Shown here: positions 1-45,628 of the stretch, one piece after another | Layout: each line of letters opens with the position of its first letter | How positions within the stretch are numbered: position 1 is the first letter of the stretch | Source: a virus | Direction: 5' to 3' (one strand) | Virus record (IMG/VR): IMGVR_UViG_3300028608_000029 | Coordinates: 1-45,628 of that record | DNA length: 45,628 nucleotides | Position numbers and translations under genes: made by a program | The notes under the pieces: generated by a model | Database searches by the model: none | Seen by the model: only the letters and a program-made list of their open reading frames with translations | Told to the model about the DNA's origin: nothing

Positions 1-635
1 GAACCAAGATGGACCATGTTTCCATCAAAGATGTTTCCAGTACCAATGTTTTCGGCCTTCTTCAGTTTGCCGTTTCGGTACAGACGGAGAATGGCGCCCT
101 CACGAACAACCGCAACATGGAACCAATCATTTACTGGAGACTCAGCAGAGTTCAGTCCAGGAAAATCAACACGTCGAGCAGGACCATTTGATGTGGTGTT
201 GATGTCGATGTATTGGCCACCGTTAAAACGTGTACCCATCAAAGCGATGCCGCTATTAACACTACCTTGCTGAATACCAATTGTCCAACCTTGCTGTGTT
301 GCTCCACCACCGGTAGACCAACTTGCCCACTTGTGCCATGATTCGATAGTGAAGTTTCTGTTCCCCAGTGTAAACCCTTTAGGGAACGTAACCATTTCAG
401 ATGCACCGCCTCCTACAGCACCACCTGCTTTCAGAAAACCCTGACCAAATTTGGCAGATGCCGGGTCATTCAGAATGATCTGTGTCTGGTAATAATTCGC
501 ATTGACGACTGTACCGTTTTGGCCATTAGCTTCATTTCTTGGAGGGGTTTGATCGAAGTGACAAAGAAAGACCACGTTGGCATCGACAACAGGAATCTCT
601 TTCTTTTTCTTCTTCATTAGTAGTTGCTCAGACAT
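1..635 (-). CDS. LamG-like fibre/surface protein (3' end outside window)
   Basis: The frame is open from an ATG at 635-633 down to the window edge, so the C-terminus is missing. It is preceded by a good ribosome binding site (AGAAAGGA read on the minus strand). The protein starts with MSEQLLMKKKKKEIP, followed by VVFLCHFDQTPP, then a Gly-rich beta-type region containing FTIESWHKW and WFHVAVVREG. The latter two are typical strands of LamG/concanavalin-A-like lectin domains, which in phages sit in fibres and bind surface sugars. Its N-terminus resembles that of the gene at 8141-8833, also on the minus strand, suggesting a shared attachment segment. The role as receptor-binding or decoration protein is inferred. 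Confidence 0.8.
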   Translation of the reverse strand, partial: MSEQLLMKKKKKEIPVVDANVVFLCHFDQTPPRNEANGQNGTVVNANYYQTQIILNDPASAKFGQGFLKAGGAVGGGASEMVTFPKGFTLGNRNFTIESWHKWASWSTGGGATQQGWTIGIQQGSVNSGIALMGTRFNGGQYIDINTTSNGPARRVDFPGLNSAESPVNDWFHVAVVREGAILRLYRNGKLKKAENIGTGNIFDGNMVHLG

Positions 636-690
636 GATAGTCCTTTCTTGCTAGAGTCATAGGATCTGACGCTAATTAGATATTTTCACG

Positions 691-700
691 TATATATTAC
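691..700 (+). promoter_or_regulatory. Candidate AT-rich phage promoter (TATATATTAC)
   Basis: TATATATTAC lies in the divergent region between the LamG gene and the gene at 774. It matches what I recall of the phiKZ early promoter element (TATATTAC) and belongs to the ATATAT set also found at 9944, 17691, 30668 and 42950. Orientation towards 774 is inferred from that match. Confidence 0.5.
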
Positions 701-773
701 CAGGCTGAGTAGTCTTTTTAGTCTTTTAATTTTGTACCGACGCCACCTACTCTTTGTACCTAAGGATACGCCA

Positions 774-1055
774 ATGGCCAATACAGTCCCCCTTGATCTC
801 AGAAGCATTTGCACGCATCGCAGCAAGGTGACTGAAGTCAACTTCAAGTCCAGCGTTGCTGATTTTTATCATGCAATGCGAATTGGTGCAAAAGAAAAAA
901 TCATCACTGGTTACGCAACCGGTGTTGGAAAACTGACCGTCTTCTTGAATCGAGGAGACTGGTATTACGAAGAGACTTACTTTGCAGACCAGAATGTCAT
1001 CTGGGATCTGAGTGGTTTCATGTTGAGTGTCATTCCGAGAAAGGAACTAGCATGA
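774..1055 (+). CDS. Small protein of unknown function (93 aa)
   Basis: I chose ATG 774 because TAAGGAT lies about eight bases upstream; an in-frame TTG at 732 has no such site. The product starts MANTVPLDLRSICTHRS and has no recognisable domain, signal peptide or membrane segment. A middle part with KIITGYATGVGKLTVFLNRG looks beta-rich. The stop overlaps the next start (ATGA), so this is the first gene of a translationally coupled run reaching 3187. Function unknown. Confidence 0.75.
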   Translation: MANTVPLDLRSICTHRSKVTEVNFKSSVADFYHAMRIGAKEKIITGYATGVGKLTVFLNRGDWYYEETYFADQNVIWDLSGFMLSVIPRKELA

Positions 1056-1330
1056 TCAAGTATGAACAAGTGCTGTGGAGAAAATCTACCAGCCCGACAT
1101 CTCGTACGAATACGATGACCATGAGTCAGGTCATGGGCATTCTGAACTATCTGAAGGGACATCCTCGGGTTCAGGAAAAGACCTATGACCCCAAGGTCGG
1201 TACCATGTCGATTGAAGTCTTGAATGGTTCAAACCGTATTCGCCATGACTTCTCTGGCCCGCCTGAAGAAATGAAGATCGCATACGACTTCATGGGAATG
1301 GTCGTACCTGTCGAACCTTCGGCTAAGTAG
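1052..1330 (+). CDS. Small protein of unknown function (92 aa)
   Basis: It starts at the ATG that overlaps the previous stop (ATGA at 1052). The product begins MIKYEQVLWRKSTSPTS and later has VGTMSIEVLNGSNRIRHDFSGP, which suggests a compact alpha/beta fold. No catalytic motif is visible. The next gene begins eight bases after the stop. Tight packing supports a real gene in a phage operon; nothing indicates its job. Confidence 0.75.
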   Translation: MIKYEQVLWRKSTSPTSRTNTMTMSQVMGILNYLKGHPRVQEKTYDPKVGTMSIEVLNGSNRIRHDFSGPPEEMKIAYDFMGMVVPVEPSAK

Positions 1331-1338
1331 GAGACATC

Positions 1339-1851
1339 ATGCATATCGGTTGGTTGTTTATTATTGGCGTGGTGATGTTTCTCGTCATTTGGTTCGTAGC
1401 AGACCTTGGCGAAAAGAAAAAGAAAATTCAGCCACCGTCGGAACAACAATATAGCTCTGCCAAAAAAATCATAACCGGGAATGCTGGTTTTCGAGAGATC
1501 ATGTTCGGTTCTCCTCGACTACCTATTGAAATACTCCAGATCCATCGCGATATTCCTGGAGAAGAAACCGCGCTGCAGATGTATCACGGAGTAGATTCGG
1601 CAGTAAATATCTTCATGCTCTATCTGGCAAAGATGTCTTTCCCAGAAATATCGAAAACCGCTGATGAGTATTTTGCTGTGCCGAAGATAACTGGGAGTGA
1701 CTCTATTAGTCATTATTTTGTTTCGGCTACTAGCACGTACCCGGAGGCATGGAAAGAGTTCAGGGAATTACTCGAAATAAAGATGAAGATCTACAAGAAA
1801 GAGAACGAGCATGATCTCTTCCGATCTTTCCTTAAAGGATGCGAGAACTAA
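1339..1851 (+). CDS. Membrane-anchored protein of unknown function (170 aa)
   Basis: The N-terminus (IGWLFIIGVVMFLVIWFVA, residues about 3-21) is a single strongly hydrophobic segment followed directly by GEKKKKK, so the bulk should face the cytoplasm, anchored in the inner membrane. The remaining 145 residues are soluble and mixed helix/strand with no family that I recognise. The ribosome binding site is AGGAGA, just before ATG 1339. The gene is visibly more AT-rich than most neighbours, using AAA, ATA and AGA more often. The stop overlaps the next ATG (TAATG). Confidence 0.75.
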   Translation: MHIGWLFIIGVVMFLVIWFVADLGEKKKKIQPPSEQQYSSAKKIITGNAGFREIMFGSPRLPIEILQIHRDIPGEETALQMYHGVDSAVNIFMLYLAKMSFPEISKTADEYFAVPKITGSDSISHYFVSATSTYPEAWKEFRELLEIKMKIYKKENEHDLFRSFLKGCEN

Positions 1852-2366
1852 TGTCCAATACCAAAAAGAATCTTCCTCCGTGCGGCATCGACCGTGGCGA
1901 CATCATGGTGCTTAACGGCTGGTGTGTCCCCATGACCATCGTCCTGGATGCACAGTGCAGAAAACCAAAATCGGTCATGGCCTTGTTGGCACTCGTTCCC
2001 AACATGAGTATGACTGTTCGTGCCAAGGATGGCGACTGGGTAAGTGATGAATGGAAGAAGTATCGTATCGTTCGTCTGGCGAAGAAGCCTACTCGCGATA
2101 CCCATCTGATTCCTCACTTCATCATCACGGGTCGTAACCATACGTGCTACTACATGCTTGAAGAAGAGCATGGCGATGGCATTGGTTTCCGCGTCAACGA
2201 TGAACGGCTGGAACTGCTCCTTGACGATTTGGCCGATGGGAAGCTGTACTGGAAATTTACCTACAACGATCTGAACTATCCGGTGGAAGATGCTCTTCCC
2301 CATCGCCTGCCTTCGTATTTCGGCGGCGTGATGTCGTTCAGTTCTGTCAAGAAGGTCAAGAAATGA
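1851..2366 (+). CDS. Protein of unknown function (171 aa)
   Basis: I chose the ATG at 1851 (TAATG overlap with the previous stop); an in-frame ATG at 1839 lies on top of the Shine-Dalgarno-like AAAGGA. The product starts MSNTKKNLPPCGIDRGD and ends in a basic tail (SSVKKVKK). The IDRGDIMVLNGWCVPMTIVL stretch looks like an SH3-like beta-barrel opening, but this is only an impression. The stop overlaps the next gene by four bases. Function unknown. Confidence 0.75.
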   Translation: MSNTKKNLPPCGIDRGDIMVLNGWCVPMTIVLDAQCRKPKSVMALLALVPNMSMTVRAKDGDWVSDEWKKYRIVRLAKKPTRDTHLIPHFIITGRNHTCYYMLEEEHGDGIGFRVNDERLELLLDDLADGKLYWKFTYNDLNYPVEDALPHRLPSYFGGVMSFSSVKKVKK

Positions 2367-2650
2367 TCAAGTACGTACGTAATCGTTTGGAGGTATTGCC
2401 CAATCGTGAGGTTTTGCACCCCGAGGACAATACCGCAATTGAATACTCCTTGGAAGAAGCCAAGAAGGAAATTACTCGTCTGAAAAACGAACGTAACTCC
2501 TCCCTGCATTCCCGTGGCGCCAAGCTGCTGGAAATCAAGGAAGTCATTCTGTATGCGACGGGCAACCAACACGTTCGCGTCCATTCATTTACTGCTGGTC
2601 AGAAAGACATCCAACGTCTTCTCGATCACTTCAACCTCAGAGGAGCCTAA
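2363..2650 (+). CDS. Small protein of unknown function (95 aa)
   Basis: It begins at the ATGA overlap with the preceding stop. The product starts MIKYVRNRLEVLPNREV and contains a charged helix (YSLEEAKKEITRLKNERN, about residues 28-45) that could be a short coiled coil, then a beta segment. No motif recognised. Part of the coupled run 774-3187. Confidence 0.75.
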   Translation: MIKYVRNRLEVLPNREVLHPEDNTAIEYSLEEAKKEITRLKNERNSSLHSRGAKLLEIKEVILYATGNQHVRVHSFTAGQKDIQRLLDHFNLRGA

Positions 2651-2651
2651 C

Positions 2652-2951
2652 ATGGCAACCGCACTGCAACCCGTGGCCTACTACCAGAAAGAAACCATCC
2701 TGGCCGGCCAAGTCCAGAACGATCGCAAGAACTACACCGAAGAACAAGCCAAGCAGTTCGTCACGGACTATCTGGCTGGCGTCGAAGGTAATGTCGATGT
2801 GGTCAAGTCCGTCAGCCACATCCGCATCTCGCAGTTCATCACCAAAGACTACGTGCCCGATACGATGATCACCATCCTGGGCAGCCCTGAAACCATTGGC
2901 GTCATCATCGATCACGCCGAAGCACTCATCGCCGCAAGGACCCCGGAATAA
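2652..2951 (+). CDS. Small protein of unknown function (99 aa)
   Basis: I chose the ATG at 2652 because AGAGGAG precedes it by six bases and overlaps the previous stop; the frame stays open further upstream, but there it is antiphase to the gene at 2363-2650. The product starts MATALQPVAYYQKETIL. The segment SVSHIRISQFITKDYVPDTM followed by ITILGSPETIGVIIDHAEAL suggests an alpha/beta sandwich. Ends with a TAATG overlap with the next gene. Function unknown. Confidence 0.75.
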   Translation: MATALQPVAYYQKETILAGQVQNDRKNYTEEQAKQFVTDYLAGVEGNVDVVKSVSHIRISQFITKDYVPDTMITILGSPETIGVIIDHAEALIAARTPE

Positions 2952-3187
2952 TGGCATCCCAAATCCAACAGATCAAGAAAGTCCACTACCCTCTGGCCGA
3001 AGCAATCGAAAAGGCCATGCAACAGAACCTGAATCGCGACAAGCGTTTGGGTCTGGTCAGTGAACCGTTCTCGAACAAAGAGCTCGACATCTATCGTGAA
3101 GAAGCCACCACGGTTCTGAAGAATGATGGAGAGAACTACTTGCCCGAGTATCCGGACACCGAGCACATCTGCGTGCAACAAGCGTAA
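2951..3187 (+). CDS. Small protein of unknown function (78 aa)
   Basis: Starts at the TAATG overlap. The product (MASQIQQIKKVHYPLAEA...) looks mostly helical, with no membrane segment and no known motif. It is the last gene before the hairpin at 3194-3219, so it probably closes the first plus-strand operon. Confidence 0.7.
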   Translation: MASQIQQIKKVHYPLAEAIEKAMQQNLNRDKRLGLVSEPFSNKELDIYREEATTVLKNDGENYLPEYPDTEHICVQQA

Positions 3188-3193
3188 GTCAGA

Positions 3194-3219
3194 GCAGGAT
3201 GGGGTAAAACCCATCCTGC
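3194..3219 (+). terminator. Hairpin terminator followed by TATGC
   Basis: A ten-base stem (GCAGGATGGG with CCCATCCTGC) and a six-base loop start seven bases after the stop codon. CTATGC then a T-rich tract (CTTCTTTATTTTTG) follow. The TATG at 3223-3226 could also be a late start site for the next unit. Confidence 0.75.
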
Positions 3220-3305
3220 CTCTATGCTTCTTTATTTTTGATTTGCCGCAAATCAAACGCTAATCATCTGGAACACAATGTCCCAACCGGCGAAAGGGGC
3301 TAGAG

Positions 3306-3653
3306 ATGGAAGCAATAATGGCGACCCAGGTCGTCGGTGGTGTAATCATCGGTATTTGCCTAACCGTACTGTTAGGAACCGTTGCGCTGGGAAGTCGCCT
3401 ACGTCGATTACAGTCGAACATCACCGTTTCGGAAGAGCTGGTTAAAGATTGCCAGAACAAGCAGTATGAATTGGACCAGGTCATCTATCGCGCGAGTTGG
3501 ATAGAGCCCCTGAAGCGAGTAACGTATGGGCAAGTAATTGGATGGGATTTGCGTATGCACAAAACTGTTCAAAGTCTGCCTAGCGGTAAGGTTCTGGTTA
3601 TCTGTACGGATGACTTGAAACGGCAGCAAGAAGAGTTATATGGCACTGTATAG
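3306..3653 (+). CDS. Membrane protein of unknown function (115 aa)
   Basis: GAAAGGGG lies six bases before ATG 3306; an in-frame ATG at 3318 is a less likely alternative. The N-terminus has one hydrophobic helix (VVGGVIIGICLTVLLGTVAL, about residues 9-28) followed by SRLRRLQ, giving an inner-membrane anchor with a cytoplasmic tail. The rest is charged and mixed in structure. It stands alone between two hairpins (3194-3219 and 3663-3684). Function unknown. Confidence 0.75.
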   Translation: MEAIMATQVVGGVIIGICLTVLLGTVALGSRLRRLQSNITVSEELVKDCQNKQYELDQVIYRASWIEPLKRVTYGQVIGWDLRMHKTVQSLPSGKVLVICTDDLKRQQEELYGTV

Positions 3654-3662
3654 TCAGATACC

Positions 3663-3684
3663 CCTGGGAGCTCACGCTCTCAGG
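3663..3684 (+). terminator. Hairpin with TATGC after it
   Basis: Stem CCTGGGAGC/GCTCTCAGG (nine pairs, one G-U) with loop TCAC. TGTCTATGC follows, but no clear T tract, so termination is less certain than for its relatives; the TATG start element may be the more important part. Confidence 0.55.
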
Positions 3685-3765
3685 AGTGTCTATGCAACAT
3701 AATTAAAATCATACCTGGTTACTCAATCGTACAGTGAGTACCTACCCTTTAATCTGGAGTTTGAA

Positions 3766-4584
3766 ATGTCATCGAATATCATTGATCGTAGTCACGATCG
3801 TCGTGTTGCTGATCTGGTAAACGATCTGACCTCGATCGCCAAGAAGTACGGCCGAGCTGGTCAATTGCGCGAGAACATCAGTCAGCGCGTCAGTCAGTTC
3901 CGCCGTGAGGTGGGTGCCATTCAAGACGAGGCTGCTGAGAAGGCACTTCGGGTAATGGAAGTGATTGTCCAATTGGTCGTATGCCGCGACCTGGTAGGCG
4001 CAATCGGACTGGATAACGGATTGCCCTGGGAACAGGCTACCGATATGTCGTACTTCAAACGTGCGACTACTGGTACGGTCATGATCATGGGCAGTAGTAC
4101 CTTCAAGTCCATGGGATGTCGTAGTCTTCCTGGCCGCAGAAGTATCATCATTACCAGGAACCAAGCTCAGTTCGCTGATCTTCCTCGCATGCCGACGGTA
4201 GAGTTTGCAAAGGACTTTGCCTCAGCAATGGTATTGGCTCGCATCCGTGCTCGCGAACTTAATGCTCAGAACCCCATTATCAGCATCGTGGGTGGTGGCT
4301 CGATCTATCGCGAAGCCATGCGGGCAGAAGTTGTCCAAGTAGTGCGTGAGACGATTGTCAATACTCGTACCGAAGGCGCCGACACTTTCTTCAGTGCCGA
4401 TGCCTATGTTCGAAACATCCAGTGGAGTACGATTCATCGCGAATCGCGTTTCACCAAAGAGGCTGACCAATACAGCCAAGAGTTCCAAATCCATGTCCGA
4501 AAAAATCTGACGTCTGATCCGGAGTCCATCAAGCGCTTGGTGCTTGGTTACGATTCTTATATCGGACTGCCGCCCAAGTCGTAA
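3766..4584 (+). CDS. Dihydrofolate reductase with N-terminal extension
   Basis: Residues 66-250 follow the DHFR fold. VVCRDLVGAIGLDNGLPW matches the first strand and Met20-loop region, D93 in QATDMSYFKR stands where the catalytic Asp27 of E. coli FolA lies, VMIMGSSTFKSMG is the NADPH-binding stretch, LPGRRSIIITR follows, and IVGGGSIYREA is the Gly-rich cofactor loop near residue 176. DHFR reduces dihydrofolate to tetrahydrofolate for thymidylate and purine synthesis, so the phage can support its own DNA replication. At 272 residues it is much longer than the usual 160 or so. The extra N-terminal 65 residues look helical and charged (DLVNDLTSIAKKYGR) and have no relative I know. Start at ATG 3766 after a GGAG site. 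Confidence 0.92.
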   Translation: MSSNIIDRSHDRRVADLVNDLTSIAKKYGRAGQLRENISQRVSQFRREVGAIQDEAAEKALRVMEVIVQLVVCRDLVGAIGLDNGLPWEQATDMSYFKRATTGTVMIMGSSTFKSMGCRSLPGRRSIIITRNQAQFADLPRMPTVEFAKDFASAMVLARIRARELNAQNPIISIVGGGSIYREAMRAEVVQVVRETIVNTRTEGADTFFSADAYVRNIQWSTIHRESRFTKEADQYSQEFQIHVRKNLTSDPESIKRLVLGYDSYIGLPPKS

Positions 4585-4594
4585 GGTGACCATC

Positions 4595-4726
4595 GTGTAT
4601 CAATTGTCGTATCTCTTTAACCCAAGGCTTCTGGCAGCAGTCGTAGAGTCTGCGCTGGAAGTCTTTCACGAAGATAAGTCGGTGCAACGTTTTCGTAACG
4701 TGCAAGCGGCTAACTGGAGAAAGTAA
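4595..4726 (+). CDS. Very small protein of unknown function (43 aa)
   Basis: I chose GTG 4595 because AAGGTGA, which also covers the end of the DHFR gene, lies about six bases upstream; GTG 4586 is the alternative. The product is VYQLSYLFNPRLLAAVVESA followed by a charged tail, probably a single helix pair. The stop overlaps the next ATG (TAATG), which supports translation of this short frame. Function unknown. Confidence 0.55.
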   Translation: MYQLSYLFNPRLLAAVVESALEVFHEDKSVQRFRNVQAANWRK

Positions 4727-5067
4727 TGGGCACCAAAACCCATTACGAACTCGTACTGGTCCTTGATGGTCAGGCCGATATGAAGTATACGATCGGCAAT
4801 ACCTTCCAGGCCTCATACGACCTTCCGAACTTTCCGGTCCGTGAATTTCAAACCGAATCGGAAGCCCAGCTTTACTTGTCGATTGTTTCCAAGAGTATCG
4901 GAGCATTCCTCAAGTTGAGAAACATCAGTCAGATGGCTGAGCGCAAAACGCTTATTCATTCTGGCGGTAATTTGGTGGTACGAAAAATCACGTCAAGTGA
5001 ACTCGACCATATTGTTTTTCACATCCCTCGCCTCGAACACCCTGATTATCTCGGAGATCTAGAATGA
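4726..5067 (+). CDS. Protein of unknown function (113 aa)
   Basis: Starts at the TAATG overlap, with GGAGAAAG just upstream. The product begins MGTKTHYELVLVLDGQADMK and looks like a small alpha/beta protein. No motif recognised. Its stop overlaps the start of the Nudix gene (ATGA), so the two are translationally coupled, hinting at a related role but not proving it. Confidence 0.75.
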   Translation: MGTKTHYELVLVLDGQADMKYTIGNTFQASYDLPNFPVREFQTESEAQLYLSIVSKSIGAFLKLRNISQMAERKTLIHSGGNLVVRKITSSELDHIVFHIPRLEHPDYLGDLE

Positions 5068-6410
5068 CCAAGCAAGTCCGTCACGTCCACACTCTCGTTC
5101 CCATGCTGACCGACACCGATGGGTGTCAATCGGACATGCGCCAACTGGTCACCAGTGACAAGGATTTCCCGACCTTCCATTACGGACAGCACAATCCGGA
5201 AATGGTGGTTCGTGCCAAGAAGCAGTTCCTCGAACAGGATCTGGAAAAGGACGTCGAATTCACGCCTTTCCTCTCCAACGTGGAACTGTTCGCGAAAGAC
5301 GGCCAAGGCGATAACAGTTATCCGCGACTGTATCGTTCGGGCGAATATGCCGGCTTTCTCGATCGCATGCGTCGCCTTCCCATGCTGATTTCCAGTGCCG
5401 ATATCGGCGCCATCTGGGACATCAGTCAGAAGGCAATCGACTACGCTGCCTGCAATCCCATCAAGGAAGACGAATACGTCATGGCAGTGCCCGCTGCCCA
5501 TGTTCTGCGTGAACTCTGCACCGAAGGCGGCCTGTCCGTATCGGATCTTACCTCGGTCATCGAAGATGATAGCGTCTTCGTGCGTCGCAGCTGGTGCGAA
5601 ACCAATCTGGACTGGATGCAGGTGATTCCGTACCTGGTCTTTTACAAGATCATCAATGGCCGCATCAAGGTCTGGGTATACCAGCGCGGCAAGAACAGCG
5701 GCGAAGCTCGCATCGCGGGTAACTATTCGATCGGCGTTGGTGGTCACGTCAATCCCCATGACCGCTTCGATGCAATCGGCGAGGAAGAAGACGCCATCAT
5801 CGTCGATCATGGCGCAATGCGCGCTATCCAACGCAACATCCTTCGTGAAGTCGATGAAGAAGTTCGTCTGACGGGTAAGCTCGTTGACGGATTTACGCGA
5901 CATCTGAAACTGACGGATGTTCCCGGTCTGGAACATTTCAGTGACATCACAACCCTGAACGAAAAGCCGATCAATGGCGCTGCGTTCTTCGTGGACCAGT
6001 CGGCTACCGATGTCGAACGTACCCACCTCGGCATGTTCGTGGGTATCCGTGTTCCGGAAGACTTCGAAATCGAGTCCAAGGAAGAAGCTCTGGTCGACGT
6101 GGGCTTTGTCGATCTGGAAGAACTCTATCAGACCCGTGCCTCGGCCAACTTCCTGAACCAGGACAAGTGCAAGCCGTTCGAGCAATGGAGCTATTCCATC
6201 ATCGAATCGGCATACGAATCTCTCGTCCTGCAAGAAGGTCGCGATGAAGTACGCGGTGGTCCGTTCAACCTGGACGAAGCCGCTCAGATTCACAACGCAG
6301 AAATCATCGATGCATCCACTCGCATCGACCGCTGGAAGTACGGTGTCCTGTCCCGCATCTTCGGGCCCGGCCTGGACTTCTACAACGTCAATGTCGTCAT
6401 GAAGGTGTGA
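5064..6410 (+). CDS. Large Nudix-domain protein (448 aa)
   Basis: The C-terminal half carries a Nudix signature. GVGGHVN near residue 229 opens the box and NILREVDEEVRL (REVDEEV about 263-269) gives the REuxEE core whose glutamates bind the catalytic metal. Nudix enzymes cleave X-linked nucleoside diphosphates, for example oxidised dNTPs, NADH, ADP-ribose or RNA caps. The spacing between GGH and REVDEEV is about 30 residues instead of the usual dozen, filled by an acidic loop (IGEEEDAII). The first 190 residues have no recognised domain and may bind substrate or a partner. It lies near DHFR, which suits nucleotide metabolism, but the substrate cannot be read from the sequence. Starts at the ATGA overlap. 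Confidence 0.8.
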   Translation: MTKQVRHVHTLVPMLTDTDGCQSDMRQLVTSDKDFPTFHYGQHNPEMVVRAKKQFLEQDLEKDVEFTPFLSNVELFAKDGQGDNSYPRLYRSGEYAGFLDRMRRLPMLISSADIGAIWDISQKAIDYAACNPIKEDEYVMAVPAAHVLRELCTEGGLSVSDLTSVIEDDSVFVRRSWCETNLDWMQVIPYLVFYKIINGRIKVWVYQRGKNSGEARIAGNYSIGVGGHVNPHDRFDAIGEEEDAIIVDHGAMRAIQRNILREVDEEVRLTGKLVDGFTRHLKLTDVPGLEHFSDITTLNEKPINGAAFFVDQSATDVERTHLGMFVGIRVPEDFEIESKEEALVDVGFVDLEELYQTRASANFLNQDKCKPFEQWSYSIIESAYESLVLQEGRDEVRGGPFNLDEAAQIHNAEIIDASTRIDRWKYGVLSRIFGPGLDFYNVNVVMKV

Positions 6411-6411
6411 T

Positions 6412-7038
6412 ATGGCAAACTCCGGCCCCATTGTTCAGATTCCCGGTCTGTGCAACGAAGAAGAAATCAGTATCGAAGATGACGGTACTGGTCGAATCTT
6501 CACGCCGGAGGAAGAAGCGTATGCTCAGGCATTAATGATGCCCGATCGTCGTATGACTCCTCCTTACGGAATTGGCGTTCGGTTTCTGGCGATCCAGAAA
6601 GGAAAGCCTACGTACTGGCGCTACGGCTATGTGGTGTCCATGTACCACCTAGGTCCCAATTCCAAATGCGGGACCTACATCTACGATCCCGCAACGCGTG
6701 AACTGATTCATCATCGGTTTGTTGCTGACTGGGGTAAGGATCTCGATCCCGAAGACAACCTCGACGCTCTCGGTTGCGGTACGTTCATGAACGGCCTGAA
6801 CTACAACGACGCCATCTCATTCTACTTGAATGGTTGTGGCGATGCCATGACTGGCTTTGTTGTGGGTATTGCCAACATCGGAATCAATAGCCGCGTATAC
6901 CCGTTTGTTTGGGCGCCGACAACTGGCAAGCTGTATTCGCCTCATCTGGTCAGCGATGCAGTTGTTCGCGAAGAATCCTTTTACGATATCGACGATCTGA
7001 ATGTTCCTGAGGTCGTGGAGTTTTACAAGGCACCTTGA
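6412..7038 (+). CDS. Protein of unknown function (208 aa)
   Basis: Begins one base after the Nudix stop with GAAGGTG as ribosome binding site. The product starts MANSGPIVQIPGLCNEEE and has several aromatic- and Gly-rich strands (YWRYGYVVSMYHLGP, FVVGIANIGINSRVYPFVW), suggesting a beta-rich globular protein. No catalytic motif. The stop overlaps the next ATG (TGATG). The tight link to the Nudix gene suggests one transcript. Confidence 0.75.
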   Translation: MANSGPIVQIPGLCNEEEISIEDDGTGRIFTPEEEAYAQALMMPDRRMTPPYGIGVRFLAIQKGKPTYWRYGYVVSMYHLGPNSKCGTYIYDPATRELIHHRFVADWGKDLDPEDNLDALGCGTFMNGLNYNDAISFYLNGCGDAMTGFVVGIANIGINSRVYPFVWAPTTGKLYSPHLVSDAVVREESFYDIDDLNVPEVVEFYKAP

Positions 7039-8081
7039 TGCAAAAGAAAGATCCTCACCAGTCGGAAGGATTGGTGACGGTCATTGACTATAACCCTGAA
7101 ACTCAAATTCGCGCTCTTGAGTACGAAGATGAGTTCAGGGGTTGGTTGCGGACCATTGTCAATAACTTCCCCACTATCGAACGAATCGAAGCCAACCAAG
7201 TAGTGTTGGGTGATGCAGAAGGGTTTGCGTCTCTCGGTGCCGAACAGGTTTCGCGGATGATCGCGGCCAGCTACGAAACCTTCTTCTTGCACGGACTTAC
7301 CGAATTCGTTAAGTTCCATGAGAAGAAGGGTGAACCCATTCTGACGATGGGACAGATCATCTATCGAACCAAATCCATGGGCAACGCTTCCAGTCAGTTG
7401 GAATCGGATCGTTTTGTTTGGGTTCGGTATCGCCATAACGAAACACAGTTCACCTATGTCATTCCCATCTGGCACGTGACGGACCATGTAGTCGGTGAGA
7501 ACAACTTCACAAAGCGAAAGCTGGCTGAGGATTTCCTTACCGAAGATTTCATTTTCCGTTTCTTTATGGAAAAGGGAAGTGATGGTCCTCGCGTTCTGGA
7601 TAAGGATGGATCATGCTTCGTGGATGAGGTAGTAATAAACTTCCTTCAAACTACTGCAAGGATCCTCACCCAAGAAGAGAACGAGTGGCCCGTGGCTGCG
7701 GCAACGTACCTGAACAACAAGCTCTTCGTTGTGGATCGTCCCAACCGACACCACGATATTGCCCAGAGTACGGAATACCATGCTCATCTAGATATATCCG
7801 GAGATGAGGAGTGTGTGCAAGGCTTTGTTACCAACCATGGTAACTTTGTCAATCGTTATCGCGCAGCTCACATGGCATTCCGATTCCGGTGTTTTACCGA
7901 TCCAACCACGTACTCAGTCAAAGCTAAACCGATTGCTGTCTTACTGACAGAAGACACAGAGACGCGTCCCATGCATGTCTATCGACATCGTGGGATCGTT
8001 CAGGAAGACGACATTATCGTCAACCATCCTGTGTCTTTCTACGTGTGTGATTTTGCACTCTTTTCCGAAGATCTGTTTTAA
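7038..8081 (+). CDS. Phage protein with RHHDI/QGFVTNHG motif (347 aa)
   Basis: I chose ATG 7038, which overlaps the previous stop. The N-terminal 200 residues are not recognisable. The C-terminal part holds NKLFVVDRPNRHHDI (about residues 229-243) then VQGFVTNHGNFVNR and an Ala/Met-rich helix. From memory, a similar pair (R-H-H-[DE]-I, then Q-G-F-[IV]-T-x-x-G-x-F-V-[DN]-R plus a helix) recurs in small phage proteins of unknown function, so this is probably that module fused to a larger N-terminal domain. The gene ends ten bases before a perfect palindrome and faces a convergent fibre gene. Confidence 0.75.
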   Translation: MQKKDPHQSEGLVTVIDYNPETQIRALEYEDEFRGWLRTIVNNFPTIERIEANQVVLGDAEGFASLGAEQVSRMIAASYETFFLHGLTEFVKFHEKKGEPILTMGQIIYRTKSMGNASSQLESDRFVWVRYRHNETQFTYVIPIWHVTDHVVGENNFTKRKLAEDFLTEDFIFRFFMEKGSDGPRVLDKDGSCFVDEVVINFLQTTARILTQEENEWPVAAATYLNNKLFVVDRPNRHHDIAQSTEYHAHLDISGDEECVQGFVTNHGNFVNRYRAAHMAFRFRCFTDPTTYSVKAKPIAVLLTEDTETRPMHVYRHRGIVQEDDIIVNHPVSFYVCDFALFSEDLF

Positions 8082-8091
8082 GTCAGCATAA

Positions 8092-8121
8092 ACTACCAGA
8101 CGGGATATCCCGTCTGGTAGT
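8092..8121. terminator. Perfect 30-bp palindrome, bidirectional terminator
   Basis: Two 15-base arms (ACTACCAGACGGGAT and its exact complement) meet at GATATC. It lies between convergent genes (stops at 8081 and 8141). CATA precedes it at 8087-8090 and CTATGCTTTTTTCTTT follows, so it can end transcripts from both sides and carries TATG elements outward on both strands. Confidence 0.85.
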
Positions 8122-8140
8122 GTAGTCTATGCTTTTTTCT

Positions 8141-8833
8141 TTATGATGTCAGAGTACTAGGGTCGAAATTATCCCAGTACTTATAGTTGTCGATCGTAAT
8201 GCGGAAGTTATCCATGTAACCTCCCCACGCTCCAGCAGTCGCTTGGTTCAATACCATTACCCGTTCAGGGTTGACTGCGTTCGGAATGAAATCGACGTTG
8301 ACGTCTGCACCTTGCTTTCGTCCGTTATAGAACAAACGCTGAACTCCGTCTCGGCGGACCAGTGCGAAATGTTCGAATGCACCATGATTGCCAACTGTCT
8401 CGCTAAAGGTATTGGTAGGTGTTGCCCAGCCATTACCAGCGGCGTTAGCCATGTAGACTCCGCTCTGAGCAAGGATGATTCCAGAGTACTGATTCGACAA
8501 TCCTCCACCTATCTGGAATATTGAATCCAGCGACCCAGCAGCACCCCACAACGCCCAGGCTTCTACGCAGAAATCGCGATCGGTAAGACCCCCTCTTACT
8601 CCATTGGCAACTGTCAGATAACCACCGTTACCTGAACTGTAACAACTCGACCTACCGAACTTATAAAGAACCTCGTCCATTCTGACGTCGCCAGTTACTA
8701 CGATGTTCTTGTCATACAGGGAACTATCTCTGAAGTTAGTAGTTCCGTGAGGACCTTCGAATTCCAAAAACAACTCAATGGAAGGGTCGATGTCTCTTCT
8801 TTTTCTTGTAAGAAGCATATTGCTTTCTGTCAT
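8141..8833 (-). CDS. LamG-domain fibre/surface protein (230 aa)
   Basis: I chose the ATG at 8833-8831 (MTESNMLLTRKRRDIDPSI) because the frame's first ATG at 8875 lacks a ribosome binding site and because this start matches the layout of the LamG protein at 1-635 (short polar start, basic patch, then the lectin fold). The body has the LamG pattern: SIELFLEFEG, FCVEAWALWG, GIILAQSGVYM, FEHFALVRRDGVQRLFYNGR and MDNFRITID. These jelly-roll domains bind sugars, and in phages they occur in fibres or head decorations. A minus-strand single-gene unit, ending at the shared palindrome. Confidence 0.85.
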   Translation of the reverse strand: MTESNMLLTRKRRDIDPSIELFLEFEGPHGTTNFRDSSLYDKNIVVTGDVRMDEVLYKFGRSSCYSSGNGGYLTVANGVRGGLTDRDFCVEAWALWGAAGSLDSIFQIGGGLSNQYSGIILAQSGVYMANAAGNGWATPTNTFSETVGNHGAFEHFALVRRDGVQRLFYNGRKQGADVNVDFIPNAVNPERVMVLNQATAGAWGGYMDNFRITIDNYKYWDNFDPSTLTS

Positions 8834-8927
8834 GATGATCTCACGAAGGTATGGATGGTTCAGAGTATCATCCATTAAAAGCTTATGGAAGATGGTTATC
8901 TAATGACTATCCAACATGGAGTATGAC

Positions 8928-9881
8928 ATGCGCCAAATTGCAGTAAACCAGAAGTTCCCCAAAGGACTTGCCGTTAATCGCACTCCCCAGTCTCTCTTGG
9001 AGTTGCAAGTCTCTCTCGTCGTGGCAGTCTCACGGCAAGGGTTTCATATCGAGACCATCATCAATCTGAGCAAGGAACTCGAATACATCATTCGCAAGTT
9101 CCCGGATTCTCAGCCTTCTCTTACAGGCAGACTTACGCTCGCCAAGCTGATCGATTACGAGCGTCTTCTGCAAGTAATCGACGGACAGTTCGTATCGCCT
9201 TTGTGGCCACCCACGCTACCGTATGCACTCGCTACGATCGCCGAGCCTTTCAAGAAGGTGCGTCGTGGTACGGTCATCATTGCCGGATGGAAACGTGTCA
9301 TCGTCAAGGAATGGGATGCGACCAGTTCGGTGGTCAATGAAGAAACCGCCAGCATGTCAGACATCGATGCTGAATCGGTCAAGTACGGCTGGGCAGGCGT
9401 CGATACAAAAGGCAACGAACTGCTACGTGCGTTCGATGGCGAACCCAATACGTCCTACAACGACGTTCGTGCTTTGATCTATTCCGAGAGCACTCAAGAT
9501 CGTTCTGTCATTGTGGTCTACGGTGGACAGACTCAGGATCAGATCCGAAAGATCAACGAAGAAAACGATCCGAGTAAAAAGCCGGTGGAACCTCCGAAGT
9601 CTGCCGCACGTTTGGAACTCGAACGGGCGATGATACAAAGCAAACAGGAAACTTCGGCAGCCGGTACCAGTCCTATCTGGGTTATGCCGTACGAGAGTCC
9701 TTCTGACCTGATGAGTTCGGCCCACGTGAACGAGGATGGTGAATCCAAACTCGCAGTAGCAGCCAAACAGGTTCTGGAAACTCCTGCCAAACCTCCCGTC
9801 CTTTCCCTGGACGATCACATGGCACTTCTCGAACTGGCAAGCGATACCAACGCTGGTCAGTTTGTGGAAAGTACGAAGTAA
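8928..9881 (+). CDS. Protein of unknown function (317 aa)
   Basis: I chose ATG 8928 because GGAG lies seven bases upstream; the earlier in-frame ATG 8916 overlaps that site and has none of its own. The product starts MRQIAVNQKFPKGLAVN. The first 200 residues look globular alpha/beta (GTVIIAGWKRVIVKEWD, SVIVVYGGQTQDQIRK). From about residue 205 it becomes charged and Pro/Ser-rich (DPSKKPVEPPKSAARLELE), probably a flexible tail. No known domain. A single-gene unit ending at a 36-base palindrome. Confidence 0.75.
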   Translation: MRQIAVNQKFPKGLAVNRTPQSLLELQVSLVVAVSRQGFHIETIINLSKELEYIIRKFPDSQPSLTGRLTLAKLIDYERLLQVIDGQFVSPLWPPTLPYALATIAEPFKKVRRGTVIIAGWKRVIVKEWDATSSVVNEETASMSDIDAESVKYGWAGVDTKGNELLRAFDGEPNTSYNDVRALIYSESTQDRSVIVVYGGQTQDQIRKINEENDPSKKPVEPPKSAARLELERAMIQSKQETSAAGTSPIWVMPYESPSDLMSSAHVNEDGESKLAVAAKQVLETPAKPPVLSLDDHMALLELASDTNAGQFVESTK

Positions 9882-9886
9882 GTAAT

Positions 9887-9922
9887 CATAGACTAGATAT
9901 CCGATCGGATATCTAGTCTATG
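9887..9922. terminator. Perfect 36-bp palindrome with CATA/TATG ends
   Basis: The 18-base arm CATAGACTAGATATCCGA is followed by its exact reverse complement with no loop. CATA and TATG form the two ends, so the same TATG element points outward on both strands. It starts five bases after the preceding stop. A GCTTTATAGG tail follows rather than a strong T run, so it may act as terminator, promoter or both. Confidence 0.75.
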
Positions 9923-9943
9923 GCTTTATAGGAAATTTCATAC

Positions 9944-9952
9944 ATATATCAT
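9944..9952 (+). promoter_or_regulatory. Candidate promoter ATATATCAT
   Basis: ACATATATCAT is shared with 42949-42958 and, in its ATATATCAT core, with 30668-30676, each time ahead of a plus-strand gene. It is 40 bases before ATG 9992. Probably a phage-specific promoter element. Confidence 0.5.
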
Positions 9953-9991
9953 ACGCATGAATAATACCAATCATCACTTTAGGAGCGTTAA

Positions 9992-11515
9992 ATGAACTAC
10001 GAAAAAGTACAACAACTACTGGCATCTCTGACCAAGACTATCGGGTTCTTGGAAATGATGGGAGATAGTCTCAATGAAAATCCCGAACGAGTTCGCCAAT
10101 CAGCGCTGGCAATCCGGCGCATGATGCCGGAACTCAATTCCGAAATGGAAAAGATTCTCGATGATTTTTTCCATGTGTTTGGCACCAAACATCCTCCCAG
10201 CAGACTGAACCTTTGTTCGGAAGTCTCAGCCCCCAAGCAAGGAGACGAAGAACCTCGTTTCCGAGGTCTGGGATATGGCGTTACCAAGCATGGAACTAGT
10301 GGCGACACTAAGTTGTCCAGTCTGAAATTCCGCAATATCAAAGCAGTCGGTACGATGAAAGAGCTGAAAGACCTTCTCATCCATACAAAGCGAATTTCCA
10401 ATGGAATGGCGAGAGCATGGAAAGGACAAATCGGTCCAGTTGGTTCCGATATCCTTCGCCGTGAATTGATTCTCGAAATCGATGGCGAGACTCGGGCATT
10501 CCACTTCCATGTGGCGGATATGACCTGCGTCAATCTGAGTCGCCAACCTGGATCGGAACTCATTGCGGTCTCTGACGTCAGTGCGATAATGATCGGTACC
10601 AATGTGGCCGTTTTCCCGACAGACAAAGAAGGAAAGACCACGTATTCGACGTTTATGCGCCTGATGGATTCGTATGCCGGTGCAGGCTTTAAGGTCGATT
10701 GGTCTTTCTCCAATGGAGCTTTGGTTTACGAAGCCCATGACGTGAAGATCGAGTTGCCTGTATCGTCATTCATCCGAGAAGGTCTGGAGAATACTCCTAA
10801 GAACAAAATAGCTGACATGCTCAGAGATTCGTGGCATCCCTTCATCTCGGCGGCTAATATTTCTCGCATCATCGACGCCCATGAAAAGGTTGCAGGGAAG
10901 GAGCTCGCCAAAATCGATTCACGTGCCGTATTCGAAGACAGCACGAAGACTTATGACGAACTCGTAGACGCGATTCTGAATTGTCGTGTTCTGTCTGGCG
11001 GGGTGATGGGTTCCTTGGAATGCAAGGCCGTCTTCAACGGGGAGCAGGATCCCTACTTCGGCATTGTCGTTGGTAACGAAGATAAGCGGTCTATTTACCG
11101 CATCAAGAAAGAAAACGTCGCTATCGTAAGTACTCTTGCGGATACCTCCGAAGGAGTTCTTGAGAAACTTCGTTACCGTGTGACGTATAGCATGGGGCGC
11201 CTCATTCTCTTTCCGGTAGATTCCGACGGTAATGTTTCATACAACGTGCTGGCGGAATTGATCCATGCCATCAGTCCCAGCTCCGGACTTGGCACCCGTG
11301 TAACGAGCTTCTTCGTCCACAAGGGCGAGTTGTTTTACAAAGTTGGACTGAACGATGTTCCGATGGAAGTGGTCGATCGTCTGGGCTCCGCTTTGGAGAA
11401 TGCTGACGAACAGAAAGTCAAGAAAGTACTCACCGAATCCCTTGGTGGGATCTTCTATGCAACTGGCGTCGATCGTCTCGTCGCTGTCCTCGAAGCTCGT
11501 TACAACGAAGGATAA
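9992..11515 (+). CDS. Unknown protein with internal duplication (507 aa)
   Basis: AGGAG lies seven bases before ATG 9992. The first 60 residues are helical (VQQLLASLTKTIGFLEMMGD). After a Pro/Gly linker come two repeat units. The unit near residues 115-280 has VAVFPTDKEGKTTYSTFMRL then a strand pair and a helix; the unit near 325-490 has LILFPVDSDGNVSYNVLAEL then the same order of strand pair (ELFYKVG) and Lys/Glu-rich helix. The shared FP-x-D-x-x-G-x-x-(T/S)-Y core shows a duplicated domain. I know no family for it. It opens a plus-strand operon after a candidate promoter. Confidence 0.78.
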   Translation: MNYEKVQQLLASLTKTIGFLEMMGDSLNENPERVRQSALAIRRMMPELNSEMEKILDDFFHVFGTKHPPSRLNLCSEVSAPKQGDEEPRFRGLGYGVTKHGTSGDTKLSSLKFRNIKAVGTMKELKDLLIHTKRISNGMARAWKGQIGPVGSDILRRELILEIDGETRAFHFHVADMTCVNLSRQPGSELIAVSDVSAIMIGTNVAVFPTDKEGKTTYSTFMRLMDSYAGAGFKVDWSFSNGALVYEAHDVKIELPVSSFIREGLENTPKNKIADMLRDSWHPFISAANISRIIDAHEKVAGKELAKIDSRAVFEDSTKTYDELVDAILNCRVLSGGVMGSLECKAVFNGEQDPYFGIVVGNEDKRSIYRIKKENVAIVSTLADTSEGVLEKLRYRVTYSMGRLILFPVDSDGNVSYNVLAELIHAISPSSGLGTRVTSFFVHKGELFYKVGLNDVPMEVVDRLGSALENADEQKVKKVLTESLGGIFYATGVDRLVAVLEARYNEG

Positions 11516-11523
11516 CTAGCAGA

Positions 11524-11772
11524 ATGTTTCGTTTTACCATCATCGCAATCAGCTACGACCCTGCAACGTGCAAACACACCTTGCAGTTGAAGTTACTGAA
11601 TACGGCACCTGGAGTTACCTCTCTGAAGACAGTTTCGGGAAGTGACTTCATGGATGCCATTCGTCATACGGGAGTTACGTACGAGCAGTTGTCTACTCGC
11701 ATGCTCTTCCAATCGGACGACTTCGAGAACCTGGTGAACGTCCAGTGTCTCGGAGTACCGGATAAGGATTAG
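11524..11772 (+). CDS. Small protein of unknown function (82 aa)
   Basis: Starts nine bases after the previous stop. The product (MFRFTIIAISYDPATCKHTL...) has an initial beta strand pair then a helix, and no motif. It is directly followed by a winged-helix protein, so it might act with it, but that is a guess. Confidence 0.7.
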   Translation: MFRFTIIAISYDPATCKHTLQLKLLNTAPGVTSLKTVSGSDFMDAIRHTGVTYEQLSTRMLFQSDDFENLVNVQCLGVPDKD

Positions 11773-11773
11773 G

Positions 11774-12064
11774 TTGGCCTTATCCAACAAAGAGGTTCTG
11801 CTTCTGGAACTTCTGGAACCCATGGTGTACGAGCACTACGGCTTTGATCTTGCCGATCGTTCTAATGGTGAGATTGCACGTGGCAGTGTGCACGTATACC
11901 TATCCAAGCTCAAAGATAAAGGATACGTGACTTCTCGAAAGGAAGAAACCGACTCCAAGTACCCTAGATCCATGTATCGTCTTACAGAGGCTGGTAAGCG
12001 TGCCAGAATCGATGCCGAAGGGATGTCAAGACCCAAGGGCAGGTGGGTCCTTTCCTGCCAGTGA
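11774..12064 (+). CDS. PadR-like winged-helix DNA-binding protein (96 aa)
   Basis: The start is TTG 11774, with AAGGA five bases upstream; no ATG occurs earlier in the frame. The layout fits the PadR/winged-helix fold: a first helix (NKEVLLLELLEPMVYEHYGF), a recognition part with GSVHVYLSKLKDKGYVTSRK (about residues 35-54), then a wing ending SMYRLTEAGKRAR. PadR-type proteins repress transcription and read ligands; a phage version would tune phage or host promoters. The usual C-terminal dimerisation helix is short here. No target site can be named. Confidence 0.75.
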   Translation: MALSNKEVLLLELLEPMVYEHYGFDLADRSNGEIARGSVHVYLSKLKDKGYVTSRKEETDSKYPRSMYRLTEAGKRARIDAEGMSRPKGRWVLSCQ

Positions 12065-12076
12065 AGGAGAAGTGAA

Positions 12077-12241
12077 ATGCCTAGCAAATCCAAATCGCAG
12101 AAACGCCTGATGGATGGAGCAGCACACAATCCTGAGTTCGCAAAGAAAGTAGGTATTCCTCAAGAGGTCGCTCGGGAGTTTTCCGAGGCTGACAAGAAGG
12201 CAGGTAAGCGAGACTTGCCTGAACGAGTGAAGAAGAAGTAA
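12077..12241 (+). CDS. Small basic protein, DUF3008-like (54 aa)
   Basis: GAAGGAGAAG precedes ATG 12077. The product starts MPSKSKSQKRLMDGAAHNPE and ends KKAGKRDLPERVKKK. The MPxKSKxQ(K/R)(R/L)M start and Lys-rich helical body match what I recall of DUF3008 proteins, common in phages and of unknown role. Its charge suggests nucleic acid or capsid contact. The short length hides it from usual gene calls, but the ribosome binding site and spacing (12 bases after the previous stop) support it. Confidence 0.75.
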   Translation: MPSKSKSQKRLMDGAAHNPEFAKKVGIPQEVAREFSEADKKAGKRDLPERVKKK

Positions 12242-12305
12242 TTTTCCAATGCCAGCATCTATAAGGTGCTGGTCCTCTTTCCATTCCAATGTCTGGAGTT
12301 TTACC

Positions 12306-12584
12306 GTGTCGAACAAAACCACCATCACCATCGAATCGCTGACCAAGACCACGATCATCGGCATCGATGCCGAGAAGAAGTCCGTCACTGTCAGCGGTCC
12401 GGCGGTCGAGAAAGTCGCTACGAAGTTCACCCTGGGTCAGCAAGTCGACGTGACCTTCGGCGCCGATGGCAAGGTCACCGATGTCGTCAAGACGCCGGCC
12501 GCCAAAGCAGCCACCACTGCCAAGCAAGGTCGCGAAGGCCGCTCGCCCGGTCCCATCGGTGGTCCGGCACGCATGCCGCGCTAA
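12306..12584 (+). CDS. Small beta-rich protein with disordered tail (92 aa)
   Basis: I chose GTG 12306 because GGAG lies seven bases upstream. The body alternates strands (KTTITIESLTKTTIIGIDAE, KSVTVSGPAVEKV, FTLGQQVDVTFGADGKV), resembling a small OB or SH3-like barrel. The tail (AAKAATTAKQGREGRSPGP) is basic and Gly/Pro-rich. The gene uses GC-rich codons like those of the capsid gene, which fits high expression. A structural or nucleic-acid-binding role is possible; I do not recognise the family. Confidence 0.7.
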   Translation: MSNKTTITIESLTKTTIIGIDAEKKSVTVSGPAVEKVATKFTLGQQVDVTFGADGKVTDVVKTPAAKAATTAKQGREGRSPGPIGGPARMPR

Positions 12585-12607
12585 TCCGAAGTAAATCAAC
12601 GTAGTCC

Positions 12608-12631
12608 AGATAGGGGAGAAATCCCCTATCT
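12608..12631 (+). terminator. Hairpin between operon parts
   Basis: AGATAGGGG pairs with CCCCTATCT across a six-base loop. It starts 23 bases after a stop and ends 15 bases before the next ATG. No T tract or TATG follows, so it may be an mRNA-processing or attenuation hairpin rather than a full stop. Confidence 0.5.
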
Positions 12632-12646
12632 GTTACCGGAGCATTT

Positions 12647-13180
12647 ATGTCGCTAGTTACCTTGAAAGATGGTGTCTTGGCTGCTGATTGCAGCGTCGTG
12701 ACGCCCCGCGAGAAAGGGTTCAACATGTCCGCGAAAGTGGACAAGGTTCATGTGTCCGAATGTGGACGTGTGGCATTTGCCGGTGTGGGCATGACCATCG
12801 GTAAAGAGTTCGCTTCGATTCTGGGCGAGATCATCGTAGATGACATTCTTCAAAGCGAAGGACCGCGCCGGCCAACGGTCAAGAGCCTGCACGACAAGTT
12901 CTTCACGTCCAACACGCCCGCAACGGACTTTACTGTCTTTGTCGTTACCAAAGATGGTGCCTGGGTTCTGTGCCACGCGGAATACACGCTGCTGAATACA
13001 GAAACTCCCAACGCGATCGGTACCGGTCACTGGGCAGCTATCGTCTATATGGGCGAAGGCTTTTCTGCCGAAGGTGCGATTGAGCGCGTATCGCGCATCG
13101 ACCACACCGTCAGCGAGGATCGTAGCTACATCAAACAACGTTCCTTGAAGAAGATGAAGTATCTGGGGGTGTCGGCATGA
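12647..13180 (+). CDS. Proteasome/HslV-like Ntn-hydrolase (177 aa)
   Basis: The start (VTLKDGVLAADCSVV) and the strand pair VDKVHVSECGRVAFAGVGMT match the N-terminal part of proteasome beta/HslV-type proteins, where an N-terminal Thr exposed by processing is the nucleophile and a Lys near residue 33 assists; K30 and K33 are present. After Met removal the first residue here would be Ser2 (MSLVTLKDG), aligning with the Thr2 of related phage and bacterial proteins that start MTT. Such enzymes are self-compartmentalised peptidases. The rest (KDGAWVLCHAEYTLLNTETP, AIGTGHWAAI) keeps the sandwich pattern. Whether it is an active Ser-type or a dead paralog is unclear. It overlaps the next gene by four bases. 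Confidence 0.7.
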   Translation: MSLVTLKDGVLAADCSVVTPREKGFNMSAKVDKVHVSECGRVAFAGVGMTIGKEFASILGEIIVDDILQSEGPRRPTVKSLHDKFFTSNTPATDFTVFVVTKDGAWVLCHAEYTLLNTETPNAIGTGHWAAIVYMGEGFSAEGAIERVSRIDHTVSEDRSYIKQRSLKKMKYLGVSA

Positions 13181-13731
13181 ACAACATGATTCTGGTACGC
13201 GAAGGACATGTCGCCCATGTCCGCGGGTTCGGTAGTTTCGGACGTGGCAGTCGGTCCACCATATCCGAACTGGATCTTGTCACTCCCTTCGGTTTCTTCA
13301 TCCCTGCCAATGGGATCGGTGCTCGTGCAGTCGATCTTCTTTGCCAGTTGTCGGACAAGTCGATCGCATACACTTCCAAGCAAATCAATCGCCTGGAAGA
13401 AGTCGAAGCAGGACTCCTGATTGATCGTGACTGTCGTGTCAACCAAGTCTTTCTGACCGACATCGGTACGCTGGAAATCGTTCCTCTTGGAAAACGCAGC
13501 ACCGTTATTGTGAGCGGTGCTGCTGGCTACTCCGACGTCATGGCAGCATGTGTGGATTTGACCACCACCATCGAAGAAGCCTGCGAGATGTATGGCAAGT
13601 ACATCACGTATTCGCCGCAAAACCTTGTCATCCAACCGCTGTCGTATTACCGCAAGATCTGGTACGGTGAGTACGAGAAACGCAATTACCACGACTTCCT
13701 CTGCAAAGAAGGACAGCGTGCAAAAATGTAA
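13177..13731 (+). CDS. Unknown protein, perhaps partner of the HslV-like gene (184 aa)
   Basis: Starts at the ATGA overlap with the HslV-like gene. The product begins MNNMILVREGHVAHVRGFGS. The part TLEIVPLGKRSTVIVSGAAG then YSDVMAACVDL resembles in pattern the strand and helix of the upstream gene around AFAGVGMT, so it may be a diverged second subunit, but the similarity is too weak to be sure. The C-terminal 45 residues are Tyr- and Lys-rich (YYRKIWYGEYEKRNYHDF). Strict coupling with the upstream gene suggests a shared complex. Confidence 0.6.
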   Translation: MNNMILVREGHVAHVRGFGSFGRGSRSTISELDLVTPFGFFIPANGIGARAVDLLCQLSDKSIAYTSKQINRLEEVEAGLLIDRDCRVNQVFLTDIGTLEIVPLGKRSTVIVSGAAGYSDVMAACVDLTTTIEEACEMYGKYITYSPQNLVIQPLSYYRKIWYGEYEKRNYHDFLCKEGQRAKM

Positions 13732-13742
13732 ATGGAGTAAGT

Positions 13743-14180
13743 ATGTCGCTTACGTTTGAAACGAAAGATTTGCCGGTCGCCATGAAGGCGCAGAACGTGG
13801 ATCTGATCAATGTCAATACCTGCTCGCTGATATTGGACAAGATCAATTCCAAGCCTACTATCATGGCATTTCGTGATCGTGAAGTCCGCAACAAGGAAGA
13901 CATCTTCCGGTTGTTGGCCGAAGAGGTCAATGAGCTGGTGAAGTTCACCAAGTTCTCTCACGATCCCCATTCGGGGGAAGTGACGATGAATCTGTCGTCG
14001 GTAGCGGCCATCGGTTTCTTCAAGGAATACGATGAGCAGACGGGCGCCAGTATCATCCGTGAGTTCTTCGAACGTGACTGGGACAGCGTGCAAATGGTGC
14101 CTCTGAGCACCGGCATAGATTCGGGCATTATGGTTCGCCTGACGTCTGGTCACATGGTGTATCCCGATACGGATCGGTAA
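13743..14180 (+). CDS. Protein of unknown function (145 aa)
   Basis: GGAG lies eight bases before ATG 13743. The product starts MSLTFETKDLPVAMKAQNVD and ends in a beta segment (GIDSGIMVRLTSGHMVYPD). It is acidic in the middle (KEDIFRLLAEEVNELVKF helix). No family recognised. In the same run as the Ntn-hydrolase genes. Confidence 0.7.
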   Translation: MSLTFETKDLPVAMKAQNVDLINVNTCSLILDKINSKPTIMAFRDREVRNKEDIFRLLAEEVNELVKFTKFSHDPHSGEVTMNLSSVAAIGFFKEYDEQTGASIIREFFERDWDSVQMVPLSTGIDSGIMVRLTSGHMVYPDTDR

Positions 14181-14182
14181 AC

Positions 14183-14479
14183 GTGACGGTGTACTTCCGA
14201 AAGGACAACGAACGGGATAAGCGCCACATGGTTCTTTATCCCACACTGAAAAAAGTTGTCCACAAGAACCCCATCAAGAATGTCCTGGATAAGATTCGTG
14301 GAGTCGAACGTTATACGGTCGAACTCTATTCTTCTTTCCGGTTGAGTAAGGGAGATCCCATCGCCTATCAAGTCGGTGAAGACGAAGTGGATTTCCGGTA
14401 TCAAAATGCAGTTATCACGAAAGTCATGGACGATGTTCCTTTGACCCACTTTTACAAACTCGAAGTCATTCTCCAATAG
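14183..14479 (+). CDS. Small protein of unknown function (98 aa)
   Basis: GTG 14183, two bases after the previous stop, is the only fitting start. The product begins VTVYFRKDNERDKRHMVLYP. It is strongly basic in the first half and beta-rich in the second. No motif recognised. The ribosome binding site is poor, so it probably depends on coupling to the upstream gene. Confidence 0.65.
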   Translation: MTVYFRKDNERDKRHMVLYPTLKKVVHKNPIKNVLDKIRGVERYTVELYSSFRLSKGDPIAYQVGEDEVDFRYQNAVITKVMDDVPLTHFYKLEVILQ

Positions 14480-14488
14480 GAAGAAAAA

Positions 14489-14857
14489 ATGAAATGGCAT
14501 TATCACGTGATCGTGATGCAGGTCTTGCATCAATCCATGTCCGATGAAGCGAAGTTGCGTCATCTGGTTCCTGCACCTTTCCTCTCAGCGGGCGACATCG
14601 TCGCAGGTTCCAATGAACACCTGCATCTTCTGGACATCGTCGAAGTACTGAACGAAATGGTCAGCTTGGGCGATGTCGAATGCTTCAAACGCGAAGAAGG
14701 CATGGGCTATCGCCTGTCGTTGGACGGTCGCGAAGTCGCTGCCAACATGAAGTTCAAGGATCTGGAAACCAAGGGTCCTCAGAAGCCTGCCATCTGGCCT
14801 ACCGTGAAGGATCTTCTCACTCGTGAAGGTCCGACGGACAACCTGGCAGCGGCCTAA
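14489..14857 (+). CDS. Unknown protein, possibly winged-helix-like (122 aa)
   Basis: AGGAAG stands eight bases before ATG 14489. The helix LHLLDIVEVLNEMVSLGDVE followed by CFKREEGMGYRLSLDGREVAA resembles the last helix and wing of a winged-helix domain (G-x-x-Y-x-L-(S/T)-x-x-G-(R/K)-x-(V/A)-A), though the first half is unlike any I know. Could be a small transcription regulator. Last gene of its block, ending 13 bases before a perfect palindrome. Confidence 0.65.
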   Translation: MKWHYHVIVMQVLHQSMSDEAKLRHLVPAPFLSAGDIVAGSNEHLHLLDIVEVLNEMVSLGDVECFKREEGMGYRLSLDGREVAANMKFKDLETKGPQKPAIWPTVKDLLTREGPTDNLAAA

Positions 14858-14870
14858 GAAAGAACGATAA

Positions 14871-14898
14871 TCCAGGATAGCCACGTGGCTATCCTGGA
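14871..14898 (+). terminator. Perfect 28-bp palindrome followed by TATGC and T tract
   Basis: Arm TCCAGGATAGCCAC is followed by its exact complement. GTGTCTGTATGCTTTTATTTTTTCG follows in part, giving TATGC then T tract. Its arm nearly equals those of the hairpins at 23736 and 24220 (one base differs in the first eleven of the core), so the three form a repeated terminator family. Confidence 0.8.
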
Positions 14899-14980
14899 GT
14901 GTCTGTATGCTTTTATTTTTTCGAACAGTACTATGATTGGATTCACCTAGTAGTCGGTAAAATAACTAACGGAGTAAACA

Positions 14981-16204
14981 ATGGGTACGTCTCAAGACAA
15001 CCACGACCACGAATTTCGTGGTGACTTTCACAGCGAAGCGGGTTCCGCTGTGACACAAGACCTCAGCGCGTTTGACGAAGACATGGGACAAGTCGATCGT
15101 GCCATGGGCGTCGTCGACGAACTCGAAGGCAAGCAAGAACTCATCGAATCGATGGAGTCCTACAACCAGGACACCAGTCGTATGGTTCAAGCCTCCGTTG
15201 ACGCATTGCTGCGAGTGGCCAATATCGGTCATCGCACTACTGCTCGTCCGGACCTTCAGTCCTACACGTTCACCTCGAAGGAAGCCGATCTTCAATCGAT
15301 CGGCGAGACGGCATCGAAGGTATGGGACAGTATCATCTCTGCCATCAAGAAAGCAATTGAATGGGTCGTCGGACTCTTCAAACGTATCTTCGGCATCGGA
15401 AAGAACACCGACGATAAGATCGAAAAGATCGAAGAAATCGTCAAGGAACAGGAAACGAAAAAGAAAGATCCCAAGAAGGCAGCAAAAGCGCCTGGGACTC
15501 CTTCTGGAAACAAGAACGCGGCCAAGACCTTCCAATACAAATGGACGGCTGCCATGGACATGCTCTTCGAATCCAAGACCCTGAAGAACAACACCGATTC
15601 TCTTCCTCAGATGCAACGCAACATCGTTCGTCTGAAGTCGATTTACGAGAACTGGGAAAGCAGGTCGGTCTTCACGCCTGACTTCTTTACGATGCCTGCT
15701 CCGAGTGGTCTTCTCAAAGAAAACGGTGCTCCGAATCGAAGCAAGGGTCACGTCAGTGAATCCATCAGCGGTAAGGTCATTCTCGTTTACGGGCCTCCTC
15801 AGGCACCTACCGTCTACGACGATCATACGGCCGAAGCCTTCGTCAAGAGCGTGGTTATGAAGGTCGTTGCTGCCGATTATATCCCTCCCAATGTCGGTAA
15901 GGAAATTACCGTTACTACGGGTTCGGTCTACGCCGGCGCCATGCTTGAATATATCAAGCAACATCGCAAGGCAATTGAGGAACTGGAATCCTGGTGCGAG
16001 GCGTTTGTCAAGAAATGCCAAACCAAGATCGATCAGATATCCAAGTCTTCCAAAAAAGATTCAGCTACCAAGGCTAACTTGATTGGTCTGAAATTCCTCG
16101 TAGCAGGTCCTGCTGTACGTTACGTTGCCATGTGGAATCAGGCACTGAATAGCGTAGCCAGCGACCTCAGTGCCCTGCTTCTGCGGGACGTTGCCCACTC
16201 GTAA
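14981..16204 (+). CDS. Internal-head-like protein, copy 1 (407 aa)
   Basis: It starts MGTSQDNHDHEFRGDF and is homologous along its length to the gene at 16256-17572 on the other strand. Both have an acidic helical N-terminal 100 residues, then FTSKE at residues 97-101, then a hydrophobic helix (WVVGLFKRIFG here), a Lys/Glu-rich linker and a C-terminal domain ending near LIGLKFLVAGPAVRYV. S-K-E fits the S/A/G-x-E rule I recall for the phiKZ head protease, so the first 101 residues may be a propeptide removed inside the prohead. phiKZ-like phages package families of such internal or ejected proteins. Identity as internal head protein is inferred. A perfect hairpin lies at its 3' end. Confidence 0.7.
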   Translation: MGTSQDNHDHEFRGDFHSEAGSAVTQDLSAFDEDMGQVDRAMGVVDELEGKQELIESMESYNQDTSRMVQASVDALLRVANIGHRTTARPDLQSYTFTSKEADLQSIGETASKVWDSIISAIKKAIEWVVGLFKRIFGIGKNTDDKIEKIEEIVKEQETKKKDPKKAAKAPGTPSGNKNAAKTFQYKWTAAMDMLFESKTLKNNTDSLPQMQRNIVRLKSIYENWESRSVFTPDFFTMPAPSGLLKENGAPNRSKGHVSESISGKVILVYGPPQAPTVYDDHTAEAFVKSVVMKVVAADYIPPNVGKEITVTTGSVYAGAMLEYIKQHRKAIEELESWCEAFVKKCQTKIDQISKSSKKDSATKANLIGLKFLVAGPAVRYVAMWNQALNSVASDLSALLLRDVAHS

Positions 16205-16211
16205 GCATAGA

Positions 16212-16239
16212 CTCCCATAGGCCTTTCGGCCTATGGGAG
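16212..16239. terminator. Bidirectional hairpin between convergent paralogs
   Basis: CTCCCATAGGCC pairs with GGCCTATGGGAG, loop TTTC. CATAG lies just left (16206-16210) and TATG just right (16241-16244). Short T runs lie on the minus-strand side of neither stem clearly, so dual termination is inferred from position between stops at 16204 and 16256. Confidence 0.75.
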
Positions 16240-16255
16240 GTATGTCTGTGTCTAT

Positions 16256-17572
16256 TTAGACTTTGGGGAAAAGGACTTCTTTGATTTCGGTAGTCGCTTT
16301 GGCAATGGTCGTGGACCAGAGCGAGACATACCGAACGGAAGGTCCGTTCAGAAGGAACCGAAGACCAGTAAGGTGAGCGATAACTTCAGCCGCTGCTCCG
16401 CCCTCTTCGGTAGGAGAATTACGGATCTCGTTATTGATGTATTTCACCATTCCTTCCAAGAGGGCTTCTTGTCGAAGGACCTCGGACTGGAAGTCGGATA
16501 GACACCGAACCATCTCACGCTTCTGCATCCCTTCGGATTCAAGTTTGATAGTACTGCCAACGTGAGGAGACTTGATATCAGCGGCAACAGTCCTCATCGA
16601 AATGTCTACCACGTAGTAGCGAACTTCGACAGGTTCCATATTCACCGGCTTGACGCGGTCGGAAGAAACGACCACGACTTCACCATTAACGACATCGCTT
16701 ACGTAGCCTTCCAAAGAGGGAGCACCGATACTCTTCAGGAAGTCTTTCTTTGCCTTGGTGGGAAAGAAATCCAGTCTGAAATCGTCAGTCGTCCATGCGG
16801 TATAAGTGCTGTTCAGATGAGCGATGTTCTTCTTCATCTCATCCAGACGGCTATACTTCGGCACTCCGGTAGTGTGGCTATAAAAGGTATCCAGGGCATG
16901 GGTCCACTTCACCACGACCGGTTCCTTCTTCTGAACAACCGGCTCGGTAGAAGCTTCAGGGGTAGCTTCCGGTTCGGTCTTGGTCTTCTCCTTGGTCTTT
17001 GCCGCAGGAGTTTTCTTTTCAGGAGCTGTGGTCTTTTCAGGAAAGATCTTCGTGGTAGAAGTTTTCTTAGCCTTGGTCTTGGCTTGGGCTTCCTCGACGA
17101 TCTCAAGCTCTACTTGTTCTTCAAGCTTTTTGATCCTAGTGGCATTGGTTTTGTTCATGCCAAACAGACGTCGGAAGAAAGCCACGATCCAGTTCAGAGA
17201 ACTTTTGATCGCCTCCACAATCTTTCGCCACAAGTCCTTGATAGATGACGTGAGGGATTGCAGGTCTACTTCTTTCGAAGTGAACTGATGGGATTGCAGG
17301 TCGACACTCGGCTTTGCTTTGTAGCCGATATTGGCTACTCGCATAAGCGCATTGGCACTGGCCATGACGTAAGCACTCATCGATTGGTCATAGCTCTCAA
17401 GCGAAGCTACGCGATCGTGTGTGTTCTGAAGTTCTTCGGCGACATCGATTGCTCGATTGACTTGACTTACGTCGTTGTCAAAAGATGCGAGATCTTGCTC
17501 AAGATGAGATCCAATATCGCCTTGGATATCATCACGAAATTCTTGATCGTGATTATGTTCGGACACGCTCAT
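16256..17572 (-). CDS. Internal-head-like protein, copy 2 (438 aa)
   Basis: Start MSVSEHNHDQEFRDDI at 17572. It matches copy 1 in the acidic N-terminal part (EQDLASFDNDVSQVNRAIDV), in FTSKE at the same residues 97-101, in the short hydrophobic helix (WIVAFFRRLFGM), and in the C-terminal LTGLRFLLNGPSVRYVSLW. It differs by a longer linker (about residues 150-218) rich in Lys, Glu, Pro and Thr, clearly disordered. As with copy 1 a head protease could cut after SKE and release the mature protein into the capsid or DNA. Lies tail-to-tail with copy 1, so the duplication was inverted. Confidence 0.7.
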   Translation of the reverse strand: MSVSEHNHDQEFRDDIQGDIGSHLEQDLASFDNDVSQVNRAIDVAEELQNTHDRVASLESYDQSMSAYVMASANALMRVANIGYKAKPSVDLQSHQFTSKEVDLQSLTSSIKDLWRKIVEAIKSSLNWIVAFFRRLFGMNKTNATRIKKLEEQVELEIVEEAQAKTKAKKTSTTKIFPEKTTAPEKKTPAAKTKEKTKTEPEATPEASTEPVVQKKEPVVVKWTHALDTFYSHTTGVPKYSRLDEMKKNIAHLNSTYTAWTTDDFRLDFFPTKAKKDFLKSIGAPSLEGYVSDVVNGEVVVVSSDRVKPVNMEPVEVRYYVVDISMRTVAADIKSPHVGSTIKLESEGMQKREMVRCLSDFQSEVLRQEALLEGMVKYINNEIRNSPTEEGGAAAEVIAHLTGLRFLLNGPSVRYVSLWSTTIAKATTEIKEVLFPKV

Positions 17573-17629
17573 GGTTTACTCCACATAGGGAATGTTTTCT
17601 ACAATCATAAGAATAAGCTTCCACTAAAC

Positions 17630-17647
17630 ATGGGCCAAAAAGCCCAT
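17630..17647 (+). other. Small hairpin and TATGC in divergent promoter region
   Basis: ATGGGC and GCCCAT are separated by CAAAAA; GGGACCTATGCTC follows. It lies between divergent genes (17572 minus, 17753 plus), where no terminator is needed, so the TATG at 17655-17658 more likely marks a late promoter for the plus-strand gene. Confidence 0.45.
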
Positions 17648-17690
17648 TGGGACCTATGCTCTTTGTTTCCATTTTTAGAATTTTACACCG

Positions 17691-17700
17691 ATATATAATT
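17691..17700 (+). promoter_or_regulatory. Candidate AT-rich promoter (ATATATAATT)
   Basis: ATATATAATT lies in the divergent region, 53 bases before ATG 17753. It belongs to the ATATAT group seen at 691, 9944, 30668 and 42950 but differs after the sixth base. Confidence 0.4.
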
Positions 17701-17752
17701 CGCTGGACTACCCCTTTAGTCCTCCTATTACCTCCAATTAAAAGGAAACTGA

Positions 17753-18814
17753 ATGTCCAAGAAATGCAAACCGTCTGACTCGACCAACACCAATGGTCTT
17801 GCCGACCATCTCTTTCTGAACAGCTACAACACGCCGATCCGAAAGGAAGAAAACGGTGTCACACGCTCTGTCGTCATCAAAGTGATGGGTCGCTCGATCA
17901 GGGTCTTTCTGTCCTACGAAGTGCAGCCCAAACACACTTCCGAAGGCCTGGCCATCATCGCAGCACGCTTCGCCCGTCGTAAGGGTTGGAGTAAGGTCTA
18001 CGTCATCCATGGTCGCTTCCACGGCAATCTGGTGCAAGACGAATACGCGTTCGTCCCGCGCGATTTCATCCGAAACGTCCTCGTCCCCAACTACGAGGAA
18101 GCTGACACGATGTTCTTCCCGTATGTTCGCCAGTCTTCGCTGGAACGCATTCGTCTGGACGCTGAGTACAACACCTCTGCGGATATCCGTAAAACGTTCT
18201 CTCTCGCAGTCAAACCCAAACCCAATGGCGAAGGTCGTGTCCATCACGAAGAAGAACAACGTGCATGCTGCGAAGACATCATGCAAGCAGTGGCAGATGC
18301 TCAGGGTAAGCTTACCTACGGCGAACTGACCGAACGGTTCAATGGAAAGTATCCCGGCCTCTTTCCCTACATCGTGGCCCGCATGGCAGAAATGCGTTTC
18401 TTCAAGGTCAGTGAAAAGCCGACGGAAGAAACTCTCAACTGGGTGACTCTCGCAGTCACTCCGCTGGGAATGAACTACCTGAATATGACCAAAAAGTCGA
18501 AGATGCAAGCTGGGGGCATGATCCCTCCGGTTCATCAACCGACTCCTCAGAAAGTCATGCAGACCCGCGATGTCTACATCCAGCTTCTGAAGGCGCTGGC
18601 CGAAGGCGACAGTCCGATCAAGGTTGAAGATCTGGACGCCAGGCTGTATGCGAGCTTCGGCCGCCAACCTGAACTCATCGCTGCATCGATCAAGAAATTG
18701 ATCGAGTACGGTTACATGACACAGTTCGGCGACACCTACAGCATCACCCAAGCTTCTCGCGAATTCCTGCTCTCGGAAGACGCAAAGAAGATCATGGACG
18801 AAGCGCAAGACTAA
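17753..18814 (+). CDS. Protein with two winged-helix-like segments (353 aa)
   Basis: AAAGGAAAC precedes ATG 17753. The first 160 residues are alpha/beta with no known match. Around residues 160-245 comes MQAVADAQGKLTYGELTERF ... LFPYIVARMAEMRFFKV ... VTLAVTPLGMNYL, and near 270-345 a second similar unit with YIQLLKALAEGDSPIKVEDL ... LIAASIKKLIEYGYMTQFGD ... YSITQASREFL. Both have a helix, a G-Y/F turn and a terminal strand ending in a T-x-x-G or T-x-A-S pattern, as in winged-helix domains, so DNA or RNA binding is plausible. Opens the block leading to the four-paralog run. Precise role unknown. Confidence 0.72.
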   Translation: MSKKCKPSDSTNTNGLADHLFLNSYNTPIRKEENGVTRSVVIKVMGRSIRVFLSYEVQPKHTSEGLAIIAARFARRKGWSKVYVIHGRFHGNLVQDEYAFVPRDFIRNVLVPNYEEADTMFFPYVRQSSLERIRLDAEYNTSADIRKTFSLAVKPKPNGEGRVHHEEEQRACCEDIMQAVADAQGKLTYGELTERFNGKYPGLFPYIVARMAEMRFFKVSEKPTEETLNWVTLAVTPLGMNYLNMTKKSKMQAGGMIPPVHQPTPQKVMQTRDVYIQLLKALAEGDSPIKVEDLDARLYASFGRQPELIAASIKKLIEYGYMTQFGDTYSITQASREFLLSEDAKKIMDEAQD

Positions 18815-18831
18815 GCACTACGAATACCTCC

Positions 18832-18848
18832 GAGGGAAGGTTTCCCTC
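18832..18848 (+). terminator. Short hairpin before paralog 1
   Basis: GAGGGAA pairs with TTCCCTC across a GGT loop, 18 bases after the stop. No T tract follows and the next start is 47 bases away, so it may only slow or trim the transcript. Confidence 0.4.
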
Positions 18849-18894
18849 AACAACTCCTATTCGGCAATTGCCGACATCGACAAAGGAAACTACA

Positions 18895-19992
18895 ATGCAA
18901 CACTTCGCACAAGCAAAAACGGTAATCGCCAAGTTCACCCGGCCTTCGGCTAATTCCAAGGTGGTGAATTACCATCTTCCGACCATTCTCACGCTGAGCG
19001 ACGGTCCGATTCCAAGAAATCCGGGAACCGATTTCAACCGCGTCATCATTGAGTTACACATATGCCAGGAGAATTCGACTGAGTACGCCTACTCGCTGCT
19101 CTGGCGTGGTTATCTCATGGCTGTCATTCGTGTGCCCGAAACGGCACTCTTTCGTGTGCATCCGGACACAATCAAGAATGATGACAATGAGCTCATGTCC
19201 AGCATGACCGAAGGCGAAGCTTGCCGGAAGGTTACTGAACTCGCGTTCGATGCGTTGTTGAGCGGTACTGCCGAACTGGCTACCAATGAAAGCCTGACGC
19301 CGACCTACGACTTCATGAAAGAGTTGGAGAAGATGGCGCAGTATCTCTCGACCTACATTGGCCGGGACAGCTATTCCTTCGACGCCAACACCACCTCCGA
19401 CATGGATGATGGTGACGAAGTCTTCAAGCTTCGTCTGAAGATCAGTCTGCGTGCAAATGCAGACAATCATGTCATCTGGGCGGTTCGTCAGAAGGCTCCT
19501 CCCTTCTTCGCGAGTCTGTGCAGCATGCCCAACATGACCGTGCGTCAGGTCCTGCACAGCTTCACGGAACTGTATCCGAAGAAGTTCTTCAATGCGGGTG
19601 TTCCGACCGTGGTCATGGAACGCACGATCATTCATCGTTTCATGAAGGAATACCAGTACAAGACGATGCCTACGATTCAGAATCACATCGGTGCAATGTA
19701 TCTGGACCAGCTGGGGTTGCTCTTGGACAACGCGCTCAAGGACAAAGGCATTCGTGTCAATAATCTCCGTTTCACTGATCATGGTCGCGGCATAAGCGCT
19801 GACGTGACCGATGTTGGAAGCAGCAGGGACGTGACGGTAGAAGTCATGAAGACGAGCTACCTCAATCGCCTGATGGTTCCGGAAACCAAGATCCCAAAGG
19901 AAGAGATTCCGACGGAGCTGGGTACGTACCGTTTGCCGAACTACGAAAGAGCAGTAGAAGTCATGACGATCGCCATTTGTAAAGTCGTCTAA
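18895..19992 (+). CDS. Tandem paralog family, member 1 (365 aa)
   Basis: I chose ATG 18895 because AAAGGAAAC lies just before it; the upstream TTG 18868 in frame has no such site. The protein shares with the next three genes a C-terminal core: MTVRQVLHSFTELYPKKFF then NAGVPTVVMERTIIHRFM (about residues 213-250). The rest is alpha/beta with no known domain. A family of four diverged copies in a row suggests a multi-subunit virion or infection-related assembly, but nothing shows which. The N-terminal part begins MQHFAQAKTVIAKFTRPSAN. Confidence 0.75.
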   Translation: MQHFAQAKTVIAKFTRPSANSKVVNYHLPTILTLSDGPIPRNPGTDFNRVIIELHICQENSTEYAYSLLWRGYLMAVIRVPETALFRVHPDTIKNDDNELMSSMTEGEACRKVTELAFDALLSGTAELATNESLTPTYDFMKELEKMAQYLSTYIGRDSYSFDANTTSDMDDGDEVFKLRLKISLRANADNHVIWAVRQKAPPFFASLCSMPNMTVRQVLHSFTELYPKKFFNAGVPTVVMERTIIHRFMKEYQYKTMPTIQNHIGAMYLDQLGLLLDNALKDKGIRVNNLRFTDHGRGISADVTDVGSSRDVTVEVMKTSYLNRLMVPETKIPKEEIPTELGTYRLPNYERAVEVMTIAICKVV

Positions 19993-20099
19993 GTAAGTCA
20001 GTCTCAGGATCTGGTAGTGTCCTGGGGCTAGCTCTACCAAACTACCACCCTCTAAATATCGCTGACAAAGTTCAGTAACGATAAATGTAAGGATACACC

Positions 20100-21386
20100 A
20101 TGTTTACTTCTCTCTCCGCTACCGAAGGTTTCCTGCCCGCCGAACTGAAAAAGACGGTGGTCACCGATTCTCTCGGCGTCCGGTATGTGTCGCATGAACC
20201 GAAGCGTTACCTGGACGTGAAGCTTCCGGCGGAAGTCGTTGTCACTCTGGCGAACACGGACGTGATCGAATTCTGCCTGGCAGACGTTCGTCTGGAAAGT
20301 CGCTACCGCACTTATGCAGTGCACCTGAATGCCCTCTGCCTGGGCATGGTCAAGATTCCCTCTTCCGAAATCATCGGCTACCACTACGCCCATTGGAAAG
20401 GGGCGGATAATGCCTTCATCGAGAGCGCCCAGAAGCAGCAGAACGAACGATCCATCGAACCGATGGTGGCCAAACTTCTGCATGCCGGCCTGCGCCAGAT
20501 GGCGACGGGTTGCTTGGAAATATTGGTTTCTCACGAAGAGCATTACGTACCTGATCTGCTCGAGCGTGCAGTGGTCGGTCTGGCGAAATACCTCCAGACT
20601 CCGATTCTTACCATCGCCAATTCGGAATGGCCTCAATTCGAAGCCAAGCAATACGAAACCATTCGTCCGTTCTCGGTGAGCTTGTCGTTGTACGACTCGG
20701 TCGGCTCTCTCGTCAAGCCGAGTCATGTCGTATGGACCTATCCTCTCCTGGGCGATGAGGAACTGAGCAAGAGCCGTCGCATGTCCGTCAGCGTGAAGTC
20801 GGAAGGTCGCATCACGGTCAAACAAGACCTCACTTCTTTCGTCCATCTCTATCCGGACTGGATCTTCACCAAAGGTCTGCCGGTGGAAGTCATCGAACGC
20901 GATGTAGTGTGGGACTTCCTGGATCAACAGGCTCATGCAGGAAGTCTGCAAGTCCAGAAGATCCGCGAGAAGATCGCAAAACGTCACCTGGCTGATCTCT
21001 ATTCGTGGATCAAGGCGCCTGATCTGAACGGCAACCCCGTCATTGTCAACCTGACCGCCGAGACGGATCGCATCGTGATCACGCTGTACTCGAACGACAA
21101 GGAAGGCATCGAACAGGAAGTCGATAAGTTTGATATCAGCATGCACGAGTATCAAGACCTCATGCGCGTGGGTGGTGAACACCATTCGGTTCCCAAGGCT
21201 GCTTACTTGGGAGTGGCGACTCACATCAACGACCTCATCAAAGAGCGGGTGACTGTATTGCACAACGTTCGCGTCTGCCAGGACAGCCTGATCGTTCCCG
21301 GAACGGAAAAGGCCAAGACTGGTGCCGAAGCACTGAGCGAAGCATTGTCGCTCACGAAGTACGTGATCGGCGAAAGCCAGAAGTAA
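20100..21386 (+). CDS. Tandem paralog family, member 2 (428 aa)
   Basis: TAAGGA lies eight bases before ATG 20100. The family core is ITVKQDLTSFVHLYPDWIFT then KGLPVEVIERDVVWDFL (about residues 238-275), matching member 1 in Q-x-L-x-S-F-x-x-L-Y-P and G-x-P-x-x-V-x-E-R. This copy has about 60 more C-terminal residues, ending in an Ala/Leu-rich helix (GAEALSEALSLTKYVI). Function unknown. Hairpin at 21398-21430 follows. Confidence 0.75.
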   Translation: MFTSLSATEGFLPAELKKTVVTDSLGVRYVSHEPKRYLDVKLPAEVVVTLANTDVIEFCLADVRLESRYRTYAVHLNALCLGMVKIPSSEIIGYHYAHWKGADNAFIESAQKQQNERSIEPMVAKLLHAGLRQMATGCLEILVSHEEHYVPDLLERAVVGLAKYLQTPILTIANSEWPQFEAKQYETIRPFSVSLSLYDSVGSLVKPSHVVWTYPLLGDEELSKSRRMSVSVKSEGRITVKQDLTSFVHLYPDWIFTKGLPVEVIERDVVWDFLDQQAHAGSLQVQKIREKIAKRHLADLYSWIKAPDLNGNPVIVNLTAETDRIVITLYSNDKEGIEQEVDKFDISMHEYQDLMRVGGEHHSVPKAAYLGVATHINDLIKERVTVLHNVRVCQDSLIVPGTEKAKTGAEALSEALSLTKYVIGESQK

Positions 21387-21397
21387 AGAAGTAGTAC

Positions 21398-21430
21398 CCG
21401 ACTCTACAAATGGTGGTCATGTAGAGTCGG
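21398..21430 (+). terminator. Hairpin after paralog 2
   Basis: CCGACTCTACA pairs with TGTAGAGTCGG across an eleven-base loop, then TTTTAAACC. A second small stem (TGCGTA/TACGCA, 21451-21466) follows just before the next ribosome binding site; its left arm starts inside CTTATGCG, another TATG. Confidence 0.6.
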
Positions 21431-21486
21431 TTTTAAACCCACCGCCCTTATGCGTACAAATACGCACATTACAAGGAAATAGTATC

Positions 21487-22410
21487 ATGAAAGCAACTGG
21501 TAACCGTCTGCACTTTGGTCACGATATCAAAATCGCCTTTGGGCAAATTGATATTCCTGTTTTGGCAAGGACTGAAAAGTCCATCCCCGAGCAGGTAGTG
21601 GCTTACATCACGGATCCGTCGCATCGACACCTCACTCCCACGAGTGACGTGATGCCGCATCTATTTGTGCAGACTTGCCTGATATCGTTTATTGGTGGGG
21701 ATTCTATCTCCATCGATTTCGATCGCACGGAAGTCACGAAGTTGGAGACCAGCCAGCAGGAATATACGCTGCATTATCGCGTTAAGTTCCGTGACTGCAA
21801 TGTTGGTACATTCAGTGCCAATGTTGTTGATTTCAACCAGTACGCTCTGAATGCTCCGATCGAAGGTGAAAACTTCGATTCGAGTAAGGAGAACCAGCCG
21901 GTGGGTGACCTCTATCACCTGCAAGAGTGCCTTATCGCACTGGCTGGTGGTGGATTGGTCGGAGGTACGTTTGTGTTGTCGGATCTGTCGGAGTTCGAAC
22001 AGAAAGGTTACGGTGCAGTACGTGCGTTGAAGATGCTTGCAAAGCGTTTTGCTCACATTACCGGTAACCACCGCATCGACCATCAGGGCGTCAATAACCG
22101 GACGCTCTTTGGCAATGAGGTCACGATCACCAAGATCCGCAGCACTGCCGATGGCGTCAATATGAAGGTTGTGTGGGGAACTCCCAAGTTCCTTCCCAAT
22201 GCTTCCGGGGTGAATCAGTTCCTCATTGGTCGCCATACGTACGAACAGTCCCTCTCGAGCTTCCTGGAGTTGTACCCGCGTCATTTGGCCCTTCCCTATA
22301 CCCAGGTGATGATCCAACGTGACACGGTGATCATTCCGTCCATGAAAGCGGCAGTTCAGCTCGCGCTCAAGACGGAAAATGCTAAGCCTGATATGTTCTC
22401 TCAGGTTTAA
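21487..22410 (+). CDS. Tandem paralog family, member 3 (307 aa)
   Basis: AAGGAAATAGTATC precedes ATG 21487, nearly the same leader as member 4. The family core is shifted to the C-terminus: HTYEQSLSSFLELYPRHLAL then PYTQVMIQRDTVIIPSM (about residues 250-290), so the region after it found in members 2 and 4 is missing. The N-terminal half contains EYTLHYRVKFRDCNVGTFSA and a Gly-rich stretch (LIALAGGGLVGGTFVL). Probably a truncated or slimmed copy. Confidence 0.75.
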   Translation: MKATGNRLHFGHDIKIAFGQIDIPVLARTEKSIPEQVVAYITDPSHRHLTPTSDVMPHLFVQTCLISFIGGDSISIDFDRTEVTKLETSQQEYTLHYRVKFRDCNVGTFSANVVDFNQYALNAPIEGENFDSSKENQPVGDLYHLQECLIALAGGGLVGGTFVLSDLSEFEQKGYGAVRALKMLAKRFAHITGNHRIDHQGVNNRTLFGNEVTITKIRSTADGVNMKVVWGTPKFLPNASGVNQFLIGRHTYEQSLSSFLELYPRHLALPYTQVMIQRDTVIIPSMKAAVQLALKTENAKPDMFSQV

Positions 22411-22417
22411 GTAAGTC

Positions 22418-22453
22418 ACCTCCCACTAACGACGATGGCTGTTAGTGGGAGGT
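22418..22453 (+). terminator. Hairpin with TATGCC after paralog 3
   Basis: ACCTCCCACTAAC pairs with GTTAGTGGGAGGT across a ten-base loop, starting seven bases after the stop. TTTTCCTATGCC and a T/C-rich tract follow. Confidence 0.75.
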
Positions 22454-22514
22454 TTTCCTATGCCATCTTTTCCTTCTGCCTCCATGAGGGGCCAAGATAA
22501 AAAGGATTAGTATC

Positions 22515-23726
22515 ATGTTTAAAACCACGAAAGCAAAACAAGCAGTTACCTTTTTGCCCGAAAACGACACGAACATCGAGACGTCGATCAAGGCCAAATA
22601 CAGTGTTGTTGCTGTGAAGATCCGCACGGCGGAGCAAGTTGAGTTCTGGGAAGGAACTCCTCTGTATTACCATTTCATCGACGAGATGGTAATCGCCAGA
22701 GCACCGCGCTGGATCTCTTTCAAGAAAAAGAATTTCGAATTGATCGAAGGCGGTATGGACATCGTGACTTATGAGATGGAGTTTGCCTCCTTCCGTGGTC
22801 AGTCGGCGATCAAAGCCACTTTTCATGTAGAGGCTAGCGAAATCAATAGCACCTACTCCAATTGGAAGATTGCGGCCAATGCCCGAGCCCTGGCCAATCA
22901 TCGTACTTCCAGTGCGGGCGATTCATTCGACAAACTGGACAAGAACCTTATCACGATTTTCCATACCCGATTGGTGACCGGCCAACTGGACCTGATCGTC
23001 AACGAGAACATCACCGACCTGCAATCGGAGCTGGATGTCTTGGCAAAAATGTGCGCCAAGTACTCTGGCAAGCTGTCATTCAATGAAACACTGATCGAAA
23101 CCAAATGGAGTGGTATTATCATCGATCGGTTCATTGCGAGCTTCGATGAGGCAGATCTGTCTGCTGGTCATAAGGCCGGCATCCACGTTAAGTGGGCGAC
23201 CAATTACGAGAACCTGGATTTTGGTCCCCGTAAAGGACTGACGGTTCAGCGTCGCGAAAGTCTTTCCATCAAGCAGAACCTTCACCATTGGATGGATCTG
23301 TATGACTTTGATGAGAAGCTCGTTGGAAAGCGGGTTGGCGTTCTGGAACGCAATGAGTTCATCCTGGCAATTCTGAATGGCCAAGTCAGCGGGCGTGGCG
23401 AAACCAACGATGCCATGTTCGATCGGATCTACACGCAGCTTCTCTCTTCCGAAGTATCTAAAGAGTTGAAGAAGCATTCTAAGTTTGAGAATGAACATGT
23501 CGATGTTCAGGTTTCCTACGGAGAACGTTTGTATGTTCGAACATGGCCCATCGGTACGGAAGTTCTCGATGTGGCATTTAAGAACCTTCCGTACACGGTA
23601 TTCGAATGGGATGACATCTCCGAGTATTTTGCGGCAAATCACGCTGCGCCTAACTGGCGTGGTGAGATGCATATTCGCGGTCTTGTTTCCAAGATCATGT
23701 ATGTGACATTCGGCATCGAAGCATAA
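22515..23726 (+). CDS. Tandem paralog family, member 4 (403 aa)
   Basis: Leader AAGGATTAGTATC before ATG 22515 resembles that of member 3. The core is LSIKQNLHHWMDLYDFDEKL then VGKRVGVLERNEFILAIL (about residues 252-290); the LYP motif of the others is LYD here. Residues after it (to 403) parallel the tail of member 2 in length. It starts MFKTTKAKQAVTFLPENDTN. Function unknown. Its stop lies nine bases before the first of the twin hairpins bounding the structured RNA. Confidence 0.75.
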   Translation: MFKTTKAKQAVTFLPENDTNIETSIKAKYSVVAVKIRTAEQVEFWEGTPLYYHFIDEMVIARAPRWISFKKKNFELIEGGMDIVTYEMEFASFRGQSAIKATFHVEASEINSTYSNWKIAANARALANHRTSSAGDSFDKLDKNLITIFHTRLVTGQLDLIVNENITDLQSELDVLAKMCAKYSGKLSFNETLIETKWSGIIIDRFIASFDEADLSAGHKAGIHVKWATNYENLDFGPRKGLTVQRRESLSIKQNLHHWMDLYDFDEKLVGKRVGVLERNEFILAILNGQVSGRGETNDAMFDRIYTQLLSSEVSKELKKHSKFENEHVDVQVSYGERLYVRTWPIGTEVLDVAFKNLPYTVFEWDDISEYFAANHAAPNWRGEMHIRGLVSKIMYVTFGIEA

Positions 23727-23735
23727 AGCCTATAT

Positions 23736-23761
23736 CCAGGATACCCATGTGGGTATCCTGG
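23736..23761. terminator. Terminator-like hairpin, left twin
   Basis: CCAGGATACCC pairs with GGGTATCCTGG, loop ATGT. The arms are the same as in the hairpin at 24220-24245. CATTGGTCTATG follows, then TTTGTCAAATATGCGGC, giving two TATG elements ahead of the RNA element. Confidence 0.75.
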
Positions 23762-23800
23762 CATTGGTCTATGTTTGTCAAATATGCGGCATAAAGAAAG

Positions 23801-24213
23801 AAATGCCTCACCAAAGACTCCCGAAGGAATTTTTGGTGAGGTGGATTTCCGCCTCCGCTCATCGGTCTCGATGAGTGAGACTAGTTAGTAAGTGCTACTA
23901 CACTTACTAACGTGTGCATCTAGGGATAGGCCCCGACGATGCAGGAGGTACTTCGTATGCTAGTGCATACTAGTGGGTTTATTCTCAGATCTAGTTCAGA
24001 ATACGCTGAACTAGAAAGGCTCGAGAAGCTAACCTCCAAACCGAATCTCAATAATGATTCTTCTGATTTACCTCATCGCTTTAGGAGAACTCCTAATGTA
24101 GCGATAAGGCATCCATCAGAAACAAGACCTGTCTATAAGTTCAGGACGGACTCTACCGCACATACGCGCCAAATTCGTGGCAGACTGTTAGGTATGCAAC
24201 TATAGGACATACC
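23801..24213 (+). ncRNA. Candidate novel structured RNA, about 410 nt
   Basis: Nearly every part of this stretch folds on itself. Perfect helices include 23806-23815/23832-23841 (10 pairs), 23856-23864/23869-23877 (9, one G-U), 23884-23894/23901-23911 (11), 23915-23920/23938-23943 (6), 23955-23960/23965-23970 (6), 23990-23999/24006-24015 (10), 24061-24067/24115-24121 (7) enclosing 24075-24086/24091-24105 (12 with a three-base bulge), and 24191-24196/24208-24213 (6). 23944-23949/24032-24037 (6) closes a multibranch loop over two hairpins. An alternative stem 23838-23844/23849-23855 would disrupt the first helix. The unit sits between two terminators with identical arms and begins after TATG, so it looks like its own transcript. 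I know of no RNA class that it matches; tmRNA and RNase P signatures are absent. A short reading frame (23957-24205) lies inside it. Confidence 0.6.
23957..24205 (+). CDS. Doubtful small frame inside structured RNA (82 aa)
   Basis: AGGAGG at 23943-23948 lies eight bases before ATG 23957, the strongest Shine-Dalgarno in the window, and the frame stays open for 82 codons (start MLVHTSGFILRSSSEYAELE). Against it: codons such as AGG, AGA, CTA and ATA are common, unlike the neighbours; the product is very basic and Ser/Arg-rich with no fold visible; and the DNA is full of perfect inverted repeats that do not respect codons. The AGGAGG can also pair with 24032-24037. It could be a translated regulator frame, an accident, or an RNA with both roles. 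Confidence 0.25.
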   Translation: MLVHTSGFILRSSSEYAELERLEKLTSKPNLNNDSSDLPHRFRRTPNVAIRHPSETRPVYKFRTDSTAHTRQIRGRLLGMQL

Positions 24214-24219
24214 AACTAT

Positions 24220-24245
24220 CCAGGATACCCATTAGGGTATCCTGG
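24220..24245. terminator. Terminator, right twin
   Basis: CCAGGATACCC/GGGTATCCTGG with loop ATTA, arms identical to the hairpin at 23736. ATATGCTAGTAGCTTTTTTC follows. It would end the structured RNA and, from the other side, the minus-strand Kelch gene. Confidence 0.8.
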
Positions 24246-24272
24246 ATATGCTAGTAGCTTTTTTCTTTTGAC

Positions 24273-25307
24273 TTACAGCCTGTACGACCAACATTTGGTG
24301 GTGGTATTCAAACCAACCTTACCACCAAAGATGTACAAGTAGCCATTCAGAACGCACGATGCCGAAAGTACTGTTGGATCGCCAGGAAAATCATCATCGA
24401 CCTCGAACGAACGACTGATGAAGTCCGCCTTCCAGAGAGCTTTGCGAGGAGTGTAAACACCATCTTTGTGCGTGCCGCCAAAGAGATAGAAATGGTCATT
24501 GTCAAAAGCCATGGACTGTTGAGCTATGCTTTCCGGAATAGGGCTAGACTGTTCGGAAGAACCGGTTATCGACAACATGCGGCAGTCCGCAGCCTGCACA
24601 CCAGTACTCAGACGCTCACCACCTACGACGACGAATTGATTGGAGCCGGGCCACGGAACAACTGCCGGGTAATCAGTAGAAACGCCAGTCTTGGATAGGG
24701 ACTCTGTAGACACAGTCACCATGTCGGTGGTAATTCTGATCATGTAATCTTCGTTACCAGCGCCGGCGGTGATGATATCGCCATTCCATGCAAACGCCCA
24801 TCCGTGTGCCCTCAGCGGACTACCCGGAACCATGATGCTTGCAAATTCAAAAGCGTTGTTTCCAAGATCGCGTACCCTCATGATCCACGTTTCCGTGGTA
24901 GTCATCTTGGTACCGATGAAGTACTGATAGTCTCCTATCGTGACCGCATACGGATCCAGAAGCTTGACGTAGTTGGGATCAGTACCAGGCTCAACTTTAA
25001 ACCACGCTCCAGTACTGGGAGTGTAGGTCCAGAGGTCACTGGCGTTACCAGTAACGTTTCCATTACTCGCAATTGTGCCTCCGCCGTACAAATAAATCTT
25101 GTCGTTGCCTGCCACTACCGCAGAACGCATTCGAGATCCCGCTGGGAGCTCATTAACAGCGCTCCAACGCGACGATGAGAACAGTCGAACCTTTGAGTTA
25201 CCTGACTTTCCGAATATGTCAGAAATCTCTTTTAGACCCAAGGCAGTCTTGGTGACTACTTTTGATACTCTCTTAAGACCACTCGCGGTCTTTACACTAA
25301 TGGTCAT
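24273..25307 (-). CDS. Kelch-like beta-propeller surface protein (344 aa)
   Basis: GGAAGC lies four bases before ATG 25307. A short N-terminal segment with two near-copies (TASGLKRVSKVV / TALGLKEISDIF) may attach it to the virion. The rest repeats Kelch-type blades: KIYLYGGGT with SDLWTYTPSTGAW (about residues 70-105), QFVVVGGE, HFYLFGGTHKDG with KALWKAD, and YLYIFGGKVG with TKCWSYRL at the end. Kelch propellers bind proteins or sugars; in a phage a fibre or decoration role is likely, in line with the other minus-strand genes. The GG doublets and aromatic spacing are the evidence; five to six blades fit the length. Confidence 0.85.
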   Translation of the reverse strand: MTISVKTASGLKRVSKVVTKTALGLKEISDIFGKSGNSKVRLFSSSRWSAVNELPAGSRMRSAVVAGNDKIYLYGGGTIASNGNVTGNASDLWTYTPSTGAWFKVEPGTDPNYVKLLDPYAVTIGDYQYFIGTKMTTTETWIMRVRDLGNNAFEFASIMVPGSPLRAHGWAFAWNGDIITAGAGNEDYMIRITTDMVTVSTESLSKTGVSTDYPAVVPWPGSNQFVVVGGERLSTGVQAADCRMLSITGSSEQSSPIPESIAQQSMAFDNDHFYLFGGTHKDGVYTPRKALWKADFISRSFEVDDDFPGDPTVLSASCVLNGYLYIFGGKVGLNTTTKCWSYRL

Positions 25308-25389
25308 AATGCTTCCTTCTATTAGAAGATCCTAAATGTCATAGCATAAAACCTATACAACTCGTATGTAACGCAACTAAGGTGCCGCC

Positions 25390-25725
25390 ATGTCTTACAA
25401 AGAAGGTAGTGAATCGTACGCAGAATCGATGGGTAAGAAGTACCTAGTAGACGATCTTATCTCGTTAGCCGAAAATAGTCCCACATACGACGTTTCGATC
25501 GATGAAGTAGATTGGGTGTTAGAATACGCCAAGCCGGATGAGGTTCGGATTCTGAAGGCCGACTTAACCGTTCCTGTTATCGTAACGGAAGAAAGAGTTA
25601 GTGGAAAGAATAGATTGGTTGTATTGGATGGCCTTCATCGCTTAGCTAAAGCAAAGAGACTCGGAAAGAAGACCATTCGCGCTAAATTCTTAACTCAGAA
25701 AGAGTTAAGGAAGATTCAAAAATAG
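25390..25725 (+). CDS. ParB/sulfiredoxin-fold protein (111 aa)
   Basis: The C-terminal part has VPVIVTEERVSGKNRLVVLDGLHRLAKAKRLGKKT in outline (quoted in parts: VPVIVTEE, then VLDGLHRLAKAKRLGK, about residues 76-95). D-G-x-H-R-L followed by an Ala/Lys helix is the nucleotide-binding box of the ParB/Srx superfamily (ParB CTPases, sulfiredoxin, free-standing ParB-like nucleases in phages). The N-terminal segment IDEVDWVLEYAKPDEVR fits the strand before it. No helix-turn-helix is present, so it is not a complete partition protein. Codons (TTA, AGA, ATA) make it more AT-rich than most neighbours. Role unknown. Confidence 0.8.
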   Translation: MSYKEGSESYAESMGKKYLVDDLISLAENSPTYDVSIDEVDWVLEYAKPDEVRILKADLTVPVIVTEERVSGKNRLVVLDGLHRLAKAKRLGKKTIRAKFLTQKELRKIQK

Positions 25726-25736
25726 ATAGCATAAAG

Positions 25737-25763
25737 CCTACTACTCCCATTGGGAGTAGTAGG
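25737..25763. terminator. Bidirectional hairpin between ParB-like and helicase genes
   Basis: CCTACTACTCCC pairs with GGGAGTAGTAGG, loop ATT. GCATAAAG lies left (CATA 25730-25733) and ATATGC right. Stops of convergent genes at 25725 and 25771 are both within 12 bases. Confidence 0.8.
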
Positions 25764-25770
25764 ATATGCA

Positions 25771-27309
25771 TTAGTCCATGAACGAATATTCTTCGCTTTC
25801 CTGACCTTGACGCTTGCCGCCGACCTTTCGCAACACCGTGTTCTCCTTACCAATGTCAGGAGGAATACCGGCGATGTCGTTAAAGGCATAGACGATGTAC
25901 TTCTTGTCTTCAGGGATCTGAGGAGCATTGCGGTGCTTGCCGCGTTGCAGGGTCAGATACTTGTGACCATTCAGCTGTTCGATATGCTGGAAGATCTCCA
26001 AGTCGATCTCAGCGTCCAAACTCTTACAACCGTCATAGAAGCCGCCGTTGGGGAGCATCTTCACGAAGCCGTTAGGCGTCATGCGGGAGATTTCCTTACC
26101 TTGAGTGGAAACCTGATGCGGCGTGTAGAACGTCGTTTTACGGCTGTTAAAGAAGTTACGGCTACGACGGGCCATGTCACGAACGTCAAAGCCTGCTACG
26201 CCCTGCATGCAGCCCGTGGTAGGCATCTTGCGCATGTAGTCAAGCATACACATAGCAACTTCGTAACCGTCCGCTTCCAATTCACGAACAAAAGCAAAGA
26301 CGTCAAAGATCGTCCACATGGAAGGATCGACCTTGTGCATGTGTACGTGCCAGCCGGTTTCCGTCATACGCTTCATGACGTACTCGGCAATGGCTTCCGG
26401 ATCCTTGTCAGCAGTGGTAGCGATTTCGTTGTTCTCGCGTTCCCACATGTGCTTGAACAAGTGGTTGAAGTTCATTTCCACATCGTCCTCGAATGAAATA
26501 CGAAGCAGAAGCGGTTTCTTCTTCACGTCAAAAAGGTAGGGTTCGTTAAAACGAGCCACTCCTTCAAACACGTCCAGTCCAAAGCCGGTCTTGTTCATGT
26601 GCGGCAGTGCCGAAGTCATGATGAACTCACCACGACGAAAGCCGCCATTACACATGTCGTTCAGGCCTTGCAGGTGAGTCGACAACTTACCGACGCCACT
26701 ATCTTCATCACGAACACGAGAAGCAGCAGCGACCACCGTCTCTTTCTTACCCATGTCGATGGAGCTCAGGATGGCTGCATCTTTCTTGTCGGACTTGGTA
26801 ATCGAGGATTCAATGCTGGCGGCCAAATCCCGAAGGAACGTATCTTGGTCTTCGATTTCGTGCGGCTTGAACTTCAGCTTGTACGCAGCATCGGTCACTT
26901 GCTTGATCGCGGTACTGCTAAATAGAAAGGCTTTAAGTTCGCGGCGCTGGTAGACGATACGCTTTTTCAGCGTCTCTGCATCCAGAGTTCCGGAGATGCC
27001 TTCCTTGAATGCTTCGTAGATGTCAATCTCGGTAGCACAGTGCAGCCGGATCTCTGTCAAGAGGTCTTGTGCAGTGGGAATATTGTCGCCCACAGCCACC
27101 ATCAATTTGCGGCTAATGTTGTAGAGCCCACCAATGATGTCTCGCTCCGACACTATGAGGCCGACTTCCGCCTCAGGCAATTTGATGCCTTCGAGGAGTT
27201 TCTCCACGAGGTCGGTGCTTTTCGTGACTTCTCCTTCCACCTGAGTCTCCAGGTGCAGCAGGGTAATGATCTTAATCAGAAGAAGACGGGGATTCATTTG
27301 GGGAGTCAT
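25771..27309 (-). CDS. DnaB-like replicative helicase with altered Walker A (512 aa)
   Basis: I chose ATG 27309 (GGAT seven bases upstream) over the TTG at 27324. An N-terminal helical part of about 190 residues precedes a RecA-like core like that of DnaB/SF4 helicases: STHLQGLNDMCNGGFRRGEF, then ALPHMNKTGFGLDVFEGVA (about residues 233-250) at the P-loop, LLLRISFEDDVEMNFNH, VAMCMLDYMRKM near 350-358 as Walker B (DnaB has VIDYLQLM), and a C-terminal stretch with YLTLQRGKHRN. The P-loop keeps K-T but reads M-N-K-T where DnaB has M-G-K-T. It would unwind phage DNA at the replication fork. It shares GGFRRGE with the small ATPase at 42991. Lies alone on the minus strand. Confidence 0.75.
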   Translation of the reverse strand: MTPQMNPRLLLIKIITLLHLETQVEGEVTKSTDLVEKLLEGIKLPEAEVGLIVSERDIIGGLYNISRKLMVAVGDNIPTAQDLLTEIRLHCATEIDIYEAFKEGISGTLDAETLKKRIVYQRRELKAFLFSSTAIKQVTDAAYKLKFKPHEIEDQDTFLRDLAASIESSITKSDKKDAAILSSIDMGKKETVVAAASRVRDEDSGVGKLSTHLQGLNDMCNGGFRRGEFIMTSALPHMNKTGFGLDVFEGVARFNEPYLFDVKKKPLLLRISFEDDVEMNFNHLFKHMWERENNEIATTADKDPEAIAEYVMKRMTETGWHVHMHKVDPSMWTIFDVFAFVRELEADGYEVAMCMLDYMRKMPTTGCMQGVAGFDVRDMARRSRNFFNSRKTTFYTPHQVSTQGKEISRMTPNGFVKMLPNGGFYDGCKSLDAEIDLEIFQHIEQLNGHKYLTLQRGKHRNAPQIPEDKKYIVYAFNDIAGIPPDIGKENTVLRKVGGKRQGQESEEYSFMD

Positions 27310-27396
27310 TCGGGTATCCTGCAAGTATGTGTTCGGGGTTCAGATAAAGAGCCTTGAAACTAATTTTTTAGTACACCTTCATTGGAACAAATAATC

Positions 27397-28035
27397 ATGC
27401 TGATCACTGCTGTGAATCCTGGTGAGCAAATTGTCGTACTGCCCGACTGGGCAACTCGCACCATCGCCAAACACGGAAAGCTTGACGACATCACGGACTT
27501 CTCGAAGATGCGCCAGATTTTCAACAACGATCAGATCGTCGCACTGGACAAGTTCAGTGACGAAGGTTTGAACCGCGTTCTGGGTCTTCCGGAAAACAAC
27601 ATTCAGGGCATGTATTCTCGCTCTGCTGGCTACATCTGGTGCTTCCCAGGTGAAGGTGGCAACAATGTCAAACTCAACGATGCGGATGAGTACGCGTGGC
27701 AACGTCTCAATCGCATGGTTAATAACCATTCTTATGGGAATCTCTCAGCTCAACTCTGCCAAGACCTCATCTATGCAGAGCTTGAGTCGGCGGGCGATGT
27801 TCTCACGGACATTTCCCAATGCTATAGCGTTTATTCCGTTTCCAAGCAACTGATCATCCTGTCAGTCAAGCCTGGAATCATGGGACAACACGTTTCTAAA
27901 AAACGAAAAGAGTTGCGACTCGCCATCCTTCGCTCGGTTTTGGGAAAGCTCGAAGCGTTTTATGACAAGTCGAAAGTTGCGCAATCGGACTGGTTCAGTT
28001 TGTATTTGACTGAACTCGAATCGCTGGGCAAATAA
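27397..28035 (+). CDS. Protein of unknown function before the capsid gene (212 aa)
   Basis: I chose ATG 27397; an in-frame TTG at 27382 is possible, and neither has a strong ribosome binding site. The product starts MLITAVNPGEQIVVLPDWAT and has a mostly helical C-terminal half (ELRLAILRSVLGKLEAFYDK). It opens the unit that contains the capsid gene 108 bases further on. The region between them holds no T-rich terminator but has small stems (GCTTACGTAAGC). Position suggests a morphogenesis or regulatory role, without other proof. Confidence 0.72.
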   Translation: MLITAVNPGEQIVVLPDWATRTIAKHGKLDDITDFSKMRQIFNNDQIVALDKFSDEGLNRVLGLPENNIQGMYSRSAGYIWCFPGEGGNNVKLNDADEYAWQRLNRMVNNHSYGNLSAQLCQDLIYAELESAGDVLTDISQCYSVYSVSKQLIILSVKPGIMGQHVSKKRKELRLAILRSVLGKLEAFYDKSKVAQSDWFSLYLTELESLGK

Positions 28036-28143
28036 AAAACACAATTGTTTGGTGATATACCGAACACCAATCTGCTTACGTAAGCATTTTCTCGTTCTTC
28101 TGTCTTTCCCTTTTCATCACGAAAAATTTCTGTAGAGGCAATC

Positions 28144-30459
28144 ATGTCCAAATTCAATCCGCGCGCCGTTGACCACGCGCAGGTCAACCTGGCCGCTGCT
28201 GCCATCGCCATGGCTCAAAACGCCTGGGCCGACGGCAAGCTGAAGGACCATTCCGAAAACGGTCAACTGTCGGCCGCCATGATCTCGACCGAGTCGTTCG
28301 AATCGTCGGCTCTGCGTACCCAGGTCGAAGGCACGATGCAAGACCTGATCGACAGCTGCACGAACTTCGCTCGCGGCAGCAAGGTTCTGTCGATGATCGG
28401 CGCCAAGCGCGGCCAAGACGGTCAGCTCGAAGCTGACATGCAGTCGCACACCCACCAGCATGCCATGCAAGCCGTCGGCTACGCACTGGCATCGGCCATG
28501 AACCCGCGTGCTCACCTGACCCGTCAGGGCAACAAGCAAGCCGGCGTGACCAAGGCCTGGAACGACGTCTTCTCGCCCGACAGCGGCGGCATCGACCCCA
28601 GCAAGCTGGGCAAGGCCACCGTCGAGTCGTACGACACGAAGCCGAACGAAGACATCATGAAGCTGACCGCGGCTTACGCCCTGGCCACTTCCACGCAGAA
28701 CAGCTTCGCTGAACTGTTCTTCGGTACCGTGAACCTGGCTCCGGACGAATACGCCCTGTCGATGGAAATCCCGTTGATCGGCGTGTACGACGAAGTGCGC
28801 TACGACATGGAAAACGTCCTGACCGACTTCCATCGTCGCAACATCGTGAACGCGGAAATCGATCACACGATCCTCAAGAACAACATGCTGCTGATCGTGC
28901 CGGTGTACCGTGCCGAAACGGCTGATTCGTTCGTGGACACCAACCTGGTCGCCCCGCGCGTCATCGACACCGAAAACGGTCCCGTGAACACGGCTCCGCT
29001 GGCTGTCGGCATCCGCACCTCGCTGTTCCGCGTTTCGCAAACGGACGCCATGATCGCCAAGGGTGCTCTGGACCAAACCGACGCGCTGGACACCAACGTC
29101 CTCCTGAAGGCCTTCTACATCGCTTTCCAAAGCGCTGACGGCGCCACCAAGGAAGTCGTTCGCGTCGAAGCCGAAGGCATGGGCATGATCCAGTTCCTGC
29201 AAGCTCCGCAGGGTCTGACCCGCACGATGCAGCTGAACTTCACGACGGACAACGTCCAGATCGGCAAGAACACCGCGTTGCACAACCAAGCCACGTCGAC
29301 GCTGCTGACCGCCTTCCAAGGCCCGACCGCCAACACGGCATTCCTGTCGCTGTCGATCCGCGGTGACGTGAACCTGCAAGACTCGGCCATCGAAGTCACG
29401 CCGTCCAAGGTTCAGCTGAACACCATCCGCAACGCGGCTGGCGAATCGCTGACGCTGAAGGATCCGGCCAACGCTGCTCTGGTCAACGTCTTCAAGGGCG
29501 CCGAAGTCATCGCCTTCGAAGTCGATGCTCGCAAGGTCAACTCGAACCTGCGTGAACTCGGCCAGCTGGTGGACTTCAACACGTTCCGTATGTCCTACGG
29601 CGTGAAGCTGGGTTCGCCCCTGTCGGTGCAACGTCCGATCACCAACGGCGACTCGCAAGATGCGCTGCACGCTGCCGCTCTGTCGTACCTGTGCAAGGTC
29701 CGTCAGTCGAACGAAGCCGTGACCACCCTGCTGGGCGAAGTGCAAACGCTGCGCGGCTACCAGAAGCGCAACGACTACATCGCACGTCAGCCGGAATTCC
29801 TGGGCATCTCGTCCTACCTGGTCGAACCGACCCTGGACGAAGTCGAACTGGACCTGCTGGTCATCCCGCAAACGGTCGCTCAGCACGAACGCTACGCCGA
29901 CATCACCAGCCTGATCACGGACACGACCAAGATCGTTTCGTACAAGCTGTGGCAGCTGTCGAACTGGCAAGCTGCTGCCAACCTGTTCGAAGGTACCGAG
30001 GCTCCCCTGCCGAAGGTCATCATCGGTACGGACTTGGCAACTGCCCAGTACGTCAACGTCGTGGGTGATACCCGCACGGTCGGCCCGGACTTCACGTACG
30101 CGAAAGCCATGTCCCCGGACAAGCGCATTCGCGACATGATCTTCATCGCCTTCAACTTCCCGACCAGCCAGCCTGGCGTTCCGCATCCGCTGAACCACGG
30201 CATGATGCTGAACAAGCCGGAAGTCGTCGCCGCGCTGAACCTGAGCCGTTCCTCGCACTCGCGTGAACTGATCGTTCACCCGTCCTTCCGTCACATCTGG
30301 CTGACCCCCATCCTGGGCGTCATCTACGTGAAGAACCTGAAGGAAGCCCTGACCCGCAAGGCCACGCTGCAAGTTGGCGGTGACCTGGTGGTTGGCCAGG
30401 CCGAAGGCGCTCCGGGTTCGTCGGAAGACAATCCGCTGCACACGAAGGAAGCGGCGTAG
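28144..30459 (+). CDS. Major capsid protein, phiKZ gp120-like (771 aa)
   Basis: AGAGG lies six bases before ATG 28144. Its length suits phiKZ-type major head proteins (about 750 residues). The gene is far richer in GC and in a narrow set of codons (CTG, GCC, ACC, GAC) than almost all others here, which fits the most abundant phage protein. The N-terminal 60 residues are helical, Ala-rich and hold S-T-E at 48-50, a possible head-protease site. The remaining fold (SMEIPLIGVYDEVRYDMENV, LLIVPVYRAETADS, long mixed domains and a C-terminal HIWLTPILGVIYVKNL) is compatible with an HK97-like capsid with extra domains. The call rests on length, codon bias and context; I cannot compare it with databases. 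Confidence 0.75.
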   Translation: MSKFNPRAVDHAQVNLAAAAIAMAQNAWADGKLKDHSENGQLSAAMISTESFESSALRTQVEGTMQDLIDSCTNFARGSKVLSMIGAKRGQDGQLEADMQSHTHQHAMQAVGYALASAMNPRAHLTRQGNKQAGVTKAWNDVFSPDSGGIDPSKLGKATVESYDTKPNEDIMKLTAAYALATSTQNSFAELFFGTVNLAPDEYALSMEIPLIGVYDEVRYDMENVLTDFHRRNIVNAEIDHTILKNNMLLIVPVYRAETADSFVDTNLVAPRVIDTENGPVNTAPLAVGIRTSLFRVSQTDAMIAKGALDQTDALDTNVLLKAFYIAFQSADGATKEVVRVEAEGMGMIQFLQAPQGLTRTMQLNFTTDNVQIGKNTALHNQATSTLLTAFQGPTANTAFLSLSIRGDVNLQDSAIEVTPSKVQLNTIRNAAGESLTLKDPANAALVNVFKGAEVIAFEVDARKVNSNLRELGQLVDFNTFRMSYGVKLGSPLSVQRPITNGDSQDALHAAALSYLCKVRQSNEAVTTLLGEVQTLRGYQKRNDYIARQPEFLGISSYLVEPTLDEVELDLLVIPQTVAQHERYADITSLITDTTKIVSYKLWQLSNWQAAANLFEGTEAPLPKVIIGTDLATAQYVNVVGDTRTVGPDFTYAKAMSPDKRIRDMIFIAFNFPTSQPGVPHPLNHGMMLNKPEVVAALNLSRSSHSRELIVHPSFRHIWLTPILGVIYVKNLKEALTRKATLQVGGDLVVGQAEGAPGSSEDNPLHTKEAA

Positions 30460-30590
30460 CTCGCCAGTTTCTTCGCGGAGCGACAGCTTGACGGTTTGAA
30501 TCCTTACCCCGGTTAGGGTTCTCATCGTCAGGCTGCCTGAAGACCATCCTTCGAGATGGAATAGGGACCGCTGACGAAACCGACAGCTAG
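30460..30590 (+). ncRNA. Structured non-coding stretch after the capsid gene
   Basis: A ten-pair helix (30484-30493 with 30526-30535, one G-U) encloses a small hairpin (ACCC/GGGT, 30506-30519). CCATC/GATGG (30544-30559) forms another. GCTCGC (30459-30464) can pair with 30475-30481 with one bulge. Alternative pairs exist: CGGTTT (30492-30497) with AAACCG (30577-30582), and CGTCAG (30526-30531) with CTGACG (30571-30576), so two folds may compete. CGACAGCT occurs at both 30481 and 30581. No convincing reading frame lies here. It could stabilise the capsid mRNA end, be a processed RNA, or attenuate read-through. Not a tRNA, although GGTTTGAATCC resembles a T-loop. Confidence 0.45.
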
Positions 30591-30598
30591 GTATAGAT

Positions 30599-30628
30599 CT
30601 CCTACTCTCCCGAAAGGGAGAGTAGGAG
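30599..30628 (+). terminator. Strong hairpin closing the capsid unit
   Basis: CTCCTACTCTCCC pairs with GGGAGAGTAGGAG, GAAA tetraloop: the most stable short hairpin in the window. GCTTATGCCGCATGC follows with TATG at 30632-30635; there is no T run, so it may act as an mRNA end-protecting stem. Confidence 0.75.
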
Positions 30629-30667
30629 GCTTATGCCGCATGCATTTGAATGTAAGATATTTCAGGA

Positions 30668-30676
30668 ATATATCAT
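30668..30676 (+). promoter_or_regulatory. Candidate promoter ATATATCAT
   Basis: Same nine bases as at 9944 and 42950. Lies 87 bases before ATG 30764 in an AT-rich intergenic stretch (30629-30763) that otherwise holds nothing I can identify. Confidence 0.5.
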
Positions 30677-30763
30677 TGAGAGGATAGTACCCCCATTAAT
30701 CTATTCAATTACTCTACTAATTTAATCTGCACAGAAGTAAAATAGTAACCAGGACTTGAGGCC

Positions 30764-31960
30764 ATGTCGTTCAATGACTCCAAGCTGTTCGAAGACAGTC
30801 TGGAACACGGAGCAATCTGGGAGCACGCTCTCTCAGAAATATCCGTGAGTGCGGAACAGGGGCGCTATTGCAACCCTGTCAACGAGGAAAGAGACGAAGG
30901 ACTGGTGGGGTTGAGTCATGAATATTCCTTCTATAACAAGTCGGGGCATGACGTGACCAAGATTGGGATTGATAATGTTCCCTTTCTACTACCAGCAGGA
31001 AGACAGTACGACGATCACGTTCTGATAAGAGTTAAGACTTATCTGAGCTCAGGTGTAGTACTAGAACTTAGAAGACACTTCTCGAGGAACGAGAAGAAAG
31101 GAGGGCCTGGCTACGAGGCGTTCCGAGAAAAGTTTCTAGCTACGTCGAGAAATGATCGAGGTGTTAGCGCCCCACCCGCTATCACACTAACGCAAGACAT
31201 TCGAATTAAGATCCAGCACTTAAAGGAGAATAACAACAATCTATTCCTACCGAGCGTAAATGTTCTTTTGAGTCTAGACGAAGTACCTCCACTTCACCCT
31301 CATTCGGAGGAAGCGCAGGCACTACGTTTAGGAAATGTCGTTCCAGAAGCAGCAGGTGTATATTGTTTCTTAATAGATAACGCACAGAAGCTCACTCCGA
31401 AATACGTTCGGTTAGGCAGTCGGTGGTTGCATGTAACTCCTACAAAACTGGCCGCTTACCGAGATGGGCTGTATATTTTTAGTAGCGATTCCTATAACTG
31501 TGTAGATCAGACCTCCGGCAAACAGTTTGAGTACTACGCAGTGGAAGACATCGACGGTTTGGATTTTGTACACAACCGGATCGACGATGTAAGAGGGTCG
31601 CCCATTGAGGAAAAGCTCTTAGACATTCGTGGCAAAGAGCAAGATCGACTTATTCGTGCAGAGAACCATAAGCAGGACATGGATCGACGCGAGCAGGAAC
31701 ATCGACATAAGGAAGAGTCCCTAAAGAGGACAGTCACTTATGAAGAAACCAGCATCAAGAATAAGCTTGAGTCTGAGTCCGTTAGTTTGAAGACGACGAT
31801 ATTCGAAAACGAGTTGAAACGTCAAAGAGCTTATGACACAGATGTACTCGAGAGATCTTCTAGCGGCAGGAAGAATTTCACAGAGTCTCTAAAGTTAGTT
31901 GGACCACTCCTGACAGCCGCGATCGGGATTGGTGCGTTTCTTTGGAAGCTCATTAATTAA
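30764..31960 (+). CDS. C-terminally anchored coiled-coil protein (398 aa)
   Basis: The first 270 residues are mixed alpha/beta without known motifs (MSFNDSKLFEDSLEHGAIWE at the start). Residues about 285-370 are a long charged helix (EKLLDIRGKEQDRLIRAENH, then DMDRREQEHRHKEESLKRT), very probably a coiled coil. The end, LVGPLLTAAIGIGAFLWKLI, is one membrane helix with almost no tail, as in tail-anchored proteins. The gene uses CTA, TTA, AGA and AGG freely, unlike the capsid gene just upstream, so it may be a late arrival or an early-expressed host-interaction gene. Ribosome binding site weak (AGGACTTGAGGCC). Function unknown. Confidence 0.72.
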   Translation: MSFNDSKLFEDSLEHGAIWEHALSEISVSAEQGRYCNPVNEERDEGLVGLSHEYSFYNKSGHDVTKIGIDNVPFLLPAGRQYDDHVLIRVKTYLSSGVVLELRRHFSRNEKKGGPGYEAFREKFLATSRNDRGVSAPPAITLTQDIRIKIQHLKENNNNLFLPSVNVLLSLDEVPPLHPHSEEAQALRLGNVVPEAAGVYCFLIDNAQKLTPKYVRLGSRWLHVTPTKLAAYRDGLYIFSSDSYNCVDQTSGKQFEYYAVEDIDGLDFVHNRIDDVRGSPIEEKLLDIRGKEQDRLIRAENHKQDMDRREQEHRHKEESLKRTVTYEETSIKNKLESESVSLKTTIFENELKRQRAYDTDVLERSSSGRKNFTESLKLVGPLLTAAIGIGAFLWKLIN

Positions 31961-31980
31961 TACCAATAATGGAGTTAGAT

Positions 31981-33639
31981 GTGGATGAAACATTCGCCGA
32001 GATGCGGAAAAATCACGTACCGGGATTTAACCCCATCATCGCAAAAGGGATCGCCACAGCCCATGTACCTCACTCACTCAAGCTGGTAGACCAAGTCTGG
32101 GAATCGATCAACCGGGAATTTCCTCCGGGATTGGTTTATGTCAAAAGCGAGTATTGCTCGCCGGTCGAAGAGTATCGTGAAGGTGCTCGTAAGCGCACTC
32201 CCACTCGTACGCCTAAGCGTATTGAAACCAAGATCAAGCGTGCTCCCAAGTTCGCATTCGATCTTGCGCCAACTACCGTTCGGTTGGCAAAGTTCTATTT
32301 CAAGTTCAACGGCAAGGACATGGCTCCGCGATACATGTATATTCCGTATTGCGAACCCGGTGGCCTTATGACGATGGCTGGCAGTCGGTTTGCTATTAGT
32401 CCGATTCTGCAAGACATCGTGATCAGTCCCGATGAGAACAATGTGTTCGCACAGCTGCTCTGCATCAAGCTGATCTTCAGACGTCAGCGTTATGACTTCA
32501 TGGTCGATAATGAAACTCGATCTACCAAAGTGGTATGGTCGATGATTTACAACAAGACCGAAGATATGCGTAAGCTTACGCCGACGATCAAAGCGGTTAC
32601 CTGCATGCCTCATTACTTGTTCTGCAAGTTTGGCGTGCGCGATACTTTCAAAAAGTATCTGGGTTTCGTACCTGAATTCAGTGATGGAGAATTCACTGAC
32701 CAGACTCACCCGATCGATGAATGGGTGGTGTGCGAGTCTCGTGGGGTCAGGCCGGAAAACAATCCGCGTCTGGACTACGTAAAACCCAAGCTCCAAGTAG
32801 CAGTACGTCGCAGTCAGTGGAATAATAACGTAGAGAATATGATCGGTAGCCTGTTCTATCTGGTCGATCACTTCCCTAAGCGTATGGTTCTTAACGAACT
32901 GGATTCCACGTGGTTGTGGCAAGTACTGATGGGCCACATTTTGTGGACCGGAGACATGAATGAAGGTGATTTGGCGCAAAAGATCAAAAACCACTTCAAG
33001 AGTGTCGATCAGTACATGGATCTGATCACGCAGCAAAAGTTGGAATCCATTGGCATTCACGTAGAGTCGACGTATGACTTCTTCGTGCATGTGATGGAAA
33101 ACTTTACCAAGTGGACCATGAACGAGGCGCATCGCATCCCGTCCATGTTCGGCAAGGAAATGTCGATCCTGAATTACCTGCTGTATGACATCACGTACAG
33201 CATTGTGCAGACGAACTTCGCCATTCACACGGCGTATCGTCGCAGTCTCACCGATCCGAAACGTCCGCTCACAGAACGCACGATCGAGGAGATCTTCAAG
33301 AAACGGTTGAAACCTGGAAATATCTTTAAAATCACCAATGGCCGTCCGGGGGTTTCCTCGATTGCCATCCCAGGCGACAACATGGTGTCGAAGCTCACGA
33401 CGCTGCTCGTACCACAAACCTCCAAGAATGGAAGACGTGATGGAAATGCCGATGCCACGAAAGCACCGGATGCATCCGTTCCCCAGATTGGTGGATTCCT
33501 TAACATCCAGAAAAAGAGTCCGACTGGACGGACGCGGGCTAACCCATGGGCGCATCTGACAGATAGTTTTATTACCACAGAAAACCCAGAGTTCGCAGAA
33601 GTTACAGAACGTACTCAACGCAAATTTCTCAATAGGTAA
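31981..33639 (+). CDS. Large protein of unknown function (552 aa)
   Basis: I chose GTG 31981 because GGAG lies six bases upstream; the ATG at 31969 overlaps that site and adds four residues. The product starts VDETFAEMRKNHVPGFNPII. Central parts (RYMYIPYCEPGGLMTMAGSR, ILQDIVISPDENNVFAQLLC) look beta-rich; later comes a helical section (YDFFVHVMENFTKWTMNEAH). RPGVSSIAIPGDNMVSKL near residues 450-467 stands before a disordered C-terminal 70 residues. I considered a phage RNA polymerase-associated or virion protein but have no motif to support either. Confidence 0.75.
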   Translation: MDETFAEMRKNHVPGFNPIIAKGIATAHVPHSLKLVDQVWESINREFPPGLVYVKSEYCSPVEEYREGARKRTPTRTPKRIETKIKRAPKFAFDLAPTTVRLAKFYFKFNGKDMAPRYMYIPYCEPGGLMTMAGSRFAISPILQDIVISPDENNVFAQLLCIKLIFRRQRYDFMVDNETRSTKVVWSMIYNKTEDMRKLTPTIKAVTCMPHYLFCKFGVRDTFKKYLGFVPEFSDGEFTDQTHPIDEWVVCESRGVRPENNPRLDYVKPKLQVAVRRSQWNNNVENMIGSLFYLVDHFPKRMVLNELDSTWLWQVLMGHILWTGDMNEGDLAQKIKNHFKSVDQYMDLITQQKLESIGIHVESTYDFFVHVMENFTKWTMNEAHRIPSMFGKEMSILNYLLYDITYSIVQTNFAIHTAYRRSLTDPKRPLTERTIEEIFKKRLKPGNIFKITNGRPGVSSIAIPGDNMVSKLTTLLVPQTSKNGRRDGNADATKAPDASVPQIGGFLNIQKKSPTGRTRANPWAHLTDSFITTENPEFAEVTERTQRKFLNR

Positions 33640-33647
33640 ATAGCACA

Positions 33648-35654
33648 ATGGCACGACTCCCTTTTAGCGATTCCCGTATCAATGAACGCAACATGCTGGA
33701 CCTGCGTCGGATCAACGATCGTGATCTGCCGCGCATGCCTCAGCATCCCATCCGCCAAGTCGATGACATCATGAAAGACTTGGTGGCAAACCTCATCGAC
33801 CTCATCCAAGAAGTAGCGGAGAAGACTCCTCTTCGTACGTTCTACTTCAACATGATGTCGGAAAACGGCTACGAAAACAAAGAGTTCGAGAAGTTGGTCG
33901 AACTGGCTGGTTTCTTCCTGGACTACGAGCTGACCGATGGTCGTTCTCGTGATCTGCGCGAAGCGATGGATCAACTGGACAAGATTGTCGGCATGTCCAC
34001 TGCCAACGTCGCGATGGATTATCCGGATCTGATCGAACGTCGTGAAGAACGCGCGATCGAAGAAGCAGCTCGTGTCTACGACAGTCTCGTGGACATGATG
34101 CGCGAACGTGGTCGTGGCAATGGTCGTGGTAGTCGTGGTCGTGACCGTGACGATCGTGGTGGTCGCGGTAGCGATCGTTTCACCAATCGCGACAATGGTT
34201 CGTCGAACCGACGCTACGAATCGAATCGTGGCGCCATTCGTGGATCGCGTCGTGGTGAGCCTGCTGACCGTTTCTCCAATCGTGAAGACGAGAGCGATCG
34301 TACGGATCCTCGTGACGAAATCGAAGATCGTCGTCTCGGCCGTGAAGAATCGAATGACCGCGGCAGCGATCGTTTCGATGATCGTCGGCGCGACAAGTCC
34401 AGCGATCGCGCTACTCCCCATATGCCTGGTGCTCGTGAAGAGCGTCAAACCGAATCGGCAAATGCCGCACCTGATAAGGAAATCTCTGTGACCAACAAGA
34501 CCGAACTGGCAATGACCGCCCGCGACCATGAAACGTTCTGGGCACCTTCTCAAGCATGCCCGCATCCGCTGGCAATCAACCGTCACCAAGAACTGAACTG
34601 GGTCATCACCCTGGCTGAGAATTCGGCCGATGGCTTCCAGGTCACCCGTTCCCACATCACCGACATCGATCCTCCCGTGAACTACGACGACCACGCCAGC
34701 CTGGCATTCGGAACTTCGCCGAAGAACGCCAATCGTTTCATCACCAAGCCCTTCGATCGCGAAGAAGAGCTCAAGGCTGCTCTGGAAAACGAAAACATCG
34801 AAGTGCCGGCCGTCGTCGAAGGTGTGGCTCAGCTGGTCAATGCCAAGCGTCGTCTGGATGTCGATCAGAACGTTCGCCTGGTCGCATCGTCCTACGACGA
34901 TCTGTTCGTCCAACTCGAAGCATTGCGTGTGATGCAAGAAGAAGACAACCGGACCAGCACCGGCGGCAAGGAACAAGCCGTCGAACTCGCAACGGCACAG
35001 GCCCTGCAAACGGCAACGCTGATTCTGCCGGCAGCCGATGCACTGGTGGTCGATTCGATCCTCAAGGCAACGACTCCGGCCGACATCGTCAAGAAGATGC
35101 GTGATGGTGTTCGCAACATGACGCATGCCACGTACATGTTCATCGATCGTCGCATGGCCGCGGAAGTGATGCGTGTTGTTCGCCAGAACCTGTCCGTGCC
35201 GAACGTTGGCATGACTTCGTTCGTCGACAGCTACGCCGACATGATCGAATACCTGACCAATGAATTCGGTCAAGCGTATGCTGATCTGCTGGCCGAAAAC
35301 ATCATGACCGAACTGAAGATCGCGTTCCACACGGATGCGACCGCTGACCTGTGGGCTGAAAAGCTCATCGGCATGGGCGAATCTCCGGCGCTGACCAGCC
35401 GTACCTACGGCGTGGAGACCAAGTTGGTCTACATCAACGAAGGTGCTGCGAACCTGAACCTGGACATGATCCCGGATGTGGCAAGTCAGCTGTTGTCGGA
35501 AAACGTGCCGTTCTTCTATGACCTGGCAAATACGGTCATCAAGGAAGCCGGTCCGGCCAAGCGTTTCCTGGTCGCTACTCGCGACCGTCGTGTGATCGAA
35601 TTGTCGCGTGGCTATCTGGGCGAAAACGCTCTGCTGGCCCGCGTCATCGTGTAA
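33648..35654 (+). CDS. Protein with RG/RD-rich disordered region (668 aa)
   Basis: Three parts are visible. Residues 1-150 are helical (start MARLPFSDSRINERNMLDLR). Residues about 150-270 are almost only Arg, Gly, Asp, Ser, Asn and Glu, with RGRGNGRGSRGRDRDDRGG and repeated SDRF and SNR blocks, a typical RGG/RD low-complexity tract of RNA-binding or condensate-forming proteins. Residues 290-668 form a folded, largely helical domain with GC-rich, capsid-like codons (ELATAQALQTATLILPAADA). High codon bias and position behind the capsid gene suggest an abundant protein, maybe a virion component or nucleic-acid binder. I know no family. Confidence 0.75.
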   Translation: MARLPFSDSRINERNMLDLRRINDRDLPRMPQHPIRQVDDIMKDLVANLIDLIQEVAEKTPLRTFYFNMMSENGYENKEFEKLVELAGFFLDYELTDGRSRDLREAMDQLDKIVGMSTANVAMDYPDLIERREERAIEEAARVYDSLVDMMRERGRGNGRGSRGRDRDDRGGRGSDRFTNRDNGSSNRRYESNRGAIRGSRRGEPADRFSNREDESDRTDPRDEIEDRRLGREESNDRGSDRFDDRRRDKSSDRATPHMPGAREERQTESANAAPDKEISVTNKTELAMTARDHETFWAPSQACPHPLAINRHQELNWVITLAENSADGFQVTRSHITDIDPPVNYDDHASLAFGTSPKNANRFITKPFDREEELKAALENENIEVPAVVEGVAQLVNAKRRLDVDQNVRLVASSYDDLFVQLEALRVMQEEDNRTSTGGKEQAVELATAQALQTATLILPAADALVVDSILKATTPADIVKKMRDGVRNMTHATYMFIDRRMAAEVMRVVRQNLSVPNVGMTSFVDSYADMIEYLTNEFGQAYADLLAENIMTELKIAFHTDATADLWAEKLIGMGESPALTSRTYGVETKLVYINEGAANLNLDMIPDVASQLLSENVPFFYDLANTVIKEAGPAKRFLVATRDRRVIELSRGYLGENALLARVIV

Positions 35655-35671
35655 GCACATAACCGGATGAT

Positions 35672-35697
35672 GGACTAGAGGCTAACGCCTCTAGTCC
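35672..35697 (+). terminator. Hairpin closing the RG-rich gene unit
   Basis: GGACTAGAGGC pairs with GCCTCTAGTCC, loop TAAC, 18 bases after the stop. TGATTCTTTTCACCCTCTTT follows. No TATG here. Confidence 0.75.
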
Positions 35698-35733
35698 TGA
35701 TTCTTTTCACCCTCTTTTTTCTTTGTCAAAATC

Positions 35734-36306
35734 ATGGACACTCCCTTCCTTAACACTTTCACAGCACTGGTAGGATTGGTCTGTCTTAAGGCCCTGTACG
35801 ACTGTTTCATGAACCTGTGCTCAGAAAGACAGATTCTGAACATCTTCAACCGAAAGACTAACCGATATGTCTTTTCGCAGTGCCTCATTGAGCAAGGACC
35901 CATATCTGACTCGGTCAAGCACCTGGTTGATTTGATATTGAGTGATTTCTGGTCCTGTTTTAATAGAGACCGAGATTCCATCGTGCGGAAATTCCGTAAG
36001 TATGGAAAGATAGAACTGGATGGTTACTCCATCTTACATCTAAATCAAAATGACGAAGAAATGTTAACAGCGCTTCGCGTCATCAATCAGTTGTTTCATC
36101 GCAGCTTTCAAGTAAAACTACGCGGTAAACATGAAACCAATTACAACATTGCGTTCAGCATAAACGAGTACGCTACCGATCAAAGAAAAAAGAAAGATCG
36201 GAATATGCTCGAAGAAGAGGAACGCATGGAAATACTCCGAACCAAGCTCGATGGAGTCTCTGAATTGAGTGTCATCAGAGTTCGAATGGGACTCACGGCT
36301 AAGTGA
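35734..36306 (+). CDS. Protein of unknown function with N-terminal hydrophobic helix (190 aa)
   Basis: Starts MDTPFLNTFTALVGLVCLKA; residues 5-25 could form a weak membrane helix. The rest is charged, with a helix rich in Lys and Glu near residue 150 (DQRKKKDRNMLEEEERMEIL). No strong ribosome binding site precedes ATG 35734. The gene is AT-rich with AGA/ATA codons. It stands alone between two hairpins. Function unknown. Confidence 0.65.
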   Translation: MDTPFLNTFTALVGLVCLKALYDCFMNLCSERQILNIFNRKTNRYVFSQCLIEQGPISDSVKHLVDLILSDFWSCFNRDRDSIVRKFRKYGKIELDGYSILHLNQNDEEMLTALRVINQLFHRSFQVKLRGKHETNYNIAFSINEYATDQRKKKDRNMLEEEERMEILRTKLDGVSELSVIRVRMGLTAK

Positions 36307-36311
36307 AATTT

Positions 36312-36351
36312 GACATGTTCCTGGTACTTTACAGGGACTTTGGAACATGTC
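36312..36351 (+). terminator. Classic intrinsic terminator
   Basis: GACATGTTCC pairs with GGAACATGTC; within the loop CCTG/CAGG forms a smaller stem. ATTTTTTCTTTG follows directly, making this the most standard rho-independent terminator in the window. Confidence 0.8.
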
Positions 36352-36374
36352 ATTTTTTCTTTGTCTAATGATTT

Positions 36375-36455
36375 GGAAGCCACAAACATAGCACCACCTC
36401 AAGCACTTCCGGACGCACAAAAAGTGTCGTCTGGGTGTGCGTAGCCTATGCGGCT
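36375..36455 (+). promoter_or_regulatory. Structured leader before the ribonucleotide reductase genes
   Basis: Three small stems lie in line: GGAAG/CTTCC (36375-36410), ACGCACA/TGTGCGT (36413-36442) and AGCC/GGCT (36443-36455) with TATGC in its loop. No NrdR box or known riboswitch core is visible. May hold the promoter (TATG) and an mRNA leader of the nrd operon. Confidence 0.4.
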
Positions 36456-36525
36456 CAAATTTCAGATTGTTAAATTTTAGTCCCCTTCCCCATTAACTGA
36501 AGCAGTATCAACGGAGTATAAGAAA

Positions 36526-36780
36526 ATGAGCACTCTCACCGTATTCAGCGCCCCTGGTTGCTCGCAATGCACCATGGCAAAGCAGATTTTCGACAAACAA
36601 GGCATCGAATTCGTGCCTGTCGACCTGGCGCTCCATCCGGAGAAGCGCGCAGAGATTCCTTCGGATCTGCGACAGCTTCCTATCATCAACAACGACGGCG
36701 TTTGGACCGCTGGTTGGAACACTTCCATCCTCTCCGGTATCCTCGCTTCCCGCATGCCTGCTACCCCCGCAGCGCAGTAA
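36526..36780 (+). CDS. NrdH-type glutaredoxin (84 aa)
   Basis: MSTLTVFSAPGCSQCTMAKQ places a CxxC (C12-S-Q-C15) after the first strand, as in NrdH (C-V-Q-C) and glutaredoxins. QLPIINNDG gives the cis-Pro loop, and the length is right. The protein passes electrons to ribonucleotide reductase; it lies directly before nrdA, which supports this partner. The start has CGGAGTATAAGAAA as ribosome binding site. High confidence in fold; NrdH versus glutaredoxin is decided mainly by context and the Q in the CxxC. Confidence 0.88.
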   Translation: MSTLTVFSAPGCSQCTMAKQIFDKQGIEFVPVDLALHPEKRAEIPSDLRQLPIINNDGVWTAGWNTSILSGILASRMPATPAAQ

Positions 36781-36810
36781 CCTCGCAGTTATTAATCCCT
36801 GGATATCGAC

Positions 36811-39465
36811 ATGATTCAAACCGTAGTCAAACTTGACGGTTCCCGAGAACCGTTCAACGGAGCCAAGCTTAATGCCTGGGTCCGTAAAGCGACTGGCTCA
36901 AAGATCAGTGCAGCTCAATGGTCCACCATCGCTTTGTCGGTGGTCAAGAAGCTGCCCGAAGAAGTCACCAGTATCCAACTCCAACAAGCGCTCATCGACG
37001 AGCTCGTCGCCGGTGGCTCTTGGTCGCATTACCTGCTGGCCGGTGCTCTGACCGCTACCCTCATCAAGAACGAGGTGTTCGGTTCCAAGACCATGCCGAC
37101 CATCAAGAAAGTTCAGAAAGATCTGAACGAACTGGGCCTGATGCGTGACCTGGGATATTCCGACGAAGAACTGGAAGTCCTGGAACAAGTCATCAATCAT
37201 GACCTGGATCTTCAGACTCCGCATTTCGCGCACGAGCAATTCCGAAACAAATACGCAATGCGCACCGTCCATACGGACACCGAATACGAGACGCAGCAGT
37301 TCACGTATATGCGGATGGCCATGACGGTCTTCGAGAAGCTGCCCAAAACGCCTCAGGATCGTCTCGCGACGACCATCCAGGACTGCGATGCTATCACGCC
37401 TTACGAAAGCCGTACGCGCCTGGAACACGTCATCCGCATGTATCGCCACAAGTCGAACAAGATCCTGTCTTCGCCGACTCCGAACTACAACAACCTCGGC
37501 TCCTTCCATCGCGGCTATGCTTCGTGCTGCCTGATGACTTCGACCGATGATCGTTTCAGCTTGGCTGCTGCCGATCACATCGAATACATGATGACCACGC
37601 AATCTGCTGGTCTGGGCCGAAACACCATGACGCGTTCGATCGGCGAACCCGTCCAGAAGGGTCGTTTCCTTCACCGCGGCAAGTTGCCGTACTACGGCGC
37701 CTCGGGCAAACATGCTCGTGCCAACATTCAGGGCGGGCGCGGTGGCGCACTGAACCTGTTCTTCGAATCGTTCGATCCCGAAGCTCGCGTCATCGCCGGC
37801 CTTCGTGATACTCGTGCCGCTGGCGAAAAGAGCAACCGTGAAGCGCACTATGCTTTCCTGCAAAACGGTTACTTCCTCGCCTTGGCCGCACAAAACAAGA
37901 AAGCTTTCTGCTGGAACATCAACACGGCGCCGGATCTTCACAAGGCGTTCTACGGCGATGACCTGCAAGAATTCATCACGATCTACAAGAAATACGAAGC
38001 GGACGATAAGTTCGTCAAGACCTGGTTCGATGCTCGTGACCTGCTGTTGTACGCAATGACGCAATGGGCCAGTACCGGTACGATCTATCGTGCCAATATC
38101 GATGAAATGAACCGCAACACGCCGTTCATCGATCCGATCCACAGCTCGAACCTGTGCATGGAAATCTCCGAACATACTCGTGCCTACGAAGGTCCGGACG
38201 CCATGCGCGATCTGTACTCCACGACGCTGGTTGGTTTCATTCACTTCGTCGGCCGTACTGCCGAAGGCGAAGTCTCGCAATACAAGCTGCATGCCTCGCA
38301 AGTGGTCAAGCCGCTGAACCATCGCAAGACCCGCATCTCGGCACAAGACCTGCAAGTCGGTATGACTTTCACCCACTACACCGATACGGTGACCGTGGAA
38401 GAAATCATCAAGGTCAAGTACGAGCCCGAAGTCGCCCTGTGCAACCTGGCTGCAATCAACCTGACAGAAGAACTCAGCGAAGAAGTCTACGCTGATGCGA
38501 CGTATTACTCGTTGCGTTTGGTCGACTACTGCATCCTGGAAAGCGAATACATCCTGCCCCACATCGGCGTGACTGCGAAAAAGCGCATGAACGCAGCTGT
38601 CGGCCTGATGGGTGTCGCTACCCACATGGCACGTCGTCGCCTGAAGTACAACTCGGAAGAAGGTCTGAAGGAAGGCTTCCGTATCGCCGAACGTCATTAC
38701 TGGCACTTGGTCAATGCATCGCTGCAACTGTCCAAGGAACGTGGCATCCCTGACTGGATGGAACGCTCCAAGCGTCCTGATGGTTGGTTGCCGCATGAAA
38801 ACGCCAAGCCGTATGCCTTCACGCTGGCCAACTTCGAATACGCCTACGACTGGGCTGCCAAGAAGCTGGAAATCATCGCCAATGGCGGTCTTGGACATAC
38901 GGTGATCTGCGCGTACATGCCTGGCGAATCTTCGTCCAAGGCACTGGCGGCTACGAACAGTATCTATCCGATTCGTGAGCTGGTGCTGCTCAAGACCGAT
39001 GGCGAGAGCCAAATGCGCTGGGCGGCTCCTTATGGAGACGATTCGACGTACTTCTACCAGTCTGTTTATGACCTGAGCTTGACGGACATGAACTCCTGGT
39101 ACGCCGTATTCCAGATCTGGAACGACCAGGCAATCTCGGCAGACGCGTTCGTCGACTTCAACCGTCGTATGACTACGACCGATACCGAAGGCAAGACCAA
39201 GGACGAAATCAAGCAAGCCGCAATGAAGCTCTTGACTTCGACCGAACTCTTGGAAGCGGAACTCGATCGTACCAAGAAGGGTGTGAAGACCGTGTACTAC
39301 TTCAATACGAAGATGCCGGTTGACGACACCAACAGCAAACTGCCGACCGAAAGTATCTTCGGTACGAGCACCGAAAAAGAAACTCCCGAGCAACTCGCTG
39401 CTCGTCTGATGGCCGAAATGGGCGGATCGGACGAACGTGCAGATTGCGCAGGGTGTTCTGTGTAA
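36811..39465 (+). CDS. nrdA: Ribonucleoside-diphosphate reductase alpha subunit, class I
   Basis: The N-terminus is an ATP cone (VVKLDGSREPFNGAKLNAWV). The active-site residues are present: C near 238 in YASCCLMTS, N447-L-C449-M-E451 in SSNLCMEI, C544 in VALCNLAAIN, the Tyr pair in KTVYYFNTK and the C-terminal redox pair C879-A-G-C882. MPGESSS matches the E. coli MPSETSS stretch. The enzyme reduces NDPs to dNDPs with NrdB as radical source and NrdH as electron donor. Odd: C449 and C544 are 95 residues apart against 23 (C439-C462) in E. coli, so about 72 extra residues sit between two catalytic cysteines. At 884 aa it is longer than the usual 760 or so, largely for this reason and a longer N-terminal region. 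Start ATG 36811, 30 bases after nrdH. Confidence 0.95.
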   Translation: MIQTVVKLDGSREPFNGAKLNAWVRKATGSKISAAQWSTIALSVVKKLPEEVTSIQLQQALIDELVAGGSWSHYLLAGALTATLIKNEVFGSKTMPTIKKVQKDLNELGLMRDLGYSDEELEVLEQVINHDLDLQTPHFAHEQFRNKYAMRTVHTDTEYETQQFTYMRMAMTVFEKLPKTPQDRLATTIQDCDAITPYESRTRLEHVIRMYRHKSNKILSSPTPNYNNLGSFHRGYASCCLMTSTDDRFSLAAADHIEYMMTTQSAGLGRNTMTRSIGEPVQKGRFLHRGKLPYYGASGKHARANIQGGRGGALNLFFESFDPEARVIAGLRDTRAAGEKSNREAHYAFLQNGYFLALAAQNKKAFCWNINTAPDLHKAFYGDDLQEFITIYKKYEADDKFVKTWFDARDLLLYAMTQWASTGTIYRANIDEMNRNTPFIDPIHSSNLCMEISEHTRAYEGPDAMRDLYSTTLVGFIHFVGRTAEGEVSQYKLHASQVVKPLNHRKTRISAQDLQVGMTFTHYTDTVTVEEIIKVKYEPEVALCNLAAINLTEELSEEVYADATYYSLRLVDYCILESEYILPHIGVTAKKRMNAAVGLMGVATHMARRRLKYNSEEGLKEGFRIAERHYWHLVNASLQLSKERGIPDWMERSKRPDGWLPHENAKPYAFTLANFEYAYDWAAKKLEIIANGGLGHTVICAYMPGESSSKALAATNSIYPIRELVLLKTDGESQMRWAAPYGDDSTYFYQSVYDLSLTDMNSWYAVFQIWNDQAISADAFVDFNRRMTTTDTEGKTKDEIKQAAMKLLTSTELLEAELDRTKKGVKTVYYFNTKMPVDDTNSKLPTESIFGTSTEKETPEQLAARLMAEMGGSDERADCAGCSV

Positions 39466-39536
39466 GAACCCGTTAGGAATGGAGGGAGGCTATTAGTCTC
39501 CTTCCACCCTGACCCTTATAGCCTAAATTCGAAATT

Positions 39537-40679
39537 ATGACGAACATTAACCAAGCGATTTTCAATTCGGTACTGGCTGACCACGAACGCACTCCAATCA
39601 TTCTGGGCAAGCCTCGAGGCCTGACCGATTCGATCACGAGTCAGTACCCTGTCCACACCAAGCTCTACGAGCAGCTGCGCGTGCAAGATTGGACCGAGAA
39701 AGAATTCCGGTTCGAGATGTGCGCTGTCGAATTCAAGAAGGTTGACCCGCTGGTTGCCAAGGACATGATCCGCACGATCGCCTGGCAATGGGAAACCGAT
39801 TCGACTGCTGCCAATACCCTGGCGGTCATTCTGGGCTCTGTTGTCTCCTCGTCCGAGGTCTGGACTGGTTATCAGCGCATTGCCGACAATGAATCGATCC
39901 ATGCATTGACGTATGCCAAGATCGTTCAGCAGTCTTTCGAAGAACCGCTGAAGGTCATGGCAGATGTGCTGGCAGACAAGGAAGCTCTGCAGCGTCTGGT
40001 GGTGGTTGCTGCTGTCTTCGAACGTGCTGCAATCAGTGCTCACCGCTGGGCGCTGTTCCAGCTGGCGCCGAAGCTGTATCCGCTCACACCGCGTGAACAG
40101 TACCTGATCTACGACGATATCTTCCTGTATCTCGTCGCTCTGTTGATCATGGAACGTGTGCAGTTCTCGGCATCGTTCGGTGTGACGTTCGGTATCTGTT
40201 CAACCAACACGTTCATTCCGATTGGTGACGCAGTACAACGTATCGCTCAAGACGAATTCGAAATCCACGTCCCGTTCGGTCGTGAGACTTTGACTCGTCT
40301 GGTCCAAACCGATCGTGGCGCTGAAGCGTTCAAGAACAATCGTGACATCATTATCACGATGTTGAACGAAGCAGTCGAACAGGAAACGAATTGGGTCGAT
40401 GTGATGCACGCTGACGGTCACGAAAACCCCGGTTTCGGTCCTGACGATCTGAAGGCATGGGTCTATTACTCGGCCGCTTTTCCGGCAAACATGTTTGACA
40501 TCGTCAACGATGTCAAATTCCCGAAGGTTACGGAATTGCCCTTGCCGTACATGGCCGATCGCGTGAGCCTGGCTGCACTGCAACCGTCTCCGCAAGAAGC
40601 ACCTTCCACGCAGTATCTCGTCAACGCGGTTGAACGCGACGACGAAGGTAAGACGTTCGATACCGACGGTCTGTACTAA
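39537..40679 (+). CDS. nrdB: Ribonucleoside-diphosphate reductase beta subunit
   Basis: Metal ligands and radical Tyr line up with E. coli NrdB: D88 (WETDSTA), E119-x-x-H122 and Y126 (NESIHALTY), E206 (LIMERVQFSASF) and E240 with H244 (QDEFEIHVPF). It makes the di-iron tyrosyl radical passed to NrdA. One oddity: the last ligand pair is D-E-F-E-I-H, one residue longer than the usual D-E-x-x-H, so either E240 or E242 must serve as ligand. The C-terminus ends in DTDGLY, and such an acidic tail with a terminal Tyr suits docking to NrdA. No strong ribosome binding site is seen before ATG 39537. Confidence 0.95.
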   Translation: MTNINQAIFNSVLADHERTPIILGKPRGLTDSITSQYPVHTKLYEQLRVQDWTEKEFRFEMCAVEFKKVDPLVAKDMIRTIAWQWETDSTAANTLAVILGSVVSSSEVWTGYQRIADNESIHALTYAKIVQQSFEEPLKVMADVLADKEALQRLVVVAAVFERAAISAHRWALFQLAPKLYPLTPREQYLIYDDIFLYLVALLIMERVQFSASFGVTFGICSTNTFIPIGDAVQRIAQDEFEIHVPFGRETLTRLVQTDRGAEAFKNNRDIIITMLNEAVEQETNWVDVMHADGHENPGFGPDDLKAWVYYSAAFPANMFDIVNDVKFPKVTELPLPYMADRVSLAALQPSPQEAPSTQYLVNAVERDDEGKTFDTDGLY

Positions 40680-40690
40680 TCGTGCATAGT

Positions 40691-40718
40691 CCTACTAGTC
40701 CCTTTCGGGACTAGTAGG
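40691..40718. terminator. Bidirectional hairpin after nrdB
   Basis: CCTACTAGTCCC pairs with GGGACTAGTAGG, loop TTTC. GCATA lies left (40684-40688) and TATGC right (40722-40726), completing the CATA-hairpin-TATG layout between convergent stops at 40679 and 40729. Confidence 0.8.
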
Positions 40719-40728
40719 CTTTATGCCG

Positions 40729-41799
40729 TCAAAGATCGGTGGTGTCCATACGTACGATCGAACCAGGATCGTGCATATAGAACATCTTGTTGGTAATCGG
40801 GTTGTAAAGCATTTGCCGACTACCCAACGAGTCAATCGTCTCACCAGGAACCTGAACCCATACATCATCCACGTATTCGAAAACCTGATTGTCTTTCAGG
40901 TTGTAGATGCGGTCTTTAGGGTTAGTGAAATTATCCACTCGCCAGGAAGAAAAAGCCTGGGATTGAGCAGAGAATCCATAGGAACGCTCTCCTCGGAATT
41001 TGGCAAGCAGGGGGTCGCTTGTCAAATCGATAGTGAGAAGCGTAGTAGGATCGATGGTATCCGGTGTTCCCCATTGCGTAGTTTGTATGCTAATGAGGTC
41101 GCCTTCTCGAACGATTCGAAGTCTTGCACCAGGAGCACCGTAGTTAGTCTCCATCTTGTTCCAGTTCCAGATGTTCTGCTGGAAACCAGCTTCATCGATC
41201 GTCATGGAACCAGGCTGACCATTACCCCACTTAACGGTCGTGTTTCCGTTAAGGATCATCTTGGAGTCACTACGGGAGTAGTTATAAATGACCGAGTAAA
41301 GTGCAGCAATGCCGTTGCCGCCAGGAGAACGCAGAACACTAAGAGTGTATTCGCGTTTGGTGAGCGGATCTACATACCAAGCAAGAACTACGGAAATCGT
41401 ATCGTCGTCAGCATCGGTAGAATCTAGAAGCACGTCTAGCAAATACCGATCATACTTACTCTGCGAAACTACACCGATGTACGTACCAGAGTTGGTAGTG
41501 TTTCGGATAGTGTCTTGAGCAGAGTCGTATGTCCAAGTACCAAGTTCAGCAGCATTGGCAGGTTGAGCTTCAGTCGTTCTTGCATGACTGAACCGGTACC
41601 AGCTATTGAACACTTCTCCCTGGTTAGGAGGGGAATTCTTGGTCAGATCAAACTCTGTCTGGTTGGCTACGAACCGACCAGTCTTCGTGTTCGCTTTGTC
41701 ATCGAGTAATGATGACATATTCGATTCAGAATCGGCAAATCCTTTACGGATCCAAGTCATCAGATCGGTATAGGACTTTTTCATTTTCGTCAAATTCAT
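40729..41799 (-). CDS. Fibre-like protein, tandem copy A (356 aa)
   Basis: AAGGTC precedes ATG 41799. A helical N-terminus (MNLTKMKKSYTDLMTWIRKG ... FADSESNMSSLLDDKAN) is followed by a beta-rich body with FNSWYRFSHA, WTYDSAQDTIRNTTNSGTYI, VVLAWYVDPLTKREYTLSVL and a C-terminal region KMFYMHDPGSIVRMDT. It is homologous over its full length to the next gene upstream (41809-42885). The body pattern (strand ladder, AWYVD, LRSPGG) recalls LamG-type sandwiches, but less clearly than in the genes at 1 and 8141. Likely virion surface or fibre component. Confidence 0.75.
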   Translation of the reverse strand: MNLTKMKKSYTDLMTWIRKGFADSESNMSSLLDDKANTKTGRFVANQTEFDLTKNSPPNQGEVFNSWYRFSHARTTEAQPANAAELGTWTYDSAQDTIRNTTNSGTYIGVVSQSKYDRYLLDVLLDSTDADDDTISVVLAWYVDPLTKREYTLSVLRSPGGNGIAALYSVIYNYSRSDSKMILNGNTTVKWGNGQPGSMTIDEAGFQQNIWNWNKMETNYGAPGARLRIVREGDLISIQTTQWGTPDTIDPTTLLTIDLTSDPLLAKFRGERSYGFSAQSQAFSSWRVDNFTNPKDRIYNLKDNQVFEYVDDVWVQVPGETIDSLGSRQMLYNPITNKMFYMHDPGSIVRMDTTDL

Positions 41800-41808
41800 G
41801 TCTAGACC

Positions 41809-42885
41809 TTAGATGTTAGATGTGCTAACTCGCACGATGGAACCACGATCGTGGAAGTAGAACATTTTCTTGGTGGTCGGATTGTAGAGCAATCGACGCG
41901 GCTTTATGTCGTCGATGCTTGCTCCAGCCTTAATAACCCAGACATCGTCGACGTATTCCCAGACCTGATCATTTTTCAAGTCATAGATGTATTCTTGGGG
42001 GTTGGTAAAGTTCAGAATAGACCAGCGCGAGTTTGCTTGCGACTGGGTCATGAAGCCGTAAGAGCACGGACCCCTGAACTTTTCCAATAAAGGATTTGTT
42101 TTCAAATCCAATTCGAATTCGGTAGTTGGGTCAAGTGTATCGGACGATGCCCACTGACTCGTAGTGACAGTAAAGACGTCTCCATTACGAACCGCTTTTA
42201 GTCGAGTGCCGCCAGTATTGCTCCAATAAGTAGGAGTGGTTCCCCATCCTGGCGTATTACTTACCCAACCAGCTTCTGTCAAAGACAGTCCTCCATTGGC
42301 ACCATTTCCCCACGTAACCAACGGACCCATGTTCGCAATAAGAACTCGATCAGTACGCAAGTGATTGTACCAAATGGCGTATAAGTTACCTTGCCCGCTT
42401 CCGCCCGGACTACGCACCAACGTAAGCGTGTGTTCTCTTTTAGTAAGCGGATCTACGTACCAGGCTAGTACTAGACCGATCGTGTCATCATCGCCATGAG
42501 TCGATGACAACTTCGCATCCAGTAGGTATTGGTCGTATTTTCCTGGCGATACAATCCCGATCGACGAGGAGGAGTTAGTGGTATTTTGAATTACATCAGT
42601 TACCGAACTGTATGTCCAGGTAAGAGTTTCATCTGGGAGCGCAGGCTGGGCTTCGTTGCCCACTTGGTGACTATATCGATACCAGCTATTGAATATGTCG
42701 CCCTGATTGGGCGGAGAGTTTTTCGTTTGATCTAGTTCTTCCTGAGATGCCACAAATCGACCAGTGGTCATGTTTGCTTTGGTATTCAGGAGATCTAGAT
42801 TTTTATCTCCCTGATCAGCGAATCCCTGTCTAGCCCATTGCGTGAGGCCGGACAAGGATGCTTTGTACTTAGTAAGATTAAGCAT
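41809..42885 (-). CDS. Fibre-like protein, tandem copy B (358 aa)
   Basis: Starts MLNLTKYKASLSGLTQWARQ at 42885. Nearly every landmark of copy A is repeated: GFADQGDKNLDLLNTKANMT, RFVASQEELDQTKNSPPNQG, FNSWYRYSHQ, LAWYVDPLTKREHTLTLVRS and the C-terminal KKMFYFHDRGSIVR. The most divergent part is the central loop (about residues 175-235), which would fit a receptor-contact region. First of a two-gene minus-strand unit, nine bases before copy A. Confidence 0.75.
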   Translation of the reverse strand: MLNLTKYKASLSGLTQWARQGFADQGDKNLDLLNTKANMTTGRFVASQEELDQTKNSPPNQGDIFNSWYRYSHQVGNEAQPALPDETLTWTYSSVTDVIQNTTNSSSSIGIVSPGKYDQYLLDAKLSSTHGDDDTIGLVLAWYVDPLTKREHTLTLVRSPGGSGQGNLYAIWYNHLRTDRVLIANMGPLVTWGNGANGGLSLTEAGWVSNTPGWGTTPTYWSNTGGTRLKAVRNGDVFTVTTSQWASSDTLDPTTEFELDLKTNPLLEKFRGPCSYGFMTQSQANSRWSILNFTNPQEYIYDLKNDQVWEYVDDVWVIKAGASIDDIKPRRLLYNPTTKKMFYFHDRGSIVRVSTSNI

Positions 42886-42949
42886 AGCTCTAACCGGTTA
42901 TTTGTGTTTATTGATGGCATAACATCGTCAACTGTAAATACCTACAGAC

Positions 42950-42958
42950 ATATATCAT
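42950..42958 (+). promoter_or_regulatory. Candidate promoter ATATATCAT
   Basis: ACATATATCAT equals the sequence at 9942-9952. Lies in the divergent region, 33 bases before GTG 42991. Confidence 0.5.
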
Positions 42959-42990
42959 GCTAGGGAATACCCCTAACAATGGAGATTTAC

Positions 42991-43830
42991 GTGCCTGACC
43001 AAAAGATCAATATCGGCAATGCATTTGACATCACCAAACAGGATTCAGAAAAAGCAATGGGTGATCCCAAAAACCTGGCATCCATAATTAACCAAGGCGG
43101 ATTTCGTCGTGGAGAACTCATTGCTTTCTCAGCAATGAGCGGCATGAGATCCGAAGGTAAAACGAATTTCATGCTGAACATGGTACATGGGCTTGTCGAA
43201 GAAGGAAAACTGGATCCTTCCAAGATTATCTGGCCTGTCAGCGGCGAGATCGATGCGGAAGGAATGATGGTCTCTTTCCGGGAATCGATCGGTCTGACGA
43301 ACGACCTTCTCAGAACTCCCATGCACGACATATATGGATGCGAGTACGTCATCGACAGCTTTGCACCAGAGCTCAATAAGTGGGTCTCGAAGGCGCCTTT
43401 CATCCGAGTATCCTTCGAAGGCGCCAAATGCTTTAACGACGATGGTGACCGTCGTCGCCGTATCTTTGACACGAACCTGAATCGTCTTTTTCCAAATGGT
43501 TGGGAGAGTGCAGATTCGCGTCGTGTCGATTTCAAAGAACCAAAGATTCTGGCGCCTATCAGTCTTTATGGCTGGACTGGTACTTATCCCAGCGGAGGTG
43601 GTTTCGATTACTTCCAACAGAAATGGACTCACAAGTATCGCGACGTGGTAGCTTTTCCATATCCACGTGAGTATCCGAACATCACTGTGATTGATGTTCA
43701 TCACGACTACCTTTCGACTCGTGCAAATAACCCGGTTCAATACTACAACTGGCGTACTCACAAAGTCAAATATCTGTCGGCACTTTTGGGATACGTCGAC
43801 CGCCCCCTCGTTTCTATGCTCTTTCACTAA
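42991..43830 (+). CDS. Small RecA/DnaB-fold ATPase (279 aa)
   Basis: I chose GTG 42991 because GGAG lies six bases upstream; ATG 42979 overlaps the site. INQGGFRRGELIAFSAMSG then MRSEGKTNFMLNMVHGL gives a good Walker A (G-x-x-x-x-G-K-T with a slightly long lead) near residues 46-57. ITVIDVHHDY near 235 may be Walker B. The GGFRRGE entry strand is the same as in the DnaB-like protein at 25771, so both come from one family. This copy lacks the N-terminal helicase domain and has a different C-terminal half (SLYGWTGTYPSGGGFDYFQQ). A loader, terminase-like or packaging-associated ATPase is conceivable; unproven. Confidence 0.7.
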   Translation: MPDQKINIGNAFDITKQDSEKAMGDPKNLASIINQGGFRRGELIAFSAMSGMRSEGKTNFMLNMVHGLVEEGKLDPSKIIWPVSGEIDAEGMMVSFRESIGLTNDLLRTPMHDIYGCEYVIDSFAPELNKWVSKAPFIRVSFEGAKCFNDDGDRRRRIFDTNLNRLFPNGWESADSRRVDFKEPKILAPISLYGWTGTYPSGGGFDYFQQKWTHKYRDVVAFPYPREYPNITVIDVHHDYLSTRANNPVQYYNWRTHKVKYLSALLGYVDRPLVSMLFH

Positions 43831-43979
43831 TGTCAAGCGCCGCTCAGATTTTTCTGTTTGTCTCGATTTCTATTGTCATGCTTCTCTTTATTGGAGGCAT
43901 GGCATGGATATTCTATTCCTGGGAAAAGGCAGACAAGAAAACCAATAAGGAAATTGACAGGATCCTCAACCACTTGTAA
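43830..43979 (+). CDS. Tiny membrane protein (49 aa)
   Basis: Its ATG overlaps the previous stop (TAATG). The product is a short start (MSSAAQIF), one membrane helix (FVSISIVMLLFIGGMAWIFY) and a charged tail (SWEKADKKTNKEIDRILNHL). No known motif. First of three consecutive single-helix membrane proteins, suggesting an envelope-directed function such as host lysis or membrane remodelling. Confidence 0.65.
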   Translation: MSSAAQIFLFVSISIVMLLFIGGMAWIFYSWEKADKKTNKEIDRILNHL

Positions 43980-43988
43980 AGGAACCCT

Positions 43989-44159
43989 ATGTTCAAAGTC
44001 ATCTTCGCATTGTGCATGTTGGTCATTCTGGCCGCCATGACATACTGGACTTTCCGAACGATCGGGAAGGTCCTTAACTTCTTCATTCCTCATCGTAAGG
44101 AGCAACTCGAAATTGAGCACCGCCTTCGTAGGAAAGGTCAAGCACACCGTCCTTACTAA
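43989..44159 (+). CDS. Tiny membrane protein (56 aa)
   Basis: AAAGGAACC lies just before ATG 43989. One membrane helix (MFKVIFALCMLVILAAMTYW) is followed by a strongly basic tail (HRKEQLEIEHRLRRKGQAHR). The topology (short outside, long basic inside) is like that of the two neighbours. Function unknown. Confidence 0.65.
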   Translation: MFKVIFALCMLVILAAMTYWTFRTIGKVLNFFIPHRKEQLEIEHRLRRKGQAHRPY

Positions 44160-44208
44160 CCCAAACATACCCGACCATACACAAATTAATCAGGAGATCT
44201 TATTCCAA

Positions 44209-44649
44209 ATGCAAATCGCGATCTCATTTGGCATCGTGCTGGCTATCATCGCCGCATGCGGCTTCTTTATGACTCGTGTTCGCACGAGTAACGACATTCC
44301 GATGGTATTGACCGAACGGCTCAACGATGACCGTTTGCGTTTTACCCTCGATGCAGTAGAAGACCTTTATGCGAAGCTCATTCGCAAACTGGAGCTCTAC
44401 CATAAGTACGAAGACGTGTCCGGCATGGCAATTCGTTTTACTGAGTTGGACAACAACATCGAGAAGCTGAACTTGTCATGGAAGACCATGTACAAGGGTA
44501 AGCTCACCTTCGAAATATCTAACGACTTTCATGTTGGCATCTCGAAATGGAAGTTCGATGGAACCGTTAAACTGACGGTGCCGAAAGAAATCGAAGCCAT
44601 CGTCACGCAACTCAAACAAGAAAACCGCATCAATAAGGATTACGTATGA
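44209..44649 (+). CDS. Membrane-anchored protein of unknown function (146 aa)
   Basis: I chose ATG 44209; AGGAG is twelve bases upstream, a slightly long spacing, and no better start exists. The N-terminus is a membrane helix (MQIAISFGIVLAIIAACGFF). A helical part (LDAVEDLYAKLIRKLELYHK) and a beta C-terminal part (KLTFEISNDFHVGISKWKFD) follow. The stop overlaps the next ATG (ATGA). Third in a cluster of membrane proteins. Confidence 0.7.
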   Translation: MQIAISFGIVLAIIAACGFFMTRVRTSNDIPMVLTERLNDDRLRFTLDAVEDLYAKLIRKLELYHKYEDVSGMAIRFTELDNNIEKLNLSWKTMYKGKLTFEISNDFHVGISKWKFDGTVKLTVPKEIEAIVTQLKQENRINKDYV

Positions 44650-45548
44650 AACTCAACGACATCGACTACGATGGTATCTGGGATCCCATCCTGCTGGAAC
44701 TGCATTCCCTCGGCTTTGCCGGCTTCTCGAAAGAAGAGATGCCTGAACTCATCACCGAACACATCGCTCCCATCGTCGGTCGCCATGTCGAAGCTGCTGG
44801 GTTCGTTGGTGACCTGGCAATCTCCCTGCGCGTTACCCGTTCGGGTGGAGTTCTTCAAGAAGTTACCAGCGTGGTCATTACGTTGGTGCCGAACAACCAG
44901 CTGTATTCGATGAACCTCGATGTGCCGGACGATGTTCGTCTTGTCATCAACCAGCTCTGGGATGTTCCTCCGATCATACCCACTCTTCGCATCGAAGAAA
45001 TCCTCGGCATCCCGAATCCTCCCCAGTGGGAATCGGACGTCGAGAAGTACGTCGCTCTGCAGATCGTCCCCACGATCAGCGTAGAGCACGCCAATCTCTT
45101 CCATGCCTGGATCTCCAAGCAGTGGGGCAGCGTTCCTCGTCTGTGGAATGAATCCATGTTCCGTCGCGATACCCACGATGTTTTCGTGGAAGCTTCGACT
45201 CTGGACATGGAACTCTTTACCACGACGCCCGACATGATCGTGGAGCACGACACCACGAGCGGCTGGTTGGTGATTGCGGGCAATCAGCCTGCCATCCTCG
45301 CATTCGACCAGGAAAGCCTCTGGGGTTATCAGGCCAAGCTTTTGCGTAGCGCAAATGATCCTGATGCCGAAATCGAACTGCCCACGTTCCTGTTCGGCAA
45401 ATGGATTCCGGTTCCTCGCAATCTGCTGGACATCATCGACCCGAATCTCTCCACGTTCCTGGACTTCCAGAAGAACATGAATACGCCGGAAATCGTCGTG
45501 AATTTCGCCGAATTCATCCACGGCGTGGAAGAAGAAACGGAAGAATAA
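44646..45548 (+). CDS. Protein of unknown function (300 aa)
   Basis: Begins at the ATGA overlap. The product starts MKLNDIDYDGIWDPILLELH, is acidic, without membrane segments or signal, and ends GVEEETEE. A middle stretch (LAISLRVTRSGGVLQEVTSV) looks beta-rich. No domain recognised. Ends ten bases before a terminator, so it closes the block starting at 42991. Confidence 0.72.
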   Translation: MKLNDIDYDGIWDPILLELHSLGFAGFSKEEMPELITEHIAPIVGRHVEAAGFVGDLAISLRVTRSGGVLQEVTSVVITLVPNNQLYSMNLDVPDDVRLVINQLWDVPPIIPTLRIEEILGIPNPPQWESDVEKYVALQIVPTISVEHANLFHAWISKQWGSVPRLWNESMFRRDTHDVFVEASTLDMELFTTTPDMIVEHDTTSGWLVIAGNQPAILAFDQESLWGYQAKLLRSANDPDAEIELPTFLFGKWIPVPRNLLDIIDPNLSTFLDFQKNMNTPEIVVNFAEFIHGVEEETEE

Positions 45549-45557
45549 AGTTTTAGA

Positions 45558-45583
45558 GAAGGTCGGAATTATCTGACCTTCTG
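45558..45583 (+). terminator. Hairpin terminator
   Basis: AGAAGGTC pairs with GACCTTCT, extended by one G-U and one G-C pair, small AT loop. TTTT lies before the stem rather than after, so it is a weaker terminator; no TATG follows. Confidence 0.55.
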
Positions 45584-45612
45584 TCACCATCTATTAGGAA
45601 AATAGAAGTACC

Positions 45613-45628
45613 ATGGAAAACCAACAAC
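45613..45628 (+). CDS. Start of next gene (cut by window end)
   Basis: TAGGAAAATAG precedes ATG 45613; only MENQQ is visible. Called from the ribosome binding site, spacing and terminator just upstream. Confidence 0.4.

Follow-up and report, generated by a model that had tools for sequence, protein, structure and literature searches.

The RNAs ROOL and GOLLD form homo-oligomeric RNA cages. Phages of the phiKZ type, which are transcribed by their own polymerases and replicate within a nucleus-like shell, have to our knowledge yielded very few noncoding RNAs. ROOL and GOLLD have been described as large ornate RNAs of phages and prophages (PMC12286853), and phiKZ makes stable structured noncoding RNAs of about 100 and 180 nt out of its UTRs (PMC8545117). 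The late promoters of phiKZ carry an experimentally mapped TATG motif, with the start at the G, that is necessary but not sufficient (PMC4666361). Here, we analysed a 45.6-kb stretch of viral DNA (the window, taken at its full length), in which a preliminary description had singled out positions 23801-24213 as a candidate structured RNA.

The window, which is filed as a virus record, is a fragment of the genome of a phiKZ-like jumbo phage. Indeed, it encodes a phiKZ-type major capsid protein (28144-30459; Pfam PhiKZ_MCP, E 6e-161), a phiKZ-type replicative helicase (PHROG 3213), phiKZ-type internal head proteins and both ribonucleotide reductase subunits. Its closest named relatives are the Burkholderia phages FLC6 and FLC8 (Chiangmaivirus) and SURPRISE13, with a helicase identity of ~65%. 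In the gene layout, which is a codon-based ORF map, the candidate RNA lies between two convergent genes, a 403-aa gene on the plus strand ending at 23726 and a Kelch-repeat gene on the minus strand ending at 24273. The latter (24273-25307; Pfam Kelch, E about 1e-12 to 1e-14) directly adjoins the candidate RNA and has no counterpart in 12 related records, and the 403-aa gene is without relatives in phages or viral contigs. Since no relatives of either flanking gene were found, the locus sits in a lineage-specific region. The features of the junction are as follows, with the strand given where one was assigned.

23721-23773: left bidirectional gene-end module, made of GCATAAAG, a hairpin at 23736-23761 and TCTATG at 23768-23773
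23727-24272: noncoding junction of 546 nt, from the ORF and codon maps
23733-23761, plus: left copy of a 29-nt direct repeat, 93% identical to the right copy
23762-24216, minus favoured: structured core of 455 nt, with G.U asymmetry
23770-23773, plus: TATG after the left hairpin, which for an RNA read on plus would be a late-promoter motif of the phiKZ type
23782-24163, minus only: predicted long-range helix 23782-23791 / 24154-24163, mean p 0.90
23789-23796, minus: CTTTATGC after H1, which would mark a minus-strand 3′ end
23806-23841: H1, predicted 16-position hairpin with one mismatch and the loop CGAA
23858-23875: H2, predicted 7-9 bp hairpin CTCATCG/CGATGAG
23884-23911: H3, predicted perfect hairpin of 11 bp (on minus, 12 bp with one G.U)
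23915-23943: H4, predicted helix TGCATC/GATGCA with inner GGG/CCC
23939-24205, plus: ORF of 88 codons with AGGAGGT upstream of an ATG at 23957, judged noncoding
23944-24037: predicted multibranch domain with closing helix GGAGGT (23944-23949) / ACCTCC (24032-24037) and inner hairpins at 23955-23970 (6 bp) and 23990-24015 (10 bp)
24043-24060: predicted 5 bp hairpin GAATC/GATTC
24061-24121: bulged arm of 7 bp, 9 bp (on minus, 12 bp with two G.U) and 6 bp
24167-24182: predicted hairpin GCCA/TGGC
24187-24216: predicted hairpin GTT-GGTATG/CATACC-AAC with a bulged A
24210-24213, minus: TATG after the right hairpin, lying within a predicted helix; for an RNA read on minus, a candidate late-promoter motif
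24210-24264: right bidirectional gene-end module, made of CATA (TATG on minus), a hairpin at 24217-24248, TATGC at 24247-24251 and a T-run at 24259-24264 on plus
24217-24245, plus: right copy of the 29-nt direct repeat, 484 nt from the left copy

The junction stands out by its folding. Compared with the other noncoding gaps of the window, 23727-24272 is extreme (z -16/-14), the runner-up (z -6.9) being a gap of 130 nt dominated by one hairpin, and the top-scoring windows of a 200-nt scan across the whole window also fall there. The folding z of 23771-24275 is -10.8 on plus and -12.2 on minus, with 0/100 shuffles equally good, a comparison that the preliminary description had proposed; without the end hairpins (23762-24216), it is -8.3 and -9.3, respectively. 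About a dozen helices have a high pairing probability on either strand. All the helices and features named previously were located in the sequence, including the dense perfect helices, the six-pair helix over two hairpins (GGAGGT/ACCTCC), the long bulged arm, the identical arms CCAGGATACCC/GGGTATCCTGG of the end hairpins and TATG beyond the left hairpin (at 23770 and 23783), and the density of structure is above that of the rest of the window, as had been claimed. The structured stretch is thus real, but its limits are better placed at 23762-24216 for the core, or at 23727-24272 with the end modules, than at 23801-24213.

The preliminary description implied a plus-strand reading, and here the evidence leans weakly the other way, so that minus is in our view the somewhat more probable sense strand of the core. 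First, the complementary strand folds with equal or better energy (-234 on minus versus -221 on plus, 13 kcal/mol in favour of minus). Confident G.U pairs in the core number 9 on minus and 2 on plus (sign test p 0.065). Moreover, only on minus is H1 followed by CTTTATGC, an arrangement resembling a minus-strand gene end, and this 8-mer recurs behind the left hairpin and behind those at 25737 and 40691. On the minus strand, the predicted long-range helix 23782-23791 / 24154-24163 would close the whole core. Against minus, the plus strand has a better-looking TATG (GGTCTATG, 23766-23773) and a T-run past the right module; loop composition is uninformative. The choice of strand is ambiguous because both ends have TATG motifs on each strand, and so is the exact fold, since the strands are comparable in energy and some long-range pairs differ between them.

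The hairpins at both ends are copies of a module that the phage uses at its gene ends. This module, of the form GCATA-perfect hairpin-TATGC, is present once at each of the other four junctions between convergent genes in the window, in gaps of 45-59 nt: 8081/8141 (59 nt), 16204/16256 (51 nt, with GTATGTC replacing TATGC on the right), 25725/25771 (45 nt) and 40679/40729 (49 nt). In contrast, the junction 23727-24272 carries two. When one 484-nt repeat unit is removed, a standard junction of 62 nt remains, and its joined outer halves, GCATAAAGCCTATATCCAGGATACCC-ATTA-GGGTATCCTGGATATGC, have nearly the format of 25725/25771. Two modules instead of one, together with this clean 62-nt junction, indicate that the RNA is a discrete cassette bracketed by phage gene-end signals. 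As for the earlier proposal of an own transcription unit, the bracketing stands, and it is stronger than was then known because the end hairpins are two copies of the standard terminator-like module of convergent genes; that the candidate RNA is transcribed we infer from the sequence.

More generally, a perfect hairpin followed within ~10 nt by YYTATG(C) recurs on both strands at convergent gene ends. Sites of this module in the window are 8090-8130, 9887-9922, 16209-16241, 22418-22462, 25733-25768, 30599-30634 and 40688-40725, and it is also found in the FLC6 genome, where TATG occurs no more than 25 nt away from 47/79 strong hairpins, on one side or both, against a background of ~0.04 per side. 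At the candidate locus, TATG stands beside both end modules, on both strands. TATG being the motif of phiKZ late promoters, this module may act as a terminator, as a promoter or in both capacities. At convergent ends, TATG follows the hairpins on the 3′ side of genes in either direction, which suggests that 3′ ends are marked by the module, in addition to or in place of starts; it is the position of the module that points to a terminator role. A 22-nt sequence of the right-hand hairpin (24222-24243) has an exact match between genes of Halocynthia phage JM-2012 (25139-25160), a hint that distant jumbo-type phages may have this hairpin sequence in common.

The pairing itself has an unusual composition. 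The G.U share of the window helices is ~3-4% on plus and ~6-7% on minus, and control RNAs of related phages have 10-14% on the presumed sense strand and 4-7% on the other. That G.U pairs are so scarce whichever strand is read is truly odd, and it is the chief argument for an explanation at the DNA level or one based on two strands. In the former, the array of perfect palindromes would act as cruciforms or single-stranded DNA hairpins, in replication, recombination or packaging, or as a transcription roadblock, the folding of RNA being incidental. Helices made almost wholly of Watson-Crick pairs on either strand (3.9% and 6.2% G.U), extreme folding of the core under DNA parameters too (z -7.4), flanking repeats and a position exactly between convergent genes are all consistent with such an element. 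We nonetheless regard it as unlikely: one hairpin suffices at the four other junctions of the window and at the 17 non-overlapping convergent junctions of FLC6 (40-79 nt, counted from the deposited annotation), the nested multibranch architecture and the bulged arm are more RNA-like, some asymmetry favours one strand, and the only cue from a replication or packaging gene is the helicase 1.5 kb away.

The end modules bear on two further explanations. A complete gene-end module separates the RNA from each neighbouring gene, which argues against a long structured 3′ UTR belonging to either the Kelch gene (minus) or the 403-aa gene (plus) that would extend past the first terminator and stabilise the mRNA or be processed from it. 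We give this a small chance, given that both stop codons directly adjoin the stretch, that the minus-strand helix GTCAA/TTGAC begins immediately past the Kelch stop and that the phiKZ precedents are UTR-derived (PMC8545117). The 484-nt unit, its 93% identical 29-nt direct repeats and the clean empty site obtained by joining the flanks could also betray a MITE-like non-autonomous mobile or passenger element that entered the terminator and duplicated a 29-nt target, its structure reflecting the ends or the decay of the element and being functionless for the phage. Such an element is very improbable, as it is present in a single copy in the 45.6-kb fragment and in none of the phages, plasmids and viral contigs searched; furthermore, the repeats are the terminator-like hairpin itself, a recurring gene-end signal, so that recombination between such hairpins would be enough.

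Does the stretch encode a protein? The 88-codon ORF has AGGAGGT 6 nt before the ATG at 23957 and ends just ahead of the right hairpin. Its codon score (-0.28 to -0.33 bits/codon) is under that of every 82-codon piece of real genes, with wrong-frame-like usage; it has no Pfam or PHROG match, and no contig encodes a relative, when the translated RNA is used as seed. Elsewhere in the phage, genes have Shine-Dalgarno sites that differ from this one and are weaker. A small protein gene was rejected on codon usage, and with it the idea that homologs might keep the protein frame rather than the pairings does not apply; the noncoding character proposed earlier therefore holds. An mRNA for a protein of 82-88 aa, with a structured leader hiding the AGGAGGT site and the start codon, is scarcely credible at -0.33 bits/codon, despite the well-placed ORF.

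The candidate RNA belongs to no family that we could recognise. Rfam cmscan of the window at gathering threshold gave 0 matches, ROOL, GOLLD and OLE included, which agrees with the preliminary description in setting it apart from ROOL and GOLLD; for 23601-24400 at E<=10, the matches were chance ones. ARAGORN detected no tRNA in the 45.6-kb window. A group I intron, RNase P RNA and tmRNA were rejected, having no Rfam or ARAGORN match in a stretch that lies between two complete genes. A CsrB/RsmZ-like sponge seems unlikely, GGA triplets being few and mostly outside hairpin loops (counted by eye), and an antisense to the 403-aa gene was discarded because the match of 11 nt is expected by chance.

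No homolog was found either. Against phages, blastn matched only the end hairpin (the 22 nt of Halocynthia phage JM-2012), and searches of plasmids by blastn and of IMG/VR viral contigs by an exact 21-mer gave none. Conserved-protein routes to a homologous locus, through the helicase in GTDB genomes, the ribonucleotide reductase and the 403-aa neighbour, were equally negative. A search for relatives with covariance models had been suggested; two models (R1 and R2) built from the window RNA and run on 22 related whole or partial records gave no credible match (best other E 0.44). The absence of homologs is weak evidence, because each model was built from one sequence and the collections may lack close relatives of the window's own genome. 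Without a homolog, there is neither covariation support nor a functional clue. The locus had been called an undescribed system: undescribed it probably is, with no Rfam family, but "system" is too strong for a locus whose homologs turned up neither by sequence nor by covariance models.

Another, different intergenic RNA is conserved among the relatives, where it is found upstream of an acyl-carrier-like gene. It lies at 196778-197408 on minus in FLC6, and FLC8, SURPRISE13 and three IMG/VR contigs have homologs of it. Its core is hammerhead-like, CUGANGA ... GAAA with complementary stems I and III: GGCUU-CUGAAGA ... CGAAA-UACACACG ... CGUGUGUA-UU-AAGCC in FLC6 and AUCUG-CUGAUGA ... GAAA-CUCCCGUGU ... 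ACACGGGAG-UU-CAGAU in the distant relative L064. Stem I reads GGCGU/ACGCC in G002, where it has changed in a compensatory manner relative to FLC6. A pattern made from the second hairpin retrieved shorter versions in other phage contigs, stems I and III again matching. The loci are as follows.

Loci: L068 (FLC6 196400-198600), L065, L066, L067 and L064 at 1720-2105, minus
IMG/VR loci: L069, L070, L072, L074, L075, L076 and L077

In these RNAs, the usual stem II is replaced by two hairpins, one T-loop-like (UUCAAGU) and the other GGGUGAAAGGCCC, and their two loops could pair with each other (UUCA/UGAA). In the Chiangmaivirus relatives, about 180 nt are contained in stem III, and tRNA genes are found close to several other copies. 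This RNA goes unreported by Rfam at the thresholds used. Homology to the candidate RNA, prompted by a GGG..GGCCC hairpin and by the end hairpin of the L064 copy, was rejected: no core candidate was found by scanning either strand of the window, the FLC6 RNA has no blastn similarity to the window, and R1 and R2 do not match it. FLC6 and L064 apparently share a second noncoding gap (L053:19490-19835, minus, which is FLC6 199490-199835, and L064:2480-2800, minus), with the motifs ATTTGCCCAGAAC and CGATAAAGA-CT-GGGC and z -4.4; the L064 copy contains a tRNA gene.

Altogether, the locus is probably a noncoding RNA gene of about 455 nt, forming a discrete cassette inside a duplicated bidirectional terminator-like module. 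This reading is supported by the extreme folding energy, by the noncoding codon usage and the family searches, by the bracketing modules, by the association of hairpins with TATG that is also seen in FLC6, and by the existence of structured noncoding RNAs in phiKZ (PMC8545117) and of another large intergenic RNA in related phages. Against it, selection on RNA rather than on DNA lacks the covariation proof that homologs would give, the G.U scarcity (3-7%) is odd for an RNA under long selection, and a cassette in a region of lineage-specific genes could be recent or dispensable. We propose that the non-virion RNA polymerase of the phage would transcribe the RNA from a TATG start beside one end module, that the hairpin and then TATGC would set its 3′ end, and that the folded transcript would consist of about a dozen stable helices in an array, most of them local. 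Expressed late, such a stable RNA might serve as a scaffold or a decoy, binding protein or RNA during infection; its stability and isolation would faintly suggest a role in trans.

More speculatively, and rather doubtfully, the locus may represent a new class of phage RNA cassette, in which a multi-helix RNA of ~455 nt is inserted or exchanged as a unit between bidirectional terminator-like hairpins of jumbo phages and serves in infection as an RNA scaffold or decoy. If such a cassette RNA were made from both strands, this would explain why G.U pairs are nearly absent. If the RNA gene is real, phiKZ-like phages would have a new component, a large and stable RNA provided with start and stop signals of its own. 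The presence of one module at normal convergent junctions and of two around the RNA would offer a simple rule to find more cassettes in jumbo phages, and the hairpin-TATGC module could itself be put to the test as a termination or end signal of the phage polymerase.

How does the candidate RNA compare with known systems? It resembles the hammerhead-like RNA in being structured, intergenic and of comparable length, and the L064 copy of the latter ends with the same CCAGGATACC hairpin, but the two differ in their place in the genome and in the CUGANGA...GAAA core. Like ROOL and GOLLD, whose function is unknown too, it is long, noncoding, densely structured and phage-borne. It is shorter, at about 455 nt, than GOLLD members, which often exceed 800 nt; ROOL and GOLLD often lie near tRNA islands (a tendency, not a strict requirement), whereas the window is devoid of tRNA genes, and the candidate is also set apart by its lack of detected homologs and by its unusually perfect helices. 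The UTR-derived noncoding RNAs of phiKZ (PMC8545117), to which no sequence relation would be expected, are much smaller and were detected in infected cells, whereas the candidate is a prediction from sequence; nonetheless, they come from the same broad phage group and are, like it, structured, noncoding and drawn from intergenic or UTR stretches.
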